DNA from: Brachybacterium halotolerans
GTDB lineage: Bacteria > Actinomycetota > Actinomycetes > Actinomycetales > Dermabacteraceae
DNA: 64,000 bases
Direction of reading: 5' to 3'
Assembly (NCBI RefSeq): GCF_016623465.1
Contig: NZ_JAEDAJ010000004.1
Coordinates: 62,001 to 126,000, forward strand
Shown: one piece after another, positions 1 through 64,000 of the stretch
Position numbering within the stretch: position 1 is the stretch's first letter
How the letters are laid out: each line of letters starts with the position of its first letter
Program-made: the position numbers and the translations under genes
The notes under the pieces: generated by a model
Told to the model about the DNA's origin: nothing
What the model saw: only the letters and a program-made list of their open reading frames with translations
The model's database searches: none

Positions 1-750
1 GGGTTCGTGGAGTCCGGCCTGGTGGGCGGCGAGCATGTTGAGGACCCAGCTGCGCAGCTGCGCGACCGTCTCCTCGCGGTGCCGCGAGAGGGCGAGGACG
101 GGGCGACCCTCTCGGGCCTCGAGTCCGTCGGCAACCATCTGCTCGACGTCCACGCCCACGTGCGGGGCGAGATCGATCTTGTTGACCACGAGCAGATCCG
201 CCCGGCCTATGCCCGGGCCGCCCTTGCGCGCCACGTCCCCGCCGCCGGCGACGTCGAGCACGAAGAGCTGCGCGTCCACGAGCGCCGGCGAGAAGGTCGC
301 CGTGAGGTTGTCGCCGCCGGATTCGACGAGGACGACGTCCAGCGGGTCGAAATCGACCTCGAGCTGCTCGACCGCCGCGAGGTTCGCGGTGACGTCGTCG
401 CGGATGGCGGTGTGGGGGCACGCACCTGTCTCCACAGCGCGGATCCGCTCGGGGTCCAGCACCCCCGCGGAGCGCAGGAAGCGCGCGTCCTCATCGGTGA
501 AGATGTCGTTGGTGATCACGCCGAGCCGGATCTCCCGGGCGAGCGCGCGGCAGACCGTGGCGATGAGGGAGCTCTTGCCCGTGCCCACGGGCCCGGCGAC
601 TCCCAGGCGCAGTGCCCGACGGGCCGCGCCCGGCCGAGAGACGGTCGAGACGCTCGTGGGATCGACGGCCGAGGCGGGCGCGTCGGCGGACCTCCGCCCA
701 TCGGCGGACTCGGTCGTCACCGCGGGGACGATGGTGGTTGGTTCAGGCAC
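1..750 (-). CDS. ureG: Urease accessory GTPase UreG (3' end outside window)
   Basis: UreG is the GTPase that drives delivery of nickel to apo-urease together with UreF and UreD. Reading the minus strand from a GTG at 750 gives an unbroken frame to the window edge. After an unusually long, low-complexity lead of about 55 residues it shows the P-loop [10 protein letters not shown], then [24 protein letters not shown], the [12 protein letters not shown] stretch and the guanine-specificity motif [12 protein letters not shown], all typical of UreG. The GTG lies inside the last codons of ureF (8-base overlap), so the two are translationally coupled. About 250 codons are visible; the usual family length is near 200-230, so little can be missing at the C-terminus. 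ureD is not in the window and would be expected just beyond the left edge. Confidence 0.93.
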
Positions 751-1396
751 GGAAGAGCCTCCTGGGGAGCACGGACTGGTCCTCCGACCAGCCCTCGATC
801 TGGGGTGCGCCGGCACTCGGGAGGAGTGTCGGATCCTGCAGCGCCGCGAGGGCGTCGATGTGGGGCTCGAAGCGCGCGCAGGCCTCGAGCACGAGGGCCG
901 TGCCCTGCCGGGGATCGCCGGGTTCGAGTTTCAGAGCAGCGGCCACGACGGTCTGCGCGTCGTCGTAGGCCACGAGCCGCGCGAGGTCGCGCGGCCCGAG
1001 TCCCGCGATGGCGGCGATCGCGCCCAGGACCAGCGGCCGGGGCGAACCGGCGTCCGTCGACAGCGACCCGGGCCAGAGCCTATCGGCGAGACGGCGCAGC
1101 CCGTCGCCCAGCACCGCGGCGATCCGCCGCTGTGCCCGGCTCGGCGTGCGCGCCGCCCATTCCGCGTGCAGCGCGGCGAGCGGTTGATCGCGCTGGGCGA
1201 GGTGCCGGGCGAGGACGGCGGCACCCGCCTCCACCCGTGCCACGGTGTCCATGCGGGTGGCGAGGTACTCGCCGATGCGTCCGGGCGACAGGCCGCCCAG
1301 CAGGGCGGCCTCGAGGGCGTTGGAGGAGACGTGCGCGCCGATGGGCAGCCGGGAGTCGGCGAGCATCATCGCGAGCGTCGTGGACGGCACGTTCAT
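743..1396 (-). CDS. ureF: Urease accessory protein UreF
   Basis: UreF works with UreD and UreG in nickel insertion into urease. The protein is 217 residues, all-alpha, beginning [22 protein letters not shown]; the [13 protein letters not shown] motif near the N-terminus is characteristic of the family. I chose the ATG at 1396 because it lies 10 bases after the ureC stop; an upstream ATG at 1501 would extend the gene into ureC without family similarity. The product ends in LPRRLFRA and its stop overlaps the ureG start. No ureE lies between ureC and ureF, which is normal for actinobacterial urease clusters. Confidence 0.92.
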
Positions 1397-1406
1397 CGTC
1401 GGGCGC

Positions 1407-3110
1407 TCAGAACATCTGGAAGAGCTGCGCCAGTGGCAGCTCCTCAGCGGGGTGCGGCTGGACCGTCTCGCCGTCGATGCTGATCTCGAAGGTGTCGGCA
1501 CGGACGTCGATCGCCGGCAGCGCAGTGTTGTTGCGCAGATCCGCCTTCGTCACCTCCCGCGTGGATGCAACGGGAAGCAGTTCGCGCGCCAGCCCCAGCT
1601 CCTCGCGCAGTCCGCTCTCGACGGCGGCGGGTGCGGCGAAGGACACGGACAAATGCGCCCCGATCGCGTCACCGAAGGCGCGGCGCTGAAGCACGGGCTG
1701 CGGCGTGGGGATGGAAGCGTTGGGATCACCGAGTGCCGCCCAGGCGATCATGCCGCCCTTGAGCACGAGCTCCGGACGCACCCCGAAGAACCTCGGGTCC
1801 CAGAGCACCAGGTCGGCGATCTTGCCCGGCTCCACGGACCCGATGTGCTCCTGCACGCCGTGCGCGATCGCCGGGTTGATCGTGTACTTCGCGACGTAGC
1901 GGCGGGCGCGCTCGTTGTCCGCCGGCAGGGTCTCGCCGAGCGATCCCCGGCGCTGCTTCATCACGTGCGCGACCTGCCAGGTGCGCGTGATCACCTCGCC
2001 GATGCGCCCCATGGCCTGGGCGTCGGAGGACGTGATCGAGAGGGCGCCCATGTCGTGCAGGATGTCCTCCGCCGCGATCGTGGTGGCGCGGATGCGGGAT
2101 TCGGCGAAGGCCAGGTCCTCGGGAACGGAGGGCTTGAGGTGGTGGCACACCATGAGCATGTCGAGGTGCTCGGCGACCGTGTTCACGGTATGCGGCAGGG
2201 TGGGGTTGGTGGATCCCGGGAGCACGTGGGGCAGGGAGGCGATCTCGAGGATGTCGGGGGCGTGACCGCCGCCGGCGCCCTCGATGTGGAAGGCGTGGAT
2301 GGTGCGGCCGCCGATCGCGCCGATGGTGGACTGCACGAATCCTGCTTCGTTGAGCGAGTCCGAGTGCAGCGCGACCTGCAGGCCGTGGGCCTCGGCGGCG
2401 CGCAGGGAGGCGTCGATGGCGGCGGGTGTGGCGCCCCAGTCCTCGTGGACCTTGAAGCCCGCGGCGCCGCCGAGCGCCTGCTCGGCGAGCGCCTGGTCGC
2501 TGACGGTGTTGCCCTTTCCCAGCAGCAGGACGTTCACCGGCAGCGCGTCGAGCGCCTGGTGCATGCGGCCCAGATGCCACGCGCCGGGGGCGACCGTGGT
2601 GGCGCGGGACCCCTCAGAGGGCCCCGTCCCGCCGCCGCCGACGGTGGTGATGCCGGTGGCGAGCGCCTCGTGGATCTGGGAGGGCGAGAGCAGGTGGACG
2701 TGTGTGTCGAAGGCGCCGGCGGTGAGGATCCGCCCCTCCCCCGCGATGACGTCGGTGGAGGGACCGATCTGCAGCCGGGGATGGATGCCGTCCTGGACAT
2801 CGGGGTTGCCGGCCTTGCCGAGAGCGACGATACGGCCGTCGCGCAGACCGACGTCGGCCCGGACCACGCCCCACCAGTCCAGGACGATCGCGTTGGTGAT
2901 GACGGTGTCCAGGGCCCCCTGGGCACGGGTGGCGGTGCCCTGCGCCATGGACTCGCGGATCGACTTGCCGCCGCCGAACACCGCCTCCTCGCCCCCGAAG
3001 GTGCGGTCCTGCTCGATCTCGATCCACAGGTCCGTGTCGCCCAGGCGCACCTGGTCGCCGGTGGTGGGGCCGTAGAGGGCCGCGTAGCGCTCCGCGCCGA
3101 TCCGGACCAT
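1407..3110 (-). CDS. ureC: Urease alpha subunit
   Basis: Catalytic subunit of urease, which hydrolyses urea to ammonia and carbamate in the cytoplasm. The 567-residue length is standard. All active-site residues sit at the canonical numbers: nickel ligands His137 and His139 (DTHVH), the carbamylated bridging Lys220 with His222 (GFKVHEDWG), His249 (HSD), His275 ([13 protein letters not shown]), the mobile-flap Cys322 and His323 (VCHHL) and Asp363 (SSDAQAMGR). The protein is therefore expected to be active. Its ATG shares one base with the ureB stop (TGATG), so the subunits are made in coupled fashion. Confidence 0.98.
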
Positions 3111-3493
3111 CAGCGCGCCCCCGGCAGCAGCGCGCCGTCCGTGCCGTCGCGGCGGATCTGCAGTCCGGGCACCCGGCCCAGGCCCCCGAACCGCACGATC
3201 GCCACCCGTCGGGACGCCCCGGGCTCGAAACGCAGGGACGTACCCGGCGGCACGTCCAGTCGGAACCCGCGGGCGTGCTCGCGGTCGAAGGCGAGCGCCG
3301 CGTTCACATCCGGCAGATGGATGTGGGAGCCGATCTGCACGGGCCTGTCGCCGGTGTTCTCCATGACCAGCTCACGCTGGTCCGCCGGGTCCGAGCGGGC
3401 GTTGAGGTCACGGTGACCGGGGCGGACACGGATCGCACCGGGCGCGGACGTGCGGTCCGGCGCGGGATCGGTGCCGGGGTGCTGCGGGGCCAT
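3110..3493 (-). CDS. ureB: Urease beta subunit
   Basis: Small structural subunit of the urease (alpha-beta-gamma) trimer. It has 127 residues; the core reads [12 protein letters not shown], then [17 protein letters not shown] and [20 protein letters not shown], the hallmark stretch of UreB, followed by a beta-rich end with [18 protein letters not shown]. An N-terminal extension of about 20 Pro/Asp-rich residues precedes the core. The ATG at 3493 has a strong AAGGAGC ribosome site and follows the ureA stop by 9 bases. Confidence 0.96.
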
Positions 3494-3502
3494 CGTGCTC
3501 CT

Positions 3503-3805
3503 TCAGGCGATCGGATGGTGGAGGGTGACGAGCTTGCGGCCGTCGGGGAACGTGGCCTCGACCTGCACGTCGGAGACCATCTCGGCGACGCCGTCCATCA
3601 CCTGGTCGCGGGTGAGCACCTCGCGCCCGGCGACCATGAGCTCCTCGACGCCGGCGCCGTCTCGCGCCCGCTCGATCACCCAGCAGGACAGCAGCGCGAT
3701 CGTCTCGGGATGGTTCAGCCGCACGCCGCGCTCGAGGCGGTCGCGCGCGACCATCCCGGCGGTGGCCAGCAGCAGTTTCTCGGTGTCTGCCGGGGTGAAT
3801 CGCAC
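3503..3805 (-). CDS. ureA: Urease gamma subunit
   Basis: Smallest structural subunit of urease, 100 residues, with the family patterns [21 protein letters not shown] and the C-terminal [20 protein letters not shown]. The start is a GTG at 3805, six bases beyond the stop of the NCS1 permease gene; the GAGG ribosome site overlaps that stop, so ureA is probably translationally coupled to the transporter. It opens the order ureA-ureB-ureC-ureF-ureG on the minus strand. Confidence 0.96.
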
Positions 3806-3811
3806 GGCGCC

Positions 3812-5500
3812 TCAGTCCCGGGGCAGGACGTGCCTGCCGCTGCGGTCAGTGGTGAGCGCGAGGGAGCTGAGGTACTGCGTCTCGCCGTCGGGCCCCGGGA
3901 CGGCCGAGGCGATCATGTCGGGACGCTCGAAGTCGACACCGGTCACGTGGCAGGTAAGGGTCGCGCCCGACGGGTTCCCGTGCTCGTCGTACATGGGGAG
4001 GTCGATGCCGTCGTCGGTGCGTCGCAGGTAGTAGCGGCCCTGGGTCACGATGGCCATGAGCGGCGTCGCGATCACGGCGATGCCCACGGCGAACAGCGGC
4101 GAGAACGGCTGCACGGCGTCACCCAGGGCGCCGAAATAGATCGCGATCGAGATGCCGGCCGCCAGCAGGAGCGACACGATCCCCACGGGATTCCAGTCAT
4201 GGAGCATGCCTCGGCGGAACTCGGGCTTCTTCGGCGACAGGCGGAGCAGGTGCTTGTTGATGACGATGTCCGCGGCGACCACGCAGATCCAGCTCATCGC
4301 GACGTTCGCGTAGAAGCTGAGGATCGCGTTGAGGAAGTCGAACATGTTCGCCTCCATCAGGACCAGGGCGATGCCGAGGTTCACGGCGAGGAAGACCAGA
4401 CGGCCCGGGTACCGCTTGGTCAGGCGCGTGAAGGAGTTCGTCCAGGCCAGGGAGCCGGAGTAGGCGTTGGTGACGTTGATCTTGATCTGCGAGATCACCA
4501 CCAGGACCACCGCGAGCAGCAGCGCGAGCCAGGCCGGCATGAGCTGCTCGTAGGTGACGAGGAACTGCTGGACGGGCTCGTTGGCGAAGTCGCGAGCGCC
4601 GGGGATGGTCGCCACCAGGTACACGGCGAGGAACATGCCGAGGATCTGCTTGGTCGCACCGAACAGGACCCACCCGGGCCCGCCCAGGATGGTCGCCGCC
4701 CACCAGGAGCGGCGGTTCTCCGGTGTGCGCGGGGGCATGAAGCGCAGGTAGTCGATCTGCTCCGCGATCTGCGCGATCAGCGACAGGCACACGCCGGCGG
4801 CGAGCATGGCCGAGGCGAAGTTGACGCCCTCGCCCGACTCTCCCGTCCACGACAGGAAGGTCTCGACCGAGTCCGGGTGGGAGATCACGAGGTAGGCGAC
4901 CGGGATGACCATCAGGACGAGCCAGACGGGGGTGGTGGCGACCTGGAGCTTCGCCAGGCCCTTCATCCCGTAGATCACCAGAGGGAAGATGATGAGCGTC
5001 GAGATCAGGTAACCCATCCACCGGGGGATGCCCAGCCCGAGGTACAGGCCCTGGGCCATGATCGACCCCTCGGTGGCGAAGAAGATGAAGGTGAACGACG
5101 CGAAGATGACGTTCGTGATCACCGAGCCGTAGTAGCCGAAACCGCTGCCGCGGGTGATGAGGTCCAGGTCCAGGTTGTAGCGCGCCGCGTAGTAGGCCAG
5201 CGGGAAGCCGCTGAGAAAGATGATGGCCGCGGCGACGAGGATGCCGATGATGCCGTTCACCGTGCCGTGGGTGAGACCGATGTTCGCGCCGATCGAGAAG
5301 TCGGCGAGGTAGGCGATACCGCCGAGCGCGCTGGTGGCGACCACGGCGGGCTTCCAGCGTCGATAGGACCGGGGCGCGAAGCGCAGCGTGTAGTCCTCGA
5401 GGCTCTCGGCCGTCGCCGCCTTCGCGTCGGTGGCGTTCCGTGCGGTCCGAGGAGGCGTCGGAGGGGCGACGGGCGGCGGGGCTGGCGCTTCGAGGCTCAT
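3812..5500 (-). CDS. NCS1-family nucleobase/urea-type permease
   Basis: Polytopic membrane transporter of the nucleobase:cation symporter-1 family (562 residues, about 12 hydrophobic segments). Family features include LADFSIGANIG in helix 1, the GFGYYGSVITNVIFASF stretch, and the SQIKINVTNAYSGSLAWTN motif typical of NCS1 helix 8, followed by VVAADIVINKHL. A hydrophilic C-terminal domain of about 75 residues (from TQGRYYLRRTDDG) is longer than in cytosine permeases. The gene is first in the urease transcription unit, with a 6-base gap to ureA. From position I infer that it brings in urea or a purine/allantoin breakdown product that yields urea; the sequence alone does not fix the substrate. 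The ATG at 5500 has a GGGAGACC ribosome site. Confidence 0.85.
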   Translation of the reverse strand: MSLEAPAPPPVAPPTPPRTARNATDAKAATAESLEDYTLRFAPRSYRRWKPAVVATSALGGIAYLADFSIGANIGLTHGTVNGIIGILVAAAIIFLSGFPLAYYAARYNLDLDLITRGSGFGYYGSVITNVIFASFTFIFFATEGSIMAQGLYLGLGIPRWMGYLISTLIIFPLVIYGMKGLAKLQVATTPVWLVLMVIPVAYLVISHPDSVETFLSWTGESGEGVNFASAMLAAGVCLSLIAQIAEQIDYLRFMPPRTPENRRSWWAATILGGPGWVLFGATKQILGMFLAVYLVATIPGARDFANEPVQQFLVTYEQLMPAWLALLLAVVLVVISQIKINVTNAYSGSLAWTNSFTRLTKRYPGRLVFLAVNLGIALVLMEANMFDFLNAILSFYANVAMSWICVVAADIVINKHLLRLSPKKPEFRRGMLHDWNPVGIVSLLLAAGISIAIYFGALGDAVQPFSPLFAVGIAVIATPLMAIVTQGRYYLRRTDDGIDLPMYDEHGNPSGATLTCHVTGVDFERPDMIASAVPGPDGETQYLSSLALTTDRSGRHVLPRD

Positions 5501-5695
5501 GAGGTCTCCCGGTCGGAAGCTGTGGGGCAGGGAACATCGGGAACGTATGGATCCGACGCCCGCAGGGCCTCACGCGGCGACCGTCGTTACCGGTTCGTGA
5601 CCCGCGGTCCCAGGAACTGAGCGCCGACGAACACGACGCAGCCGCGCTGCACACCGGACCACAGGCGCGCTGCGAGCAGGGCCTAAGGTGACCTC

Positions 5696-6403
5696 ATGCC
5701 CCGCCCCACCGACGCTCCACCGATCACCGCCGCGCACACCGGCGCGGAATCGCGCGCGAAGAGTGCTCGCGGGGAGGACCCCTCGAGCTCGAGCCCGCCG
5801 CCGATCGACGCCGTCATCCCCCATCGACCCACGGAGGACGTGCTCGGCGTCGTCACGGGCACGTTCCTCGCCTCGCTCGGGCTCTACCTCCTCCAGAGCG
5901 CGGGCGCGGTCACCGGCGGCACGGCGGGGCTCGCGCTGCTGCTGACGCACGCGCTCTCCACGCCCTTCGCCGTGCTGTTCCTGCTCGTGAACCTGCCCTT
6001 CTTCGTCCTCGCCCTGTGGAAGAAGCGGTGGGCTTTCACGCTCAAGACGCTCGTGTGCGTGGGCCTGATCTCCCTGTTCAGCCTCATCCACCCGCGCTAC
6101 CTGCCCGTGCATGACGTGCCGCTGCCGTACGCCGTGATCGGCGGGAACCTGCTGGTCGGAGTCGGCCTGCTCATCATCTTCCGCCACGGGGCGAGCCTGG
6201 GCGGCTTCAACATCCTCGCGCTGATCCTGCAGGAGCGCGCGGGGCTGCGCGCCGGCTACGTGCAGATGGCCATGGACGTCACCGTGATCCTGCTGTCCCT
6301 GCTGGTGCTCGACGTGCCACGGGTGCTGCTCTCGGCCGTCGGCGGCATGATCCTCAACGTGGTGCTCGCGCTGAACCACCGCCCGGAGCGGTACCGGGCG
6401 TGA
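5696..6403 (+). CDS. YitT-family membrane protein
   Basis: Integral membrane protein of 235 residues with about 5-6 helices, related to the YitT/DUF161 family, whose function is unknown (members are often guessed to be transporters). Seen here: a disordered Pro/Ser-rich N-terminus of 45 residues, then FLASLGLYLLQSAGAVTGGTAGLALLL, which carries the conserved glycine-rich GGTAGLAL motif, and FRHGASLGGFNILALILQ, a repeat of the same pattern later in the chain. The start ATG at 5696 has an AAGGTG sequence upstream; the same bases (TAAGGT) could instead be a -10 element for a leaderless message. It converges with the tautomerase gene, 14 bases apart. Confidence 0.8.
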   Translation: MPRPTDAPPITAAHTGAESRAKSARGEDPSSSSPPPIDAVIPHRPTEDVLGVVTGTFLASLGLYLLQSAGAVTGGTAGLALLLTHALSTPFAVLFLLVNLPFFVLALWKKRWAFTLKTLVCVGLISLFSLIHPRYLPVHDVPLPYAVIGGNLLVGVGLLIIFRHGASLGGFNILALILQERAGLRAGYVQMAMDVTVILLSLLVLDVPRVLLSAVGGMILNVVLALNHRPERYRA

Positions 6404-6417
6404 GGCGGGCGGCGCGA

Positions 6418-6627
6418 TCAGCCGTGCTGCATCCTGTCCCGCAGGAGCTCGCCGCCCACGGAGTACTTCGCGTCGGAGACCTCGCGGATCAGCACGTGCA
6501 CGGACTCCGCGGGGGCGCCGGTGCTGGTGACGATGGTGTCGGTGATCCCCGCGGCGATCTTCTGGTACTGCTCCTGGCGGTCGCCGAACATGAGCTCGGG
6601 GACGATGTCGAGATGGACGATCGGCAT
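6418..6627 (-). CDS. 4-oxalocrotonate tautomerase-family protein
   Basis: Small enzyme of 69 residues. After removal of the initiator Met the chain starts with proline (PIVHLDIVPEL), the catalytic base of the tautomerase superfamily, and continues with the usual QYQKIAAGITDTIV helix and VHVLIREVSDAKYSVGGELL. Members tautomerise 2-hydroxymuconate-type acids or related small keto-enols and work as hexamers. It is divergent from an HxlR-type regulator 102 bases away, which probably controls it. The substrate cannot be told from the sequence. Confidence 0.85.
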   Translation of the reverse strand: MPIVHLDIVPELMFGDRQEQYQKIAAGITDTIVTSTGAPAESVHVLIREVSDAKYSVGGELLRDRMQHG

Positions 6628-6729
6628 GATGCCTCCTGGCGGTCGGGTGCTGTGTGCACCAGACTGCGCGGAGAACGCGGAACGCGGAAGACGGCACTTT
6701 GTTCTCAGGTACCGACCTCGAGGTAGGAC

Positions 6730-7062
6730 ATGGACGATTCAGGAGCACCCGGCGCGGACTACTGCGGGCAGACGGTCCGCACGACGATCGGCATGATCGG
6801 CGGGAAGTGGACGATGCTCATCCTGTTCGAGCTGCTGCAGAGCGAGTGGCGCTATGCGGACCTGCAGCGCCGGGTCGACGGGATCTCGCAGAAGGTGCTG
6901 TCCGAGGAGCTCAAGCGCCTCGTGGCCGAAGGGCTCGTGGCGCGCGACGTCGTCCCCACGACTCCGCCGCAGGTCACCTACAGCATCACTGAGCACGGTC
7001 GGAGCCTGGACTCGGTGTTCGCGGCGCTCCACGAGTGGGGGCACGGGCACCACGACACATGA
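6730..7062 (+). CDS. HxlR-family (DUF24) transcriptional regulator
   Basis: Winged-helix DNA-binding protein of 110 residues with the family signature IGMIGGKWTMLILFELL, then RYADLQRRVDGISQKVLSEELKRLVAEGLV (recognition helix and wing). Cys12 just ahead of the helix (DYCGQTV) matches the conserved N-terminal cysteine of this family, which in some members (such as HypR and YodB of Bacillus subtilis) senses aldehydes, quinones or hypochlorite. Start ATG at 6730 follows a GAGGTAGG ribosome site. Transcribed away from the tautomerase, so a shared divergent promoter is likely; I infer an electrophile-responsive pair. Confidence 0.88.
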   Translation: MDDSGAPGADYCGQTVRTTIGMIGGKWTMLILFELLQSEWRYADLQRRVDGISQKVLSEELKRLVAEGLVARDVVPTTPPQVTYSITEHGRSLDSVFAALHEWGHGHHDT

Positions 7063-7074
7063 CCGAGGCGCCCC

Positions 7075-7265
7075 TCACGCGCCGCGATGCGCGGGAGCGA
7101 GGGCGACGTCGGCGGCCGCGAGGAGCACCTCGGACTCGACCTGCGTGAGGGAATCGACGGCGGGCATCGCACGCTGCAGGGAGAGTCCGTCGAGCACCGT
7201 GCCGAGGAAGCGCGCGCAGCGCGGGATGTCCTCTGCGGGGATCGCGCATTCCTCGGCGAGCGCGC
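7075..7265 (-). pseudogene. TetR-family regulator, C-terminal remnant
   Basis: On the minus strand a frame ending at 7075 reads LAEECAIPAEDIPRCARFLG and TVLDGLSLQRAMPAVDSLTQ, which looks like the ligand-domain end of a TetR regulator. No helix-turn-helix precedes it: upstream of about 7265 the same frame loses all family character, and on the opposite strand another truncated gene begins. I read this as the surviving 3' third of a regulator gene whose 5' part was deleted. Similarity was judged by eye, so the family call is tentative. Confidence 0.5.
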
Positions 7266-7270
7266 CCGCT

Positions 7271-7675
7271 GTGTTCCCGGTCGAGGGCGGAGCGATCGAG
7301 GTCGCGGTCAGCCAGTTCGGGCTCAAGCGCTGCCACCTGGTCACGGCCGACGGCGCCGAGCATCAGCTCTTCCCGGATCCGCGCTCGGCGGAGGGCCGTC
7401 GCGCCCGCTTCGAGCGACGACGTCCGGGGCTGAGCCGCCTGGTCGGCGCGATCTCGACCGTGGCGCTGCTGGTGGGCGTCGCCCTGCTGCTGCAGCAGAT
7501 CGCGGTGCCGGTGCTGCGCATCCCGCCGATCGCGGAGCGGATCGGGCACGTCGAGCCCCTCGTCGTCCTCCCGCTGTGGCTGAACATCACCCTGGGACTG
7601 ACCACGGCGGCTGCGAGCACGGAGCGGGCGCTGCGCCTGAGGTTCCACTGGCTTCTGGACGCGGCGGGGAACTGA
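7271..7675 (+). pseudogene. Membrane protein, 5'-truncated remnant
   Basis: The frame ending at 7675 reads AIEVAVSQFGLKRCHLVTAD, then PDPRSAEGRRARF, two hydrophobic segments (LVGAISTVALLVGVALLL and LPLWLNITLGLTTAAAST) and the end ERALRLRFHWLLDAAGN. This resembles a conserved actinobacterial membrane protein of unknown function normally around 180-200 residues; only about 134 remain. A GTG at 7271 could still start it, but I see no ribosome site, and the upstream bases belong to the truncated TetR gene on the other strand. A single deletion joining two formerly divergent genes would explain both remnants. A short but functional gene from 7271 is the alternative. Confidence 0.5.
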
Positions 7676-7754
7676 TCACCCGGGATGCGTTCGTGATCAG
7701 CTCCGGATCTCTCACAGCGGTCAGGAGTCGGCGAGAGCTCCCGGAGGTCCCGAT

Positions 7755-9782
7755 TCAGCGCCGATCGCCGCCGTCCGAGCGCAGCACGATCCCCGCAGTC
7801 GACTCACGCACGACGAGTCGGTGAGGGGCGGTGATGTGCTCGCCCACCGGCCCACCTGCCGGCTTGTCCGGAGTGCTCCCGCCGCGTCCCGTCGCCAATT
7901 CCAGTGCGGCGTCAGCGATGGTGTCGAACGCCGGGGCGACCGAGGTGAGGCTGGGCGTGCTGTAGCGCGCGTCATCCGAGCTGTCGAAGCCCACGATCGC
8001 CACCTCGCCGGGGACCTCCCGACCCCGGGAGAGGAGCGCGCGCTGCGCGCCGAGCGCCAGCTCATCGTTGAACCCGATGACCGCATCGAAGGAGGCACCC
8101 CGGTCGAGGAGCTCGTGGACCGCACGCTCTCCGCTCTCGCGATCCCAGCGCGGGGCCGGTGCGAGCAGCGCCGGGTCGATCGGCACACCGTGCAGGGTGG
8201 CGGCACGGCGACAGCCGCGGACCCGCGCCTCGGCGACGGCGCGATGGGCGAGGCCGAGCAGGACGACCCGGCGTCGTCCCGTGCGGAGCAGGTGCTGCAT
8301 GGCAGTGCTCGCCGCGTCCGAGTTGCTGATCGTGATCTGGGCGACCCGTTGCTGGGGCACCCCCTCCCCCAGGAGCACGAACGGAATGGTCGAGGAGGCC
8401 CGTCGGATGTCGTCCTCCCGGAGGCCGTGCGCCGCGATGATCAGTCCGTCGGCCTGACGACGCGCCATGTCGATCGCCTCGAGCTCGCGCTCGCGCCGTC
8501 CGCCCGTGGTCTGGACGAGGATCCCGAGGCCTCGGGCGGCCGCCGCGGCGATGATCTGCTCCGCCAGCTGTGCGAAGTAGCTGAGCCTGAGCTCGGGGAG
8601 CGCCAGGACGAGCGCGCGAGGTCGACCGGTGCGCAGCTGGCGCGCGGCGGGATGCACCTGGTAGTCGAGCTCGCCGACCGCCGCTTCCACGCGCGCCCTC
8701 GTCGAGGGGGAGACATGCTTCGCCCCGGTCAGGACGTTGGAGACGGTCTTCACCGACACGCCTGCTCGAGCGGCGACGTCGCTCATGATCGGGCGCCGCG
8801 GGGAACGATGCTCCGCCCCGCCTCCGACCCCACCTTCGGCACCGAGATCCGACCAGGTCAGGGCGCCATCCCTGGGCCCCGCGGCCCGCACGGCGCTCAC
8901 GGCCCGCGCCAGCGCCGCCCCGGACCGGGATCGATGCGCGATCAGGGTGAGCACGTCCAGCACCCGGAGCCACTGCGAGAAGGTGTCGACCGCGGTGATC
9001 GCGCCACCGCCCTCGCCACCTGTCGGCGGCGTGATGCCCGTGCAGACGAGGTGCGCCCCGGATCGCACGAACGTCTGCAGGGCGGCCTGCACCTCGAGAT
9101 CGGCTGACTGGGCCCGCTCGCCCTCGCGGCCTGCGACCGGCGCGCTCCCGGAGGGGTCCACGAGGCGTTCCGCGTGCTCGCGCACCGCGCGGGAGAGGGC
9201 CGTCGACCGCGTGGGCGCAGGGGCGGGTGGTCGCGGCGCTGCGTGCTCCGAGTCGCTCGCCGCGAAGGCGAGCACGGCACGTGGCGGATCGAGGATCAGC
9301 CCGACAATGGTTCCGGCGGTGACCGTGAGGCCCGGACGGCTCGACAGCCGCACTCCGCCGCCGCGCGCCGGTGTCACGTCGTAGAGGCTCCAGGCCCTCG
9401 AGACCGACGAGGCGCTGACGCCCAGCGCTGCCCCGAGCGTCCGCGTGCTCCACCTCGAGCTCCTCGCTCCGGGCACGAGCGGGGGCGGATCCAGCGTGCG
9501 CAGGATGATGCTCTGCGGGTCAGCAGCCGGCGGGCGACCTCCCCGTGGACGATCTCCGAGGCAGTCCACCCCTTCGGACACGTACCTCGCTCTCCACCGG
9601 ATGACCGTTCCGCGACTGGTCGACTCCATCGCCGCGATCTCAGTATTCGAGAATCCTCGCGCCGCGAGCAGCAGGATCCCGGCCCGCCGCGCGACGGCCG
9701 GCGCGCCTCTCCGCGCGGCGGCGGAGAGCACCTCCTCGTCGCCCGCCCGCAGGCCGAGCGGTGCCGCAGGTCCCCGTCCCAT
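7755..9782 (-). CDS. LacI-type regulator fused to an IS630-transposase-like N-terminal half
   Basis: Single 675-residue protein, twice the length of a normal LacI regulator. Residues 28-80 form an IS630/homeodomain-like helix-turn-helix (ILLLAARGFSNTEIAAM, TVIRWRARYVSEGVDCLGDR), 82-140 the proline-rich linker and second helix-turn-helix (WSTRTLGAALGVSASSVSRA), and 157-166 (GTIVGLILDP) matches the start of the IS630 catalytic core. The catalytic motifs that should follow are not recognisable, so transposition is not expected. Residues 333-353 are a LacI headpiece (MSDVAARAGVSVKTVSNVL) followed by a full periplasmic-binding-protein-like sensor ending in PHRLVVRESTAGIV. The ATG at 9782 has an AAAGGAG ribosome site; the internal ATG at residue 333 has none. 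It faces the sugar ABC/sulfatase operon and is its likely regulator. Confidence 0.85.
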   Translation of the reverse strand: MGRGPAAPLGLRAGDEEVLSAAARRGAPAVARRAGILLLAARGFSNTEIAAMESTSRGTVIRWRARYVSEGVDCLGDRPRGGRPPAADPQSIILRTLDPPPLVPGARSSRWSTRTLGAALGVSASSVSRAWSLYDVTPARGGGVRLSSRPGLTVTAGTIVGLILDPPRAVLAFAASDSEHAAPRPPAPAPTRSTALSRAVREHAERLVDPSGSAPVAGREGERAQSADLEVQAALQTFVRSGAHLVCTGITPPTGGEGGGAITAVDTFSQWLRVLDVLTLIAHRSRSGAALARAVSAVRAAGPRDGALTWSDLGAEGGVGGGAEHRSPRRPIMSDVAARAGVSVKTVSNVLTGAKHVSPSTRARVEAAVGELDYQVHPAARQLRTGRPRALVLALPELRLSYFAQLAEQIIAAAAARGLGILVQTTGGRRERELEAIDMARRQADGLIIAAHGLREDDIRRASSTIPFVLLGEGVPQQRVAQITISNSDAASTAMQHLLRTGRRRVVLLGLAHRAVAEARVRGCRRAATLHGVPIDPALLAPAPRWDRESGERAVHELLDRGASFDAVIGFNDELALGAQRALLSRGREVPGEVAIVGFDSSDDARYSTPSLTSVAPAFDTIADAALELATGRGGSTPDKPAGGPVGEHITAPHRLVVRESTAGIVLRSDGGDRR

Positions 9783-9832
9783 CACGCTCCTTTCCGTCAC
9801 CGGTTCCGAGACACGATCGTCGCACGAATACT

Positions 9833-9844
9833 GACACATCTGTC
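9833..9844. promoter_or_regulatory. Short inverted repeat between the fusion regulator and ABC operon
   Basis: GACA-CATC-TGTC, a perfect 4-base inverted repeat with a 4-base spacer, lies 51 bases upstream of the regulator start. It has the same spacer length as the repeat at 9936-9949. It may be a second operator half or chance. Confidence 0.2.
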
Positions 9845-9899
9845 GCAGCAACCCATGAAACATAGCCCTTCTGCCAGCACTTCTTCGCCAGTTTACGTA

Positions 9900-9928
9900 T
9901 TGACGGTCGGGTGCCCGGCGCATACGGT
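9900..9928 (+). promoter_or_regulatory. Predicted sigma-70-type promoter of the ABC/sulfatase operon
   Basis: TTGACG (9900-9905) and TACGGT (9923-9928) are separated by 17 bases, a good match to actinobacterial housekeeping -35 and -10 elements, and stand about 40 bases ahead of the binding-protein start codon. Confidence 0.5.
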
Positions 9929-9935
9929 CCTCGCA

Positions 9936-9949
9936 GTACACCGATGTAC
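9936..9949. promoter_or_regulatory. Candidate operator, inverted repeat GTACA-N4-TGTAC
   Basis: A perfect 5-base inverted repeat with a 4-base spacer sits 8 bases downstream of the predicted -10 element, where a bound repressor would block transcription. The divergent LacI-type fusion regulator is the obvious candidate to bind it. The centre is not the CpG common in LacI operators. Confidence 0.4.
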
Positions 9950-9966
9950 CGACCCGAGGAGCTGCG

Positions 9967-11421
9967 ATGGAGAGGATCCCCCGACGGGGCGCGCTCGCGC
10001 TGTTCGCCGCCGGCGCCGCCCTCCCGGTGAGCGGCTGCGCACGCTCCTCGACCCGCGGCGGCGTCGCGCACGGCGATGCGGGCTCGCTGCAGTGGTGGGA
10101 TCACTTCGACCCGCTGAAGTCCGCGCTGACCGGGCTCTTCGACGAGTTCGAGGGGAACGTCGGCGTCGCGGTCGAGCGCACCGTCTACAACCCCGACAGC
10201 ATGGGGCAGGCGCTGCAGCTGGCCGAAGGCAGCGACCAGCTCCCCGACGTGTTCACGAATTTCTTCGGGGCACCCTCTGCGGCCCTGGTCGATCGCGGCA
10301 CCGTCGCTCCCGTGGAGCTCAGCGACGAGGCGCGCCGTGGGCTGGAGGGGTCGCTGTTCGAGGGAGTGCACACGTTCGACGGGAAGATCTTCACCGTCCC
10401 GATCTTCAGCCACCGCCAGAATTCGACCCTGACGTGGGCGAACTCCCGCCTGTTGGAGAAGGCCGGCCACGATGCGGAGAATCTGCCGAGCACGTGGGAC
10501 GACTTCCGGACCCTCTGCAGGGACCTCGTGGCCTCCGGAACGGACCATCCATGGGTGGCGCCGCTAGCCCACTCCGACCGGATGCAGGAGCATCTGGTGG
10601 ACCTCGCGCAGTCCGCCGGCCAGAGCCTGGCGATGGTCGGGTCCAGCGGGAACGGGATCACCGACGCACGGACCGGGGACTTCCCCTTCGCGAGCGAGGC
10701 GTTCCTCGAGGCGTTCGCCTTCCTGCATTCCCTGATCACGGACGGCTTCATGCTGCCGGCGTCCACCTCTCTGGATGCACGGGAGGCGCGTGTGCGGTGG
10801 GCGTCGGGCGAGGCCGCGTTCTTCTTCGACGGCCCCTGGAACGCGGGCGTCCTGAACGGCCAGTTCGGCGAGTTCATGGAGGACGTGCGCGTGTCGGGGC
10901 CGCCGTCGCCCGACGGGCGCGGGCTCACAGCGCGGCCGCCCGCCGACGGCCAGTTCTGGTGCGCGGGGAGGTCGCAGCGCCGCGAGGAGGTCGGGGAGCT
11001 GTTCTCCCTGCTGACCCGGTCGGAGTTCGCCGTGGCCCTCGCCGAGAACATGGATCAGCCGCCGGCGGATCCGCATGCCCTGGACAGGGCCGAGGTCCCC
11101 GCTCTGTACTCGCTCGCCGTGCGGCTGCTCGAGAAGAACGTGCGCACGGCGCCCAGTCCCGTGGTGCGGAATCCCGCCGTGGGCTCCGTGATCGCGGAGA
11201 TGAACGACATCCGACCCGACCTCGGCGACATCATCCAGGGGTACCTGGGCGGGGACATCGATGACCTGGGGAAGGAGCTCACGCGCTTCAACGATCGCCT
11301 CTCGACGGAGCGAGACCGGGCGATCGACGTGGTGAACGACGCCGGCGGGGGCGTCTCCGTGCAGGACTGGATCTTCGAGGAGTACAGGAGCGGCGATGAC
11401 TTCGATGTCACGGACTACTGA
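9967..11421 (+). CDS. Sugar ABC transporter substrate-binding lipoprotein
   Basis: Extracellular binding protein (484 residues) for a carbohydrate importer. The N-terminus has a positively charged start (MERIPRRG), a short hydrophobic stretch and the lipobox LPVSGC with lipidation at Cys24. The mature part follows the family 1 sugar-binding pattern: LQWWDHFDPLKSALTGLFDE, DQLPDVFTNF, VPIFSHRQNSTLTWANSRLL, TWDDFRTLCRDLVASG and GEAAFFFDGPW. Ribosome site GAGGAG precedes the ATG at 9967. It is first in a unit with two permeases and a sulfatase, so a sulfated or sulfatase-linked oligosaccharide is the likely ligand. No ATPase gene is nearby, so the transporter probably borrows a shared MsiK-like subunit. 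Confidence 0.9.
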   Translation: MERIPRRGALALFAAGAALPVSGCARSSTRGGVAHGDAGSLQWWDHFDPLKSALTGLFDEFEGNVGVAVERTVYNPDSMGQALQLAEGSDQLPDVFTNFFGAPSAALVDRGTVAPVELSDEARRGLEGSLFEGVHTFDGKIFTVPIFSHRQNSTLTWANSRLLEKAGHDAENLPSTWDDFRTLCRDLVASGTDHPWVAPLAHSDRMQEHLVDLAQSAGQSLAMVGSSGNGITDARTGDFPFASEAFLEAFAFLHSLITDGFMLPASTSLDAREARVRWASGEAAFFFDGPWNAGVLNGQFGEFMEDVRVSGPPSPDGRGLTARPPADGQFWCAGRSQRREEVGELFSLLTRSEFAVALAENMDQPPADPHALDRAEVPALYSLAVRLLEKNVRTAPSPVVRNPAVGSVIAEMNDIRPDLGDIIQGYLGGDIDDLGKELTRFNDRLSTERDRAIDVVNDAGGGVSVQDWIFEEYRSGDDFDVTDY

Positions 11422-12364
11422 GCCGCGGGCCGCGAGAGGGGCTCCCCGCAGTGCGGGCGAGGTCGCGGTCGCGAAGCGTCGGCGGCCCTCCCTCTGGATC
11501 TACGTGTTCCTGGCGCCCACGGTGGTGCTGTTCGGGATGTACACGGTGTGGCCGAGCATCTCGAGCCTGGTGTATTCGACGCTCGAGTGGCGGGGCCTGG
11601 GCCTCGAGCGCTCCTTCACCGGTCTCGAGAACTACCGGCGCCTGCTGGCGGATCCGCTGTTCTGGAAGTCCCTGTGGATCACCCTGCTGATCATCGTGGT
11701 CACGGTGCCCCTGAGGGTGACAGCGGGCCTCCTGCTCGCACTCGTGCTCAACAACCCTCGGCTGCCGCTCGCGGGCCTGCTGCGCACCGCGTTCTTCGTG
11801 CCCGTCGTCGCGACCACGGCGATCGTCGGCTTCGTCATGGGGTTCGTACTGGACCCGTCGGCGGGCCCGATCAACGAGGCGCTCTCGATCCTCGGCGTCG
11901 GCCCCGTCGACTTCCTGGGCAGTTCGCGGACCTCGCTGTGGGCGGTCATGGGCGTGCACGTCTGGAAGTGGCTGGGCGTCACCCTGATCTATTGGCTCGC
12001 CGCCCTGCAGACGGTTCCGCGCGAGCTCCTCGAAGCCGCCGAGACCGACGGAGCGGGGCCCGCCGCGCGGCTGCGCCATGTGACCCTGCCGCTGCTGCGT
12101 CCCTTCGCGGTGATCATCGTGGTCCTCACCGTCATCGAGACGATGCAGATCTTCGACCTCGTGGTCACGATGACGGGCGGCGGCCCGTTCTTCTCCACCC
12201 TGGCCACCGAGGTTTACATCTACGACACGGCGTTCGGCGCGGCCAGGCCCGATCTGGGCTATGCATCGGCCATCGGGGTCGCCTTCGGCGTCCTGACGGT
12301 GCTGCTGATGGTGGTGCTCACGCTCGTGATGCGACTGGCACGGCGACGGCAGGAGGAGCGATGA
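11396..12364 (+). CDS. Sugar ABC transporter permease (MalF type)
   Basis: Inner-membrane permease of 322 residues with six predicted helices. The conserved cytoplasmic loop that contacts the ATPase is present as ELLEAAETDGAGPAARLRHVTLPLL (EAA motif; the distal glycine and PLL are clear). The start overlaps the 3' end of the binding-protein gene by 26 bases and has an AGGAG site upstream; a second ATG at 11405 is possible. It forms the transmembrane pore together with the next gene product. Confidence 0.92.
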   Translation: MTSMSRTTEPRAARGAPRSAGEVAVAKRRRPSLWIYVFLAPTVVLFGMYTVWPSISSLVYSTLEWRGLGLERSFTGLENYRRLLADPLFWKSLWITLLIIVVTVPLRVTAGLLLALVLNNPRLPLAGLLRTAFFVPVVATTAIVGFVMGFVLDPSAGPINEALSILGVGPVDFLGSSRTSLWAVMGVHVWKWLGVTLIYWLAALQTVPRELLEAAETDGAGPAARLRHVTLPLLRPFAVIIVVLTVIETMQIFDLVVTMTGGGPFFSTLATEVYIYDTAFGAARPDLGYASAIGVAFGVLTVLLMVVLTLVMRLARRRQEER

Positions 12365-13293
12365 CCACCACGCAGGCGCAGGAGCCCTCGCGGGATCTGC
12401 ATGCCCGTCGGGAGCCGGGACGGACTCGCAGGCGACCGGTGTCGGATCCGAGAGCCCGCGGCCGCGGGCGGCGACGCATCGGGAGATGGGCGCAGACGCT
12501 CGTCGTGGGAGCTCTGGGACTGCTGTGGATCTACCCGCTGCTCTGGGTGCTGGCGGCCTCGTTCAAGGATTCTCTCGACATCTTCTCGGGCGGGCTGGGG
12601 CTGCTTCCGGACTCCTGGCATCCGGAGAACTACCTGCGCGCATGGCGGGACGCGAACTTCTCGGGGTACATGATGAACACGGTGCTGATCACGGCCGGCA
12701 GCATCGTGCTGGTCGTGGTGCGGTGCGCGATGGCCGGCTACGTGATCGCACGCTTCCGGTTCCTGGGGCGCAGGGTCGTCCTCGCAGTGCTGGTGGCGAC
12801 CATGTTCATCCCCACCGGACTGTTCGTGGTGCCGGTCGTGGAGCTCAGCGACCTGCTCGGACTGCTGAACACGCGGACCGGCCTGGTGCTCGCGATCGCG
12901 GGAGGCGGGAACGTCGCCGCCGTGCTGCTGTACGTCGGCTTCTTCTCCCGGGTCCCGAAGGAGCTCGAGGAAGCCGCGGTGATGGACGGGGCAGGCTTCC
13001 TGCGCGTGTTCTTCCGGGTCATGCTGCCGCTGTCGGGACCGGTGACGGCCACGGTGGTGGTGCTGACGTTCCTCTCGAGCTGGAACAACTTCTTCCTGCC
13101 GCTGGTGTTCACCTTCAGCACCCCGCAGAACCGCACGCTCGCCGTCGGCATGATGGCTTTCCAGGGGACCAACTCCACGGACTGGGCAGGGCTCGCGGCC
13201 GCCGCGTCGATCTCCCTCGTGCCGATCGTGCTGCTGTTCCTGCTCCTGCAGCGCTATTTCGTCGAAGGGATCGCCGGTGCCGTGAAGAACTGA
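12361..13293 (+). CDS. Sugar ABC transporter permease (MalG type)
   Basis: Second permease, 310 residues. A charged N-terminal region of about 50 residues (rich in Arg) is followed by six helices and the EAA loop KELEEAAVMDGAGFLRVFFR, with the family C-terminus LLLQRYFVEGIAGAVKN. The ATG at 12361 overlaps the stop of the first permease (ATGA), so the pair is co-translated. It pairs with the MalF-type permease in import of the oligosaccharide. Confidence 0.92.
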   Translation: MTTTQAQEPSRDLHARREPGRTRRRPVSDPRARGRGRRRIGRWAQTLVVGALGLLWIYPLLWVLAASFKDSLDIFSGGLGLLPDSWHPENYLRAWRDANFSGYMMNTVLITAGSIVLVVVRCAMAGYVIARFRFLGRRVVLAVLVATMFIPTGLFVVPVVELSDLLGLLNTRTGLVLAIAGGGNVAAVLLYVGFFSRVPKELEEAAVMDGAGFLRVFFRVMLPLSGPVTATVVVLTFLSSWNNFFLPLVFTFSTPQNRTLAVGMMAFQGTNSTDWAGLAAAASISLVPIVLLFLLLQRYFVEGIAGAVKN

Positions 13294-13397
13294 GCCGCAT
13301 CACCCCGCTCCCGCGCGAGTCGATCGCGCTCCACTCCCCTCTCCCGCTGCCGGATCCGATGTCCGGAGCGGCCCGGAACGACAGCCCCGGAGGAACC

Positions 13398-14837
13398 ATG
13401 TCCCGTCCCAACATCCTGTTCCTGTGCACCGACCAGCAGCGCTTCGATGCGCTCGGTGCCGCGGGCAACGAGCACATCCGCACCCCGCACCTCGACCGTC
13501 TGGCAGCGCAGGGGGCGCGCTTCAGCAACTGCTACACGCAGTCGCCGATCTGCGCGCCCTCCCGCGGGAGCCTGATGACGGGCCGCTATCCGCGCAACCA
13601 CGGGCTGTGGGCGAACGGCGTGGACATGGACCCCGGCGAGCAGCTGTTCACCAGGACCCTCGCCGACGAGGGCTACGACTGCGGGCTCGCCGGCAAGCTG
13701 CACCTCGGATCGGCCTTCGACGGCCGGATCGAGCCGCGCCTGGACGACGGGCTGCGCGTGTTCCGCTGGGCGCACGACCCGTACCTGCGCTCGGCCGGCA
13801 ACGAGTACCACCACTGGCTGCGGCGCACGCACCCGGAGCTGCACGAGAGCGCCGTCGTGAAGCGTGAGAGGTCCATCGACTCCCTGCCTCAGGAGGCGCA
13901 CTACTCGCACTGGGTCGCCGAGGAGACGATCGAGTTCCTCGGCCACTCGCGGCAGAAGGATCGTCCCTTCTGCTTCATCAGCAACTTCTTCGACCCCCAC
14001 CACGGGTTCGAGGCGCCCCAGCGCTTCCGCGACCTCTACGACGCGTCGGCCCTTCCCGCGCCCGTCACGATCGAGGACGAGCTCGCGACCAAGCCGCCCA
14101 TCTTCACCCAGGAGTCCGCGAAGTCCTATGCCGGGCACATGCCCGGGTTCGACGACTACTCCCCCGAGGATCTCCAGGAGATCAAGGCCCAGTACTTCGC
14201 GATGGTCACCCTCGTCGACGAGGAGGTGGGCCGCATCCTCGACGCCCTCGAGCGCGAGGGGCTCGCGGAGGACACCCTGGTGATCTTCACGAGCGACCAC
14301 GGGGAGATGCTCGGCGATCACCGCATGCTGCTCAAGGGGCCGATGATGTTCGACTGCTCGGTGAAGGTCCCGCTGCTCATGCGCTGGCCCGGGCAGATCC
14401 CCGAAGGCATGGTCGCCGACGAGCTCGTGGAGTGGATCGACCTCACCCGCACGGTGCTCTCGGCCGCGGGATCGACCGGGCTGCCACGGGCGCAGGGGCG
14501 CGACCTCGCGGGGCTGTGGTCGGGCGACGCCGACCCGTTCGATGACCGCGACTGGGTGCTCTCGGAGTACCGCGACGGCTGCTGGGCCTACGACCCGCCC
14601 GTGCAGACCACGATGGTCCGACGGGGCACATGGAAGATCGTCGTGCACCACGGGCGTCCCTCGACCGACCGGGAACGCACCGGGGAGCTCTACGACCTGG
14701 CCGCGGATCCGGACGAGCTGCACAACCTGTGGGACGTGCCCGAGGCGAGCCAGATGCGAGCGGAGATGCAGTCGTTCCTGCTCGACGTGCTGGTGGCGAC
14801 CGAGGACCGGTCACGGGAGAGGCTGGCGCCGTTCTGA
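13398..14837 (+). CDS. Type I sulfatase, cytoplasmic
   Basis: Sulfate-ester hydrolase of 479 residues from the alkaline-phosphatase fold. It begins MSRPNILFLCTDQQRFDALG (metal-binding Asp12) and carries the sulfatase signature CAPSRGSLMTGRYP, in which Cys52 must be converted to formylglycine. The second metal site is TSDHGEMLGDH. There is no signal peptide, so it should act on sulfated sugars after uptake by the transporter encoded just upstream (104-base gap, GGAGGA ribosome site at 13389). An in-frame ATG 39 bases further upstream is possible but lacks a site. The formylglycine-generating enzyme is not in the window. Confidence 0.92.
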   Translation: MSRPNILFLCTDQQRFDALGAAGNEHIRTPHLDRLAAQGARFSNCYTQSPICAPSRGSLMTGRYPRNHGLWANGVDMDPGEQLFTRTLADEGYDCGLAGKLHLGSAFDGRIEPRLDDGLRVFRWAHDPYLRSAGNEYHHWLRRTHPELHESAVVKRERSIDSLPQEAHYSHWVAEETIEFLGHSRQKDRPFCFISNFFDPHHGFEAPQRFRDLYDASALPAPVTIEDELATKPPIFTQESAKSYAGHMPGFDDYSPEDLQEIKAQYFAMVTLVDEEVGRILDALEREGLAEDTLVIFTSDHGEMLGDHRMLLKGPMMFDCSVKVPLLMRWPGQIPEGMVADELVEWIDLTRTVLSAAGSTGLPRAQGRDLAGLWSGDADPFDDRDWVLSEYRDGCWAYDPPVQTTMVRRGTWKIVVHHGRPSTDRERTGELYDLAADPDELHNLWDVPEASQMRAEMQSFLLDVLVATEDRSRERLAPF

Positions 14838-14906
14838 GGGCCGGGGCCCGACGACGGACCGGGGCCGAAGCGTCCCGTCGGCAGCCTGCGCCCGGTGATC
14901 CGACCT

Positions 14907-15713
14907 TCACCTCATGCTGGCGGGCACGCGCAGTTCGCTCACCAGCCGCGCCAGAGCACGGGGCGCCTCGAGATGCGCGAGGTGCCCCTGCCCTGCGAGC
15001 TCTCGCACCGTGCCGCGCGGGACGCGAGCGGCCACGTCCTCGAAGGTCGTGCCGTACGGGGGCTTCCCGCGATTGCGCTCGCCGAGGATCAAGTCGATGC
15101 GTGACGCGCGCTCTGCGAACCGTTCGGGCACGGCCGCCTCGTTCAACGCGAGAGTCTCGGCGTAGAGCGACCCGCTGACCTCTCTGAGCTCGCTCCAGAC
15201 GTGCTCGTCGGCGCGCAGTGCCGCGACGGCGTCGTCGGGCATGCCGGTCACCTGGCGGAGCGCCACGTCCACGGTGCGGTCGAGGTCGTCCTCCCTGCGC
15301 GCGCTGCGGAGGTCCGGCAGCGCCGCAGCACCGAAGGGCGCCATGATCGGTTCGTAGGCGACCACATGCGGAACGGGGACGGTGTTCGCGAGGTGGAGGG
15401 CGATGGTACCGCCGTAGCTCCACCCGAAGAGGGTCTGCACGTCGCAGAACCGGCGGAGTATGGCCTCCGCGTCCTGCACTTCGCGCCGGAGATCGTAGTC
15501 ACCGGTCAGAGGGCCCGAGGGCTCGCGGCCGCGCCGGTTGACGACGGCGACGGTCTCCCATCCCTGGAGGCCCCTTGCCACCTCGGCCCACGCCGCGGAG
15601 TCGGCCATGACGCCGGGGATCAGCACGAGCGCCGAACCGTCGTCCTCGCCGTACACGTCCACCGTCACCCAGCTGTCAGCGAAGCGGACACATTTCTGGT
15701 TCACTTGATCCAT
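14907..15713 (-). CDS. Alpha/beta-fold hydrolase
   Basis: Cytoplasmic serine hydrolase of 268 residues. The nucleophile elbow is GWSYGG (Ser99), the oxyanion region LIPGVMADSAAW, and the catalytic histidine lies in GQGHLAHLEAP near the C-terminus. I chose the ATG at 15713 (MDQVNQKCVRF), as the earlier ATG at 15752 would run into the divergent gene's start. It faces a TetR regulator 37 bases away; the regulator probably controls this gene and senses its substrate or product. The ester or amide substrate is unknown. Confidence 0.85.
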   Translation of the reverse strand: MDQVNQKCVRFADSWVTVDVYGEDDGSALVLIPGVMADSAAWAEVARGLQGWETVAVVNRRGREPSGPLTGDYDLRREVQDAEAILRRFCDVQTLFGWSYGGTIALHLANTVPVPHVVAYEPIMAPFGAAALPDLRSARREDDLDRTVDVALRQVTGMPDDAVAALRADEHVWSELREVSGSLYAETLALNEAAVPERFAERASRIDLILGERNRGKPPYGTTFEDVAARVPRGTVRELAGQGHLAHLEAPRALARLVSELRVPASMR

Positions 15714-15737
15714 AATTCCATTGTGGGTCGAACGCTC

Positions 15738-15743
15738 TAGAAT
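15738..15743 (+). promoter_or_regulatory. -10 element of a probable leaderless tetR message
   Basis: TAGAAT ends 7 bases before the ATG at 15751 and no Shine-Dalgarno sequence intervenes, so transcription would begin at or next to the start codon, a common arrangement in actinobacteria. A clear -35 box is not visible (ATTCCA at 15715-15720 is at the right distance). Confidence 0.4.
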
Positions 15744-15750
15744 CGTCAAC

Positions 15751-16392
15751 ATGACACCACGATCAGCCGGGCGTCCCCGCTCGTTCGACCAGGAGGAGGC
15801 GCTGCGCCACGCTGCGCATCTGTTCTGGAAGCACGGCTACTCGGGCACCACGACGCGGATGCTCGCCCAGGAGCTCGGGATCTCCGGGTCGAGCCTCTAC
15901 GCGGCCTTCGGCACCAAGGCGGACCTCTTCGACACGGCCGTGCGGACCTACGCCCGCCGCTACAGCGCGATCTACGCGCGCGCCCTGCGGCAGCCCACGA
16001 CGGAGGGTGCCATCAGCCACCTCCTGCGCGAATCGGCCCGGGAGTTCACGCGCACCGAAGACGGACAGCCCGGCTGCCTGACCACGAGCGCCGTCATGTC
16101 CGATGCCTCGCCGACGCTCGATGTGCGCACCTTCGTCGCGGACCTGCAGAACACCGACGAAGCACTGCTGCGACGCAGACTCGAGGGTGCCTGGCACGAG
16201 CTCGCGCCCGCGGACGCCGCGAGTTCGCCGGATCTCTCCGAGTTGGTGCTGACGGTGTGGCACGGCCTGTCCGTGAGGGCTGATCTCGGGGCTTCGAGAG
16301 AGCAGCTCCTGTGCGCCGTGGACGCCGCCCTCGATCTGATCACCGGCGCCCTGCCCTGTGATGCCCACCGCGACGATGGAGGACGCCTCTGA
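15751..16392 (+). CDS. TetR/AcrR-family transcriptional regulator
   Basis: Repressor of 213 residues. The N-terminal helix-turn-helix is clear: FDQEEALRHAAHLFWKHGYS followed by TTTRMLAQELGISGSSLYAA and FGTKADLF. The C-terminal domain, with GCLTTSAVMSD around the middle, resembles the AcuR/YxaF-type ligand domain. It is divergent from the alpha/beta hydrolase gene and ends at a strong bidirectional terminator. Autoregulation and control of the hydrolase through the short shared intergenic region are likely. Confidence 0.9.
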   Translation: MTPRSAGRPRSFDQEEALRHAAHLFWKHGYSGTTTRMLAQELGISGSSLYAAFGTKADLFDTAVRTYARRYSAIYARALRQPTTEGAISHLLRESAREFTRTEDGQPGCLTTSAVMSDASPTLDVRTFVADLQNTDEALLRRRLEGAWHELAPADAASSPDLSELVLTVWHGLSVRADLGASREQLLCAVDAALDLITGALPCDAHRDDGGRL

Positions 16393-16425
16393 CGGCTTCG
16401 CAGACGCGGCCGGCGGCCTCGGATC

Positions 16426-16452
16426 CCCTGCCCGCCCTGAGGGCGGGCAGGG
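16426..16452. terminator. Bidirectional hairpin terminator
   Basis: CCCTGCCCGCCC, a 3-base TGA loop and the exact complement GGGCGGGCAGGG form a perfect 12-bp GC stem between the convergent tetR and DUF1684 genes (34 bases after one stop and 31 before the other). There is no U-run, as is usual in high-GC actinobacteria. Confidence 0.7.
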
Positions 16453-16483
16453 TCGGCTCCGGCGGCATCAGGCGGAGGCGTGC

Positions 16484-17125
16484 TCAGTGCGCGAGGTGGA
16501 GCTCGCCCACGGGGACGACGTCGGCGAGGGTGTTGCCGGGTGGTGCCAGCGGGCAGGCCCACATCGGGTCGTACGCGCACGACGGGTTGAACGCGAAGTT
16601 GAGGTCGAGCACGAGGTCGTCACCGTCGCCGAGGTCCGCGCCCTTGATCGTGTCGATGAGGTAGCGGCCGCCGCCGTAGGTCGTGCTGCCGGCACCGGCG
16701 TCCTTGACCGGGACGAACACGCCTCCCCCGTAGCCGGTGTGGGACCAGACGTCGAGGGTGCCCGTGTCCGCGAGCCGGACGATCCCGAGGCGCTCGAAGC
16801 CCACCAGGCCATCGGTGCCGGTGGTGACCGAGAAGGACTGCGGCGGCGCGGGCTCGATCCGGGCGCGGAATCGCCAGCGGGGGTCGTAGTCGGCGACGGG
16901 GAGCCCGCGGAAGGTCGCGGCGGCCCCGGGCAGGAGCGGGGAGGCGGGGTGGTGCGCGAACAGACGGTCGCGCTCGGCGCGCCAGAGCCGGTGCCCCGTC
17001 TCGGGGTCGGCTGCCTCGCGCACGCGGTGGTAGAGGTTGAAGACTGTGCGCCGCCAGTGGACCGTCGCGAGGACGTCCGCGGGATCGCTCCGGTGGAGGT
17101 CGGTGTGATCCGGTGATGGTGTCAA
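16484..17125 (-). CDS. DUF1684-family protein
   Basis: Cytoplasmic protein of 213 residues, function unknown. Recognisable DUF1684 features are WRAERDRLFAHHPASPLLP, DYDPRWRFRARI, the GGRYLIDTIKGADLGDGDDL segment and the strongly conserved LNFAFNPSCAYDPMWACPLA followed by PPGNTLADVVPVGE. I assign a TTG start at 17125 because GGGAGC lies 6 bases upstream in a normal ribosome-site position; open frame continues upstream for another 430 bases but shows no family similarity. Convergent with tetR; no operon partner. Confidence 0.82.
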   Translation of the reverse strand: MTPSPDHTDLHRSDPADVLATVHWRRTVFNLYHRVREAADPETGHRLWRAERDRLFAHHPASPLLPGAAATFRGLPVADYDPRWRFRARIEPAPPQSFSVTTGTDGLVGFERLGIVRLADTGTLDVWSHTGYGGGVFVPVKDAGAGSTTYGGGRYLIDTIKGADLGDGDDLVLDLNFAFNPSCAYDPMWACPLAPPGNTLADVVPVGELHLAH

Positions 17126-17456
17126 CGCGATGCTCCCTCGTGTGTTTCCGCGCCGCGGGTGCGTGCCGGCACACCTGCCCGTCGGGCGCCGCCGCGTCGG
17201 CGTGTCCTCGAGCGGTCCCCGAGGTGGGTCCGGGAATCTGCCCGGCTCACTGCGGTCCTCGAACCTATCGCAGACCGACGGTGGACGACGGTTCGAGGTG
17301 CCCTTCCGAAGGTCGGCGCCGTGACCAGGGGGCCGAGGGGCGGCGAGCGCGGGCGCCACCTGCCGGTCGAGAGCGCCGCGGGGCTGGAGGGTGTCGAACC
17401 CGCGGTCACGTTCGGCGGACGCGACAACCGTCGGCAACTTCTGCTGCACCCACATG

Positions 17457-17472
17457 ATTCCCACGTAGGAAT
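17457..17472. promoter_or_regulatory. Candidate operator ATTCC-N6-GGAAT
   Basis: A perfect 5-base inverted repeat around CACGTA; outer CCAC and GTGG (17450-17476) extend the symmetry imperfectly. It lies 195 bases ahead of the second sugar ABC operon, a plausible site for an unlinked regulator, since no regulator gene flanks this operon. Confidence 0.35.
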
Positions 17473-17481
17473 TGTGGCAGT

Positions 17482-17495
17482 CGCCCGATCGGGCG
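17482..17495. promoter_or_regulatory. 14-base perfect palindrome
   Basis: CGCCCGATCGGGCG reads the same on both strands and follows the ATTCC repeat by 9 bases. It may be a protein-binding site or a short hairpin; in GC-rich DNA such palindromes also arise by chance. Confidence 0.25.
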
Positions 17496-17666
17496 CAACC
17501 CTGCCCCATCGTCCGATTCGCGCCACCCATCCGACGGAGGTCGGCGCGTCGGGCACTGCACACCGCGATGGGAAGCGGTCCCCTCCACGGACGGCGAAGT
17601 GCCCTGTCCTCTCACTGGAGCAGGGGTTCGGGACTCCGACGACGAAGTCATTGAAGGAGGACGCCC

Positions 17667-18644
17667 ATGATGGCCGTCACCGACATGAAGTCACCCTCGA
17701 CAGCCGCATCGCCGCCGCTCGCACGGCGTCCACGGCCCTCGTTGCTGCGACGCATCCTGCGTGACCGCACCGTGCTGTTGCTGGCGCTCCCGGGCATGCT
17801 CCTCCTGATCGGCTTCCAGTACTTCCCGCTGCTGGGGAACGTCATCGCCTTCCAGGACTTCCAACCCTTCTTGGGGACCGATGAGAGCCTGTGGAACGGA
17901 CTGGACAACTTCCGCATTCTCGTCACCGGCGACCCGGCGTTCCTCAACGCGCTGCGCAACACGCTGATCCTCACCCTGATCCAGTCGGTGATGATCTTCC
18001 CGGTGCCGATCGTGCTGGCGCTGATGGTGAACAGCCTGATGTCCGAGAAGCTCCGCCAGGGCGTCATGTCGGTGCTGTACCTGCCGCACTTCCTGTCCTG
18101 GGTGATCGTGGTCGCGGTGTTCCAGCAGATGCTGGGCGGCTCCGGCATGGTCAACAACCTGCTCCGCTCCAACGGCCTGCCCACCTTCGACGTGATCGGC
18201 AACGCCGACCTGTTCAAGGTGCTGCTGACCTCTCAGGTCATCTGGAAGGACACCGGTTGGGCGGCGATCCTGTTCATCGCCGTGCTGGCAGGGATCGACA
18301 GGTCGCTGTACGAGGCGGCCGCCGTCGACGGCGCCTCGCGCTTCCAGCAGACCCTCAACGTCACCTTGCCCGGCCTGCGCCCCATCGTGATCCTGCTGTT
18401 CATCCTCCAGCTGGGCAACTCCCTCAGCGTCGGTTTCGAGCAGATCATCCTGCAGCAGCAGGCCGTCGGGATCGACGCCAGCGAAGTGCTCGACACCTAT
18501 GTGTTCAACGAGGGCATCGCCGGCGGCCAATGGGGAACCGCCGCCGCTGTCGGCCTGGTCAAGAGCGTGATCGGACTGGTCCTCGTCCTCACTGCGAACA
18601 AGATCGCCCACTCCATGGGCGAGGAAGGGGTCTACAGGGCATGA
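17667..18644 (+). CDS. Polysaccharide ABC transporter permease (LplB/YteP type)
   Basis: Six-helix permease of 325 residues for a type I sugar importer. It starts with MMAVTDMK after a strong GAAGGAGG ribosome site and a basic segment (RRPRPSLLRRILRD). FQYFPLLGNVIAFQDFQPF is the family's first periplasmic segment, and SLYEAAAVDGASRFQQTLNV followed by LPGL is the ATPase-contact EAA loop. The LplB/YteP class usually serves oligogalacturonides, alginate or other complex polysaccharide fragments. It is first of a unit of two permeases, a binding protein and a sulfatase. Confidence 0.92.
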   Translation: MMAVTDMKSPSTAASPPLARRPRPSLLRRILRDRTVLLLALPGMLLLIGFQYFPLLGNVIAFQDFQPFLGTDESLWNGLDNFRILVTGDPAFLNALRNTLILTLIQSVMIFPVPIVLALMVNSLMSEKLRQGVMSVLYLPHFLSWVIVVAVFQQMLGGSGMVNNLLRSNGLPTFDVIGNADLFKVLLTSQVIWKDTGWAAILFIAVLAGIDRSLYEAAAVDGASRFQQTLNVTLPGLRPIVILLFILQLGNSLSVGFEQIILQQQAVGIDASEVLDTYVFNEGIAGGQWGTAAAVGLVKSVIGLVLVLTANKIAHSMGEEGVYRA

Positions 18645-19603
18645 GCACCACGACCGAGAACCCCCAGACCACCCCGGGCGGGTCCGCATCTGCCCGGACC
18701 ACCCCGGCCGACGCCCACCGGCGGCGGGCGAAGCTCAATGCCGCCGGGCCCGTCGAGAAGACAACGAAGACGATCGTCCTGGTCATCGCCTGTGCACTGG
18801 TGATCGTCCCGTTCATCGGCATCGTCGCGACCTCGATCGCCCCCGCGGATCAGGTCACGAACTCCGGCGGGTTCGTGCTGTTCCCCCGCGAGGTCGACCT
18901 GACCGCCTACCGCTCGATCCTCTCCGGCGGAGTCGTTTCCCGAGCCCTGCTGGTCTCGATCGGCATCACCGCGGTCGGCACGATCCTCAGTCTGATGATC
19001 ACGGCGATGCTCGCCTGGGCCCTCTCCCGCCGTGGCACCGTCGCGAACCGCCCGATGCTGCTGCTGGTGCTGTTCAGCCTGCTGTTCTCCCCCGGCCTGA
19101 TCCCGACCTATCTGGCGGTGCGCCAGTTCGGTCTGATCGACTCCTACTGGTCACTGATCATCCCGACCGCGGTCAGCGGGTTCAACGTGATCGTGGTGCG
19201 CAGCTTCTTCGTCAGCCTGCCCGACGAGATCCTCGACGCCGCGAAGGTCGACGGCGCCAGCGAATGGCAGGTCTTCCGCCGTATCGGCATCCCGCTCTCC
19301 CGTGCCGCGCTGGCCGTGATCGGGCTGTTCTACGGCGTGAACTACTGGAACGCGTTCTTCAGCGCGCTGCTGTACATCAACGACGCCGCGAAGTGGCCGC
19401 TGCAGATGGTGCTGCGCACCTATGTCGTCAACGGCGCGCAGATGGGCACCTCCGAGCTCGGCACTGCCGTGGAGGCGGCCCCGCCGCAGGAGACCATCCA
19501 GATGGCCATCCTCGTCATCTCCATCGTGCCGATCCTCATCGTCTACCCGTTCCTGCAGCGGCACTTCTCCAAGGGTGTCCTGACGGGCGCGGTGAAAGGC
19601 TGA
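18641..19603 (+). CDS. Polysaccharide ABC transporter permease (YtcP/YesQ type)
   Basis: Partner permease of 320 residues; the ATG at 18641 overlaps the previous stop (ATGA). After a low-complexity N-terminus it shows six helices, the loop PDEILDAAKVDGASEWQVFR, and the family end FLQRHFSKGVLTGAVKG. Also typical is LLFSPGLIPTYLAVRQFGLID. It forms the heterodimeric channel with the preceding gene product. No ATPase is encoded nearby. Confidence 0.92.
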   Translation: MSTTTENPQTTPGGSASARTTPADAHRRRAKLNAAGPVEKTTKTIVLVIACALVIVPFIGIVATSIAPADQVTNSGGFVLFPREVDLTAYRSILSGGVVSRALLVSIGITAVGTILSLMITAMLAWALSRRGTVANRPMLLLVLFSLLFSPGLIPTYLAVRQFGLIDSYWSLIIPTAVSGFNVIVVRSFFVSLPDEILDAAKVDGASEWQVFRRIGIPLSRAALAVIGLFYGVNYWNAFFSALLYINDAAKWPLQMVLRTYVVNGAQMGTSELGTAVEAAPPQETIQMAILVISIVPILIVYPFLQRHFSKGVLTGAVKG

Positions 19604-19605
19604 TC

Positions 19606-21240
19606 ATGACCTCACGACTCGTCCCCACCCGGCGCGCGCTCCTCGCCGCCGGCGGTGCGGGCGCCGCCGCACTGCTCGGCGCCTGCAGCAACCAGGGCCG
19701 GGGCGGCATCCCGGTGAAGTACGCCAACGCCCCTGTGACGCTGCCGGAGCACATCCCCTACCAGGGGGTCACGCCGGACCTGCCCGGTGACCCGAAGACC
19801 GGACTCATGGATGGGTACTTCGAGTACCCGTCGTCGCCCACCGCCGCCACATCCGGCGCCCCGGGAGACGGCGATGCCATCAGCTCCCTCGTGCGCACGG
19901 ACTCCCCCGTCCCTCCCGGCGTCTCGCGGAACGCGTTCTGGCAGGCGCTGAACGAGCGCCTCGGCTCCGACCTGAAGATGAACATCGTGCCGGCGCCGGA
20001 CTGGGACCAGAAGTTCGCCACCGTCGTCGCCGGCGATTCCCTCCCCGAGCTGTTCGTCGTCGCGGGCGGGATGCAGGAGCTCCCGAAGTTCCTCGAGGCC
20101 ACCGCCGCCGATCTCACGCCCCACCTCTCGGGGTCCGCGGTGAAGGACTACCCCTTCCTCGCGAACATCCCGACGGACACGTGGGAGCAGAGCGCGTTCA
20201 ACGGGAAGATCATGGGGGTCCCGGTCCCTCGGGGGATCATGAGCTCCTCGGTCCTCTACAAGAGGACCGATCTGCTGGAGGAGAAGGGCATCACGGAGGA
20301 CCCGGACTCCTTCGAGGAGTTCCTCGCGCTGTGCAAGGAGCTGACATCCCCGCGGTCCAATGTGTGGGCCCTGGGGGCCGCTCCTCTCGATCTGGTGCGC
20401 CAGATGCTCGGGATCCCCAACACCTGGTCCGAGAAGGGCGGCCACCTGACGCGCAGCCTCGAGTCCGAGCAGCAGAAGGAGGCGTTGGAGGCCACCCGGA
20501 AGATGGTCGAGGCAGGCGTCGTCAGCCCCGACGCCTTCTCCTCCCAGGCGACCGACCGCAAGAACTGGTTCGTTGCGGGCCGCAACTACTTCATGATGGA
20601 CACCTTCTCCGCCTGGCCGAACTTCGAACAGATCCAGTCCGTCGGTGACAGCTTCAGGATGGACACCATGCGCACGCCGGGCTTCCACGGCGACCCCGAG
20701 ATGGCCTGCGCGTGGCTCGGCAATCCCACCTACGGCATCTCGAGCATCCGCAAGGACGCCGGAGAGCGGATCCCGACCCTGCTCAGGGTGCTGAACTTCC
20801 TGGCGGCTCCCTTCGGCACGGAGGAGTACCTTTTTCGGGTGTACGGGGTGGAAGGCGTGGATTACGATCTGCAGGGTTCGGACCCTGTGGCGACCAACCG
20901 AGGGGTCAGCGAGACCCCGCTGGGATTCCGCTACCTCACGGATGCTCCCTGGCCCGTCTACGTCCCGGGCAAGAGGCGCTCCACGCAGAGCTGGTACGAC
21001 GGGCAGAAGATGGTCGTCGCGTACGGCCTCGCTGATCCCACCCTGGGTCTCTACTCGGAGGCCGACACCCGGATCGGCGGCAGCATCACGGGACGCATCG
21101 ACGACCTCACCAACGACATCCTCCAGGGCCGCAAGCCGGTGTCAGCATGGGACGACGGGGTGGCCGCATGGAAGAAGGCGGGCGGGAACCGGATCCGTGA
21201 CGAGCTCGAACAGGCGCGGGCGGACAAGGAGTCGTCATGA
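19606..21240 (+). CDS. Polysaccharide ABC transporter binding lipoprotein (LplA/YtcQ type)
   Basis: Large extracellular binding protein, 544 residues, anchored by a lipid at Cys27 (lipobox LLGAC). Its long mature region with VPPGVSRNAFWQALNERLGS, VAGDSLPELFVVAGG, VLYKRTDLLEEKGITEDPDS and FGTEEYLFRVYGVEGVDYDL is typical of the roughly 500-residue LplA/YtcQ group that binds oligosaccharides. It starts 2 bases after the second permease stop. In this unit it should deliver a complex, possibly sulfated, glycan fragment. Confidence 0.92.
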   Translation: MTSRLVPTRRALLAAGGAGAAALLGACSNQGRGGIPVKYANAPVTLPEHIPYQGVTPDLPGDPKTGLMDGYFEYPSSPTAATSGAPGDGDAISSLVRTDSPVPPGVSRNAFWQALNERLGSDLKMNIVPAPDWDQKFATVVAGDSLPELFVVAGGMQELPKFLEATAADLTPHLSGSAVKDYPFLANIPTDTWEQSAFNGKIMGVPVPRGIMSSSVLYKRTDLLEEKGITEDPDSFEEFLALCKELTSPRSNVWALGAAPLDLVRQMLGIPNTWSEKGGHLTRSLESEQQKEALEATRKMVEAGVVSPDAFSSQATDRKNWFVAGRNYFMMDTFSAWPNFEQIQSVGDSFRMDTMRTPGFHGDPEMACAWLGNPTYGISSIRKDAGERIPTLLRVLNFLAAPFGTEEYLFRVYGVEGVDYDLQGSDPVATNRGVSETPLGFRYLTDAPWPVYVPGKRRSTQSWYDGQKMVVAYGLADPTLGLYSEADTRIGGSITGRIDDLTNDILQGRKPVSAWDDGVAAWKKAGGNRIRDELEQARADKESS

Positions 21241-22928
21241 CCGCGACGAGGCAGCTCGGGGGTTCCGCACGAGGCCCCAACATCATCCTGATCCTCGCTG
21301 ACGACATGGGGTTCTCCGACATCGGATGCTTCGGCGGAGAGATCAGCACACCGCATCTGGACCGCCTCGGCGCCGAGGGCGCCAGGATGAGCAGCTTCTA
21401 CAACACCGCGCGGTGCTCGCCGTCGCGCGCCTCGCTCCTCACCGGCCTGCACCCCCATCAGACCGGGGTCGGGATCCTCACCGGGAGCACGCTCCCCGCC
21501 GGCTATCCGGGAGACCTGGACCCGCGCTGCGCGACCATCGCGGACATGCTCGGCGACGCCGGATACAGGACGTCCTGCATCGGCAAATGGCATCTCGCCG
21601 GGAATGTGCGGGAGCCGGACCCCGCATGGCCCACGCGTCGCGGTTTCGAGAGGCATCACGGGCCGCTGGGCGGCGCCACGAGCTACTTCGACCCGGTGAC
21701 GATGGTGGAGGACGAGGAGCCGATCGATAGCTTCGACCCGGAGTTCTCGCTCACCGAGCATCTCGGCGAGCGCGCCGATGACGAGATCCGCGCGGCGGCC
21801 CAGGATCCCCGGCCCTTCTTCCTGTATCTGGCGTTCACGGCGCCGCACTGGCCTCTCCACGCTCGTCCGGAGCAGATCGCCGAGTACCGCGAGATGTACG
21901 ACGACGGCTGGGACGTCGCACGCGCCCGACGCCTCGAGCGCATGAGCGAGCTCGGCGTCCTCGAGTCCGCCACGGAGCTGACCGAGCGGGACGAGGACGT
22001 CCCCGCCTGGGAGGAGACCGCCCACCACGCCTGGCAGGCGCGACGGATGGAGGTGTACGCCGCACAGGTCACTGCGATGGACGCCGCCATCGGCAGGGTC
22101 CTCGACGCTCTGGAGGCCACGCAGCAGTCCGAGGACACGATCGTCCTGTTCCTCTCGGACAACGGAGGATGCGCCGAGGAGATCCCTCCCGGATGGGCCG
22201 ACGAGATGGACCCCGTGCCGTACAACGTGCCCGTGCGCACCGCGGCCGGGGAGAGGGTGCGCAAGGGCAACGATCCCTCCGTCGTCCCCGGGCCCGCCTC
22301 GACGTTCGCGACCTACGGGCGCGCGTGGGCGAACGTCTCGAACACCCCGTTCCGCGAGTACAAGCACTGGGTCCACGAGGGAGGCATCGCCACGCCGCTG
22401 CTCGCCCGATGGCCGCACGGCGGCGTCGCCGCCGGCTGGGACCGCACCCCCGCCCAGCTGACCGACATCGTCCCGACGCTGCTCGAGGCGGCGGGCATCG
22501 GAGCGGTGGATCGGACCTCCCATCCCGACAGCCCGCCGCTGGAGGGTTCGTCCCTGCTCGCGGGGTGGAGGGGCGAGGAGAGCATGCCGGAACCCCATCC
22601 CCTGTTCTTCGAGCACGAGGGGAACGCCGCCGTCCGCTGCGGCCGATGGAAGGCGGTGCGCGCATTCGGCAGCGACTGGGAGCTGTACGATGTCCACGTC
22701 GACCGCACCGAGCGCCATGACCTCTCCGCGGAGTTCCCGGAGCATGTCGAGTCGCTGGTCAGCGCGTGGCGCGGATGGGCGGAGCGATGCGGTGTGCGCG
22801 ACAGGTCCGGGATCCTCGAGCAGCAGCAGGGTGGGCGAGGGGGCGGCCGTGGTCGTGGCCGGCGAAGCGGCGGTGGGCTGATCCAGGACGTGCGGTCCGC
22901 GTGGACCGTGCGGGAGATGCAGGGCTGA
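21237..22928 (+). CDS. Arylsulfatase-type sulfatase, cytoplasmic
   Basis: Sulfatase of 563 residues, ATGA-coupled to the binding-protein gene. The N-terminal PNIILILADDMGFSDIG supplies metal ligands Asp22 and Asp23, the signature CSPSRASLLTG gives formylglycine precursor Cys60, and FLSDNGGCAEE the second metal site. No signal peptide, so it probably acts on imported sugars. The last 35 residues are odd: a run of Gly and Arg followed by an unconserved tail to MQG, and the stop is followed at once by a decapitated beta-galactosidase frame, so the true 3' end of the gene may have been replaced by a deletion or rearrangement. Confidence 0.9.
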   Translation: MTATRQLGGSARGPNIILILADDMGFSDIGCFGGEISTPHLDRLGAEGARMSSFYNTARCSPSRASLLTGLHPHQTGVGILTGSTLPAGYPGDLDPRCATIADMLGDAGYRTSCIGKWHLAGNVREPDPAWPTRRGFERHHGPLGGATSYFDPVTMVEDEEPIDSFDPEFSLTEHLGERADDEIRAAAQDPRPFFLYLAFTAPHWPLHARPEQIAEYREMYDDGWDVARARRLERMSELGVLESATELTERDEDVPAWEETAHHAWQARRMEVYAAQVTAMDAAIGRVLDALEATQQSEDTIVLFLSDNGGCAEEIPPGWADEMDPVPYNVPVRTAAGERVRKGNDPSVVPGPASTFATYGRAWANVSNTPFREYKHWVHEGGIATPLLARWPHGGVAAGWDRTPAQLTDIVPTLLEAAGIGAVDRTSHPDSPPLEGSSLLAGWRGEESMPEPHPLFFEHEGNAAVRCGRWKAVRAFGSDWELYDVHVDRTERHDLSAEFPEHVESLVSAWRGWAERCGVRDRSGILEQQQGGRGGGRGRGRRSGGGLIQDVRSAWTVREMQG

Positions 22929-23990
22929 GGGGTCGCCGGTCGAGGCGCTGTCCATCACGGGGGCCGGGTCTACCGTGAGCTCGCGCAGTTCGGCGAGGAG
23001 CTGCGCCACGCAGGCGCGAGCGTCACCGGGCTCGAGCCGGACGCCGACGTCGCGCTGCTGTTCGACACCCCCTCGAAGTGGTCGCTCTCCGAGTACCCGG
23101 CGTTCGCGCGCGCCGACGACACCCCGGATCGCCGCTCGTTCCAGACCGTCTATGAGGCGTTCTCGCGGGGCGTGGTCGACGCCGGGCTGCAGGCGAACGC
23201 CGTGCACATCGCGCAGCTGCGCGAGCAGACCCCGGCGCGGTTCGCCCGGCGCCGGCCCGTGCTCGTGGCCGCAGCGTTCACGATCGCCTCCGATGTGGAC
23301 CTCGCGTGGCTGCGCGAGTACGCGGAGGCCGGCGGACACCTCGTGCTCGGGGTGCGCACCGGCTACGAGGATGAGGAGGCCCGGGCGCGCCTCGAGCGCA
23401 AGCCGGCCCTGCTCGACGAGGCCGCGGGCGTCTGGTACGACGAGTTCTCGAACCTGCGCGCACCGCTCCCGCTCGAGGCGGGAGAGGGGGCCGACGGCCT
23501 CTCGTTCTCCCTGACGGCAGGGGCCTCGGGCACGCGCTGGGCCGATGGCGTGCAGGTGACGGATGAGGCGACGCAGGTGCTCGCCCAGTACGTGCACCCG
23601 CACTTCGGCCGCTGGCCCGCCGTGACCACGCGCGCGGCCGGGGACGGGCGGATCACGTATGTGGGCACCGTGCCCGATCAGGATCTCGCGGCCGCGCTCA
23701 TGGAGTGGGCCGTAAGGGTCGGCGATGGCGAGGTTGGTGAGGGCCGTGGGGCCGGCGAAGGCCGCGAGAGCCGTGCCGCGTGGCGTCCGGCGACCGAGTC
23801 CCAGACCGTGTTCTCCGCGCGCAACGGCGCCGGCGAGCGCGTGCACTTCCTGCACAACTGGTCGTGGGAGCCGAGCATGTTCCGTCTGCCGACGGCCGTG
23901 CGGGACGCGCTGAGCGGCGAGGAGCTCGCCGCGGGCAGCGAGCTGGAGCTCGGTGCGTGGGATGTGCGGGTGGTCGTCGAGGCGGGGTGA
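22929..23990 (+). pseudogene. GH42 beta-galactosidase, 3' remnant
   Basis: From directly after the sulfatase stop a frame without a start codon reads VYRELAQFGEELRHAGASVT, DADVALLFDTPSKW, the trimerisation-domain stretch RPVLVAAAFTIASDVDLAWL, GGHLVLGVRTGYEDEE, and later YVGTVPDQDLAAALMEWAV and VHFLHNWSWEP. These are the C-terminal domains B and C of GH42 beta-galactosidases. The whole N-terminal TIM barrel with both catalytic glutamates (about 400 residues) is missing, so no active enzyme can be made. A Gly/Glu-rich insert interrupts the final domain near 23720-23770. An ATG-less GTG at 23172 could start a fragment, but without function. Confidence 0.8.
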
Positions 23991-24003
23991 GCGGGGACCA
24001 GAG

Positions 24004-24024
24004 GCGGGCTGCGGGCTGCGGGCT
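24004..24024. repeat. Three tandem copies of GCGGGCT
   Basis: Three exact 7-base units, followed by a partial fourth, in the 95-base gap between the GH42 remnant and the kinase gene. Likely a slippage product; no function assigned. Confidence 0.6.
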
Positions 24025-24085
24025 GCGAACGATGGTCAGATGGGCGTCAGGTGCGTGGCGACCCGAGCCCCCGATCGCACCCCGT

Positions 24086-25699
24086 CTAGATGATCCGGTC
24101 CTGCGAGCGGTCCCCCGATGGGGGTTCGACGGTCTGCGGACGTTCGATGTCCGCCGCCGCCTCGTACAGCGCACGATGCGCGGGCCGCAGCCGCGCATAG
24201 GCCTCGGCGGCCGACGGATCCGGGGCCGTGGTCTCTCCCGTGCGCTCGGCCAGCGGGGCGATGCGATGCTCGAGCCCGAGTGCCTCGGCTCCCGCGATCG
24301 ACGCGCCCAGCAGGGTCGCGTCCACCTGAGCGGTCTCCGGCGTCCGGGCATCTGCTCGCCGGCCGTCGCGCTCGATGCTGTGGACGGGTCGGCCGGTGAC
24401 GTCGGCCAGGATCCGCCGCCAGGGTGCGGAAGCCGCTCCTCCGCCGACCACGGTGAGCAGGGCATCGGCTGACGAACTCGCGGCGTCACCCCCGGCTGGG
24501 GCGACGCCTTGTTCCGAGGGCTCGAGCGCGTGCGAGAGAGCGAACGCGACGCCCTCGAGGGTCGCGGCGTAGAGGTCGACGGGGTGAGTCATGTGGTCGA
24601 GGCCGAGCACGGCGCCGCGCAGTGCGTCGTCCCGCACCGGGTAGCGCTCTCCGCCGAGCGAGGGCAGGACCAGCAGGCCCGTCGGACCGCGTCCGTGCTC
24701 GAGCTCCCTCTGCTCCAGAAGAGCGTCGGCCTCGGCGGGTGAGGCGCCGTGCAGGAACGTGTCTCGGGCCCACGCAGCGGCGGCTCCGGCGGCGAGGACG
24801 GCGGAGATGCGCAGCTCGAGCTCGCCGAGGGCGAGGCGGTGGGAGGCGTCGGCCGACGAGGCGTACTCCTCGTGCACGGCACGGATGCTCGCGATCCAGC
24901 CACTCGTGCCCAGCGAGGCGTGATCGTGTCCGGGCGCGGTGCCGGTGACGCCGATCGCCGCGGCGCCCGCGTCACCGGGAGCGAGCACGATCGGAATGTC
25001 AACGGAGAGGCCGAACAGATCTCGAGCGCTCTCGCCCGTGCGTCCGACGACCTCGCCGACACCGCGCGCGAGGCGCGGCAGCAGGGCCGGGTCGATGCCG
25101 GCCGCGCGGGCGACGGCGGGCGACCAGTCGCGGGTGCGGGCATCGAGCAGGCCCGTGGTCGAGGCGGTGGTCGGGTCGCACCAGGGGCCTGCGCCGAGGC
25201 GCTGCGCGAGGTGGCCGGCGGGCCCGAAGGTGATGCCGCGGGCTCGGCCGACGGTCTCCGGCTCGACGCGCGCGAGGCGACGGAACATGGCCGCGCAGCT
25301 GCTCGCGTCCTGCTGGTTGCCGGCGAGTGCGTCCCAGTCCTCGCCGGCCCGAGCGAGCCCCTCGCGGATCTCGCGCGCGTCGGTGCTCGCGCGGAGGTCT
25401 GTGTAGAGGATGGCGGGGCGCACAGCGCCGTGATCGCCGCTCGTCGAGCTCTCGAGGATGAGGTCCTGCATCTGGCCGGTGAGGCAGAGCGCCGCGACGT
25501 CGGCCGATCGAGGAAGCACGTGGGTGATCGCTGTGCGGGCGGCGCGGATCCAGTGCTCGGGATCCTGCTCTGACCCGCCGTCCGGCAACGAGGTGGCGGG
25601 GTACGGCGCGTTCGCAGTGGCGAGGGGGCTGCCCTCGATGTCGATCAGCGCCGCCTTCGCGGAGGACGTGCCGAGGTCGAGGCAGAGCAGCGGGGGCAT
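24086..25699 (-). CDS. FGGY-family carbohydrate kinase (xylulokinase-like)
   Basis: Cytoplasmic sugar kinase of 537 residues. It opens with the phosphate-binding LCLDLGTSSAKAALID, has LCLTGQMQDLILE (position of the xylulokinase TGQMHG motif, here with Gln-Asp), and APGDAGAAAIGV and SLGTSGW of the second actin-like domain. The C-terminus is extended by an acidic, proline-rich tail. D-xylulose is the commonest substrate of the nearest relatives, but the changed TGQM motif leaves room for another ketose or polyol. It follows the GH42 remnant tail to tail and may once have been part of that glycan locus. Start ATG at 25699. Confidence 0.85.
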   Translation of the reverse strand: MPPLLCLDLGTSSAKAALIDIEGSPLATANAPYPATSLPDGGSEQDPEHWIRAARTAITHVLPRSADVAALCLTGQMQDLILESSTSGDHGAVRPAILYTDLRASTDAREIREGLARAGEDWDALAGNQQDASSCAAMFRRLARVEPETVGRARGITFGPAGHLAQRLGAGPWCDPTTASTTGLLDARTRDWSPAVARAAGIDPALLPRLARGVGEVVGRTGESARDLFGLSVDIPIVLAPGDAGAAAIGVTGTAPGHDHASLGTSGWIASIRAVHEEYASSADASHRLALGELELRISAVLAAGAAAAWARDTFLHGASPAEADALLEQRELEHGRGPTGLLVLPSLGGERYPVRDDALRGAVLGLDHMTHPVDLYAATLEGVAFALSHALEPSEQGVAPAGGDAASSSADALLTVVGGGAASAPWRRILADVTGRPVHSIERDGRRADARTPETAQVDATLLGASIAGAEALGLEHRIAPLAERTGETTAPDPSAAEAYARLRPAHRALYEAAADIERPQTVEPPSGDRSQDRII

Positions 25700-25735
25700 G
25701 GGGACAGGGTAGGTGGCACGCGTCTACCCCTCCGC

Positions 25736-26920
25736 TCAGGCGATCTCCTGCAGGGACGCATTGAACACGGCTCCGGAGGACTCCGAGAAGTAGAAGACGG
25801 ATCCGATCTGGTGGCCTTCTTCGGCGGCTGGGTCCCAGGAGACGCCGTCGGGCACCTCGAGCTCGTGTCCGACGCTCACGGCCTGAGGCCAGATGAGGAA
25901 TTGCCAGTACCCTTCGTCGGGAAGCGTGAAGCGGTCGTCCACGCCGAACCCGAGAGCTGTGCTCAAGCGGGGGCCGACTCGACTGTTCCCCGTGGTCGCG
26001 TTGGTCGGAATGGTGCGTGTGGTGCCGGTCCCGGTCGCATAGTTGCCGCCGTCCACCGATATCAGCTGCGGTGCTGTTCCGACGCCTTCATGGGTCCAGG
26101 TGCTGCCGGTGTCGGTGTTCCGGAACTGGTAGTACACCTCCGGACTGCGATTTCCACCGAGCGTGGCCAATCGTCGCGTTCCCGCAGCGACGACGAATTG
26201 GCTGTACAGCACGCTCCCCGTCGTCGTGAAGTTCGCCCACCCGCTCTGTTGGTTCGTCGACGCATATGCCGGGTCCGTGCGCGTGTCCCACGCATTGATA
26301 CCCAATGGTCTGCCGTCGCCGTCGGCGAGGGTCGGATCCATGGACTGCGCCGAGAGCGATGTCGTCGAAAAACCCGTAGAACCGGCCCACGCCAGTTGAA
26401 GGTCCCAGTCCCCGTATTGCGTGCCCGTTGCCCCGTACGGCATGTACGCGTCGCCCCGTACATGGCAAAAAACCCGCTCGGAGTAGGAGTCCAGGGGAAG
26501 GGTCGCGATCTCACCCCAGGCTTCACCGATGTTCGCGCGAATGTTCGCTGTCGCCGCACTCGCGCTGTATCTGGTGGAATTTCCGGTCGTGTTCGGCTGG
26601 TATCGCCAGCTGGTGGTCGTCGGTCGAATGCCGATCGGGACGTCGACGGAGTAGTCCATCCGGAACTCCGAGGGGGTCTCGGCGAGAGTGTTGGACCAGC
26701 CCAGGGCCGAGACAACCGGCTGCTCGCCAGGAGACAGAGCGAGGGCGGGCGACGAGAGGGCGACGACGCTGACCGGGGCCGTCCACACGGCCGCGCGCAG
26801 CAGGGACCTCCGCCTGTGACCACGGGTGCCCTGTGACGCCGCGCGACCGGCAGCGCGAGCGCCGTCGGGACCGTCTCCGGTCGAATCGGGGGCGACGGAT
26901 GGAGAGGGCTCACGGCTCAT
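25736..26920 (-). CDS. Secreted protein of unknown function with Tat-like signal
   Basis: Protein of 394 residues that I do not recognise. A long Ser/Asp/Gly-rich N-region is followed by RRRSLLRAAVWTAPVSVVAL and SSPALALS, which looks like an actinobacterial twin-arginine or Sec signal with cleavage after ALA. The mature part is rich in Thr, Ser, Tyr, Trp and Asn, is probably all-beta, and has a single cysteine (FCHVRGD), so no disulfide can form. Ribosome site GCGAGGA precedes the ATG at 26920. Codon use through the middle is clearly less GC-biased than in neighbours, which hints at acquisition by transfer. No operon partner. Confidence 0.7.
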   Translation of the reverse strand: MSREPSPSVAPDSTGDGPDGARAAGRAASQGTRGHRRRSLLRAAVWTAPVSVVALSSPALALSPGEQPVVSALGWSNTLAETPSEFRMDYSVDVPIGIRPTTTSWRYQPNTTGNSTRYSASAATANIRANIGEAWGEIATLPLDSYSERVFCHVRGDAYMPYGATGTQYGDWDLQLAWAGSTGFSTTSLSAQSMDPTLADGDGRPLGINAWDTRTDPAYASTNQQSGWANFTTTGSVLYSQFVVAAGTRRLATLGGNRSPEVYYQFRNTDTGSTWTHEGVGTAPQLISVDGGNYATGTGTTRTIPTNATTGNSRVGPRLSTALGFGVDDRFTLPDEGYWQFLIWPQAVSVGHELEVPDGVSWDPAAEEGHQIGSVFYFSESSGAVFNASLQEIA

Positions 26921-27395
26921 GACGGTCCTCGCAATATTCTCGGTGGATCACGGGGCGCTGGGTCGTCAATGCTCTGAGCTTCCTCGCCGGCCCAGCTGAG
27001 ATCCGCCGTGTGGATTCCTGCCTGAGCAGATTCAGTCCCCAGCATGCTGGGGTCGTGCAATCTGGTCAACCGCCACGGCGAAGCCGTCCGTTTTCTACGG
27101 AAACCCACTTGGCGTCGGCGGGAGACGTGCTGCTGGCGTGATGTCCCGATCCCTGTGGCGGCGCTTCGCCCGGGTATCCGTTCTCCGCGCTGAGGATCGA
27201 GAGCGTAGGTCTCCTCCCTGGTGAACTTCTCCCGATAGTGGTCCGGACGGACGTCTGCAGCTGTGGGTAAGTGCGCGCCCCGCCCGCGTCGGGCTTCCGC
27301 CACCCCCACCCCACGCGGAAGAACATCTGTTGGCCCCCGCTCCCCCGCGCCTCGCATCCTTATCGGGACGTTCCACCCGACAGAGAGGTCGCATC
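26921..27395. other. Intergenic region ahead of the PTS operon
   Basis: 475 bases with no supported gene. It holds a perfect 16-base palindrome (27037-27052) and a 5-base inverted repeat TCCGT-N5-ACGGA (27087-27101). The PTS operon promoter must lie here; I cannot place it with confidence. The PRD regulator at the far end of the operon is the expected activator. Confidence 0.45.
27037..27052. promoter_or_regulatory. 16-base perfect palindrome
   Basis: CCCCAGCATGCTGGGG is symmetrical over its full length. It may be an activator site for the PTS operon, or a hairpin ending the short leader of the divergent secreted-protein gene. Confidence 0.35.
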
Positions 27396-27857
27396 GTGCC
27401 GACATCGCTTCCCCAGCTGATCACCGAGGACCACGTGGTCCTCGGCGCATCGCCGGCGTCCTGGCAGGACGCGATCCGTGAGGCGGCGGCGCCGCTGCTG
27501 GCCTCCGGGGCGATCGGCGAGGGGTACGTGGAACGGATGATCGAGGTCGTCGACCGCTTCGGCCCGTACATCGTCCTGGCCCCGGGCGTCGCGCTCGCGC
27601 ACGCCCAGCCCGACGGTTCGGTCGCCCGCACGGCGATGAGCGCCCTCACCGTTCCCGGCGGGATCGCCTTCTCCCACGAGGAGAACGACCCCGTCCGCCT
27701 CGTGCTGTGCCTGGCCGCGGCCGATGCGACCTCGCACCTCGAGGCGCTCAAGGGCTTCGTGCAGATCATCCGCGACCCGTCGGCCGTCGACCGGCTCGTC
27801 GCGGCGCACTCCCCCGCGGACTTCCGCGGCGCTCTCACTCCCGCGCCCGTCGACTGA
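27396..27857 (+). CDS. PTS sugar transporter EIIA component (UlaC/mannitol type)
   Basis: Cytoplasmic phosphocarrier of 153 residues that passes phosphate from HPr to EIIB. The active histidine is His69 in LAPGVALAHAQP, and the supporting His114 is in ATSHLEAL. The GTG at 27396 is chosen because GAGAGG lies just ahead of it and the family N-terminus (LPQLITEDHVVLG) follows directly. It leads an operon with EIIB, EIIC, a helical-repeat protein, an aldolase, a P-loop protein and a PRD regulator. Confidence 0.92.
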   Translation: MPTSLPQLITEDHVVLGASPASWQDAIREAAAPLLASGAIGEGYVERMIEVVDRFGPYIVLAPGVALAHAQPDGSVARTAMSALTVPGGIAFSHEENDPVRLVLCLAAADATSHLEALKGFVQIIRDPSAVDRLVAAHSPADFRGALTPAPVD

Positions 27858-27919
27858 CCGGCGCCACCGACACCAGAACCCGCCCGACCCTCGGGCCCTT
27901 GCAAAGGAGCAGACCCACC

Positions 27920-28222
27920 ATGGCGAACACCCCCACGATCTATTTCATCTGCGGCGCAGGGCTGGGCAGCAGCCTCGCCTGCCAGATGGAGGCCGAGGAG
28001 GTCCTGGCCTCGCACAAGATCCGCGCGAAGACCGAGCACGAGTCCGTCTCCTCGGTCGGAGGCATCAAGACCGACGTGATCGTCTCGGCGGAGAGCTTCC
28101 GCCCGCAGATCGAGAAGTACGACATCGACCCGTCGATCACCCTCGTCTACCTGCACAACATCGTGGACAAGGACGAGATCACCCAGAAGCTGATCCCCGC
28201 GCTCGAGGGTCGTGAGGCCTGA
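27920..28222 (+). CDS. PTS sugar transporter EIIB component (UlaB type)
   Basis: Phosphocarrier of 100 residues with the phosphocysteine loop IYFICGAGLGSSLACQ (Cys11) as in the ascorbate/galactitol EIIB group. The rest alternates strands and helices as expected (VIVSAESFRPQIEKYD). Starts at 27920 after AAAGGAG. It receives phosphate from the EIIA encoded 62 bases upstream and donates it to the sugar in EIIC. Confidence 0.92.
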   Translation: MANTPTIYFICGAGLGSSLACQMEAEEVLASHKIRAKTEHESVSSVGGIKTDVIVSAESFRPQIEKYDIDPSITLVYLHNIVDKDEITQKLIPALEGREA

Positions 28223-28223
28223 G

Positions 28224-29513
28224 ATGGGCGTCCTCGACTGGATCATCTCCAACATCTTCACGCAGGCCGGGATCGTCATCGCCCTGATCGCGATGATCGG
28301 CCTGATCCTCCAGCGCAAGGACGTCGGCTCGATCGTCTCGGGCACCTTCAAGACGCTGCTGGGCTTCATGGTCCTCGCGGCCGGCTCCGCGGTGCTGGTC
28401 GCAACCCTCACCTACTTCGGCACACAGTTCGAGGCGGCATTCAACCTCACCGGCATCGTCCCGTCGATCGAGGCGGTCAACGGCTTCGCAACGAACGACC
28501 TCAAGCTGGGCGGGCCGATCGCGATCGCCTTCTTGGGCATCTTCATCGTGAACGTGCTGCTCGCCCGCTTCACGCCCTGGAAGTACATCTTCCTCACGGG
28601 TCAGGCGCTGCTGTGGATGGCGACGATGACCGTCGTGTTCGGCTCGGCCATGGGCCTTTCCGGAGTGTGGCTGATCATCGCCTGCAGCGTGGTCGGCGGC
28701 ATCTTCTGCGTGGCGATGCCCGCGATCGCCCAGCCCATCATCCGCAAGGTCACCGGGAACGACGCGATCGCCCTCGGGCACTTCTGCACCATCGGCTACA
28801 TGGTCGAGGCGGGCGTCGCCTACCTGGTGCGCGATCGCAGGCCCGACCGGAAGACCACGGAGGACCTCAAGCTCCCCCGGGCCTTCGAGTTCCTGCAGGA
28901 CACCTACATGTCCCTCGCGGTCGTGATGATCCCGCTGTTCCTGATCACGGCGCTGTTCGCGGGCCCGGCCGCCTCGGCCGACGCCGCCGGGGACACGAAC
29001 TTCCTGGTGTACGCGTTCCTGCAGGCCATGCAGTTCGTGGTGGGCGTGTACGTGCTGATGGCCGGCGTGCGCCTGCTGCTCGGCGAGATCGTCCCCGCCT
29101 TCCGCGGCATCTCGATGAAGCTCGTGCCGAACTCGAAGCCGGCGCTCGACGCGCCGGTGCTGTTCCCCTACGCACCGAACGCCGTGATCATCGGCTTCCT
29201 CACCACCACGATCGGCACCGTCATCGCGATGTTCGTGCTCCCGCTCGCGGGCTTCGCCGTGATCGTCCCCGGCATGCTCACGAACTTCTTCGCGGGCGGC
29301 ACCGCGGGCATCTTCGGCAACGCCGTGGGCGGCCGTCGCGGCGCGATCATCGGCGGCCTGGTGCACGGATTCTTCATCACGCTGCTGCCAGCGCTGCTGG
29401 TGGGCACGTTCCAGACCCTCGGCTTCCCGAGCCTCTCGGCGACCGACGCCGACACCATCGTCGCCGCCCTGCTGTTCGCCTGGGTCATCGGCCCGATCAT
29501 CAAGGCCTTCTGA
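28224..29513 (+). CDS. PTS sugar transporter EIIC component (UlaA/SgaT type)
   Basis: Membrane channel component of 429 residues with about 11 hydrophobic segments. It resembles the UlaA superfamily in FTQAGIVIALIAMIGLILQR, GHFCTIGYMVEAGVAYLVRD and FFAGGTAGIFGNAVGGRRGA. I use the ATG at 28224, which has GAGG at the right distance; a GTG 12 bases upstream is possible. The group carries ascorbate in enteric bacteria, but the UlaD/E/F enzymes are absent here, so the substrate is likely another sugar or sugar acid. Confidence 0.92.
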   Translation: MGVLDWIISNIFTQAGIVIALIAMIGLILQRKDVGSIVSGTFKTLLGFMVLAAGSAVLVATLTYFGTQFEAAFNLTGIVPSIEAVNGFATNDLKLGGPIAIAFLGIFIVNVLLARFTPWKYIFLTGQALLWMATMTVVFGSAMGLSGVWLIIACSVVGGIFCVAMPAIAQPIIRKVTGNDAIALGHFCTIGYMVEAGVAYLVRDRRPDRKTTEDLKLPRAFEFLQDTYMSLAVVMIPLFLITALFAGPAASADAAGDTNFLVYAFLQAMQFVVGVYVLMAGVRLLLGEIVPAFRGISMKLVPNSKPALDAPVLFPYAPNAVIIGFLTTTIGTVIAMFVLPLAGFAVIVPGMLTNFFAGGTAGIFGNAVGGRRGAIIGGLVHGFFITLLPALLVGTFQTLGFPSLSATDADTIVAALLFAWVIGPIIKAF

Positions 29514-29596
29514 GGCCGACGTCCGGGCCTTCGACCCCCGCGACCCGACACATCCACCGCACGACACCCGCACCCCTCTGAGAGACAGGAGACGCC

Positions 29597-30082
29597 ATGG
29601 GATTCTTCGACCGCCTGCTGGGCACGCGCCCCGGCTCGAGCACCGATCAAGCCGCCGACGGGGGCTCGGCGCGCACCACTGCCGACGATGCCGGCGCCCC
29701 CGCATCCGAGCTCACCGACGCCGAGCGTGAGCAGACCACCGCGCGCATCGCCGAGATCGACGCCGAGCTCGCCTCTGCGCCGGCCCCGTCGACCTCATCG
29801 AGCCCGTCGAGCCCGTCCGCATCGGACCCGGCCGACCTTCACGAGGAGCTCGGCACCCTGCACGAGCGCCTCGGGGACACGGGCGCCGCGATCGCCTCGT
29901 TCGAGGCGTCGCTCGAGGCCAGGCCCCGCTACGGCGCCTCGTACAACCGCCTCATGGACCTGTACAACACGCGCCGCGCGCAGGCCGCCTCGGCAGGCGA
30001 CGGCGCCGCGATCAACCAGTGGATGTCGAAGATCGACGCGCTGCTGGCCACCTCCAAGCGCATCATGCGCGAGAACTACTGA
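29597..30082 (+). CDS. Small tetratricopeptide-like protein of the PTS operon
   Basis: Soluble protein of 161 residues, function unknown. After GFFDRLLG and a disordered Ser/Pro/Ala-rich region (residues 12-80) comes a helical pair LHEELGTLHERLGDTGAAIA and SFEASLEARPRYGASYNRLM, a single TPR-like unit, then a final helix ending KRIMRENY. It sits between the EIIC and aldolase genes on the same strand, so I infer a scaffolding or regulatory role specific to this sugar pathway. Confidence 0.7.
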   Translation: MGFFDRLLGTRPGSSTDQAADGGSARTTADDAGAPASELTDAEREQTTARIAEIDAELASAPAPSTSSSPSSPSASDPADLHEELGTLHERLGDTGAAIASFEASLEARPRYGASYNRLMDLYNTRRAQAASAGDGAAINQWMSKIDALLATSKRIMRENY

Positions 30083-30098
30083 GACCCAGGGAGCACCC

Positions 30099-30944
30099 GT
30101 GTACGTCACCCTCAGCGAAGTCCTGAACGAGGCCGAGCGCATCGGCTCGACCGTCGGCGCCTTCAACGCCCACAACCTCGAGATGATCCCGCCGATGATC
30201 CTGGCCGCGCGCGATGCCGGTAGCCCGATCATCATCCAGACCTCCGTCGGCACCGCCCGCTACATCGGCATGGAGAACCTGGTGGCCCTGTGCCGCGGCA
30301 TGGCCGAGCGCGAGCCGGTCGACGTGGTGCTTCACCTGGACCATTCGACGAAGCTCGAGGACATCCGCGACGCGATCGACGCCGGGTACAGCTCGGTCAT
30401 GTTCGACGGCTCGTCCCTGCCGTTCGCGGAGAACGTGCTGAAGACCCGCCGCGTCGTCGAGTTCGCCCGCGAGCGCGGTGTCAGCGTCGAGGGCGAGATC
30501 GGCACCATCGGCGGCACCGAGGACGGCATCTCCGTCGCCGAGGGCGCGCTCACCTCCCCCGAGGAGGCGCGCGCCTTCCACGAGGCGACCGGTGTGGGCG
30601 CCCTCGCCGTCTCCATCGGCACCCACCACGGCTCGTACAAGGGGAAGACCCAGATCGACGTGGGGCTCGTCGAGCGGATCCACGCCGCGGTCGACGTCCC
30701 GCTCGTGGTGCACGGCGGGACCGGGGTCGATGAGGCCGACTACGACGCGCTGCGCCGCGCGGGCGTGCGCAAGTTCAACATCGGCACCGAGCTCATCGTC
30801 GGCTGGACCCGCGCCGCGAAGGAGACCTTCGGGGCGACCGAGGTCAACGCGTCCCTGCGCAACAACATCGTCCCCGCGAACGACGCGGTCGCCGGCATCG
30901 TCCGTCACAAGATCGGATGCCTGCTGCCCGCCCGGATCTCGTGA
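30099..30944 (+). CDS. Class II fructose/tagatose-bisphosphate aldolase family protein
   Basis: Zinc-dependent aldolase of 281 residues. Zinc ligands are His82 (VLHLDHS, with catalytic Asp81), His176/177 (SIGTHHGSYKG) and His205 (LVVHGGTGV); phosphate-binding glycines are in the last motif. It cleaves a ketose (bis)phosphate to triose phosphates. The start is a GTG at 30099 with GGGAG upstream. In this operon it is probably the enzyme that splits the PTS product after a second phosphorylation. Confidence 0.92.
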   Translation: MYVTLSEVLNEAERIGSTVGAFNAHNLEMIPPMILAARDAGSPIIIQTSVGTARYIGMENLVALCRGMAEREPVDVVLHLDHSTKLEDIRDAIDAGYSSVMFDGSSLPFAENVLKTRRVVEFARERGVSVEGEIGTIGGTEDGISVAEGALTSPEEARAFHEATGVGALAVSIGTHHGSYKGKTQIDVGLVERIHAAVDVPLVVHGGTGVDEADYDALRRAGVRKFNIGTELIVGWTRAAKETFGATEVNASLRNNIVPANDAVAGIVRHKIGCLLPARIS

Positions 30945-31780
30945 GCGGGGCGGGTCGGGTGGCAGGCGAAGGTGCGGCCGACGGGGCGCGTGCCGCCGGT
31001 GCGGGCTCGGCCGACGCCGACTCGTCGGCCGACGATCGCCTCCTGCTGCTGATCGCCGGCTACCCGGGCACGGGCAAGAGCCGCATCGCCGAACTCGTGC
31101 AGGAGCACCTGGGGCCGTTCCGTAGCGTCTCGATCGATGATCTCAAGGAGCAGCTGTACGACCAGGAGGGCTTCGCCGACGCGGATGCGAAGGGCCACCT
31201 GGATCGCGCCGCGCTCGAGCTGTTCTTCGCCCGCGTGCACGCGGCCATGGCGAATGGCGTGCGCGTGCTCGCCGAGTACCCCTTCAGTGACAAGCAGAAG
31301 GAGGTGCTCGCCGCGACCTGCCGGCGCTATGGATACCGGGCGGTGACGGTGCGGCTGGTCGCGGACTTCGAGGTGCTCTTCGAGCGCCAGCGCCGCCGCG
31401 ACCAGGATCCGACCCGCCACCTGGGACACCTCGTCGATGCCTACGAGCCCGGCGATACGCTGGCTGATCGCCGTGCGGCTCCGCAGCTGCTCAGCGTCGA
31501 GGTGTTCCTGGGTCGCTATCTGCACCGCGGCTACGGGGAGTTCGCGCTCGGCGACCTCGTCGAGATCGACACCACCGACTTCGCGCAGGTCGACGACGCC
31601 GACGTGCTCGCCCGGATCGGTGCAGTGGTCCGGCGAGTCGGCGGGGATGGCGGGGAGCCCGCGACCGGTGCGACCACCGCAACCGACGCGACCGGCCCGA
31701 CCGACGGAGCCGACAGCCAGAACGCACCATCGCAGAACGGGACCCGCACCACGTCGGAGAGGACGGACCACACGCCATGA
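30941..31780 (+). CDS. P-loop kinase-like protein of the PTS/aldolase operon
   Basis: P-loop NTPase of 279 residues with Walker A GYPGTGKS preceded by a strand (LLLLIAG), a candidate Walker B/substrate region VSIDDLKEQLYDQEGF, and LAEYPFSDKQKEVLAATCRR later. ERQRRRDQDPTRHLGH looks like an arginine-rich lid. These traits suggest a small-molecule kinase of the zeta-toxin/AAA_33 group. The start is uncertain: I use the GTG at 30941 overlapping the aldolase stop (GTGA); an ATG at 30917 would overlap by 28 bases. The C-terminal 45 residues are Thr/Gly/Asp-rich and probably disordered. It may phosphorylate the sugar phosphate before aldol cleavage; that is inference from context. Confidence 0.75.
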   Translation: MSGAGRVAGEGAADGARAAGAGSADADSSADDRLLLLIAGYPGTGKSRIAELVQEHLGPFRSVSIDDLKEQLYDQEGFADADAKGHLDRAALELFFARVHAAMANGVRVLAEYPFSDKQKEVLAATCRRYGYRAVTVRLVADFEVLFERQRRRDQDPTRHLGHLVDAYEPGDTLADRRAAPQLLSVEVFLGRYLHRGYGEFALGDLVEIDTTDFAQVDDADVLARIGAVVRRVGGDGGEPATGATTATDATGPTDGADSQNAPSQNGTRTTSERTDHTP

Positions 31781-33873
31781 CCCCGTCCCGCACCGTCGAC
31801 TCTGCACCCGCGCCCACCCGTCGCGAGCCCTGGGAGGCCACGCGCCAGCGTCTGCTGGGCGCGCTGGTCGAGGCGGGACCGGGCGCGGTCTCCTCCGAGG
31901 ACCTGTCCCGGCGTCTCGGCGTCTCCACCCGCAGCATCCGCACGTACGTCTCCCGGTTGAACGGCGAGCACGAGACGGAGGTCGTCTCCTCCTCCCGCGC
32001 CGGCTACACCCTGGACCACGCCCGTCTCGCCTCAGCCGGCGCCGGCACTGAGCGGCCCGATCCGGGCCGGCGCGTGCTGAGCCCCGGCGAGCGGCTCTCC
32101 GCGCTGCTGCGCTCGATCGTCACGGCGGACGACGGCGCCGACGTCTTCGAGCTCGCCGAAGACCTCCGCGTCAGCGACTCCACCCTCGAGGCCGACCTCA
32201 CCAAGGGCCGCGCGCTGCTCGCCATCCACCATCTGCGCCTGGAGCGCAGCGGCCCGCGCGTGCGGATCGTCGGACCCGAGCTCGCAAAGCGGCGCCTGGT
32301 CCGCCAGATCATGACCGACGCGGCCCGCTCGCGCACCCAGTTCGTCTCCGTGCGCGAGCTCGCGATCGAGTCCGCAGAGCCGTCGCTCATGGGGTTCCGC
32401 GAGGGCCTCACCCGGATCCTCCGCGACCTGGGGCTGCTCGCGACCGAGAACAATCAGCACGCGATCCTTGCGCACGTCGCCGTGATGGTGGGGCGCATCC
32501 GCCAGGGCCACCAGTTCGACCCGCCCGACGCCGCGAGCACCGGCGATGACCTGCGCCGCGATGCCGCCCGTCGCATCGCCGAACTCATCGAGACCACCTT
32601 CGAGCTGCGCCTGCCCGCCGGCGAGGAGGACTACCTGGTGGGGCTGCTGGATGAGAACACGACCCCGGAGGATCTCTCGCTCGTGGTCGCCGGGCGCCTC
32701 GCCCCGCGCGAGCGGATCTCGGGCGTTCGGGCCGGCGGGTCCGGTGCGGTCGGCGCGCCCGACGCTGCCGACGGGCCCGACGCGGCCGGCTGGTCTGATG
32801 GGGCCGGCGACGAGGTCGACTTCGTGGCCGTGGTGCGGCGGATCGTCGCGCAGGTGGGCGAGAACTACCTGATCGATCTGGACAACGAGCGCTTCATCGC
32901 GTTCCTCAGCCTCCACGCCCGGAACCTGGTGCGTCGGGCCCGTAGGCGTCAGAGCGCGCACATCCCCGGCGGACAGTCGATCAAGGACACGCATCCGCTG
33001 ATCTACGAGGTGGGGATCTTCATCGCACGTCGGCTCGAGCTGGCGCTCGGCGTGGAGATCCGGGCCGACGAGATCGGCCTGATCTCCTTCCACGTCGGCG
33101 CACACTTCCAGAGCGTCTATGCGCGCGAGCGCCTGGTGCGGATCGCGATGATCTCGCCGACGTACCTCGACCTGCAGGACTCCGCGCGCAGCCTTCTGCA
33201 GTCGGCGATCGCCGGGGTCGGTGAGATCGAGACCATCGCCTTCGACGAGGCCGAGATCGCGACCGGCCCCTCGGCGCCCGACCTCATCGTCTCGACCGTG
33301 CCCCTGCAGGGCCTGCAGCGGGAGCTCGCCTCCCCCGTGCTGCACCTGAGCGCCCTGCCAGGAGCGCAGGACCTCGAGCAGGTGCGCCGGAGCGTCCTCG
33401 AGATCGCGGCGGAGAAGCGGCGCAGCCGCGTCGGCGCCTCACTCGTGAACCTCATCGAACCGCAGCTGTTCCTGGGCCTCGAGGCCACGACCCGCGAGGA
33501 CACGATCGCGCAGATGTGCGCGGCCCTCGGCGAGGCGGGGATGGTCGAGCCTGGCTTCCACCGAGGCGTGCTGGAGCGCGAGGAGATGTCCTCGACGTCG
33601 CTGGGCACGGGCGTCGCGATCCCTCACTCGATGGTGATCGACGCCCACACCTCCTCGATCGCCGTCTACGTGCCAAAGAAGCCCATCGTGTGGGGTGAGG
33701 ACGAGGTCTCGATCGTCGCGATGATGGCCTTCAGCAAGGACAGCCGTGAGGAGTTCGGCGAGCTCTTCGAGGCACTGATCCGGGTGCTGTCCAAGCGGGA
33801 GAACGTGGAGAGGCTGGCTGGGCGTGCGGGGACGTACGAGGAGTTCATCCGGGGGTTGTTGGAGGTGATTTGA
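31777..33873 (+). CDS. PRD-containing transcriptional regulator with EIIA domain (MtlR/LicR type)
   Basis: PTS-controlled activator of 698 residues; ATGA-coupled to the P-loop gene. Domains in order: two winged helices (about 20-80 and 100-165), PRD1 (about 195-300), PRD2 (about 345-450, with VRRIVAQVGENYLIDLDNER and HPLIYEVGIFIARRL), an EIIB-like domain (about 455-520) and a C-terminal EIIA_2 domain with His617 in GTGVAIPHSM. The EIIB-like domain has MISPTYLD where a phosphocysteine loop would be, so Cys-phosphorylation seems lost. A 40-residue Gly/Ala/Asp-rich insert lies between the PRDs (about 308-345). It should activate this operon when the sugar is being transported. Confidence 0.92.
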   Translation: MTPSRTVDSAPAPTRREPWEATRQRLLGALVEAGPGAVSSEDLSRRLGVSTRSIRTYVSRLNGEHETEVVSSSRAGYTLDHARLASAGAGTERPDPGRRVLSPGERLSALLRSIVTADDGADVFELAEDLRVSDSTLEADLTKGRALLAIHHLRLERSGPRVRIVGPELAKRRLVRQIMTDAARSRTQFVSVRELAIESAEPSLMGFREGLTRILRDLGLLATENNQHAILAHVAVMVGRIRQGHQFDPPDAASTGDDLRRDAARRIAELIETTFELRLPAGEEDYLVGLLDENTTPEDLSLVVAGRLAPRERISGVRAGGSGAVGAPDAADGPDAAGWSDGAGDEVDFVAVVRRIVAQVGENYLIDLDNERFIAFLSLHARNLVRRARRRQSAHIPGGQSIKDTHPLIYEVGIFIARRLELALGVEIRADEIGLISFHVGAHFQSVYARERLVRIAMISPTYLDLQDSARSLLQSAIAGVGEIETIAFDEAEIATGPSAPDLIVSTVPLQGLQRELASPVLHLSALPGAQDLEQVRRSVLEIAAEKRRSRVGASLVNLIEPQLFLGLEATTREDTIAQMCAALGEAGMVEPGFHRGVLEREEMSSTSLGTGVAIPHSMVIDAHTSSIAVYVPKKPIVWGEDEVSIVAMMAFSKDSREEFGELFEALIRVLSKRENVERLAGRAGTYEEFIRGLLEVI

Positions 33874-33882
33874 TCGCACCGC

Positions 33883-33908
33883 GCAGTAAGCATTTTTTAT
33901 CTTACCGC
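33883..33908. terminator. Hairpin after the PRD regulator gene
   Basis: GCAGTAAG (33883-33890) and CTTACCGC (33901-33908) pair over 7 of 8 bases with an AT-rich loop that contains the T-run. This is not a canonical terminator because the T-run is in the loop, but it lies just 10 bases after the stop codon. GC content drops sharply from here on. Confidence 0.35.
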
Positions 33909-34046
33909 ACCAATTCTCTAAGGCCATCTAAAGTATCAACAATCCCAATCAAGCCAATCACCTAGCGCGACCGCAATACTCCCGAGAAGCGCCCTGAAGG
34001 CAAGAAGCAATCAGGGTGATCAACTCTAAAGAGAACCAGTGTCTAC

Positions 34047-35198
34047 TCAGTCATCCAGGGCCGCTTGTGCCGAACCGCTCTCAGCGCGCTTAGCCTTACG
34101 CTCTAGTTCACGCCGCCGACGCTCGACCTGGCGTGCGCTTGACTGCAATTCACGCTTAGCGAAGAATCGAGACACAGTCGTACCCGCTCTCGCAACAATC
34201 GGGACACACCTGATTCGAGACCTGGATCCAGGATCCCTCTTGCGCACAGATTTCGCCTCGCGATAAACCATCACCGCCAAGACCAACTTACACACAAGCG
34301 CAACAGCAGACCCGATCGCTACGGGAGGGAACAGGAGAAGCATTATCGCCGCCCCGAACAAGTCCGTCGCAGCCGCGAGCGCAAGACCCAATATTGCGGT
34401 CACATAATCGACCGGCATCAAGAAGGGCTTCATGCCAGAGCTCGTCATTATAAATAACGCAGCCGAAGCGGCCCCGATCAACAACTGAGCGCCAGTCATC
34501 GCGGCCAAACTCTTCAGACTTGGACCCGCGTGCACATCGTGCACCAACAACACGGCCAGCGGCATTGCTACCACCACGAGCACCTGCAGGGCGACAAAAA
34601 TAAGCACCGCAACGAGAGGAGAGAACTGATCGTCCACCCGGCGCAAGATTGCTTCTGCCAACCTTGCGCGCCGGGCTCTACGTTCGGCAAACTCTAGGAG
34701 AACCTCGTCAGTCCCTACTTCAAAAGTGCCAATAAACGCTCCGAGCGCCATCATCGTGAAATAGACCGGAACGGCGACGAACAATGTCGCTACAGAGTTT
34801 CCATCATGAAAGGCGCTCACCACAACCAGAAGAAGAGCCGGGGTAAGTGCCGCAGGCGGCACAACCGCAAGCATGAGAAGCGCGGTCCTGCTGTCCGCCT
34901 CCTGTTCGCCGCCACCTAGGGCAATTTGACCGCCAATAATTGCGATCAGAACACCAAACTGTAGCGTGATTGCCGCACCGAAGCCCCAGCCAATCTGGTT
35001 GGCCACATGAACCCCAAGGGGCCCCGCCACATGCCTCAAGAAGCGCCCGAGAGTTTCATGCCGATCTGACGCATACCCGGACGCCGCAATAAGCGACACA
35101 ATGGCGAATACAACTACCGAAAGACCCATAAGAGCAGCTGATGACCCGAGCGATCTCCGGGAAGGGAGTTCGTCCACCCGTTGCTTGGTTTTTTCCAT
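34047..35198 (-). CDS. Polytopic membrane protein of unknown function
   Basis: Not recognised. Protein of 383 residues with about eight predicted helices (first ALMGLSVVVFAIVSLIAASG, then IGWGFGAAITLQFGVLIAII and others), a charged cytoplasmic segment near the middle (FAERRARRARLAEAILRRVD) and a strongly basic C-terminal tail with a likely coiled coil (ARQVERRRRELERKAKRAES). The ATG at 35198 is set by an ideal GGAGGTAAGC ribosome site. Base composition is lower in GC than the surrounding genes. It is divergent from the Type ISP restriction gene; whether it belongs to that defence island functionally is unknown. Confidence 0.75.
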   Translation of the reverse strand: MEKTKQRVDELPSRRSLGSSAALMGLSVVVFAIVSLIAASGYASDRHETLGRFLRHVAGPLGVHVANQIGWGFGAAITLQFGVLIAIIGGQIALGGGEQEADSRTALLMLAVVPPAALTPALLLVVVSAFHDGNSVATLFVAVPVYFTMMALGAFIGTFEVGTDEVLLEFAERRARRARLAEAILRRVDDQFSPLVAVLIFVALQVLVVVAMPLAVLLVHDVHAGPSLKSLAAMTGAQLLIGAASAALFIMTSSGMKPFLMPVDYVTAILGLALAAATDLFGAAIMLLLFPPVAIGSAVALVCKLVLAVMVYREAKSVRKRDPGSRSRIRCVPIVARAGTTVSRFFAKRELQSSARQVERRRRELERKAKRAESGSAQAALDD

Positions 35199-35249
35199 GC
35201 TTACCTCCAAGAGGGCACCCGCTGCAGTATGACCGACGCCGAATCTCGC

Positions 35250-35262
35250 CAACTCGTCTCAC
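35250..35262 (+). repeat. 13-base direct repeat, copy 1
   Basis: CAACTCGTCTCAC; the second exact copy is at 35395-35407. Two identical 13-mers 145 bases apart ahead of a restriction gene could be controller binding sites or a footprint of an insertion. Confidence 0.4.
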
Positions 35263-35394
35263 CCTATGCGACGTCGCTCCGTCTTGCGTACCCGACGTTA
35301 AGTTTCAATGCTCGCCAACGCCGGCTATCGAGGGCGCCAGCGCTCGAGGAGGGATACCTGTAGTCCCGTACCATTCCTCTCACCTGCTTGGCCA

Positions 35395-35407
35395 CAACTC
35401 GTCTCAC
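35395..35407 (+). repeat. 13-base direct repeat, copy 2
   Basis: CAACTCGTCTCAC, identical to 35250-35262. Confidence 0.4.
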
Positions 35408-35630
35408 TACCGGATCTCTGACCAGGGGATACATGCAGGTCACGGGAACGGCTTCAAGCCCAGCCCGAATCTTGCTCGGCAAGATCCAACCGACCGCCAC
35501 ATGCGGCTCCGCCGACGGGTACGGACCTGCTCAGCCTGCGCCTCGCTCCGCCTCCGCTCTCGAGCACGGCTCGCAAGATCCGGTTGCTGGGTTGGCGCCC
35601 GCAAAGGCCCATCCTTCCCCTCTGCTGCGC

Positions 35631-35636
35631 GATACT
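35631..35636 (+). promoter_or_regulatory. -10 element of the ISP gene, probable leaderless start
   Basis: GATACT ends 6 bases before the ATG at 35643, and no Shine-Dalgarno sequence is present, which suits a leaderless transcript. No clear -35 box. Confidence 0.35.
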
Positions 35637-35642
35637 GACCCC

Positions 35643-38600
35643 ATGTCCTCCCCCACGCTCAGCGCGATGAAGCTCTTCGACCGCATGTACAACGAGGCCA
35701 CGTCGACGGCCGACCAGGGGACGCGGTTCGAGCAGTTCACCAAGTCGTTCCTGCAGACGGACCCGTTGTGGTCGAGTCAGTTCTCGACGGTGTGGATGTG
35801 GGATCAGTGGCCTGGCAAGTGGGGCCATGACACGGGCATCGACCTGGTGGCGGAGCGGCGCGATGGAGGGCTGACCGCGATCCAGTGCAAGTTCTATGCA
35901 CCCACGCATCGGATCTCGAAGGGCGATTTGGACAAGTTCCTGGCGGCCTCGGGCCGTGGCGGGTTCTCAGAACGTCTGGTGGTCTCGACGACCACACAGT
36001 GGGGCGCGAACGCGGAGGAGACGATCCGCGAGCAGGCGATCCCGGTGCGGCGCCTGGGATTGGAGGACTTCGAGGACTCGCGGGTGGACTGGGCGTTCTT
36101 CGATCCAGCCACACCCACGGTCCTCTCCCTCTCGGGTGCGTCGGATCTGCGTCCGTACCAGCGCACGGCGATCAACAAGGTCGTCGATGGGTTCTCGGAG
36201 CATGACCGCGGCCGCCTGATCATGGCGTGCGGGACCGGCAAGACGTTCACGTCGCTGCGTTTGGCAGAGGAGTACGTGGGCGCGGCAGGCAGTGTGCTGT
36301 TCCTTGTCCCGTCGATCGCGCTCCTTTCCCAGGCCCTGCGCGAGTGGTCGAACAACACGGAGCTGGGGATCACGTCGATGGCCGTGTGCTCGGACGCGAA
36401 GGCCTCCCAGGGGCGGAAGTCCTCACAGGACACCTCGGAGATCTCGGTCGTGGACCTGGCACTGCCCGCGACCACTGACCCGGAGCGACTGGCCCAGCGG
36501 ATGAAGGATGCTCGCACGAACGGTGAGGGCATGCGGGTGGTCTTCGCGACCTACCAGTCGATCGACGTCGTTGCGCAGGCGCAGAAGATGGCCGGGCTCG
36601 AACCGTTCGACCTGGTGATCTGCGATGAGGCGCACAGGACCACAGGTGCCACGCTCGCGGGCGCGGAGGAGTCCGCGTTCGTGCGGGTCCACGATCCTGA
36701 GTACCTCAGGGCCTCTAAGCGCTTGTACATGACGGCGACCCCTCGCATCTACGACGACGCCTCGAAGGCCAAGGCCGGAAACGCGCAGGCCGTTCTCGCG
36801 TCAATGGATGACGAGGAGAAGTTCGGCCCGGAGTTCTACCGCATGGGCTTCGGTGAGGCGGTGGGCCTGGGAATGCTCACCGACTACAAGGTCCTGATCC
36901 TCACGGTGAACCAGGAGGCCGTGAACGAGTCGATGCAGGAGGCCTTCGCGACAAACGGCGAGCTGACCCTCGACGACGCCACGCGACTGATCGGCTGCTG
37001 GAACGGTCTGGCCAAGCGTGGAGACGCCGAACACGCCTTCGGACTGGACCCCCAGCCGATGCGCCGTGCGGTCGCGTTCGCCAAGGACATCAAGTCCTCC
37101 AAGCAGATCGCCGACCAGTTCACCGACGTCGTCTCCACCTACATCGACAGTCACGAAGACGAGGATCCCGAGGACCTCCTCGCGGTCCAGGCGCGCCACG
37201 TGGACGGCACGATGAACGCAATGGAGCGCGCCGAGCTGCTGGACTGGCTGAAGGACGACGCCGGGGAAGGCACCTGCCGCGTGCTGTCCAACGCCCGCTG
37301 CCTCTCCGAGGGCGTGGACGTGCCCTCGCTGGATGCGGTGATGTTCCTGAACCCGCGCCGCTCGGTCGTGGACGTGGTGCAGTCCGTGGGCCGCGTGATG
37401 CGCCTGGCCAAAGGAAAGAAGTACGGATACATCATCCTCCCCGTGGTGGTCCCCGCAGGCGTGGCGCCGGAGAAGGCCCTGGACGACAATCGCAACTTCC
37501 AAGTCGTTTGGGACGTCCTGCAGGCCCTGCGCGCCCACGACGAGCGGTTCGACGCGATGGTCAACAAGGTCGAGCTGAACACGAAGCGCGACGAGAAGAT
37601 CAACGTTATGGGCGTCGGCTACGGGACCGACGGCGACGGCGCACACAGCCCGAGCGATGGCACCGGTGACAACGCCGGCTCCGACGCCCCCTCGACGGGC
37701 AGCGCCCAGGGTGCGCTGGAGCTGGGGCTTTCGCAGATGGACGAGCTGCGCAACGCGATCTACGCGCGGATGGTGAAGAAGGTCGGCTCGCGCACCTACT
37801 GGGACCAGTGGGCCAAGGACATCGCCCAGATCGCCCAGGCCCACATCGCCCGCATCACCGCGCTCGTGGACGATCCTGACACCGCGGCTTCCCAGCAGTT
37901 CGGGGTGTTCCTCGACGCGCTGCGACGGAACCTGAACGAGTCGATCACCCGGGACGGGGCGATCGAGATGCTCGCCCAACACATGATCACCAAGCCCGTC
38001 TTCGACGCCCTCTTCGAGGGCTACGCCTTCACCGACCACAACCCCGTCTCCCAAGTCATGGACCGCATGGTCGCCTCCCTCACCGCGATGCACGTAGACG
38101 CCGAAGCCGAATCCCTGGAGAAGTTCTACGACTCCGTGCGGCTGCGGGCAGCAGGGATCGACAACGCCGAGGGCAAGCAGAAGATCATCACCGAGCTCTA
38201 CGAGAGCTTCTTCAAGAACGCCTTCCCCCGCGCAGCCGACGCCATGGGCGTCGTCTACACACCCATCGAGATCGTCGACTTCATCCTCCGCTCCGTGGGC
38301 GACGTCCTGAAGCAGGAGTTCGGCCGCTCGATCAGCGACGAAGGCGTGCACGTCCTCGACCCCTTCACCGGGACAGGCACGTTCATCGTGCGCCTGCTCC
38401 AGTCCGGACTCATCGCCCCCGCCGATCTGGCGCGGAAGTACGCCTCCGAGCTGCACGCGAACGAGATCCTGCTGCTCGCCTACTACATCGCCGCGATCAA
38501 CATCGAGACCACCTTCCACGACCTCCAGGCAGAGGCAGAAGGTGTGGCACTCGAAGCGGAGGCATACGAACCCTTCGAGGGGATCGTCCTCACCGACACC

Positions 38601-40559
38601 TTCCAGCAGACCGAAGACGGTGACGTCACCGATGAGACCGTCTTCCCCACGAACAACACACGCGCCGAAGCGCAGAAGGCCCTCGACATCCGCGTCATCG
38701 TGGGTAACCCGCCCTACTCCGTCGGCCAGACGTCTGGCAACGACGACAACGCCAACGTCAGTTACCCAACTCTCGACGCGCGCGTACGGGACACCTTCGC
38801 CGCGCGCACCGATGCGACGCTGAAGCGCAATCTCTACGACTCCTACGTACGCGCAATCCGCTGGGCCAGCGACCGCATCGGCGACGAAGGCGTCGTTGGC
38901 TTCGTCACGAACGGAGGCTGGATCGAAGGTAACTCCACCGCCGGCGTCCGCAAGACTCTCGCTGACGAGTTCAGCTCCATCTACGTCTTCAACCTCCGCG
39001 GCAACCAGCGCACTGCAGGAGAGACAAGCCGAAGGGAAGGCGGCAAGGTCTTCGGCTCCGGCAGCCGCAACACCGTCGCTGTCTTCCTCCTCGTCCGCAC
39101 GAAGCACCACAAGGGACCCGCGACCATCCACTACCGCGACATCGGCGACTACCTCACCACGAAGGACAAGCTCGCCATCGTCGACGACGCCACCCTCGAC
39201 ACCGTCCCCTGGCGCCAGATCACCCCGAACCAGCACGGCGACTGGATCAAACAGCGCGACACGAACTACCTTTCATACCCACCATTGGCAGATCCTAACC
39301 CAGTCACAGTCTCCGCCTTCCGAGGCACTTCCACCGGATTGTCCACTTCCCGCGATTCATGGGTATACAACATGTCTCGAACTGCGCTTGACAACAATCT
39401 CGCGCGATTTATCGAAAACTATGAAGCGGAGCGAGAACTGTTCGTCGCGCATGCCGCACTCACAAGGAATCGGAAACCAAAGCCATCTGACACCGCCGGC
39501 ATACTCACAACCGACGAGCGTCAAATTAAGTGGTCTCACGGCCTACGTGCCCGGCTAGTCAACAACCGGCCACTCTCTCGCGACGTCAGCCGCGTCACGA
39601 ACGGGATGTATAGGCCGTTCAACGTTCAGCATGTTGACCTGAGTGACGGACTGATCGAGCGCCCCGCGATCGTTGCGCGATGCTTCCCGTCGGCGAGGCA
39701 TGCCAACTTTGGATTCTGGATAGTTGGATCGGGGTCGTCGGTCCCGTTCGCGGCAGTTGCCACTCGAATGGTCCCGAACCTTCACCTCGCCGGAGCCGGA
39801 TCTGGCGGGAACTTCTACTCAAGATTCGTTTGGGAGCCACTTCCCGAAGGCGAGCTCGAACTGGGCGTCGACGGCGAGGTGATCAATGGTTACCGCCGCG
39901 TCGACAACATCACCGACGAGTTCCGCCGCCTCATGCAGAAGCGCTACGGCACCGGGGTCACGAAAGACGACGTCTTCTTCTTCCTCTACGGCCTGTTCCA
40001 CTCCCCCGAATACCGCGAACGCTACGACGGCGAGCTGAAGCAGATGCTCCCCCGCGTCCCGAACGTGCCAGCATCCACCTTCGATCGGTTGACCCAGGCT
40101 GGCCGCGAGCTGTTCCACCTCCACGCCGACTACGAGGACGCGGAGCTGTATCCGCTGGAGGTCGTCGGCGGCGAGCAGCCGCCGCTCGGCGGCCCTGAGG
40201 AGGCGGCGGAGTACTACCGCGTGCAGAAGATGCGCTTCCCCACCGGACAGAAGGCTGCCGACGCCCCCGACACTCTGATCCTGAACCCGCAGATCACGGT
40301 GCGGGGCATCCCCGAGGAGGCATACCGGTACCAGCTGGGATCCCGCAGCGCGATCGAATGGATCATCCGCCAGTACAAGGTCACTACCGACAAGGCGTCC
40401 GGAATCGTCAACGACCCCAACCAGTGGGGCATCGAGCACGACAACCCTCGGTACATCCTCGACCTGCTGCAGAAGGTCGTGACCGTGTCCGTGCGCACCG
40501 TGCAGATCACAGACGCACTTCCGTCTCTGTCCGATGACGAGGAGGCGCGAGATGACTGA
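35643..40559 (+). CDS. Type ISP (single-polypeptide) restriction-modification enzyme
   Basis: One 1638-residue chain holding nuclease, translocase, methyltransferase and specificity parts, as in LlaGI/LlaBIII. Order: Mrr-like PD-(D/E)xK nuclease (Asp67 in GIDLVAE, Gln81-Cys-Lys83 in IQCKFY); SF2 helicase with Walker A MACGTGKT (194-201), DEAH (328-331), SATs-like MTATPR and motif VI SVGRVMRLAKGKK; a Gly/Ser-rich linker near 665-690; a helical coupler; gamma-type N6-adenine methyltransferase with DPFTGTGTF (about 903) and NPPYS (about 1020); and a C-terminal target-recognition domain. All key residues are present, so it should both cut and methylate. The ATG at 35643 matches the family N-terminus. 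Its C-terminal recognition part (39270-39840) is AT-richer than the rest. The stop overlaps the HNH gene. Confidence 0.95.
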   Translation: MSSPTLSAMKLFDRMYNEATSTADQGTRFEQFTKSFLQTDPLWSSQFSTVWMWDQWPGKWGHDTGIDLVAERRDGGLTAIQCKFYAPTHRISKGDLDKFLAASGRGGFSERLVVSTTTQWGANAEETIREQAIPVRRLGLEDFEDSRVDWAFFDPATPTVLSLSGASDLRPYQRTAINKVVDGFSEHDRGRLIMACGTGKTFTSLRLAEEYVGAAGSVLFLVPSIALLSQALREWSNNTELGITSMAVCSDAKASQGRKSSQDTSEISVVDLALPATTDPERLAQRMKDARTNGEGMRVVFATYQSIDVVAQAQKMAGLEPFDLVICDEAHRTTGATLAGAEESAFVRVHDPEYLRASKRLYMTATPRIYDDASKAKAGNAQAVLASMDDEEKFGPEFYRMGFGEAVGLGMLTDYKVLILTVNQEAVNESMQEAFATNGELTLDDATRLIGCWNGLAKRGDAEHAFGLDPQPMRRAVAFAKDIKSSKQIADQFTDVVSTYIDSHEDEDPEDLLAVQARHVDGTMNAMERAELLDWLKDDAGEGTCRVLSNARCLSEGVDVPSLDAVMFLNPRRSVVDVVQSVGRVMRLAKGKKYGYIILPVVVPAGVAPEKALDDNRNFQVVWDVLQALRAHDERFDAMVNKVELNTKRDEKINVMGVGYGTDGDGAHSPSDGTGDNAGSDAPSTGSAQGALELGLSQMDELRNAIYARMVKKVGSRTYWDQWAKDIAQIAQAHIARITALVDDPDTAASQQFGVFLDALRRNLNESITRDGAIEMLAQHMITKPVFDALFEGYAFTDHNPVSQVMDRMVASLTAMHVDAEAESLEKFYDSVRLRAAGIDNAEGKQKIITELYESFFKNAFPRAADAMGVVYTPIEIVDFILRSVGDVLKQEFGRSISDEGVHVLDPFTGTGTFIVRLLQSGLIAPADLARKYASELHANEILLLAYYIAAINIETTFHDLQAEAEGVALEAEAYEPFEGIVLTDTFQQTEDGDVTDETVFPTNNTRAEAQKALDIRVIVGNPPYSVGQTSGNDDNANVSYPTLDARVRDTFAARTDATLKRNLYDSYVRAIRWASDRIGDEGVVGFVTNGGWIEGNSTAGVRKTLADEFSSIYVFNLRGNQRTAGETSRREGGKVFGSGSRNTVAVFLLVRTKHHKGPATIHYRDIGDYLTTKDKLAIVDDATLDTVPWRQITPNQHGDWIKQRDTNYLSYPPLADPNPVTVSAFRGTSTGLSTSRDSWVYNMSRTALDNNLARFIENYEAERELFVAHAALTRNRKPKPSDTAGILTTDERQIKWSHGLRARLVNNRPLSRDVSRVTNGMYRPFNVQHVDLSDGLIERPAIVARCFPSARHANFGFWIVGSGSSVPFAAVATRMVPNLHLAGAGSGGNFYSRFVWEPLPEGELELGVDGEVINGYRRVDNITDEFRRLMQKRYGTGVTKDDVFFFLYGLFHSPEYRERYDGELKQMLPRVPNVPASTFDRLTQAGRELFHLHADYEDAELYPLEVVGGEQPPLGGPEEAAEYYRVQKMRFPTGQKAADAPDTLILNPQITVRGIPEEAYRYQLGSRSAIEWIIRQYKVTTDKASGIVNDPNQWGIEHDNPRYILDLLQKVVTVSVRTVQITDALPSLSDDEEARDD

Positions 40560-41943
40560 CTGGATCATCCCCTCGGACCCCACCACATTCGACATCGATC
40601 AGGCATTCCTGCATCTCGAGGACGTGCACTGGAGCGAGGCGCCGAACGCGCATATTCAAGTCGGGGATCGTGCCTTCATGTACCAGGGGGCCAAAGCATC
40701 GCTCGCCGCCCTCAGCCATTGCTGCGAGGTGGTCCAGACGGGCCTCCCATACGACGATCAGTTCACCGACCGAGAGTTCTGGCTCAAGCCCAACAAGCTG
40801 TCCGAGCGTCGCTCTCGCACCTGGATCCTGCTGCATGGGATCCGGGCGTTCAGCCAGCGCGAACGTGCACTCTTGACTCGTGAGGACCTCAGAGCCGCTG
40901 GGATGGCCCGGCCCCCGCAGAACCGCAGGCGCGCGCCGGAGGATGTCAGCGCTCTCGTAGACCGCGTGCTCAAAATGCGTGGGGAAGACGCTGATCAGCG
41001 TGTCGTAGAGGAGAGCAGAGTGCTGGCCGACCTCGGCTTCTCCGGACGCACGTGGACACGTCCCCCTCGCCAGAGCTGGCGGACGACGAGTCTCGCAGCA
41101 TACGAGACTGCGCTTCGCACACCTAGCGCTGCTACCTCGCTTGCCCTCCTGCGGGCCTACCTCGACGCCTCGGAGCTTGCATCGAACAACACCTGGGCGG
41201 TATCAGCGTGGCCCCAATGGGCCAATACGGCAGGTTCCCATCGGTTCGCCACGGTGAATGGGTCCAACATTGAACTCTTCTACGTCTGGGTCAATGAAGA
41301 ATCAGGGGAGATCGAGAGTTGGGGCCTACGACTCCCGAGCCACTTCGAAGACTCCGTGACGATTCCCGATGACACATGGATCAACGACGCCGACAACGGC
41401 GACATATCGGTGAACGGCACGACTCTCGAGCAGCTCCTGCACTTCCTCGACGACGAGCACGCCCTGGGCGCTGTCCGCGATACAGCGTTGGAGCGCGCAC
41501 GGAGACGTCGATCAGACTGGCACAACCCCTTCCTGGCGGCAGTTCTCGCCTCCGAGAGCCCATTGTCCGAGACTGACCATGTCGATTCGACTACCGTGGA
41601 GGATGTCGAGTTCGAGCGCCGCTACATCGAGCGCGTGACCCGCACCCGTCGGCATCAAGCACCCTTGCGCCGAGCGGCGCTCATCCACTACGCGCCCCCT
41701 GCCTGCCACTACTGCGGTCTCGACGTGGCCCAGGTGCTCGACACCGCCCATATCGTGCCCGACCGCGAAGGCGGCGCAGCCAGCGTCAAGAATGTCCGGC
41801 TCCTGTGCGCAAACCACCATCGTGCTTTCGACGCCGAACTGCTGGTGTGGGACCCTGTGAAGGGGGTCTTCACGAGGCAGCCTGACAGTCCCGACGTTGC
41901 TCCTCTCCCGACCAATCGGAGAGACCCGATCGCACGGGAGTAG
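40552..41943 (+). CDS. EVE-like/HNH predicted modification-dependent nuclease
   Basis: Protein of 463 residues starting inside the last codons of the ISP gene (8-base overlap, GGAGG ribosome site). The N-terminal part (WIIPSDPTTFDIDQAFLHLE, later IQVGDRAFMYQGAK) resembles EVE/PUA-fold readers of modified bases. The C-terminus is a clear HNH nuclease with zinc-knuckle Cys385, Cys388 (CHYCG), catalytic-region His400 (DTAHIVPDREGG), and Cys419, His422 (LLCANHHRAFD). Such reader-HNH fusions are Type IV-like enzymes that cut modified DNA. The EVE assignment is by eye and less sure than the HNH. Coupled translation with the restriction enzyme suggests a joint defence role. Confidence 0.85.
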   Translation: MTDWIIPSDPTTFDIDQAFLHLEDVHWSEAPNAHIQVGDRAFMYQGAKASLAALSHCCEVVQTGLPYDDQFTDREFWLKPNKLSERRSRTWILLHGIRAFSQRERALLTREDLRAAGMARPPQNRRRAPEDVSALVDRVLKMRGEDADQRVVEESRVLADLGFSGRTWTRPPRQSWRTTSLAAYETALRTPSAATSLALLRAYLDASELASNNTWAVSAWPQWANTAGSHRFATVNGSNIELFYVWVNEESGEIESWGLRLPSHFEDSVTIPDDTWINDADNGDISVNGTTLEQLLHFLDDEHALGAVRDTALERARRRRSDWHNPFLAAVLASESPLSETDHVDSTTVEDVEFERRYIERVTRTRRHQAPLRRAALIHYAPPACHYCGLDVAQVLDTAHIVPDREGGAASVKNVRLLCANHHRAFDAELLVWDPVKGVFTRQPDSPDVAPLPTNRRDPIARE

Positions 41944-41978
41944 CCGGGGTGGCGCTAACGCAGTCACAGCCATCAGCG

Positions 41979-42800
41979 TCAGATTCCGATCGCCGCCTCC
42001 ACCGCCAGCGCCGCCGCCCCATGGATCGCGGCCATGTCCGGCGTCCTCGACGCCTCGATCCGCAGCTGCCGGGTCGCGGGCGCGAACCCCCGGCCGTACA
42101 CGGTCTCCCGCACGCCGGCGATGAGCACCTCGAACCCGGGTCCCCACGGCCCGCCGATCACGAGGCGTGACGGGTTCAGGAGTCCGACGGCCGCGACCAT
42201 CACGTCGCCCACGTCCCTGCCGGCCTGGCGCAGGAGGCGCTGGGCCTCGGGATCGCCCTGGGCGACGAGGTCAACCACCTCGGCGTCAGTCTCCAGCTCC
42301 CGGCCCGCCTCGCGCAGGGAGGCGGCGAGCCCCGGAACGGAGGCCGTGAGCGAGACGCAGCCGGTATTGCCGCACGGGCACGGTCGGTCGGAGTTCAGGA
42401 GCGGGACGTGCCCGATGTCGCCGGCGAAGCCCTGGGCGCCCCGCTGCAGCGCTCCCCCGGCGATGACGCCCGCACCCACGCCGGTCGCGAGCTTCACGAA
42501 GATGAGGTCCTGCGCCTCCGGGTAGACGAACGTCCGCTCGCCGTAGGCCATGAGGTTCACGTCGTTGTCCACGAGGACGGGCCCGTCGAACACCTCAGCG
42601 ATCTGGGCGCGCACGTCCTCGCCGGTCCAGCCGTGCATGCCGACCGGGTTCAGCGCCCGCCCCGTCGCCTGGTCCACCGGGCTCGGCAGGCCGACGCACA
42701 CCGCGACGACGTCCTCGGCAGGGCTCCCAGTCCGTCCAGCAGATCGCGGGCACGCACGAGCACGTGCTCGATCACGGAGCGCGGCGCCTGCTCGCGATCC
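41979..42800 (-). pseudogene. ROK-family regulator/kinase, truncated and frameshifted
   Basis: The minus strand reads AEDVVAVCVGLPSPVDQATG, VLVDNDVNLMAYGER, ATGVGAGVIAGGALQRGAQG, FAGDIGHVPL and the zinc motif CPCGNTGCVSLTAS, all typical of ROK proteins. Upstream of about 42722 the matching sequence (REQAPRSVIEHVLVRARDLL) continues in another frame, so one base has been lost or gained, and before about 42800 similarity ends: the helix-turn-helix and the first part of the sugar-kinase domain are missing. Either a decayed gene or, for the shift alone, a sequencing error; the truncation argues for decay. It ends 35 bases from the HNH gene. Confidence 0.8.
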
Positions 42801-42995
42801 AGGCTCCTGCAACCTGACCCTGGCCCTTGCCGTGCAGTGCGTCGATCGGTGCTTGGTAGCAACGAATCGAAGCGGCATTGGCCTCCAAGAGGTCCACAAC
42901 CCCGGTGCGTGCTCCTTGTTCCCGTGCGCCACCGCGGTCTCGAGTGTCGGACTCACTCTTTACTGTGCATACAGAGGTCTAGAAGGGGGTCGTCG

Positions 42996-43586
42996 ATGAG
43001 TAGTCGCCCAAGGAAGTACACCGCACGTGTGCGCGCCTGCACCGTCGGAGAGTCTGACCGGGACGGACCAAGGGGCCACGAGCTCTCTTCGAAGCAGACC
43101 AAGCTGCGACCATCCCGCCCCATCAGAGCGATCAACCGGAAACTGAAGGCTCTCGGCGCAGCTCCCGTAGTCGAGCCTACTGAGGAGAGTCGACGCAACC
43201 TCACCCTTCGAGTCAACGAGTACCAGGTCGCGATGAGCACCTATGTGAGCGAAGATCTCGCCCTGGCTGGCTCACTTATCGGCATTTCCATCGCAATGTT
43301 CGCCTTGTTCCTCAGCTCCCTGTCGGGCTTGGGGGTCGCCGCTGGCCTCATTGCCGGTCTCATCATTCTGGGGTACTTCCTTGTAACCAGTCTCCTGGTC
43401 TTCCCCGGCCGCCGAGCTGCAGCTGCAGCTGCAGAAGTGATCGCGTTCCGAGGCACGTCCCTGACGCGACGACCGGATGACGCTACCCCAGCACCCGCTG
43501 GGCCGCGATTTGCCCTCGTGTCCGTGACGGTCCATCGCCGCCCGCTACTCGACGAAGCGCACACCTCGGTCCCGAACAGTTTCTGA
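42996..43586 (+). CDS. Small membrane protein of unknown function
   Basis: Not recognised. Protein of 196 residues: a basic, hydrophilic N-terminal 85 residues, two adjacent transmembrane helices (about 88-108 and 112-136, with LIGISIAMFALFLSSL and GLIAGLIILGYFLVTSLLVF), and a short polar C-terminal tail. AGGGGG precedes the ATG at 42996. It lies between the broken ROK gene and the alcohol dehydrogenase and may belong to the restriction island. Confidence 0.6.
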   Translation: MSSRPRKYTARVRACTVGESDRDGPRGHELSSKQTKLRPSRPIRAINRKLKALGAAPVVEPTEESRRNLTLRVNEYQVAMSTYVSEDLALAGSLIGISIAMFALFLSSLSGLGVAAGLIAGLIILGYFLVTSLLVFPGRRAAAAAAEVIAFRGTSLTRRPDDATPAPAGPRFALVSVTVHRRPLLDEAHTSVPNSF

Positions 43587-43620
43587 GGGCGGTGAGGCTC
43601 CCGACTGCCGAGAATTCGGC

Positions 43621-43642
43621 AAAAAAGCGCTCAGTGAGAGCG
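43621..43642 (-). terminator. Rho-independent terminator of the alcohol dehydrogenase gene
   Basis: On the minus strand CGCTC-TCACT-GAGCG forms a 5-bp stem, followed after one base by six Ts, 34 bases beyond the dehydrogenase stop. A U-run is unusual in this GC-rich window, so this is a convincing classical terminator. Confidence 0.7.
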
Positions 43643-43676
43643 AGTTCGCCTGCTGATCCATCTCCCGACGCGGAAG

Positions 43677-44816
43677 TCACCCCAAGTCCGGCCGCACCAC
43701 AACAACTCCCCGCCCACGGATCTCACGCTCGCTCAGCTTCCGGTACGCCTCCGCGGTCTCCTCGAACGTGAACCGATCCGTGATCAGCCGCTCGAGGTCG
43801 ATGCTGCCCTCGGCGGCCAGGCGGATCACCTCGGGCATCGTGGTCGAGGCGGGAGCGCCGAAGGAGCCGAGGATGCGGAGCTTGCGCCGCACGAGCTTGG
43901 CGATCTCCACGTCGAGGGTCTGGCCGGCCGGGGCGATGCCGGCGAGGACGGCGCGGCCGCCGTCGTCCAGCAGGTCCACGGCGAGGGACACGGTGGGAAC
44001 GGAGCCGAGGGCCTCGAAGGCGACGTCGACTCCGTGGCCGAGGAGGCGTCGCACCTCGTCGGCCGCATTCTGGGTCGCGGAGTTGACGACGTCGGTGGCG
44101 CCGAGCTCGGCGGCGAGCACGAGCTTCTCGTCGTCGATGTCGACGGCGATGACGCGCTGCGCGCCCGCGGCCCGCGCGAGGTGGATGATGCTAAGCCCCA
44201 CGCCGCCGGTGGCGACCACGGCGACGTTCTCCCCGGGCTGCACGTCCGCGACGCCGCGCACGGCCCCGTACCCGGTGAACAGGCTGCAGCCCAGGATCGC
44301 CGCGTCGTGCAGGGGCACCTCGTCGGGCAGCGGGAACACGGCCCGGCAGGGCACGACGCAGCTGCGGGCGTGGCCGCCCATGGAGTACATCGCCACGTCC
44401 TCACCCTCGCGGCTGTACCGGGTGGTGCCGTCGAAGAGGTGGCCGGCCAGACGGTTCTGCTGGAAGAAGGTCTCGCAGAGGTCCTCGAGTCCCTTCTCGC
44501 AGTGACGGCAGGTGCCGCACGGCATGATGAAACTGCAGGCCACACGGTCACCCGGGGCGACATGGGTGACGCCCTCGCCCACCTCGCGCACCACCCCTGA
44601 GACCTCGTGGCCGAGCACGGCCGGGGTGGGGAAGGCGACCTCGTCCTTCATGACGTGCAGGTCGGTGTGGCAGACGCCGCAGGCGGCGACGTCGACCAGC
44701 ACCTCGCCCGGGTGCGGGGCGGCGACGTCGATCTCGTCGGCGTGGAGACGCTCGGCCCCGACGGCGGTCGACCCCTCGGCGGGCTCCAGGACGAAGGCGG
44801 GAACGTGCTGCGGCAT
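43677..44816 (-). CDS. Zinc-dependent alcohol dehydrogenase (class III-like)
   Basis: Medium-chain dehydrogenase/reductase of 379 residues. Catalytic zinc ligands are Cys49 (CGVCHTD), His70 and Glu71 (LGHEVSG); structural zinc ligands are Cys100, Cys103, Cys106 and Cys114 (CGTCRHCEKGLEDLC). The Rossmann motif is VVATGGVGLSIIHLARA with Asp-Ile-Asp at the cofactor ribose, indicating NAD. The start at 44816 is fixed by GAGGTG upstream; longer frames lack similarity. The class includes formaldehyde- and mycothiol-linked and NDMA-dependent enzymes; I cannot tell which. It has its own terminator and is divergent from the arabinofuranosidase. Confidence 0.9.
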   Translation of the reverse strand: MPQHVPAFVLEPAEGSTAVGAERLHADEIDVAAPHPGEVLVDVAACGVCHTDLHVMKDEVAFPTPAVLGHEVSGVVREVGEGVTHVAPGDRVACSFIMPCGTCRHCEKGLEDLCETFFQQNRLAGHLFDGTTRYSREGEDVAMYSMGGHARSCVVPCRAVFPLPDEVPLHDAAILGCSLFTGYGAVRGVADVQPGENVAVVATGGVGLSIIHLARAAGAQRVIAVDIDDEKLVLAAELGATDVVNSATQNAADEVRRLLGHGVDVAFEALGSVPTVSLAVDLLDDGGRAVLAGIAPAGQTLDVEIAKLVRRKLRILGSFGAPASTTMPEVIRLAAEGSIDLERLITDRFTFEETAEAYRKLSEREIRGRGVVVVRPDLG

Positions 44817-45198
44817 AGCGGGCACCTCGGGGTCTCTCTGCTCGGCGTTGAGAAGGTTCCTCACCGATGATGGTCCGTGGGGTTCGCGCCGGTCAAAGCC
44901 GTGCCACGAGCAGGCTTCGGACGCACTGTCGCTCCTGCCGTCGGCCGGATCGGCGGGTCGAATCGACAGGCCGACGGGACTCTCCCACGCAGCCCGCGGC
45001 CGCTCCATGATTCCCTCTGCGGGGCGCCGCGCTCTGGGGCAGGATGGAGCCGTGCCTTCCCTGCGGCATGCAGGCCACGTGCGTCATCGGCGATCACGGC
45101 AGGGACGCCGCCATCCATGGGCCCCGACGGCGGGGCACCGCGCGACGCGGAGTCCGCTCGCGCGACGTCGCACCCACCCACGCACCGGAGAGGACCCC
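44817..45198. other. Divergent intergenic region, dehydrogenase to arabinofuranosidase
   Basis: 382 bases with no supported gene. I see a hairpin GCCCCG-N4-CGGGGC (45121-45136) and a 10-base palindrome GCGACGTCGC (45162-45171) close to the arabinofuranosidase start; the latter, symmetrical around CG, would suit a LacI-type regulator. No clear promoter boxes. Confidence 0.4.
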
Positions 45199-46860
45199 GT
45201 GCATTCCCCCGACACCCCCACCACCGCTGGCGATCCCACCGCCCACATCACCCTCACCCCCACGACCGACTCCCCCGCCCTCGACCCCAAGATCTACGGC
45301 CACTTCCTCGAGTCCGCCTTCTTCGGGAACATCGAGGGCGGCGTCTTCGACGAGGGCTCGCCGCTCTCGGTGACCAGCGATGGCCCGCTCGACGGTTGCC
45401 GGCAGGACGTGATCGACGCCTGCCGCGAGCTGGGCATGCCGGTGGTGCGATGGCCGGGCGGGAACTTCACGTCGGCCTACTGGTGGCAGGACGGCACCGG
45501 GCCGCGGGACGAGCGCCCGCGCCGGCTCGAGCTCGCGTGGGGCTCGGAGGAGACCAACAGGTTCGGTACCCCGGAGTTCCTCGCCTGGTGCGAGGCGACC
45601 GGCGCGACCCCGTACCTCGCCCACAGCTGCCGCAGCGTCGAGGACGCCGCCCGCTGGGTCGAGTACTGCAACCACGCCGGCGACACCGCGATGACCCGCC
45701 GACGGGCGGCCGACGGCCTCGAGTCCCCGCTCCCCGTGCCGATCTGGGGCATCGGCAACGAGGTCTATGGTCCCTGGCAGATGGGCCACCGCAGCCCCGA
45801 GCAGTATGCGCACGACGCCCGCGAGCACGCCCGCTTCATGCGCGCCGTGGACGGCTCGATCCGCTTCGTGTGCGTGGGGCTCGACGACGACCGCTGGACG
45901 GACGTGGTGGTGCGCGAGCTCGGCGAGCTCACCGACTGGTTCTCGGTGCACGCCTACGGCGCCGGCTTCCACCTCGTCGACCCCAGCCGCGAGGAGTTCG
46001 ACGCGATCGTCGCCCAGGCGATCCACATGGAGCAGGTGCTGCAGGGCTTCTCGCAGAAGGTCGCCGCCGCGGCGGACAGGCACGGCATCACCAGCCCCCT
46101 GCAGATCGCCTTCGACGAGTGGAACATGCGCCACTACGAGCCGCGCAGCTGGCCCGAGCCGCAGCCCGGGCCCGACGGCGGCATCGCGCCCCGGGACACC
46201 TCCGGTCCGGCCGACGCTCCCGGCGTCGCGGCCGACGTCGGCTGGAAGGTGAACCGGTACTCCCCCAGGACGCTCGCCGACGCACTGTTCTACGCCGGGG
46301 TCTTCCACGCGATCCACCGCACCGCCGGCAACCGCGTGCCGGTGACCATGGCGAACACCGTCAACCTCGTCAACGCCAACGCCCTGCTCGCCGTGCGCGA
46401 GGGCGGCCTGGTCAGGTCGGCGACCTTCCACGTGTGGGACCTGTACCTGAACCACTTCGGCACCCAGCCGCTGCGGGCCGCTGTGGCCGGCCCTGCCGTG
46501 ACCCTGCCCGTGCGCCACGAGCAGGGCTGGGGCGGGGAGGCGCAGTGCACTGAGGTGCTCACTCCCGTCGCGCTGCTGGACGTCAGCGCGACGGAGTCGG
46601 CCGACGGATCACGGCGCTATCTCGCGGTCATCAACCGCTCGGCCGACCAGGACATCGAGGCGGTGCTGAGCGTCGAGGGCGAGCTCGTGACGGGCCCCGT
46701 CACCGTGCACAGCCTCGGCGACGGGGTCGGGGACCTGTTCGCGGTGAACACGATCGGGGTGCCGGACACCGTCGCTCTGCGGGAGCGGTCGGTGGAGCTG
46801 AAGGATGGAAGGTTCACGGCGCCGGCGCACTCGGTGAGTGTGGTCGCGTGGGAGGTGTGA
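45199..46860 (+). CDS. GH51 alpha-L-arabinofuranosidase
   Basis: Retaining glycosidase of 553 residues releasing L-arabinofuranose from arabinan or arabinoxylan oligosaccharides; no signal peptide, so intracellular. The GH51 pattern is clear: DPKIYGHFLESAFFGNIEGG, VVRWPGGNFTSAYWWQDG, acid/base Glu188 in GIGNEVYGPWQ and nucleophile Glu307 in IAFDEWNM; the C-terminal beta-domain ends in APAHSVSVVAWEV. The start is a GTG at 45199 with GGAGAGG upstream. No transporter is adjacent, so substrate uptake must be encoded elsewhere. Confidence 0.94.
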   Translation: MHSPDTPTTAGDPTAHITLTPTTDSPALDPKIYGHFLESAFFGNIEGGVFDEGSPLSVTSDGPLDGCRQDVIDACRELGMPVVRWPGGNFTSAYWWQDGTGPRDERPRRLELAWGSEETNRFGTPEFLAWCEATGATPYLAHSCRSVEDAARWVEYCNHAGDTAMTRRRAADGLESPLPVPIWGIGNEVYGPWQMGHRSPEQYAHDAREHARFMRAVDGSIRFVCVGLDDDRWTDVVVRELGELTDWFSVHAYGAGFHLVDPSREEFDAIVAQAIHMEQVLQGFSQKVAAAADRHGITSPLQIAFDEWNMRHYEPRSWPEPQPGPDGGIAPRDTSGPADAPGVAADVGWKVNRYSPRTLADALFYAGVFHAIHRTAGNRVPVTMANTVNLVNANALLAVREGGLVRSATFHVWDLYLNHFGTQPLRAAVAGPAVTLPVRHEQGWGGEAQCTEVLTPVALLDVSATESADGSRRYLAVINRSADQDIEAVLSVEGELVTGPVTVHSLGDGVGDLFAVNTIGVPDTVALRERSVELKDGRFTAPAHSVSVVAWEV

Positions 46861-46886
46861 GGGGGGTGCGCGAAGATCGCCCGAGG

Positions 46887-47822
46887 TCAGCGGCCCTGCG
46901 TGCGCAGGGCGCTCATGCTGCCGTACAGCGCCTGCAGCCTCTCGAGCTCCTCCGGCGCATGGAACGCCGCGATCCCGCGACCGAAGTCCTTCGCGGTCTC
47001 GATGGCGAAGCGCACCGCCTGATCGACATCGTGCAGGTCCGTGGCGCCCGTGGCGGATCCGGGCACCGCGGACTCGGTGACGATCGCGACGCCCACCACC
47101 GGCGCTTCCGTCGCCGTGCACGGCTGCACGATCGAGTTCACGTGGAAGACGTCGTTCCCGTACGGAGTGATGTCCTGCATCGTGATCGGCATGACGGCGG
47201 GCAGGCGGCCGGTGGTGCGGCTGACGATGTCCAGCAGGGACTCGGAGACCCGGAGGATCCAGCCGTCGGCGATCGTCGGCGTGATCGCGATGCCCTTGTG
47301 GTTCAGGACCCGGTTCCCCTTGGTCGTGTCGATCGAGAGGATGGCGTCCATCTCGGCGCTCACCTCATGGGTATTGCTGACCTCCTGCTCGACGACGGAT
47401 CCCATGAAGGGGACGGGATCGTGCGGCTGGGTGGGGGCGTCCGGGTCGATGTGGGTGGCGACGATGACGTCGCCGGGCAGGCGCTCCCCGCGCTCCGCCA
47501 TGGCGAGGAGCTTGGCGGCGATGGTCACCGCGGAGAGCGCGCCATCGCCGTCGCTGACGAAGCCGATCTGCTCGGGACGCGCCCCGAGGCCGCCGAGCCG
47601 GCCCAGGATGCCGAGCGTCGGCGCGGATCCGCCGGATCGCTTCCCCTCGGTCCCCGGGATCACGACGCGCAGGAAGTCGGTGGTCCCCGCCTCCTCCGTG
47701 ACGGCCTCGACCTCGACCTGCGCGTGCGGCGAGATGCCTCGCAGGTGCGCGGCGACGCTCTCCCCGCGCACCGCGGGATCGTCGAGCAGATCGTAGGCGG
47801 CGATCAGGTGGCTGAAGGACAT
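46887..47822 (-). CDS. DUF1177-family protein
   Basis: Cytoplasmic protein of 311 residues that matches the DUF1177 family (function unknown) in FSHLIAAYDLLDDPAVRG, LGGLGARPEQIGFVSDGDGA, DVIVATHIDPDAPTQPHDPV and PFMGSVVEQEVSN. The His/Asp-rich THIDPDAPTQPHD and SIDTTKGNRVLNHKG stretches look like possible metal or substrate sites. AGGAGAG precedes the ATG at 47822. It is last in the operon OPT transporter, AroM-like, racemase-like, DUF1177, an association known in other bacteria, and probably processes an imported peptide or amino-acid derivative. Confidence 0.85.
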   Translation of the reverse strand: MSFSHLIAAYDLLDDPAVRGESVAAHLRGISPHAQVEVEAVTEEAGTTDFLRVVIPGTEGKRSGGSAPTLGILGRLGGLGARPEQIGFVSDGDGALSAVTIAAKLLAMAERGERLPGDVIVATHIDPDAPTQPHDPVPFMGSVVEQEVSNTHEVSAEMDAILSIDTTKGNRVLNHKGIAITPTIADGWILRVSESLLDIVSRTTGRLPAVMPITMQDITPYGNDVFHVNSIVQPCTATEAPVVGVAIVTESAVPGSATGATDLHDVDQAVRFAIETAKDFGRGIAAFHAPEELERLQALYGSMSALRTQGR

Positions 47823-47863
47823 GGTGGAACTCTCCTGTCGATGGTGGAACGCGGTGGTGGGGA

Positions 47864-48520
47864 TCAAGGAGTGGATGCCGTCTCCGCGGCAGCGGCGATG
47901 GCAGCGCGGGCACCGGCGAGAACGGCGTCGACCACCGGGACCTCGAGGTCACCCTCCAGGTGATGACGCAGGCCGATGGTGGTCATGCCGGTGCAGGCGA
48001 GGAGCACGACATCCGCACCCTGCGCGACCAGGTCCGCGGCGCCGCTGCGCGCCGCCCGCCGGCCGACGTCGGTGAGGAGGTCGCGCGACTCCGTGACGCC
48101 GTCGGGGACGGTCGCCGTGAGAAGGCGGTCCCTGAGCCGCGCGGTGACGGCGAGTGGCGTGCGCGCCGTGAGGTCCAGGACGCCGACGCGCTCCCCGAGC
48201 CCCATCGCCTCGCATGCCGCGCTCGACCCCGCTCCCACCACCGGCACGCGCGATGCGGCGCGCGCCGACTCGAGGCCCGGGTCCGCAGCGCAGCTGAGCA
48301 GGATCGCGTCGACGTCGTCGTGCGCGGACATGGCGCTGGCGAGCTCGGCGACCTTCGGAGCCGCCTGCTCGAAGGTCGCCGGCGAGTGGACGCCGCGGGG
48401 CTGGTCGGGGATGCAGCGGGAGACCGCATCGACGCCGAACTCCTCGGCGATGACGCGGCCGTGGCTGTTCAGCAGGGTGCTGTCCTGCGTGGTGAGCACG
48501 CGGATGATGCCGAGCCTCAT
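47864..48520 (-). CDS. Asp/Glu/hydantoin racemase-family protein
   Basis: Protein of 218 residues of the cofactor-independent racemase superfamily. The two catalytic thiols are in ILLSCAADPGLES and VLLACTGMTTIG, each on the loop expected for a two-cysteine racemase. The N-terminus RLGIIRVLTTQD resembles DUF1177-linked members. The ATG overlaps the AroM stop (ATGA). The substrate may be an amino acid, hydantoin or maleate-like acid; context points to a D/L amino-acid derivative. Confidence 0.85.
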   Translation of the reverse strand: MRLGIIRVLTTQDSTLLNSHGRVIAEEFGVDAVSRCIPDQPRGVHSPATFEQAAPKVAELASAMSAHDDVDAILLSCAADPGLESARAASRVPVVGAGSSAACEAMGLGERVGVLDLTARTPLAVTARLRDRLLTATVPDGVTESRDLLTDVGRRAARSGAADLVAQGADVVLLACTGMTTIGLRHHLEGDLEVPVVDAVLAGARAAIAAAAETASTP

Positions 48521-49254
48521 GAGACGGCCGTCCCCTCGAGACCGAGCGCCTCGGCGGCGAGCCGGGCGGCGATGGAACGGGCGACGATCACCGGCAGTCC
48601 GGTCTCCTCGGCCACGATCCGTCGCATGTCCGCGGTGTACCCGAAGCAGTCCATCGCCAGCAGCCGGGCCCCGTCCTCGGCGAGCGCGCGGCCTGCCCGC
48701 CGCAGCTCGCTCGTCGTCCCCGTGTACGGGGAGCAGGCGGCCACGTGCACAGCGGAGCTCCCGCGCAGGACGGCGTCGAACTTGCGGGTCGTGTCCTCGA
48801 CCTGCTCCGGAAGCGGCGCGATGATCCCTACCGGCTCTCCCGCGGTCGCCGCCGCGCCGATCGCGTGGGCGATGATCCGGTCCGGGACGAACAGGGGCCG
48901 TCGATGGTCGATGTTCGGGAACGGCCCCGTGCAGGCGAGCAGGACGGCGTCGACGTCGGCCTCCAGCTCCCGGATCACCGCGGGGAGCCTGTCCATGACC
49001 GCGCCCTCGCCGATGACGGCGGATCCGCCGTCGCGCAGTCGCGTGGTGAGCACGTGCTCTCCCGCCTGTGGGGCCAGCTCGTGGATCTGCGCGGCGGAGA
49101 GCCCGTCGAGGGCTCCGCGTTCGACGATCTCCGCCCCGGGCAGGTGCCGCGCGAGCTCGGGCGTGAGATCCGTGCGGGGCGTCTGCCCGATGGTGACGAC
49201 GCCGATCCGGACATCGGGCTTCGCGGCGGACGGAGTGAAGGATGTTCTGGTCAT
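48517..49254 (-). CDS. AroM-family protein
   Basis: Protein of 245 residues similar to AroM, a family of unknown function distantly related to the Asp/Glu racemases. Features: RIGVVTIGQTPRTDLTPELA at the N-terminus, GALDGLSAAQIHELAPQAGE, the VLLACTGPFP thiol loop and LLAMDCFGYTADMRRIVAEE as second cysteine region. Two cysteines in racemase-like positions suggest catalysis. Lies 20 bases after the OPT transporter gene and overlaps the racemase-like gene by 4 bases. Confidence 0.87.
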   Translation of the reverse strand: MTRTSFTPSAAKPDVRIGVVTIGQTPRTDLTPELARHLPGAEIVERGALDGLSAAQIHELAPQAGEHVLTTRLRDGGSAVIGEGAVMDRLPAVIRELEADVDAVLLACTGPFPNIDHRRPLFVPDRIIAHAIGAAATAGEPVGIIAPLPEQVEDTTRKFDAVLRGSSAVHVAACSPYTGTTSELRRAGRALAEDGARLLAMDCFGYTADMRRIVAEETGLPVIVARSIAARLAAEALGLEGTAVS

Positions 49255-49274
49255 GTGGTGCCCTGTTCCTGCTC

Positions 49275-50918
49275 TCAGTGCTTCCAGATCATGGTGCCGA
49301 CGGAGTGCACGGAGTCCCCGGCGATGAGGCCCGCCCCCACCAGAGCGACCTCCTGCTCTCCTGTGGCACCGCGCCAGCGCTGCCAGAGCACACGGGCGAG
49401 CAGGGCGATGAGCACGAGCCAGCCCGCATTCGGGGTGGCGACCAGCAGGCCGGTCGCCAGCAGGATGCCCATCTGGCGCCCGGGTCCGCCGATGATCTGC
49501 ACGATCGCGCCAGGGATCGCCCAGATGAGCAGGTTGACCAGGACCGACGGATCGGACAGGCCAGCCGAGATGGTGTCGGCGTACACCTGGGATGTCGGGG
49601 GCACGTTCCCGTCGGCGAAGAGGCTGGGCCACACCAGCGCCACCAGGCCGATCGCCATGACGAAGCCGAGCACGGAGGCCTTGAGCTGCTCGCGGCGCCC
49701 CTCGAGCTCGAACGCGGTGTAGGGACGACGATCCCGCCGCAGGATCCATCCGGCCTTGAAGTCGTACCCCATGTCCGCGAAGGCGGGGCCGGTCGAGGCG
49801 CAGTACCCGATCAGCAGGGCGAGAGGAACTGCGGGGAAATGGAGCAGAAGTCCCAGGATCAGGAAGATCAGGGTGACGGCGAAAGCGGGGAACCATCCGG
49901 CGTGCATCGCGGCGAGGCCGACGATGAGCTCGTGGACGATCGCGGCGAAGGCGGCGAACAGGGCGAAGCCGATGAGCCCCCACCAGGGCAGCTGCGTCCA
50001 CATCCCACCCACCAGGGCGAGCAGCACGGCACCGAGGAAGAAGAGTCCGAACCCGGAAGTGAGCGCTTTGCGGAGCATCGCATCGGTGACGGTGGGCGCG
50101 AGCGCCGGATCCTCCTGGGCCGCTTCCTCGAGCTCTCGCGCGCGTGCGGCCTGACGTGCAGTCTGCTTGCCCGCCATGATGAGGACGATCTGGACGAGGG
50201 CGACGACACCGGCGCCCACCATCACGCCGTGCGGGACGTACAGGGCGGCCAGGTCCACGTCGAGCAGGCCCGGGATGTACTGCGCGATCAGCAGCCCTGC
50301 CGCGAACATCAGCAGCGCCCACATGTTGCCGATCATCGCGATGCCGGCGGCGGACATCGGCAGCCCCAGCAGGGAGGCCACGAACCCCACCACACCGCCG
50401 CTGATCAGCACTACGGCCTGCTTCCCGCCCTGATCACCGGCTTTGATGGTCTCCGCGGCGGCCACACCGGGGGGCCAGGCGGCGGAGGCCGGGAAGAATC
50501 GGGAGCCGTAGGCGCGGTAGAGCACGTACACGTCGATCGCCAGGCCGAGGCTCGCGCCGAGCAGCATGGGCCACACGAGCTCCGGGCGTCCGAAGAGGTA
50601 CGGGATCGCGATGGGCGTGAGGAGCGAGTTCGCTGCGGCGAACGTGGCGCCCGAGATCGAGGACTGCACGAGGTTCTGCCGGTTCACGTCGCGCATCCGG
50701 TGGAGTCCGGCGAAGCCGACCCTCCCGATGAGCATCGCGATGACGGCGCCGATCACGCTCGTGTTCGGAGAGACGCCGAGGGTCGTGATCATGTGGATGC
50801 CGATCGCGGCTCCCAGGAGGGAGACCGCGAGAGTGATCAGCGCCGTGACGGGCTCGAAGGCCCGCGGGTGCTGCGCTGCTGCACGCTCGGACACGGATGC
50901 GGCGGGGGATGAGGACAC
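49275..50918 (-). CDS. OPT-family transporter
   Basis: Oligopeptide-transporter-family membrane protein of 547 residues with about 14 hydrophobic segments. Recognisable parts are PVTALITLAVSLLGAAIGIH, NLVQSSISGATFAAANSLLT and FGRPELVWPMLLGASLGLAI near the N-terminal half, and SAAWPPGVAAAETIKAGDQG, a typical OPT loop. I prefer the GTG at 50918 with GGGAGG upstream. OPT proteins carry peptides, glutathione or metal chelates with protons. First gene of the operon with the AroM-like, racemase-like and DUF1177 genes; divergent from an IclR regulator. Confidence 0.88.
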   Translation of the reverse strand: MSSSPAASVSERAAAQHPRAFEPVTALITLAVSLLGAAIGIHMITTLGVSPNTSVIGAVIAMLIGRVGFAGLHRMRDVNRQNLVQSSISGATFAAANSLLTPIAIPYLFGRPELVWPMLLGASLGLAIDVYVLYRAYGSRFFPASAAWPPGVAAAETIKAGDQGGKQAVVLISGGVVGFVASLLGLPMSAAGIAMIGNMWALLMFAAGLLIAQYIPGLLDVDLAALYVPHGVMVGAGVVALVQIVLIMAGKQTARQAARARELEEAAQEDPALAPTVTDAMLRKALTSGFGLFFLGAVLLALVGGMWTQLPWWGLIGFALFAAFAAIVHELIVGLAAMHAGWFPAFAVTLIFLILGLLLHFPAVPLALLIGYCASTGPAFADMGYDFKAGWILRRDRRPYTAFELEGRREQLKASVLGFVMAIGLVALVWPSLFADGNVPPTSQVYADTISAGLSDPSVLVNLLIWAIPGAIVQIIGGPGRQMGILLATGLLVATPNAGWLVLIALLARVLWQRWRGATGEQEVALVGAGLIAGDSVHSVGTMIWKH

Positions 50919-50997
50919 GGGGCCTCCCAAAGTCGGCTGTGATCACCGCCTCACGAGGCGATCGCACCACCGTGGCGGCTGCACGATCCGTGAGCAA

Positions 50998-51014
50998 CAG
51001 ATTCCCGTTATCTG
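50998..51014. promoter_or_regulatory. Candidate IclR operator CAGAT-N7-ATCTG
   Basis: A perfect 5-base inverted repeat with a 7-base spacer lies in the 197-base region between the divergent OPT operon and the IclR gene, where the regulator is expected to act. Confidence 0.35.
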
Positions 51015-51115
51015 AGTTCCTGGTTTGCAATATGGACACGGCGGGGCGCACGGGGGACGCTGTGCACACTGGGTTCGACACACCCGCAGTTCCGAGACGA
51101 GGGAGGCGCCGGAGC

Positions 51116-51916
51116 ATGGACGAGACGCCCGATGCACGCGGCCCGCTGCAGACCGTGGACCGCGCGCTCCAGATCCTGCTCTCGTTCAACGAGACCCGTC
51201 GGGACTGGGGCGTTCTCGAGCTCGCGGAGGAGTTCGGGTTCAACCGCTCGACCAGCCAGCGCCTGCTGGCAGCCCTTGCCGCCCGCGGCTTCCTCATCTC
51301 CGATCCGTACTCCCGGCGCTACAGCCTGGGCCCGGCGATGTGGCACATGGCTGCGCTCTGGGAGCGAGGGGGCGGGCTGGCCCGGCTCGCGGAGACCGTG
51401 CTCGCGCGCCTCGCCGAGTCGACCGGACGCACCGCCTCCTTCACCGTCCCCGACGGGTATCACGTGCGGTGCGTGGCAGCGGTCGACGGCGACTCCGGCC
51501 CCGTGCGCTCACACCCCTTGGTCGGCGACCTCTACCCTGCCCACGCGGGCGCGACCTCCCGGGCCTACTTCGCCTTCCTCGATCCGCTGGTGCGGCGCAA
51601 CATGCTCGCCGGGCGTCCCTTCGCCCGGTACACCGAGCTCACCGAGGTCGACGACGCCGCGCTGGACCGGCTGCTCGACGAAACGTATCGGCAGGGCTGG
51701 GCGTACTCGGAAGGCGAGTTCGACCAGACCACCCGCGCCGTCGCCGCGCCGGTGCGCGTGGGCACCACGCCCGTCGGCTCGATCTCGGTGATCGAGCCGA
51801 AGGTCTTCACCTACGACGACGATCTGACCGCCCAGGTCCCCTTGCTCCTCGACGCCGCGCAGCGTCTCGGCAATCTGCTCGCCAACCGCGGCGCCGCGGC
51901 CCGCAGCCGATCCTGA
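51116..51916 (+). CDS. IclR-family transcriptional regulator
   Basis: Regulator of 266 residues. The N-terminal winged helix is ALQILLSFNETRRDWGVLEL followed by AEEFGFNRSTSQRLLAALAA; the C-terminal effector domain has PLVGDLYPAHAGATSRAYFA and GWAYSEGEFDQTTRAVAAPV, as usual. I use the ATG at 51116; a longer start at 51032 is possible. Divergent from the OPT operon and upstream of pepE, so it likely controls both with a peptide breakdown product as signal. Confidence 0.92.
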   Translation: MDETPDARGPLQTVDRALQILLSFNETRRDWGVLELAEEFGFNRSTSQRLLAALAARGFLISDPYSRRYSLGPAMWHMAALWERGGGLARLAETVLARLAESTGRTASFTVPDGYHVRCVAAVDGDSGPVRSHPLVGDLYPAHAGATSRAYFAFLDPLVRRNMLAGRPFARYTELTEVDDAALDRLLDETYRQGWAYSEGEFDQTTRAVAAPVRVGTTPVGSISVIEPKVFTYDDDLTAQVPLLLDAAQRLGNLLANRGAAARSRS

Positions 51917-51959
51917 CCTCCGCATCCACCCTTCCGCTCGCCCCCTCCAGGAGATGACC

Positions 51960-52715
51960 GTGCACCTGCTTCTGCTGTCGAACTCGACCAACCACGACTC
52001 CGGCTATCTCGCCCACGCCGTCGACCAGGTCCTGGAATTCCTCGACGGGGCCCCGCTGACCTTCGTGCCCTTCGCGCTCGCGGACCACGAGGCGTACACG
52101 CAGCGTGTCATCGACGCGCTGGCACCTCATGGCGTGGAGGTCACCGGGCTGCACGCCGCCGCCGATCCGGTCGAGGCGGTGCAGCGTGCCCGGGCCGTCT
52201 TCGTCGGCGGCGGGAACACCTTCCGCCTGCTCGCGACCCTGCAGCGGCTCGCGCTCCTCGAGCCGCTGCGCGAGCGCGTCCGCTCGGACATGCCCTACAT
52301 GGGGGCGAGCGCCGGCACCAACATCGCCGGCGGCACGATCCGCACGACCAACGACATGCCCATCGTGCAGCCGTCATCGTTCGACGCACTGGGACTGGTG
52401 CCCTTCCAGCTCAACCCGCACTTCATCGACGCCGACCCCGCCAGCACCCACCGTGGCGAGACGCGGGAGCAGCGCCTCGCCGAGTTCCTCGAGGAGAACG
52501 ATGCCGCGGTGCTGGGCCTGCGCGAAGGCACCTGGCTGCGCGTCGACGACGAGCGCGCGACGATCGGCGGAACGGCCGTCGGGGCGGCGGCTCCCGGGCC
52601 CGCGGTCGTCTTCGAGCGCGGAGCCTCCCCGCGCGAGGTCTCCGGAGACATCTCCGCTCTGCTCACCCGCCGGTCGCGGCTCGATGTGAGGCCCGGCGGC
52701 GTCACATCGCGGTGA
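51960..52715 (+). CDS. pepE: Peptidase E (alpha-aspartyl dipeptidase)
   Basis: Serine dipeptidase of 251 residues that cleaves Asp-X dipeptides. The nucleophile Ser117 is in MGASAGTN, and the catalytic His is in QLNPHFIDAD. I choose the GTG at 51960 because AGGAG lies 6 bases before it and because the chain then reads (M)HLLLLSNST, aligning exactly with E. coli PepE (MELLLLSNST); the ATG 6 bases earlier sits almost on the ribosome site. It follows iclR by 43 bases and fits a peptide-use role for the neighbouring OPT system. Confidence 0.92.
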   Translation: MHLLLLSNSTNHDSGYLAHAVDQVLEFLDGAPLTFVPFALADHEAYTQRVIDALAPHGVEVTGLHAAADPVEAVQRARAVFVGGGNTFRLLATLQRLALLEPLRERVRSDMPYMGASAGTNIAGGTIRTTNDMPIVQPSSFDALGLVPFQLNPHFIDADPASTHRGETREQRLAEFLEENDAAVLGLREGTWLRVDDERATIGGTAVGAAAPGPAVVFERGASPREVSGDISALLTRRSRLDVRPGGVTSR

Positions 52716-52818
52716 ACTGCCGCCCGCCTTCGCGGATCAGCCGTCGGCAGCGCGCAGAATGACGCTGTACGCGGATGCGCGATTCGCTGCCATCACCTCG
52801 TTCGCGCCAGGAGATCGC

Positions 52819-53760
52819 ATGCCCAGCAGCCGACGCGACGTCTCCCTCACCCAGCTGACCTACTTCGTGGCGGCCGCCGAGCACGGGAGCATGACCGCCG
52901 CCGCGGACGAGCTGTTCATCGCGCAGTCGGCGATCTCCACGGCGATCACGCACCTGGAGAGCCAGCTGGGCGTCCAGCTCATGATCCGGCAGCGGGCCCG
53001 GGGACTCCAGCTGACCGCGGCGGGAGAGGATTTCCTGCAGCGCACGCGGCAGATCCTCGCGCAGCTCGACGACGCCATGGCCTCCGTGCACTCCGAGTCG
53101 CTGAGGGGGCGGGTCGGTGTGGGCTGCTTCCGCACTCTCGCCCCGTTCTTCCTCCCCACGCTCGTGCGCGATCTGGGAGAGCGGGCACCGCAGCTGCACG
53201 TGGACGTCACCGAGCTGACCGCCGACGAGGTGGGGCCCGCCCTCGCCGCCCATCGGATCGAGGTCGCGCTGACGTACGACCTCGGGCTGGATGCGACCCT
53301 CCGCCTGGAGCGTCTGGCGCAGGTCCCGCTCTATGCCGCGGTCGCCCAGCATCATCCGCTCGCGCAGCGCGAGTCGGTGAGTCTCGCCGAGCTCGCGAAG
53401 GAGCCGCTGGTGCTGCTGGATCTGCCGCTCAGCCGGGACTACTTCCTGCGCACGTTCACCGATCACGGGCTCCAGCCGACGGTGCGCTACCGCTTCGAGA
53501 GCTACGAGGCCGTGCGCGCGATGGTCGCCATGGGGCACGGCTTCACTCTCTTGAATCAGCAGCCCAAGATCGAATCCACATATGCCGGCGGAAGCCTCTA
53601 CCACATTCCGATCCTCGAGCCGACGCATCCTCTCGACATCGTGCTCGCATGGAATGACGACGGGGCTCTCCCCACACGTCGGGCGCGCGCTTTCGCGGAC
53701 ACCTGTCGCGGCGTGATCGGCGGGGCGGACGCCGCGACTACGGTCGATGCGGGACTCTGA
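52819..53760 (+). CDS. LysR-family transcriptional regulator
   Basis: Regulator of 313 residues: helix-turn-helix (LTQLTYFVAAAEHGSMTAAA, DELFIAQSAISTAITHLESQ, LGVQLMIRQRARGLQLTAAG) and a periplasmic-binding-like effector domain with GRVGVGCFRTLAPFFLPTLV and MVAMGHGFTLLNQQ. AGGAGATCGC precedes the ATG at 52819. It lies directly upstream of the transporter/FMO/RidA operon on the same strand, separated by 213 bases, and is its likely activator. Confidence 0.92.
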   Translation: MPSSRRDVSLTQLTYFVAAAEHGSMTAAADELFIAQSAISTAITHLESQLGVQLMIRQRARGLQLTAAGEDFLQRTRQILAQLDDAMASVHSESLRGRVGVGCFRTLAPFFLPTLVRDLGERAPQLHVDVTELTADEVGPALAAHRIEVALTYDLGLDATLRLERLAQVPLYAAVAQHHPLAQRESVSLAELAKEPLVLLDLPLSRDYFLRTFTDHGLQPTVRYRFESYEAVRAMVAMGHGFTLLNQQPKIESTYAGGSLYHIPILEPTHPLDIVLAWNDDGALPTRRARAFADTCRGVIGGADAATTVDAGL

Positions 53761-53973
53761 ACAGCGAGGACAGGGTCTCGCACTGCCTCCATCGACGGTG
53801 GCACGCTCCGCACTCCACCCATTCATGAGACAAGAAGTCACACTTCGGTCACGGCGCAGATCTCCCGTCGGCATCTGAAGAACAGAAGAAGTTCCCCGCA
53901 TTCCGCTATTTGCGAGATTCCTCGGCGGCCCCGATTCTGGTCGGACCCATCACCCCGAGGAAGGGGAATCACC

Positions 53974-55386
53974 ATGACCGCCTCCGCCGTCCCGGACCCG
54001 CGCAGCGTTCAGGTCGACCGCCGTTCCATCCGCACCAGCACCATCGCCGGATCGATCGGCGTGCTCGTCCACTGGTTCGACTGGGCGGTCTACGCCTACA
54101 TGGCGACCACGATCTCCGCCGTCTTCTTCCCCGAGGCCGACCGCACCGCCGGGCTGCTCGCCACCTTCGGGGTCTTCGCGATCTCGTTCCTGGTCCGTCC
54201 CATCGGGGCGGTCATCTTCGGCCGCCTCGGCGACCGGCTGGGACGCACCACGACCCTCACCGTCGTCATCCTCTCGATGGCCCTGTCCACGCTCGTGCTC
54301 GGGATCCTCCCGGGCTACGCGACCATCGGCATCCTGGCACCGATCCTGCTGATCGCCACCCGCGTGGTCCAGGGCCTCGCCGCCGGTGGCGAGTTCGGCA
54401 GCGCCGCCGCCTTCCTGGGCGAGTTCTCCCCCGCGAAGCGCCGCGGGTTCGGCTGCAGCTGGCTGGAGTTCGGCAGCCTGCTGGGCTTCCTGCTCGCCTC
54501 CTTCTGCGTGCTGATCCTCGAGACGGTGTTCAGCAGCGCGCAGATCACCGGCTGGGCCTGGCGCATTCCGTTCCTCATCACCGTCCCCCTGGGCCTCATC
54601 GGGTTCTACATCCGCCGCCGGATCGAGGACACTCCCGAGTTCCGCGCCCTGCAGGAGCTCGAGACCGTCTCCTCCTCCCCCGTGAGGGAGGTGTTCCGCT
54701 CCAACTGGCGCGAGTTCCTGAAGACCTGCGGCATGGAGATCTTCATGAACGTGACGTTCTACGTGGTGCTGGTCTACCTGCTGACGTATCAGGAGGTGAA
54801 CCTCGGATTCGACGCCGGCCGCGCCGCGCTGCTGTCCACCCTCGGCTCCGCCCTCGCCCTCGTGGTGGTGCCTCTCGCGGGTGCCGCCTCGGACAGGGTG
54901 GGCCGACGCCCGGTGCTCTTCACCGCCGCGATCGCGCTCACCGTCCTGTCCGTGCCGCTGTTCGCCCTGATGCAGGTCGGCACCACCTGGGCCGCGCTCG
55001 TCTCCACCATGGGGCTCGCACTGATCCTCGCGATCATCCTGGGCACTCACGCGGTGACCGTCGTCGAGCTGTTCCCGACCCGCACCCGGCAGACGGGCCT
55101 GTCGATCGCCTATGCCCTGACCGCTGCGCTGTTCGCCGGCACCGCCCCGTACCTGCTCACCTGGCTGATCGATGCCACCGGCAGCACGATGATGCCCGGC
55201 TTCTTCCTCGCCGCCGTCGGCGTGGTCGGCATCGTCACCGTCGCCACCATCCGCGAGTCCCGCGGCATCGACCTGATGAAGGACGAGGACCTGGGCACCG
55301 ATCGCACAGAGCCCGCCGACGCACAGGCCGGCGGCCAGGGCCCCGCGACGCTCCCCTCACCGCCGCCCGCCGCGCCGCTCGTCTGA
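53974..55386 (+). CDS. MFS transporter of the metabolite:H+ symporter (MHS) group
   Basis: Twelve-helix proton symporter of 470 residues. MHS traits: IAGSIGVLVHWFDWAVYAYM at the start, FLVRPIGAVIFGRLGDRLGR with the conserved loop 2-3 motif, RVVQGLAAGGEFGSAAAFL and the long RRRIEDTPEFRALQE loop. Relatives carry carboxylates, betaines or shikimate. Strong GGAAGGGG upstream of the ATG at 53974. First gene of a unit with monooxygenase, RidA, DUF1028 and M20 amidohydrolase genes, so it probably imports their acidic N-acyl-type substrate. Confidence 0.92.
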   Translation: MTASAVPDPRSVQVDRRSIRTSTIAGSIGVLVHWFDWAVYAYMATTISAVFFPEADRTAGLLATFGVFAISFLVRPIGAVIFGRLGDRLGRTTTLTVVILSMALSTLVLGILPGYATIGILAPILLIATRVVQGLAAGGEFGSAAAFLGEFSPAKRRGFGCSWLEFGSLLGFLLASFCVLILETVFSSAQITGWAWRIPFLITVPLGLIGFYIRRRIEDTPEFRALQELETVSSSPVREVFRSNWREFLKTCGMEIFMNVTFYVVLVYLLTYQEVNLGFDAGRAALLSTLGSALALVVVPLAGAASDRVGRRPVLFTAAIALTVLSVPLFALMQVGTTWAALVSTMGLALILAIILGTHAVTVVELFPTRTRQTGLSIAYALTAALFAGTAPYLLTWLIDATGSTMMPGFFLAAVGVVGIVTVATIRESRGIDLMKDEDLGTDRTEPADAQAGGQGPATLPSPPPAAPLV

Positions 55387-55439
55387 GTCCGTCGACGAGC
55401 CCCCGCACCCACCGCACTCCCACGAGGAAGGTCAGCTCC

Positions 55440-56870
55440 ATGCCCACCCCCTCCGGCCCGGACACCGGGTCCGCCACGTCCGACGAGTCCATGGAGGCCG
55501 CCGAGTCCACCGAGGTGGTCATCGTCGGCGCCGGACAGTCCGGCATCGCGGCAAGCGCCCATCTCACCCGTCTTAGGATCCCCCACCTCGTCCTGGAGAA
55601 GGCGGACGTCGCCGACCGCTGGCGCCACGGCCGCTGGGACTCCCTGGTCGCCAACGGGCCCGCCTGGCACGACCGCTTCCCCACCATGGAGATCCCCGGC
55701 GTCGGCCCGGACGAGTTCGCCACCAAGGATCAGATGGCCGACTACTTCGGGGCGTTCGCCCGCAGCTTCGACGCCCCCGTGCGCACCGGCGTCGAAGTGC
55801 TCGCCGTGACGCGGCGGGAGAGCGCCCCGGGCTTCCTCGTCGAGACCAGCGCGGGCACGATCGTCGCGGGCAGCGTGATCGCGGCGACCGGCCCGTTCCA
55901 GGTCCCCGTCGCCCCCCGCATCATCAGCGAGGACCTGGTGCCGCACCAGATCCACTCCGCGGCCTACCGGAACCCGCATCAGCTCCCCGAGGGCGGCGTG
56001 CTCGTGGTGGGCGCCGGGTCCTCCGGTGCCCAGATCGCCGAGGAGCTCCGCGCGAGCGGCCGCCAGGTGCATCTGTCCGTCGGCCCGCACGACAGGCCTC
56101 CGCGCAGCTACCGGGACCGCGACTTCGTCTGGTGGCTCGGCGCGCTGGGCAAGTGGGACGCCACCGCACCGGACTCCGACCACGTGACGATCGCGGTGAG
56201 CGGCGCCCGCGGCGGCCACACCGTCGACTTCCGGGAGCTCGCCGCCGCAGGCATCACCCTGGTGGGACGCACCGAGGCCTCGCAGGACGGCACGATCCGC
56301 TTCGCCGACGACCTCCGTCGCAACATCACCGCGGGCGATGCCAACCTCCTGGAGCTCCTGGAGGAGGCCGACGCCTACGTCGAGGCGAACGGGCTCAACC
56401 TCCCCGAGGAGCCCGAGGCCCACGAGCTGGGGGACCTCCCCGCCTGCGTCACCGACCCCGTGCGCTCGATCGATCCGCGCGCGGCCGGCATCACCTCGAT
56501 CATCTGGGCGACCGGATACGCGCAGGACTTCACGTGGCTCCACGTCGACGCGTTCGACGCCACCGGCCGCCCCGCCCATCTGCGCGGCGTCTCCACCGAG
56601 TCCGGCATCTACTTCCTGGGGCTGCCGTGGCTGTCGCGCCGCGGGTCCAGCTTCATCTGGGGCACCTGGCACGATGCGATGCACGTCGCCGACCACATCG
56701 CCACCCGCCGCCGGTACGCGCAGTACGCACCGGCCGAGCAGGGCGCGTCGACCCCGACGGCTGGGTCTGCTCCGTCGGCCGCTTCCCGCCCGTCGACCCC
56801 GGCCGGCACGTCGGCCGAATCGAGCCCCACCGCACCCGATCAGGACATCCTGGAGGAGATCACCCGATGA
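55440..56870 (+). CDS. Flavin-containing monooxygenase (FAD/NADPH-dependent)
   Basis: Flavoprotein of 476 residues. FAD site VVIVGAGQSGIAASAHL (glycines at 30-35), DRWRHGRWDSLVANGPAW (an FMO GxW-type region), the fingerprint-like LVPHQIHSAAYRNP and a second Rossmann site VLVVGAGSSGAQIAEEL for NADPH, then IIWATGYAQDF (ATG motif). The C-terminal 45 residues are Ser/Pro/Ala-rich. FMOs hydroxylate N or S atoms or insert oxygen. Starts 53 bases after the transporter gene and overlaps ridA by 4 bases. Confidence 0.9.
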   Translation: MPTPSGPDTGSATSDESMEAAESTEVVIVGAGQSGIAASAHLTRLRIPHLVLEKADVADRWRHGRWDSLVANGPAWHDRFPTMEIPGVGPDEFATKDQMADYFGAFARSFDAPVRTGVEVLAVTRRESAPGFLVETSAGTIVAGSVIAATGPFQVPVAPRIISEDLVPHQIHSAAYRNPHQLPEGGVLVVGAGSSGAQIAEELRASGRQVHLSVGPHDRPPRSYRDRDFVWWLGALGKWDATAPDSDHVTIAVSGARGGHTVDFRELAAAGITLVGRTEASQDGTIRFADDLRRNITAGDANLLELLEEADAYVEANGLNLPEEPEAHELGDLPACVTDPVRSIDPRAAGITSIIWATGYAQDFTWLHVDAFDATGRPAHLRGVSTESGIYFLGLPWLSRRGSSFIWGTWHDAMHVADHIATRRRYAQYAPAEQGASTPTAGSAPSAASRPSTPAGTSAESSPTAPDQDILEEITR

Positions 56871-57310
56871 CCACGCACACGCGCATCCGCCCCTTCAACA
56901 CGAAGGACACCTACCCCGAGCAGAACCTCGACAATGACCTGTGCCAGGCCGTGGTCGCCGGGGGCGTCGTCTACCTGCGAGGCCAGATCGGGCAGGACCT
57001 CGATACCCGCGAGTCCGTGGGGATCGGCGACGTGGAGGCCCAGGCGGAGAAGGCCATGGCCAACATCGACATGCTGCTGAAGGAATCCGGCAGCCGCCTC
57101 GCCGACGTCGTGAAGGTGACCGTGTACCTCACCGACATCCGGTTCCGAGAGACCGTGTACCGCGTGATGGGCCGCTGGCTGAAGGGCGTGCACCCCGTCT
57201 CCACTGGTCTCGTGGTCGATGCGCTCGCCCGCCCCGAATGGCTCGTGGAGATCGACGCCACCGCGGTGATCAGCGACCAGGCCGACGATCACGCGGAGGG
57301 GGCCCGGTGA
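56867..57310 (+). CDS. RidA-family (YjgF/YER057c/UK114) protein
   Basis: Protein of 147 residues; RidA enzymes hydrolyse reactive enamines/imines such as 2-aminoacrylate, and relatives act in dedicated catabolic operons. Seen: VVAGGVVYLRGQIGQD, KVTVYLTDIRFRETVYRVM and ARPEWLVEIDATAVI, which includes the substrate-carboxylate-binding arginine. Starts with ATGA overlap on the monooxygenase and GGAG upstream; its stop overlaps the DUF1028 start (GTGA). Its position suggests it hydrolyses an imine made by the monooxygenase. Confidence 0.92.
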   Translation: MTTHTRIRPFNTKDTYPEQNLDNDLCQAVVAGGVVYLRGQIGQDLDTRESVGIGDVEAQAEKAMANIDMLLKESGSRLADVVKVTVYLTDIRFRETVYRVMGRWLKGVHPVSTGLVVDALARPEWLVEIDATAVISDQADDHAEGAR

Positions 57311-57981
57311 CCTTCTCGATCGTCGCCCGCGACGCCCGCACCGGTGCCCTGGGCATGGTGGTGAGCTCCTCGAGCCCCGCCGTCGCCTCGCGCTGCCTGC
57401 ACCTCCGCTCAGGAATCGGCGCCGTGGCCTCCCAGAACGTCACCAATCCGGCGCTCGGCACCGCCGTCCTCGACCAGCTCGAGGCGGGCGCTCCCGCAGG
57501 CGCCGCCCTCGACGCCGTCCTCGCGACGGAGCCGCATGCCGACTACCGGCAGCTCACCGTCATCGACGCCGGAGGCCGCACGGCAGAGCACTCGGGCCCG
57601 AACGCGCTGGGCACGCGCGCGGCCCGGATCGGGGACCAGTGCGTCGCCGCGGGGAACCTGCTCGCTGATGAGGCCGTGATCCCCGCGATGGTCGATGCGT
57701 TCGAGGCCAGCGCGGGCGCGGACCTCGAGCAGCGCCTGCTGGCGGCCTTCCGCGCCGCAGTGGACACCGGAGGCGAGGCAGGCCCGATCCGCTCCGCGGG
57801 CCTCGCCGTCGTCGAGGACGTCCCCTGGCGGACCACGGACCTGCGCGTCGACGACGCGGACGACCCGCTGGGAGAGATCGCCCGGCTGCTCGACCTGTGG
57901 ATGCCCCAGAAGGCCGACTACCGCGTGCGCGCCCTCGATCCCACGGCGGCCCCGTCCTACGGCGTCCCGGGAGACGAGTGA
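57307..57981 (+). CDS. DUF1028-family (Ntn-hydrolase-like) protein
   Basis: Protein of 224 residues matching DUF1028: FSIVARDARTGALGMVVSSS, AVASRCLHLRSGIGAVASQN, and GDQCVAAGNLLADEAVI, FRAAVDTGGEAGPIRSAGLA. The family has an Ntn-hydrolase-like fold, with Thr2 next to the start as possible nucleophile; no activity is established. GTG start at 57307 overlapping ridA, and a one-base overlap with the next gene, put it firmly in the operon. Confidence 0.88.
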   Translation: MTFSIVARDARTGALGMVVSSSSPAVASRCLHLRSGIGAVASQNVTNPALGTAVLDQLEAGAPAGAALDAVLATEPHADYRQLTVIDAGGRTAEHSGPNALGTRAARIGDQCVAAGNLLADEAVIPAMVDAFEASAGADLEQRLLAAFRAAVDTGGEAGPIRSAGLAVVEDVPWRTTDLRVDDADDPLGEIARLLDLWMPQKADYRVRALDPTAAPSYGVPGDE

Positions 57982-59189
57982 TGACGGGGACGCGCACTCC
58001 GGAAGCGGGCGACAGAGCTATGCCCGATGCTCCACCTGCGCTTCTGCGCTCGGTCGAGGCGGATGTGGACCGCATGCGCGAGTCCCTGCTGGAGATCAGC
58101 CACGCGCTCCATGCCCACCCGGAGACCGCCTGGGAGGAGCATGCCTCGGCCACTCTGCTCACCGGCCACCTGGAGTCCTGGGGGTTCGAGGTCACCCGGG
58201 GTGCGGGGGGCCTGCCCACGGCCTTCATCGCCGAGCACGGCACCGGCTCGAGGACCGTCGGCCTGGTCGCCGAGTACGACGCCCTGCCGGGGCTCGGCCA
58301 TGCCTGCGGCCACAACATCATCGCCGCCGCCGCGCTCGGCGCCGCCCACGCCCTGCAGTCCGTGGCAAACGAGCTCGACCTGCGGATCCGGGTCATCGGC
58401 ACCCCTGCGGAAGAGGGCGGGGGCGGCAAGATCCCGATGCTCGAGGCCGGGTGCTTCGACGGCCTCGAGGCGGCCCTGATGATCCATCCGGGGCCGGCGG
58501 ATGCCGTGCTCGCCCGGCCGCGCGCCGTCGCCCATTTCGACGTCGAGTATCAGGGGACGGCCTCGCACGCGGGCGCCTACCCTCACCTCGGGGTCAATGC
58601 CGCCGATGCGTTCACGATCGCCCAGGTGGCCATCGGCCTGCTGCGCCAGCAGCTGCCCGATTCCCTCCGCGTCCACGGCATCGTCCAGGAGGCGGGCACC
58701 GCGCCGAACGCGATCCCGGCGAGCGCCCGCGGATCCTGGTACGTGCGCGCGGACACGCTCGAGGAGCTGGATCTCGCCTTCGAGCGCGTGCGCCGCTGCT
58801 TCGAGGCCGGGGCGCTCGCGACCGGATGCTCCTGGGAGCTGCGGGAGACCAGCCCCCGCTATGCCGAGTTCCGCAACGACCTCGAACTCGCCGAGATCTT
58901 CACTCGTCTCGCCGCCGCGCAGGGCCGGGACATGGATCTCGCGGAGAACGGGCCGCGCGGCATGGCGACGGCGTCGACGGACATGGGCAACGTGTCCCAG
59001 CACGTGCGGGCGATCCATCCGTACCTCGGCATCGACTCCCTGCCCGCCGTGAACCATCAGCCCGAGTTCGCGGATGCTGCCGTTACGCCCGCGGCCGACC
59101 GGGCCGTGCGGGACGGTGCCGTGCTCCTCGCGCAGACCGTGGTGGAGACGGCCACTCGCGGCAGGACCGGATCCCCGTCGTCGCCCTAG
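57981..59189 (+). CDS. M20-family amidohydrolase (AbgB/aminoacylase-like)
   Basis: Metal-dependent amidohydrolase of 402 residues, cytoplasmic. It has VGLVAEYDALPGLGHACGHN, where Asp and the HACGH pair bind metal, and GTPAEEGGGGKIPMLEAGCF, with the catalytic Glu pair; GTASHAGAYPHLGVNAADAF is the dimerisation-domain histidine region. Relatives cleave p-aminobenzoyl-glutamate, N-acyl amino acids or beta-alanyl peptides. The ATG at 57981 overlaps the DUF1028 stop; a second ATG at 58020 would also fit the family start. Last gene of the operon, 25 bases from the convergent lacI gene. Confidence 0.9.
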   Translation: MTGTRTPEAGDRAMPDAPPALLRSVEADVDRMRESLLEISHALHAHPETAWEEHASATLLTGHLESWGFEVTRGAGGLPTAFIAEHGTGSRTVGLVAEYDALPGLGHACGHNIIAAAALGAAHALQSVANELDLRIRVIGTPAEEGGGGKIPMLEAGCFDGLEAALMIHPGPADAVLARPRAVAHFDVEYQGTASHAGAYPHLGVNAADAFTIAQVAIGLLRQQLPDSLRVHGIVQEAGTAPNAIPASARGSWYVRADTLEELDLAFERVRRCFEAGALATGCSWELRETSPRYAEFRNDLELAEIFTRLAAAQGRDMDLAENGPRGMATASTDMGNVSQHVRAIHPYLGIDSLPAVNHQPEFADAAVTPAADRAVRDGAVLLAQTVVETATRGRTGSPSSP

Positions 59190-59214
59190 AATCGGCCGGC
59201 TACGGAAGCGGCAG

Positions 59215-60246
59215 TCACATCGGGGCTTCCCGTCCTGGACAGTGCGTCTCCGGGGCGGCGCCCACCGTCGCCCGCTCCACAAGCTCGCCTTGCAGCGCGA
59301 TACGCCGAGGCGCGAGCATCTCGCTGACCTGCCCTTCGGAGACAATCTGCACGGCCAGGCGAGCGGCGTCGACAGCTCTCAGCGCGATGCTCGCGAGCGG
59401 AGGCTGGGTGGTGAGGGCGAGGGTGTCGTCACAGCCCACCACGCTGATCTGCTCCGGAACGGAGATCCCTCGCCGGTGCAAAAGATCGATCACTCCGTGA
59501 GCGATGACGTCGTCGAAGGCGATGACGGCCGTGGGGCCGCTGAGGAGGATCTGTTCACCTGCCGCCATCGTGTCCTCGTACGTGCCGCTCGGGATCCGCA
59601 GTGACCGGAGGAGAGCCCTGGTCCCCTGCAGCGCTTCCACCACGGCACCGTGGCGCTCACCTTCGGACCAGGACCCCGCGGGACCGCCAACGTAGGCGAA
59701 GCGTCGGTGCCCCAGCGCAAGCAGTCGGTCCACACCCCGGCACAGGGCGTCCCTCGCGCTTACCAGGATGCGGGCGGTGTCCGGCTCGTCGCGATTGATG
59801 AAGAGGACTCGACGCCGGTCCGTGAGCTCGACGAGCTCGGTGGAAGGCAGTCGCGAGCTGGCAATGATCAGGCTCTCGGACTGTGCGGCGAGACGCTCGA
59901 TGATGCGCTTTTCGCGCTCCACGTCCCCGTCGGTATCGGCGATGAGCACGGTATGACCGCTCTGTTCGGCAACACGCTGGGCAGCTCGGATCATCGGCGG
60001 GAAGAAGGGATTCGCGATGTCGGGGACGATCAGCCCGATCGTGCGAGGCACGCCGGTGCTGAGCGCGCGGGCGTGGACGTTGGGGATATAGCCACGCTCC
60101 GCGGCTGCGGCGCGGATCCTCTCGACCGTCTCCGGTTTCAGCAGGCGCGGGGCAGTGAACGCCCGCGAGACGGTGGAGGACGACACTCCCAGATCACGAG
60201 CGATCTCGACGATCGTTGGGGCCTTCCTCACACGGCCGCCCGGCAT
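59215..60246 (-). CDS. LacI-family transcriptional regulator of the amino-sugar operon
   Basis: Repressor of 343 residues: headpiece TIVEIARDLGVSSSTVSRAF with hinge helix, then RTIGLIVPDIANPFFPPMIR starting the sugar-sensor domain, and VVGCDDTLALTTQPPLASIA near the end. The ATG at 60246 is selected by GGAGG 7 bases upstream. It lies at the 3' end of the nag operon and its start overlaps the preceding gene by 19 bases, so it is co-transcribed and should regulate the operon through operators upstream of nagB, outside the window. Confidence 0.92.
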   Translation of the reverse strand: MPGGRVRKAPTIVEIARDLGVSSSTVSRAFTAPRLLKPETVERIRAAAAERGYIPNVHARALSTGVPRTIGLIVPDIANPFFPPMIRAAQRVAEQSGHTVLIADTDGDVEREKRIIERLAAQSESLIIASSRLPSTELVELTDRRRVLFINRDEPDTARILVSARDALCRGVDRLLALGHRRFAYVGGPAGSWSEGERHGAVVEALQGTRALLRSLRIPSGTYEDTMAAGEQILLSGPTAVIAFDDVIAHGVIDLLHRRGISVPEQISVVGCDDTLALTTQPPLASIALRAVDAARLAVQIVSEGQVSEMLAPRRIALQGELVERATVGAAPETHCPGREAPM

Positions 60247-61469
60247 GCCGCCACCGCCTCCCACACCAGACTCTCCGCGGATCCCGAGGCGAACGGTCCG
60301 GGCATCCCGTAATAGCGGTGAGCGTCCTCGACCTCGTAGCCACCGTGCTGGTACTCCTCAGCCGTCGGCAAGTAGCCGGGGCACCCATCGGCGTAGCCGA
60401 GCACCAGGCACGGGCCTTCCACCTGCTCCTCAATCGCTTCTGCGACGTCGAGGAAGGGCTCGCCCGGCAGAGCCACGATAGTCAGCTCGCCGAGTCGGAG
60501 CGCAGTGACCCGGCCCTGCCAGACGGTGCCCTCGGGCCGGTCGCGGGCCCAACGAATCCACACGTCAAGGAGCGCTGCGCGGCCGGGCTCGGCGGTGGTT
60601 CGCTCAACGCTCCAGGCGGCGAGGTCGGCCTCGATCTGCACGTCGCCAGGACGATCGATCTCCAGCATGACCGACCGTGTACGGAGCACGAGCACGTCGG
60701 AATCCATGGGGGTCGGCGCGGTGGCGAGGATGGTCTCGGCGATGTGCGTGCCCACCCGCTCCGCCTCCGCGAACGTACGGGTGCCCGCTCCCTCGAGGCT
60801 GTAGGACGCTTCGGCGCGATGGCCCGTGTTGACGTCCCCTGCGCAGCCGGTGGTGAACACGGCGACCGCTTCGGGGTGCTCGAGCTCGATGCGGCGTCGC
60901 ACCGCGTTGATGTAGTCGGAGGAGAGCAGCAGATTGGTGCCGTCGAGCACCACGGGATGGCAGGGGTAGGTGACGAGCGCGGCCACGACGCTCCCGCCGG
61001 CGCTGAAGCGGAGCATCCTGACAGGTGGGTCGATCTCCCGTCCAGGGTGCCGCCGGTTCTTCGCGACGCCCACGCCCCACGCCGAGTGCAGAGCGAGCAT
61101 GCACGGCTGCCGCGCGGCGCGGGCGTTCAGACCAGCCGTTGCCGCTGCCCGGACGATCATGCGTTCGATCGTCGGGGTGCAGGGGGTGAGCCGGTGCAGG
61201 GCCGAGCACGGACCGGCATGGGTATGCGTCGCGGTGACGACCACCAGGTCCGGCTGCCCGGGACGGACGGCTTCGGCGATCGCACGGCAGGTGCTCTCCT
61301 CGAGCGCGCACACGTCGACGGCGATGATCACCGCGTCGCCGAGGGCGAGGGCACGGGCGCCCAGCACATCGTGCTCCCCCACGCTCGGGGCGACGCGCGC
61401 CGCGAAACCGGACATCGGCACCGGTGACGGGATTCCCAGCGGCTGGACCGCCGCGCCGACGTCGATCAT
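60228..61469 (-). CDS. Neutral/alkaline ceramidase N-terminal-domain-like protein
   Basis: Protein of 413 residues resembling the catalytic N-terminal domain of neutral ceramidases (N-acyl-sphingosine amidases). The zinc motif VTATHTHAGPCS and the ligand region VTYPCHPVVLDG are present, and FTTGCAGDVNTGHR is the nucleophile loop; in true ceramidases this reads GDVSPN, so the serine nucleophile is replaced by Asn here. There is no signal peptide and no C-terminal immunoglobulin-like domain. Lodged between nagA and lacI (4-base overlap with nagA), it more likely acts on an N-acyl amino sugar or has a non-hydrolytic role. Confidence 0.82.
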   Translation of the reverse strand: MIDVGAAVQPLGIPSPVPMSGFAARVAPSVGEHDVLGARALALGDAVIIAVDVCALEESTCRAIAEAVRPGQPDLVVVTATHTHAGPCSALHRLTPCTPTIERMIVRAAATAGLNARAARQPCMLALHSAWGVGVAKNRRHPGREIDPPVRMLRFSAGGSVVAALVTYPCHPVVLDGTNLLLSSDYINAVRRRIELEHPEAVAVFTTGCAGDVNTGHRAEASYSLEGAGTRTFAEAERVGTHIAETILATAPTPMDSDVLVLRTRSVMLEIDRPGDVQIEADLAAWSVERTTAEPGRAALLDVWIRWARDRPEGTVWQGRVTALRLGELTIVALPGEPFLDVAEAIEEQVEGPCLVLGYADGCPGYLPTAEEYQHGGYEVEDAHRYYGMPGPFASGSAESLVWEAVAACRAAV

Positions 61470-62602
61470 GGGCGCTCGATCGGAACACCGTGCTGCCAGA
61501 CCTGCTGGATGGTCCCGTCAGCCGTGAGGGTCACGAGGTCGGCGACGGCGCCCGCCCGCAATGTCGTGTCCCGACCCAGGACGCGGCCCGGAGTCGTAGT
61601 GACGAGAGCGAGCGCATCGGGCAAGGACAGGCTCGTGGAGCGGAGGACGAATCGCAGCCCAGCGGCGACCTCGGACGCGGCCCCCGCCAGCATCTCGGTA
61701 CCCACGAAGGAAAGGCGACCGTCGACGGTCAGCTCGACCTCTCCTCCAACGGCGGTCCGATAGAGCCCCGGCTCCCTGCCTGCGAGCTCCGTGGCATCAG
61801 AGACCAGGAAGGCACGGTCAGGCCCCTTGGCACGCACCATCACCTCCAGTGTCTCGGCGGGCAAGTGATGACCGTCAGCGATGAGCCCGCAGGTGAGCCG
61901 ATCCTCGGCGAGCTGAGTCCAGATCGGGTTCGGGTGCCGGGCGAGATGGGGGAAAATTCCGTTCCCCAGGTGGGTGGAGAGCGAAGCCCCGGCATCCACG
62001 GCGGCCGTGATTCGCGGAGTGCTGGCGTGGGTATGGCCGATGGCCACCTGCACACCTCCCGAGACGATCCGGGCGATCTGTCCGGGGGCGTCGACGGTGT
62101 GCGGAGAGACCGTGAGAATGCCGACGGGACCTGCAGCCTGCCACCTAGTGACCTCATCGGCATCGAGGGGCCGGATCTGCTCGAGGTCGTGGACACCGCG
62201 CGGACCGTCCTCGGCGGAGAGGAATGGCCCCTCGACGTGAGCGAAGGGAATCGCATGGGCGAGTACCGGAGACGCCGCTCGCGCCTCGGCGATGCACCTC
62301 AGCGCATGGCAGATGGACTCCTCGGGCGCGGTCACGATCGTGGGCACCCAGGTGGTGACACCTATGCCGGCGAGCGCCACGCTCATCTCCGCGATTCGCT
62401 CCGCCGAGACGTCCGGGCCGTTGACGTCGATCCCGGCGAAGCCGTTGACCTGGAGGTCGATGAACCCTGGCGCGAGGAAGGGGAGGCTCTCCCCCGCCTC
62501 CCTCGGGCGACGCGACACGTGCGTGATCATGGTATCGACGTGCAGCTCGAGCACGTCCCCTCTCACGGGGTCGAGTCCAGGGATCACAGTGGTCACAGCC
62601 AC
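61466..62602 (-). CDS. nagA: N-acetylglucosamine-6-phosphate deacetylase
   Basis: Amidohydrolase-superfamily enzyme of 378 residues that removes acetate from GlcNAc-6-phosphate. Motifs in order: FLAPGFIDLQVNGFAGIDVN, AHVEGPFLSAEDGPRGVHDL (metal Glu), VAIGHTHAS and LSTHLGNGIFPHL (metal His pair), LIADGHHLPAETL and FLVSDATELAG (catalytic Asp). GTG start at 62602; it overlaps the SIS-domain gene by 10 bases. Works with NagB to give fructose-6-phosphate. Confidence 0.92.
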   Translation of the reverse strand: MAVTTVIPGLDPVRGDVLELHVDTMITHVSRRPREAGESLPFLAPGFIDLQVNGFAGIDVNGPDVSAERIAEMSVALAGIGVTTWVPTIVTAPEESICHALRCIAEARAASPVLAHAIPFAHVEGPFLSAEDGPRGVHDLEQIRPLDADEVTRWQAAGPVGILTVSPHTVDAPGQIARIVSGGVQVAIGHTHASTPRITAAVDAGASLSTHLGNGIFPHLARHPNPIWTQLAEDRLTCGLIADGHHLPAETLEVMVRAKGPDRAFLVSDATELAGREPGLYRTAVGGEVELTVDGRLSFVGTEMLAGAASEVAAGLRFVLRSTSLSLPDALALVTTTPGRVLGRDTTLRAGAVADLVTLTADGTIQQVWQHGVPIERP

Positions 62603-63363
62603 CTCACCCGTCCCGCGAAGTCGGCAATGAACCTGTTGTTGGCTTCGTCGCCTCCCGGGGCGTTGCCGGATCGCCAGATAGGCGGATCGATGCCGCGCTC
62701 GGCGAGCAGCGCGACAGTGGTCGCCATCAGCCAGTTCATGGTGAACGCGTTCGCGAAGGTCGAGACGGCGCCGGTGCGCTCCGCGACACCGTCGATCTCG
62801 AGGACGGCGTCACCCACCGGGACCTTCGTGTCGATGTGCATGTCGACCACTTCATGCAGGTTCTTCTTCGAGGGGTGTCGAGCGGGATGGTCCGGGGCGG
62901 TCGAATCAGCGTGGGGCCGGCTGGAGACACCGATGACGGTGCATCCGCGCTCCGACGCCGTGAGCGCGGCGTCGATGAGCGCGGCATTGATCCCGTAAGC
63001 GTTGACGAGGATCAGCAGATCACCGTCCCCGAGGCCGGCCGAATCGATGACGATCCTGCCGTACCCGGGGTTGCGCTCGATCGCCATGGAACGCAGGGCG
63101 CCCCCGGACAGAAGAGTGCCCTCATCGAGGATCGCGGCGAGATGCATGAGCCCGCCCGCACGGAAGAACACCTCCTGCGCGGCGAGATTCGAATGGCCCC
63201 CGGGGCCATAGACGTGCACCAGACGGTCCTGGGCGATGTGCGAGGCGAGGAGGCCCGCCGCGGCGGTGACCGCGTCCTCCTCCTCGCTGCGGATGCGGGT
63301 CATCAGATCTGTGACGGCGCCCAGATATGCGCCGGCGAGGGCGGCCGCGGGCTGATCGGTCAT
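62593..63363 (-). CDS. SIS-domain sugar isomerase-like protein
   Basis: Protein of 256 residues with a sugar-isomerase (SIS) phosphosugar-binding fold: LVHVYGPGGHSNLAAQEVFF, GDGDLLILVNAYGINAALID, GCTVIGVSSRPHADSTAPDH. It resembles the UPF0309-type group whose members bind phosphosugars (N-acetylmuramic acid-6-phosphate etherase relatives). Overlaps nagB by 4 bases. In this operon it may isomerise or cleave an amino-sugar phosphate before NagA acts; which one is not visible from sequence. Confidence 0.85.
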   Translation of the reverse strand: MTDQPAAALAGAYLGAVTDLMTRIRSEEEDAVTAAAGLLASHIAQDRLVHVYGPGGHSNLAAQEVFFRAGGLMHLAAILDEGTLLSGGALRSMAIERNPGYGRIVIDSAGLGDGDLLILVNAYGINAALIDAALTASERGCTVIGVSSRPHADSTAPDHPARHPSKKNLHEVVDMHIDTKVPVGDAVLEIDGVAERTGAVSTFANAFTMNWLMATTVALLAERGIDPPIWRSGNAPGGDEANNRFIADFAGRVRWL

Positions 63364-64000
63364 CGGGGATCCGCCTCGGTGTCGACGAACAGGTGGACGT
63401 CAGGGTGCGTGCGCAGTGCTGTCCCCGGATGGCTCCCGGAGATGGGCTGGTGCACGGCGTCGTGAACCGCCTGGCGCTTCACGGCCGTGGGGACGGAGAC
63501 GACGATACGACGGGCGTGGAGCAGGCGCGGAATCGTGACGGTGATGGCGTGCGCCGGCACCTCGTCGACCGAGGCGAAGTGGCCCTCATCGACTTGCTGC
63601 CATCGGGAAACCTGATCGAGCTCGACCACACGGGCCGTCAGCGGATCCTCGAGGTCCGCCGGGGGGTCGTTGAAGGCGAGATGGCCATTGACTCCCAAAC
63701 CGCACAGCGTGACGTCGAAGGGCTCATCGCCCATGGCCTCTCGATAGTTGGAGGCTGCCTGCTCCGGGTCCGCGGCGACGTCGATGCGATGGAAGCTGCG
63801 GGGCGTGACGAGGCGGAAGAGCTCGTGCTCGAGCCAGTTCCCGAAGCCCTGCGGGGCGTCGCGAGTGAGACCGATGTAGTCGTCCATGTGGAAGCAGTCG
63901 ATCGCGGAGAAGTCGAGGCCATCGGCAGCGAGGGCGCGCAGTGTCGCGGACTGGCTCGGCGCGGCGGCCAGCATGAGTCGGGCGCTGCCCCTTCTCGTGA
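63360..64000 (-). CDS. nagB: Glucosamine-6-phosphate deaminase (5' end outside window)
   Basis: Converts glucosamine-6-phosphate to fructose-6-phosphate and ammonia. The visible 213 codons include RLMLAAAPSQSATLRALAAD, the base-containing FHMDDYIGL, CGLGVNGHLAFNDPP (catalytic His) and a C-terminal SVPTAVKRQAVHDAVHQPIS. The frame is open to the right edge of the window, so the first 30-50 residues are missing. First visible gene of the operon nagB, SIS, nagA, ceramidase-like, lacI. Confidence 0.93.
   Translation of the reverse strand, partial: TRRGSARLMLAAAPSQSATLRALAADGLDFSAIDCFHMDDYIGLTRDAPQGFGNWLEHELFRLVTPRSFHRIDVAADPEQAASNYREAMGDEPFDVTLCGLGVNGHLAFNDPPADLEDPLTARVVELDQVSRWQQVDEGHFASVDEVPAHAITVTIPRLLHARRIVVSVPTAVKRQAVHDAVHQPISGSHPGTALRTHPDVHLFVDTEADPR

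Follow-up and report, generated by a model that had tools for sequence, protein, structure and literature searches.

Results

Gene Organization at the Locus

The stretch of DNA that was analysed, here called the window, comprises 64,000 nucleotides from Brachybacterium halotolerans. It contains a gene in which a degenerate IS630 transposase is joined, in one reading frame, to a LacI-family repressor, and divergent from this gene lies an operon of four genes, encoding a sugar ABC substrate-binding protein, two permeases and a sulfatase (Table 1). The regulator is read from a single frame with its ATG at 9782, its stop at 7755 and a ribosome site GGAAAGGAG, so that the uninterrupted frame of 675 amino acids with a good ribosome site of its own, as given in the preliminary description, is confirmed. 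The gene occurs in one copy in its genome. Beyond the operon, at 17667 to 22928, the window holds a further group of ABC sugar importer genes, which includes a separate sulfatase (21237 to 22928), and the permeases of this second group also occur near the fusion gene in genome G012.

Table 1. Positions of the features discussed in the text (window coordinates, except for the last line, which refers to locus L141)
Feature	Position	Strand	Remarks
Fusion regulator gene: degenerate IS630 transposase + LacI-family repressor	7755..9782	-	675 aa; nine orthologues
LacI-type sugar-sensing domain, residues 391-662	7797..8612	-	Pfam
LacI headpiece, residues 333-375	8658..8786	-	Pfam
Degenerate IS630 catalytic core, residues 146-318 (about)	8829..9347	-	Clear first strand; Ser176 at the place of the first catalytic Asp
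Probable remnant of IS630 FTPTxxSWLNLVE region, residues 261-280 (AITAVDTFSQWLRVLDVLTL)	8943..9002	-	hhalign score 17.2
Paired IS630-type helix-turn-helix units, residues 30-131	9390..9695	-	Pfam HTH_23, HTH_29, HTH_32
Motif GTGTCAGTATTCGTG resembling inner half of IS630 left terminal repeat	9823..9837	-	40 nt before regulator start codon
Predicted -35 element TTGACG of operon promoter	9900..9905	+	TTGAC in 10/10 loci
Predicted -10 element TACGGT, 17-bp spacer	9923..9928	+	TANNGT in 10/10 loci
Predicted LacI-type operator GTACACCGATGTAC at predicted transcription start	9936..9949	+	Same place in 10/10 loci
Sugar ABC substrate-binding protein (SBP_bac_1)	9967..11421	+	
ABC permease	11396..12364	+	
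ABC permease	12361..13293	+	Start from orthologues' length; gene caller: 12505
Sulfatase	13398..14837	+	Pfam Sulfatase + SGSH_C
IS630-like remnant + ROK-family repressor	L141 1114-3339	-	Divergent from sugar ABC permeases

Anatomy of the Fusion Protein

The paired helix-turn-helix DNA-binding domain that characterizes IS630 transposases is recovered in the fusion by Pfam, NCBIfam and hhalign, and the two units reported previously are thereby borne out. The NCBIfam model of the IS630 transposase matches residues 32-145 with an E-value of 2.6e-15 and 57 bits, where the cut-off for a whole protein is 100. When residues 1-182 are compared, profile against profile, with 15 actinobacterial IS630 transposases, hhalign returns a probability of 100% and an E-value of 1.2e-39. 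The profile search that had been proposed for the N-terminal part therefore identifies it as IS630 over these residues, and the segment GTIVGLILDPP is aligned with the first strand of the IS630 catalytic core, in agreement with what had been read from the letters.

The C-terminal part, residues 333-662, is a complete LacI repressor, as had also been described, with a headpiece and a periplasmic-binding-protein-like sensor (Pfam E-values of 1.2e-14 and 1.3e-22). Unlike in the LacI/GalR family at large, the headpiece is not N-terminal but starts at residue 333. The nearest unfused relatives seen have 41-47% identity. Compared with the window protein, the two nearest orthologues (L009 and L010) have 45 and 49 additional residues, most of which are in the linker that joins transposase and LacI. 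Plasmid records matched the N-terminal 321 residues in 21 cases, none of which reached 80% coverage, and those annotated among the best 10 of the 21 are IS630 transposases. A scan against a defence library gave nothing beyond short helix-turn-helix matches.

Between the two DNA-binding parts, the catalytic core is degenerate. At the position of the first catalytic Asp, where the window protein has Ser176, the remaining nine fusions have, by eye, other residues or a gap; Asp177 of the window protein stands one place further on, where G034 and G012 have Gly or Ala. The acid of the second catalytic position is absent from the fusions, again by eye on the alignment. At the third position there is, by eye, an Asp in G000, G034 and G012 and a Glu in G023 and G024, while the other five proteins have Thr or Arg. 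The DDE/DDD triad of IS630 transposases is hence incomplete in the fusion, and to this extent the earlier statement on the catalytic acids is supported; the five proteins that still have an acid at the third position are those of Brachybacterium.

Taken as a whole, the middle of the fusion has no significant hhalign alignment with the IS630 core, and the first strand alone stands out. For the tail of the ten sequences, the best local alignment nevertheless pairs AITAVDTFSQWLRVLDVL with HFTPTxxSWLNLVE of the third catalytic region, at the expected place. By the statistics of hhalign itself this trace is weak (P 0.056, probability 1%). None of 150 column shuffles, however, scored as high as its 17.2, their maximum being 15.6. 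Only 83 residues of the middle are left in the fusion of G502, from which follows that most of the middle is dispensable. Judged by its alignments, the middle is a decayed transposase core.

Distribution and Selection

The fusion of LacI with IS630 was found in ten genomes, i.e., in five of 38 Brachybacterium genomes (G000, G034, G012, G023 and G024) and in five of 24 genomes of a second family of the same order (G524, G513, G593, G502 and G457). The proteins of the second family, with lengths of 570-633 amino acids, were recovered with a profile of the five Brachybacterium fusions. The nine relatives all carry the N-terminal part, and the pattern in which they would all start at residue 333 was not seen. 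Across 394 genomes that sample the class evenly, searched at an E-value of 1e-15, no further LacI fusion was seen among the matches listed, eight loci with long frames having been opened. A tree calculated from 51 N-termini places the ten fusions in a single clade (97/98) within the actinobacterial IS630 sequences.

The ratio dN/dS, calculated for six pairs, is 0.17-0.53 in the helix-turn-helix part, 0.21-0.72 in the middle and 0.05-0.29 in the LacI part. Within the N-terminal 160 residues, 33 positions are invariant among the ten proteins, the identity of which goes down to 43%. The LacI-IS630 fusion is a conserved family. From its retention in nine other genomes, and from a dN/dS below 1 in every segment of the six pairs, follows further that it is neither a frame open by chance nor an assembly join of a transposase gene with a lacI gene. 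Long spurious frames do occur in GC-rich genomes, and other long frames overlap the fusion gene, but in view of the conservation this explanation is rejected, what probability it retains being negligible.

The Divergent Operon and Its Predicted Operator

The four-gene operon is divergent from the fusion gene in all ten loci. Among 396 genomes of the order, those with the operon's binding protein at an identity of at least 54% are exactly the ten fusion genomes, while 22 further genomes have relatives of 39% or less. At the 20 next-best loci of the binding protein, a LacI-like match was present in two (L114 and L117) and a transposase part was seen in none, in both cases within flanks of about 1.5 kb. 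Past the operon the neighbourhoods differ between the two groups of fusions, which is to be expected if the module moved or was differentially retained.

The intergenic regions of the ten loci have the same arrangement throughout, with TTGAC, a spacer of 17-18 bp, TANNGT and, directly behind, a palindrome. The palindrome GTACANCGNTGTAC is exact in G000, G034, G012, G593 and G457, has one base changed in G023, G024, G524 and G513, and has two changed in G502. The exact pattern occurs a single time in 3.85 Mb, namely at the site in the window. At the level of sequence, all ten loci have what is characteristic of LacI/GalR control, a predicted palindromic operator with a central CG at the target promoter, and the conserved palindrome is what a dedicated LacI repressor of the operon would need. 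Together with the occurrence of regulator and operon in the same ten genomes, this supports the earlier proposal that the divergent ABC/sulfatase operon is the target.

Possible Traces of Transposon Ends

Terminal repeats (TAGTGTC...) were read from 24 of 32 IS630 relatives and collected in a scoring matrix, from which the eight elements without a paired TAGT end were left out (L019, L034, L036, L040, L068, L069, L072 and L074). Among these eight are the three elements that the tree places closest to the fusions, which gave no paired repeats. In intact IS630 elements, the left repeat begins 29-58 nt before the reading frame in 13 of 15 measured cases. When the inner 15 bases of the matrix are used, a left-end-like motif is found upstream of the fusion gene in eight of the ten loci, with scores above those of all 157 control upstream regions; it is weak or absent in G023, where two controls score as high, and in G024, where eight do. 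Combined by Fisher's method over six clusters, the p-value is 1e-7 against control upstream regions and 1e-6 against shuffles, but since the clusters share ancestry these values overstate their independence.

The inner slice of 15 bases was first picked after the motif had been seen, and all 12 slices were then run. Against the 157 upstream regions, slices 4 to 11 gave p-values of at most 2.4e-6 and slices 0 to 3 gave 1.9e-5 to 6.4e-3, while the opposite orientation of the repeat matrix gave no signal in any of the 12 slices (0.13-0.98). The outcome also depends on which ends enter the matrix. Right ends only recover the upstream motif in the same eight loci (Fisher 2e-6), whereas left ends alone, or the near group alone, have their best window match at a second terminal-repeat-like site upstream of the fusion gene, 9847-9861 (GTTTCATGGGTTGCT, score 10.4). 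A matrix of the 11 more distant elements alone misses the upstream motif in most loci, and the near-group and far-group matrices are separately weaker than the pooled one. The full 26-base matrix gives a combined p-value of 1.6e-5, carried by the second family (p is 0.14 for G000), and with the outer ten bases alone the value is 1.4e-3 and is due to G524.

An inverted motif resembling the right end is present at the junction between transposase and LacI in all five fusions of the second family. There it is the best match on the minus strand of the gene and starts 25-58 nt before the LacI headpiece. When the gene and 120 nt upstream are scanned on both strands, the sense upstream motif and the antisense junction motif have the two top scores in G524, G513, G593 and G502; in G457 they rank two and three, another place in the gene scoring slightly higher than the upstream motif. 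By shuffling, the p-values of the junction motif are below 0.01 for G524 and G513, 0.01 for G593, 0.02 for G502 and 0.10 for G457. In the five Brachybacterium genes the junction motif is not kept (shuffle p 0.42-0.99). Accordingly, traces of terminal repeats are seen at both ends in the five second-family fusions, of which G457 is the weakest, at the left end only in G000, G034 and G012, and weakly or not at all in G023 and G024.

The last codons of five intact relatives read ACT TCA NNN NCN NNN CAC TAG, and in those relatives from which a right repeat was read these codons belong to it. In the second-family fusions, the codons at the place of the right end can be aligned with these in frame, by eye, and continue into LacI; such junction codons are what an entire element would be expected to leave as a scar after fusion at its right end. 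A left-end-like motif upstream and a right-end-like motif at the junction suggest that a whole IS630 element was probably captured and its stop codon read through. The preliminary description had spoken of an N-terminal half; the motifs at both ends, and the trace of the third catalytic region, point instead to capture of the element, probably entire.

The upstream motif and the operator are separated by about 113 bp in the G000 group and by 156-193 bp in the second family, and no helical phasing between the two sites was found. With a distance this variable, a rigid bridge between them is unlikely.

A ROK Fusion in Another Genus

The search of the class also retrieved a protein of 742 amino acids with a similar IS630-like N-terminus and a degenerate core, followed by a ROK repressor (Pfam ROK, 1.8e-34). 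Matches to it with an E-value of 1e-120 or better (L141; L149-L161) occur in 12 of 199 genomes of one genus. The transposase part is present in eleven of them, and the twelfth (L152) starts at a contig end and covers residues 248-739 only. Around the 12 ROK fusions a search for terminal repeats gave one weak upstream match, in L150. The LacI and ROK fusions are separated in the tree (95/83), and a joint origin is not rejected by the AU test (p = 0.159).

Discussion

Proposed Origin and Mechanism

With a probability of roughly 65%, in our estimate, the regulator is a host-transposase fusion repressor, formed from a captured IS630 element and a LacI protein, which would both repress from the operator and bind the old transposon end. 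To follow how it could have arisen, consider an IS630-family element immediately ahead of a lacI-type gene, which in turn faces an operon for the import of a sugar sulfate. Loss of the stop codon in the right end of the element would have made transposase and LacI one protein, in which catalysis was then lost while the paired helix-turn-helix domain was retained. Repression of the operon is strongly implied by the sequences: the LacI head would bind GTACANCGNTGTAC at the transcription start of the transporter and sulfatase genes, and it would leave this operator once its sensing domain has bound a sugar that comes from the sulfated import substrate. We infer, further, that the transposase-derived head may bind the left-repeat remnant that lies at the promoter of the fusion gene and so confer autorepression. 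This head might also anchor the repressor such that both divergent promoters are shut together, and then a single inducer could free both.

It may be asked if the transposase part takes any part in this. In another account it is a passive relic, the N-terminal 320 residues being a tolerated extension of a repressor that binds DNA by the LacI head alone. LacI by itself suffices for the palindrome, and the middle, reduced as it is in G502, evolves fast (dN/dS up to 0.72), but the N-terminal 160 residues have retained their invariant positions at a dN/dS of no more than 0.53, and the intergenic DNA, most of which is otherwise not conserved, has kept a terminal-repeat-like site, so that we consider the account unlikely. 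Transposon left ends often carry the promoter of the transposase, and the upstream motif might, by the same token, be a promoter element of the regulator inherited from the transposon rather than a site to which the fusion binds. Its end, 17-40 nt before the start codon, is at a possible -10 position. The motif is, however, also detected with a matrix made from right ends alone, where a promoter is not needed; by eye, the window shows no good -35 at 17 bp; and the junction copy of the second family is inside the coding frame. These points make an inherited promoter element improbable as the explanation of the motif.

Relation to Known Systems

IS630, Tc1 and mariner elements belong to one superfamily. 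When the N-terminal profile of the ten sequences is compared with the PDB, the sole match at an E-value of 0.01 is the DNA-binding domain of SETMAR (7s03, E 7.7e-6). SETMAR, or Metnase, joins a SET domain to the Hsmar1 mariner transposase in primates, and the fusion has the same elements of design, i.e., a transposase DNA-binding domain linked to a host domain, degenerate catalysis, and conservation. According to PMC9062482 and PMC8327481, SETMAR uses its DNA-binding domain to bind its own terminal repeats. With key catalytic residues lost, the DNA-binding part kept and apparent traces of old ends at its own locus or in relatives, the fusion would be a bacterial parallel to human SETMAR. It differs from SETMAR in being bacterial, in having the transposase N-terminal, in having as partner a sugar-sensing repressor with a helix-turn-helix and an operator of its own, and in that the sites resembling terminal repeats are seen at the gene itself.

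With LacI/GalR repressors the fusion shares the complete headpiece and sugar sensor and the predicted palindromic operator at the target promoter; what sets it apart is an N-terminal extension of about 320 residues, in which there are two further DNA-binding units. In common with IS630 transposases it has the paired helix-turn-helix units, the first core strand, the probable FTPTxxSWLN trace and, in eight of the ten loci, at least one motif that resembles a terminal repeat; unlike them it has an incomplete catalytic triad, lacks a stop at the right end and is present in one copy in its genome. TldR regulators originate from TnpB. They are, like the fusion, bacterial regulators derived from a transposon protein, but they come from another transposon, are guided by RNA and are not joined to a sugar repressor. 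A bacterial precedent for the fusion of IS630 with a repressor was not among the matches listed from open-licence PMC articles.

In eukaryotes, new transcription factors are known to arise by fusion of host proteins with transposases. The bacterial family seems to display this route with its scars still visible, namely the ends of the element, the loss of its stop, a core in decay and a DNA-binding domain that was retained, and with relatives at different stages. If the proposed reading is true, the captured head recognizes an old transposon end that is now an operator of the fusion gene, and one protein has both the address of a mobile element and a metabolic address. The family allows a direct test of how transposon binding sites turn into a host regulatory site. 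That Actinobacteria have repeatedly built sugar repressors from whole IS630 elements, with heads that still read the old ends and with LacI and ROK captured separately, is a tentative generalization, to which we give slightly less than even odds; if true, the separate captures are a bacterial parallel to the capture of transposases in vertebrates.

Two stand-alone proteins, of 335 amino acids in L025 (1480-2484, plus strand) and 293 amino acids in L028 (1144-2022, minus strand), have IS630 helix-turn-helix units with, by eye, no intact catalytic core, and are possibly further domesticated transposases.
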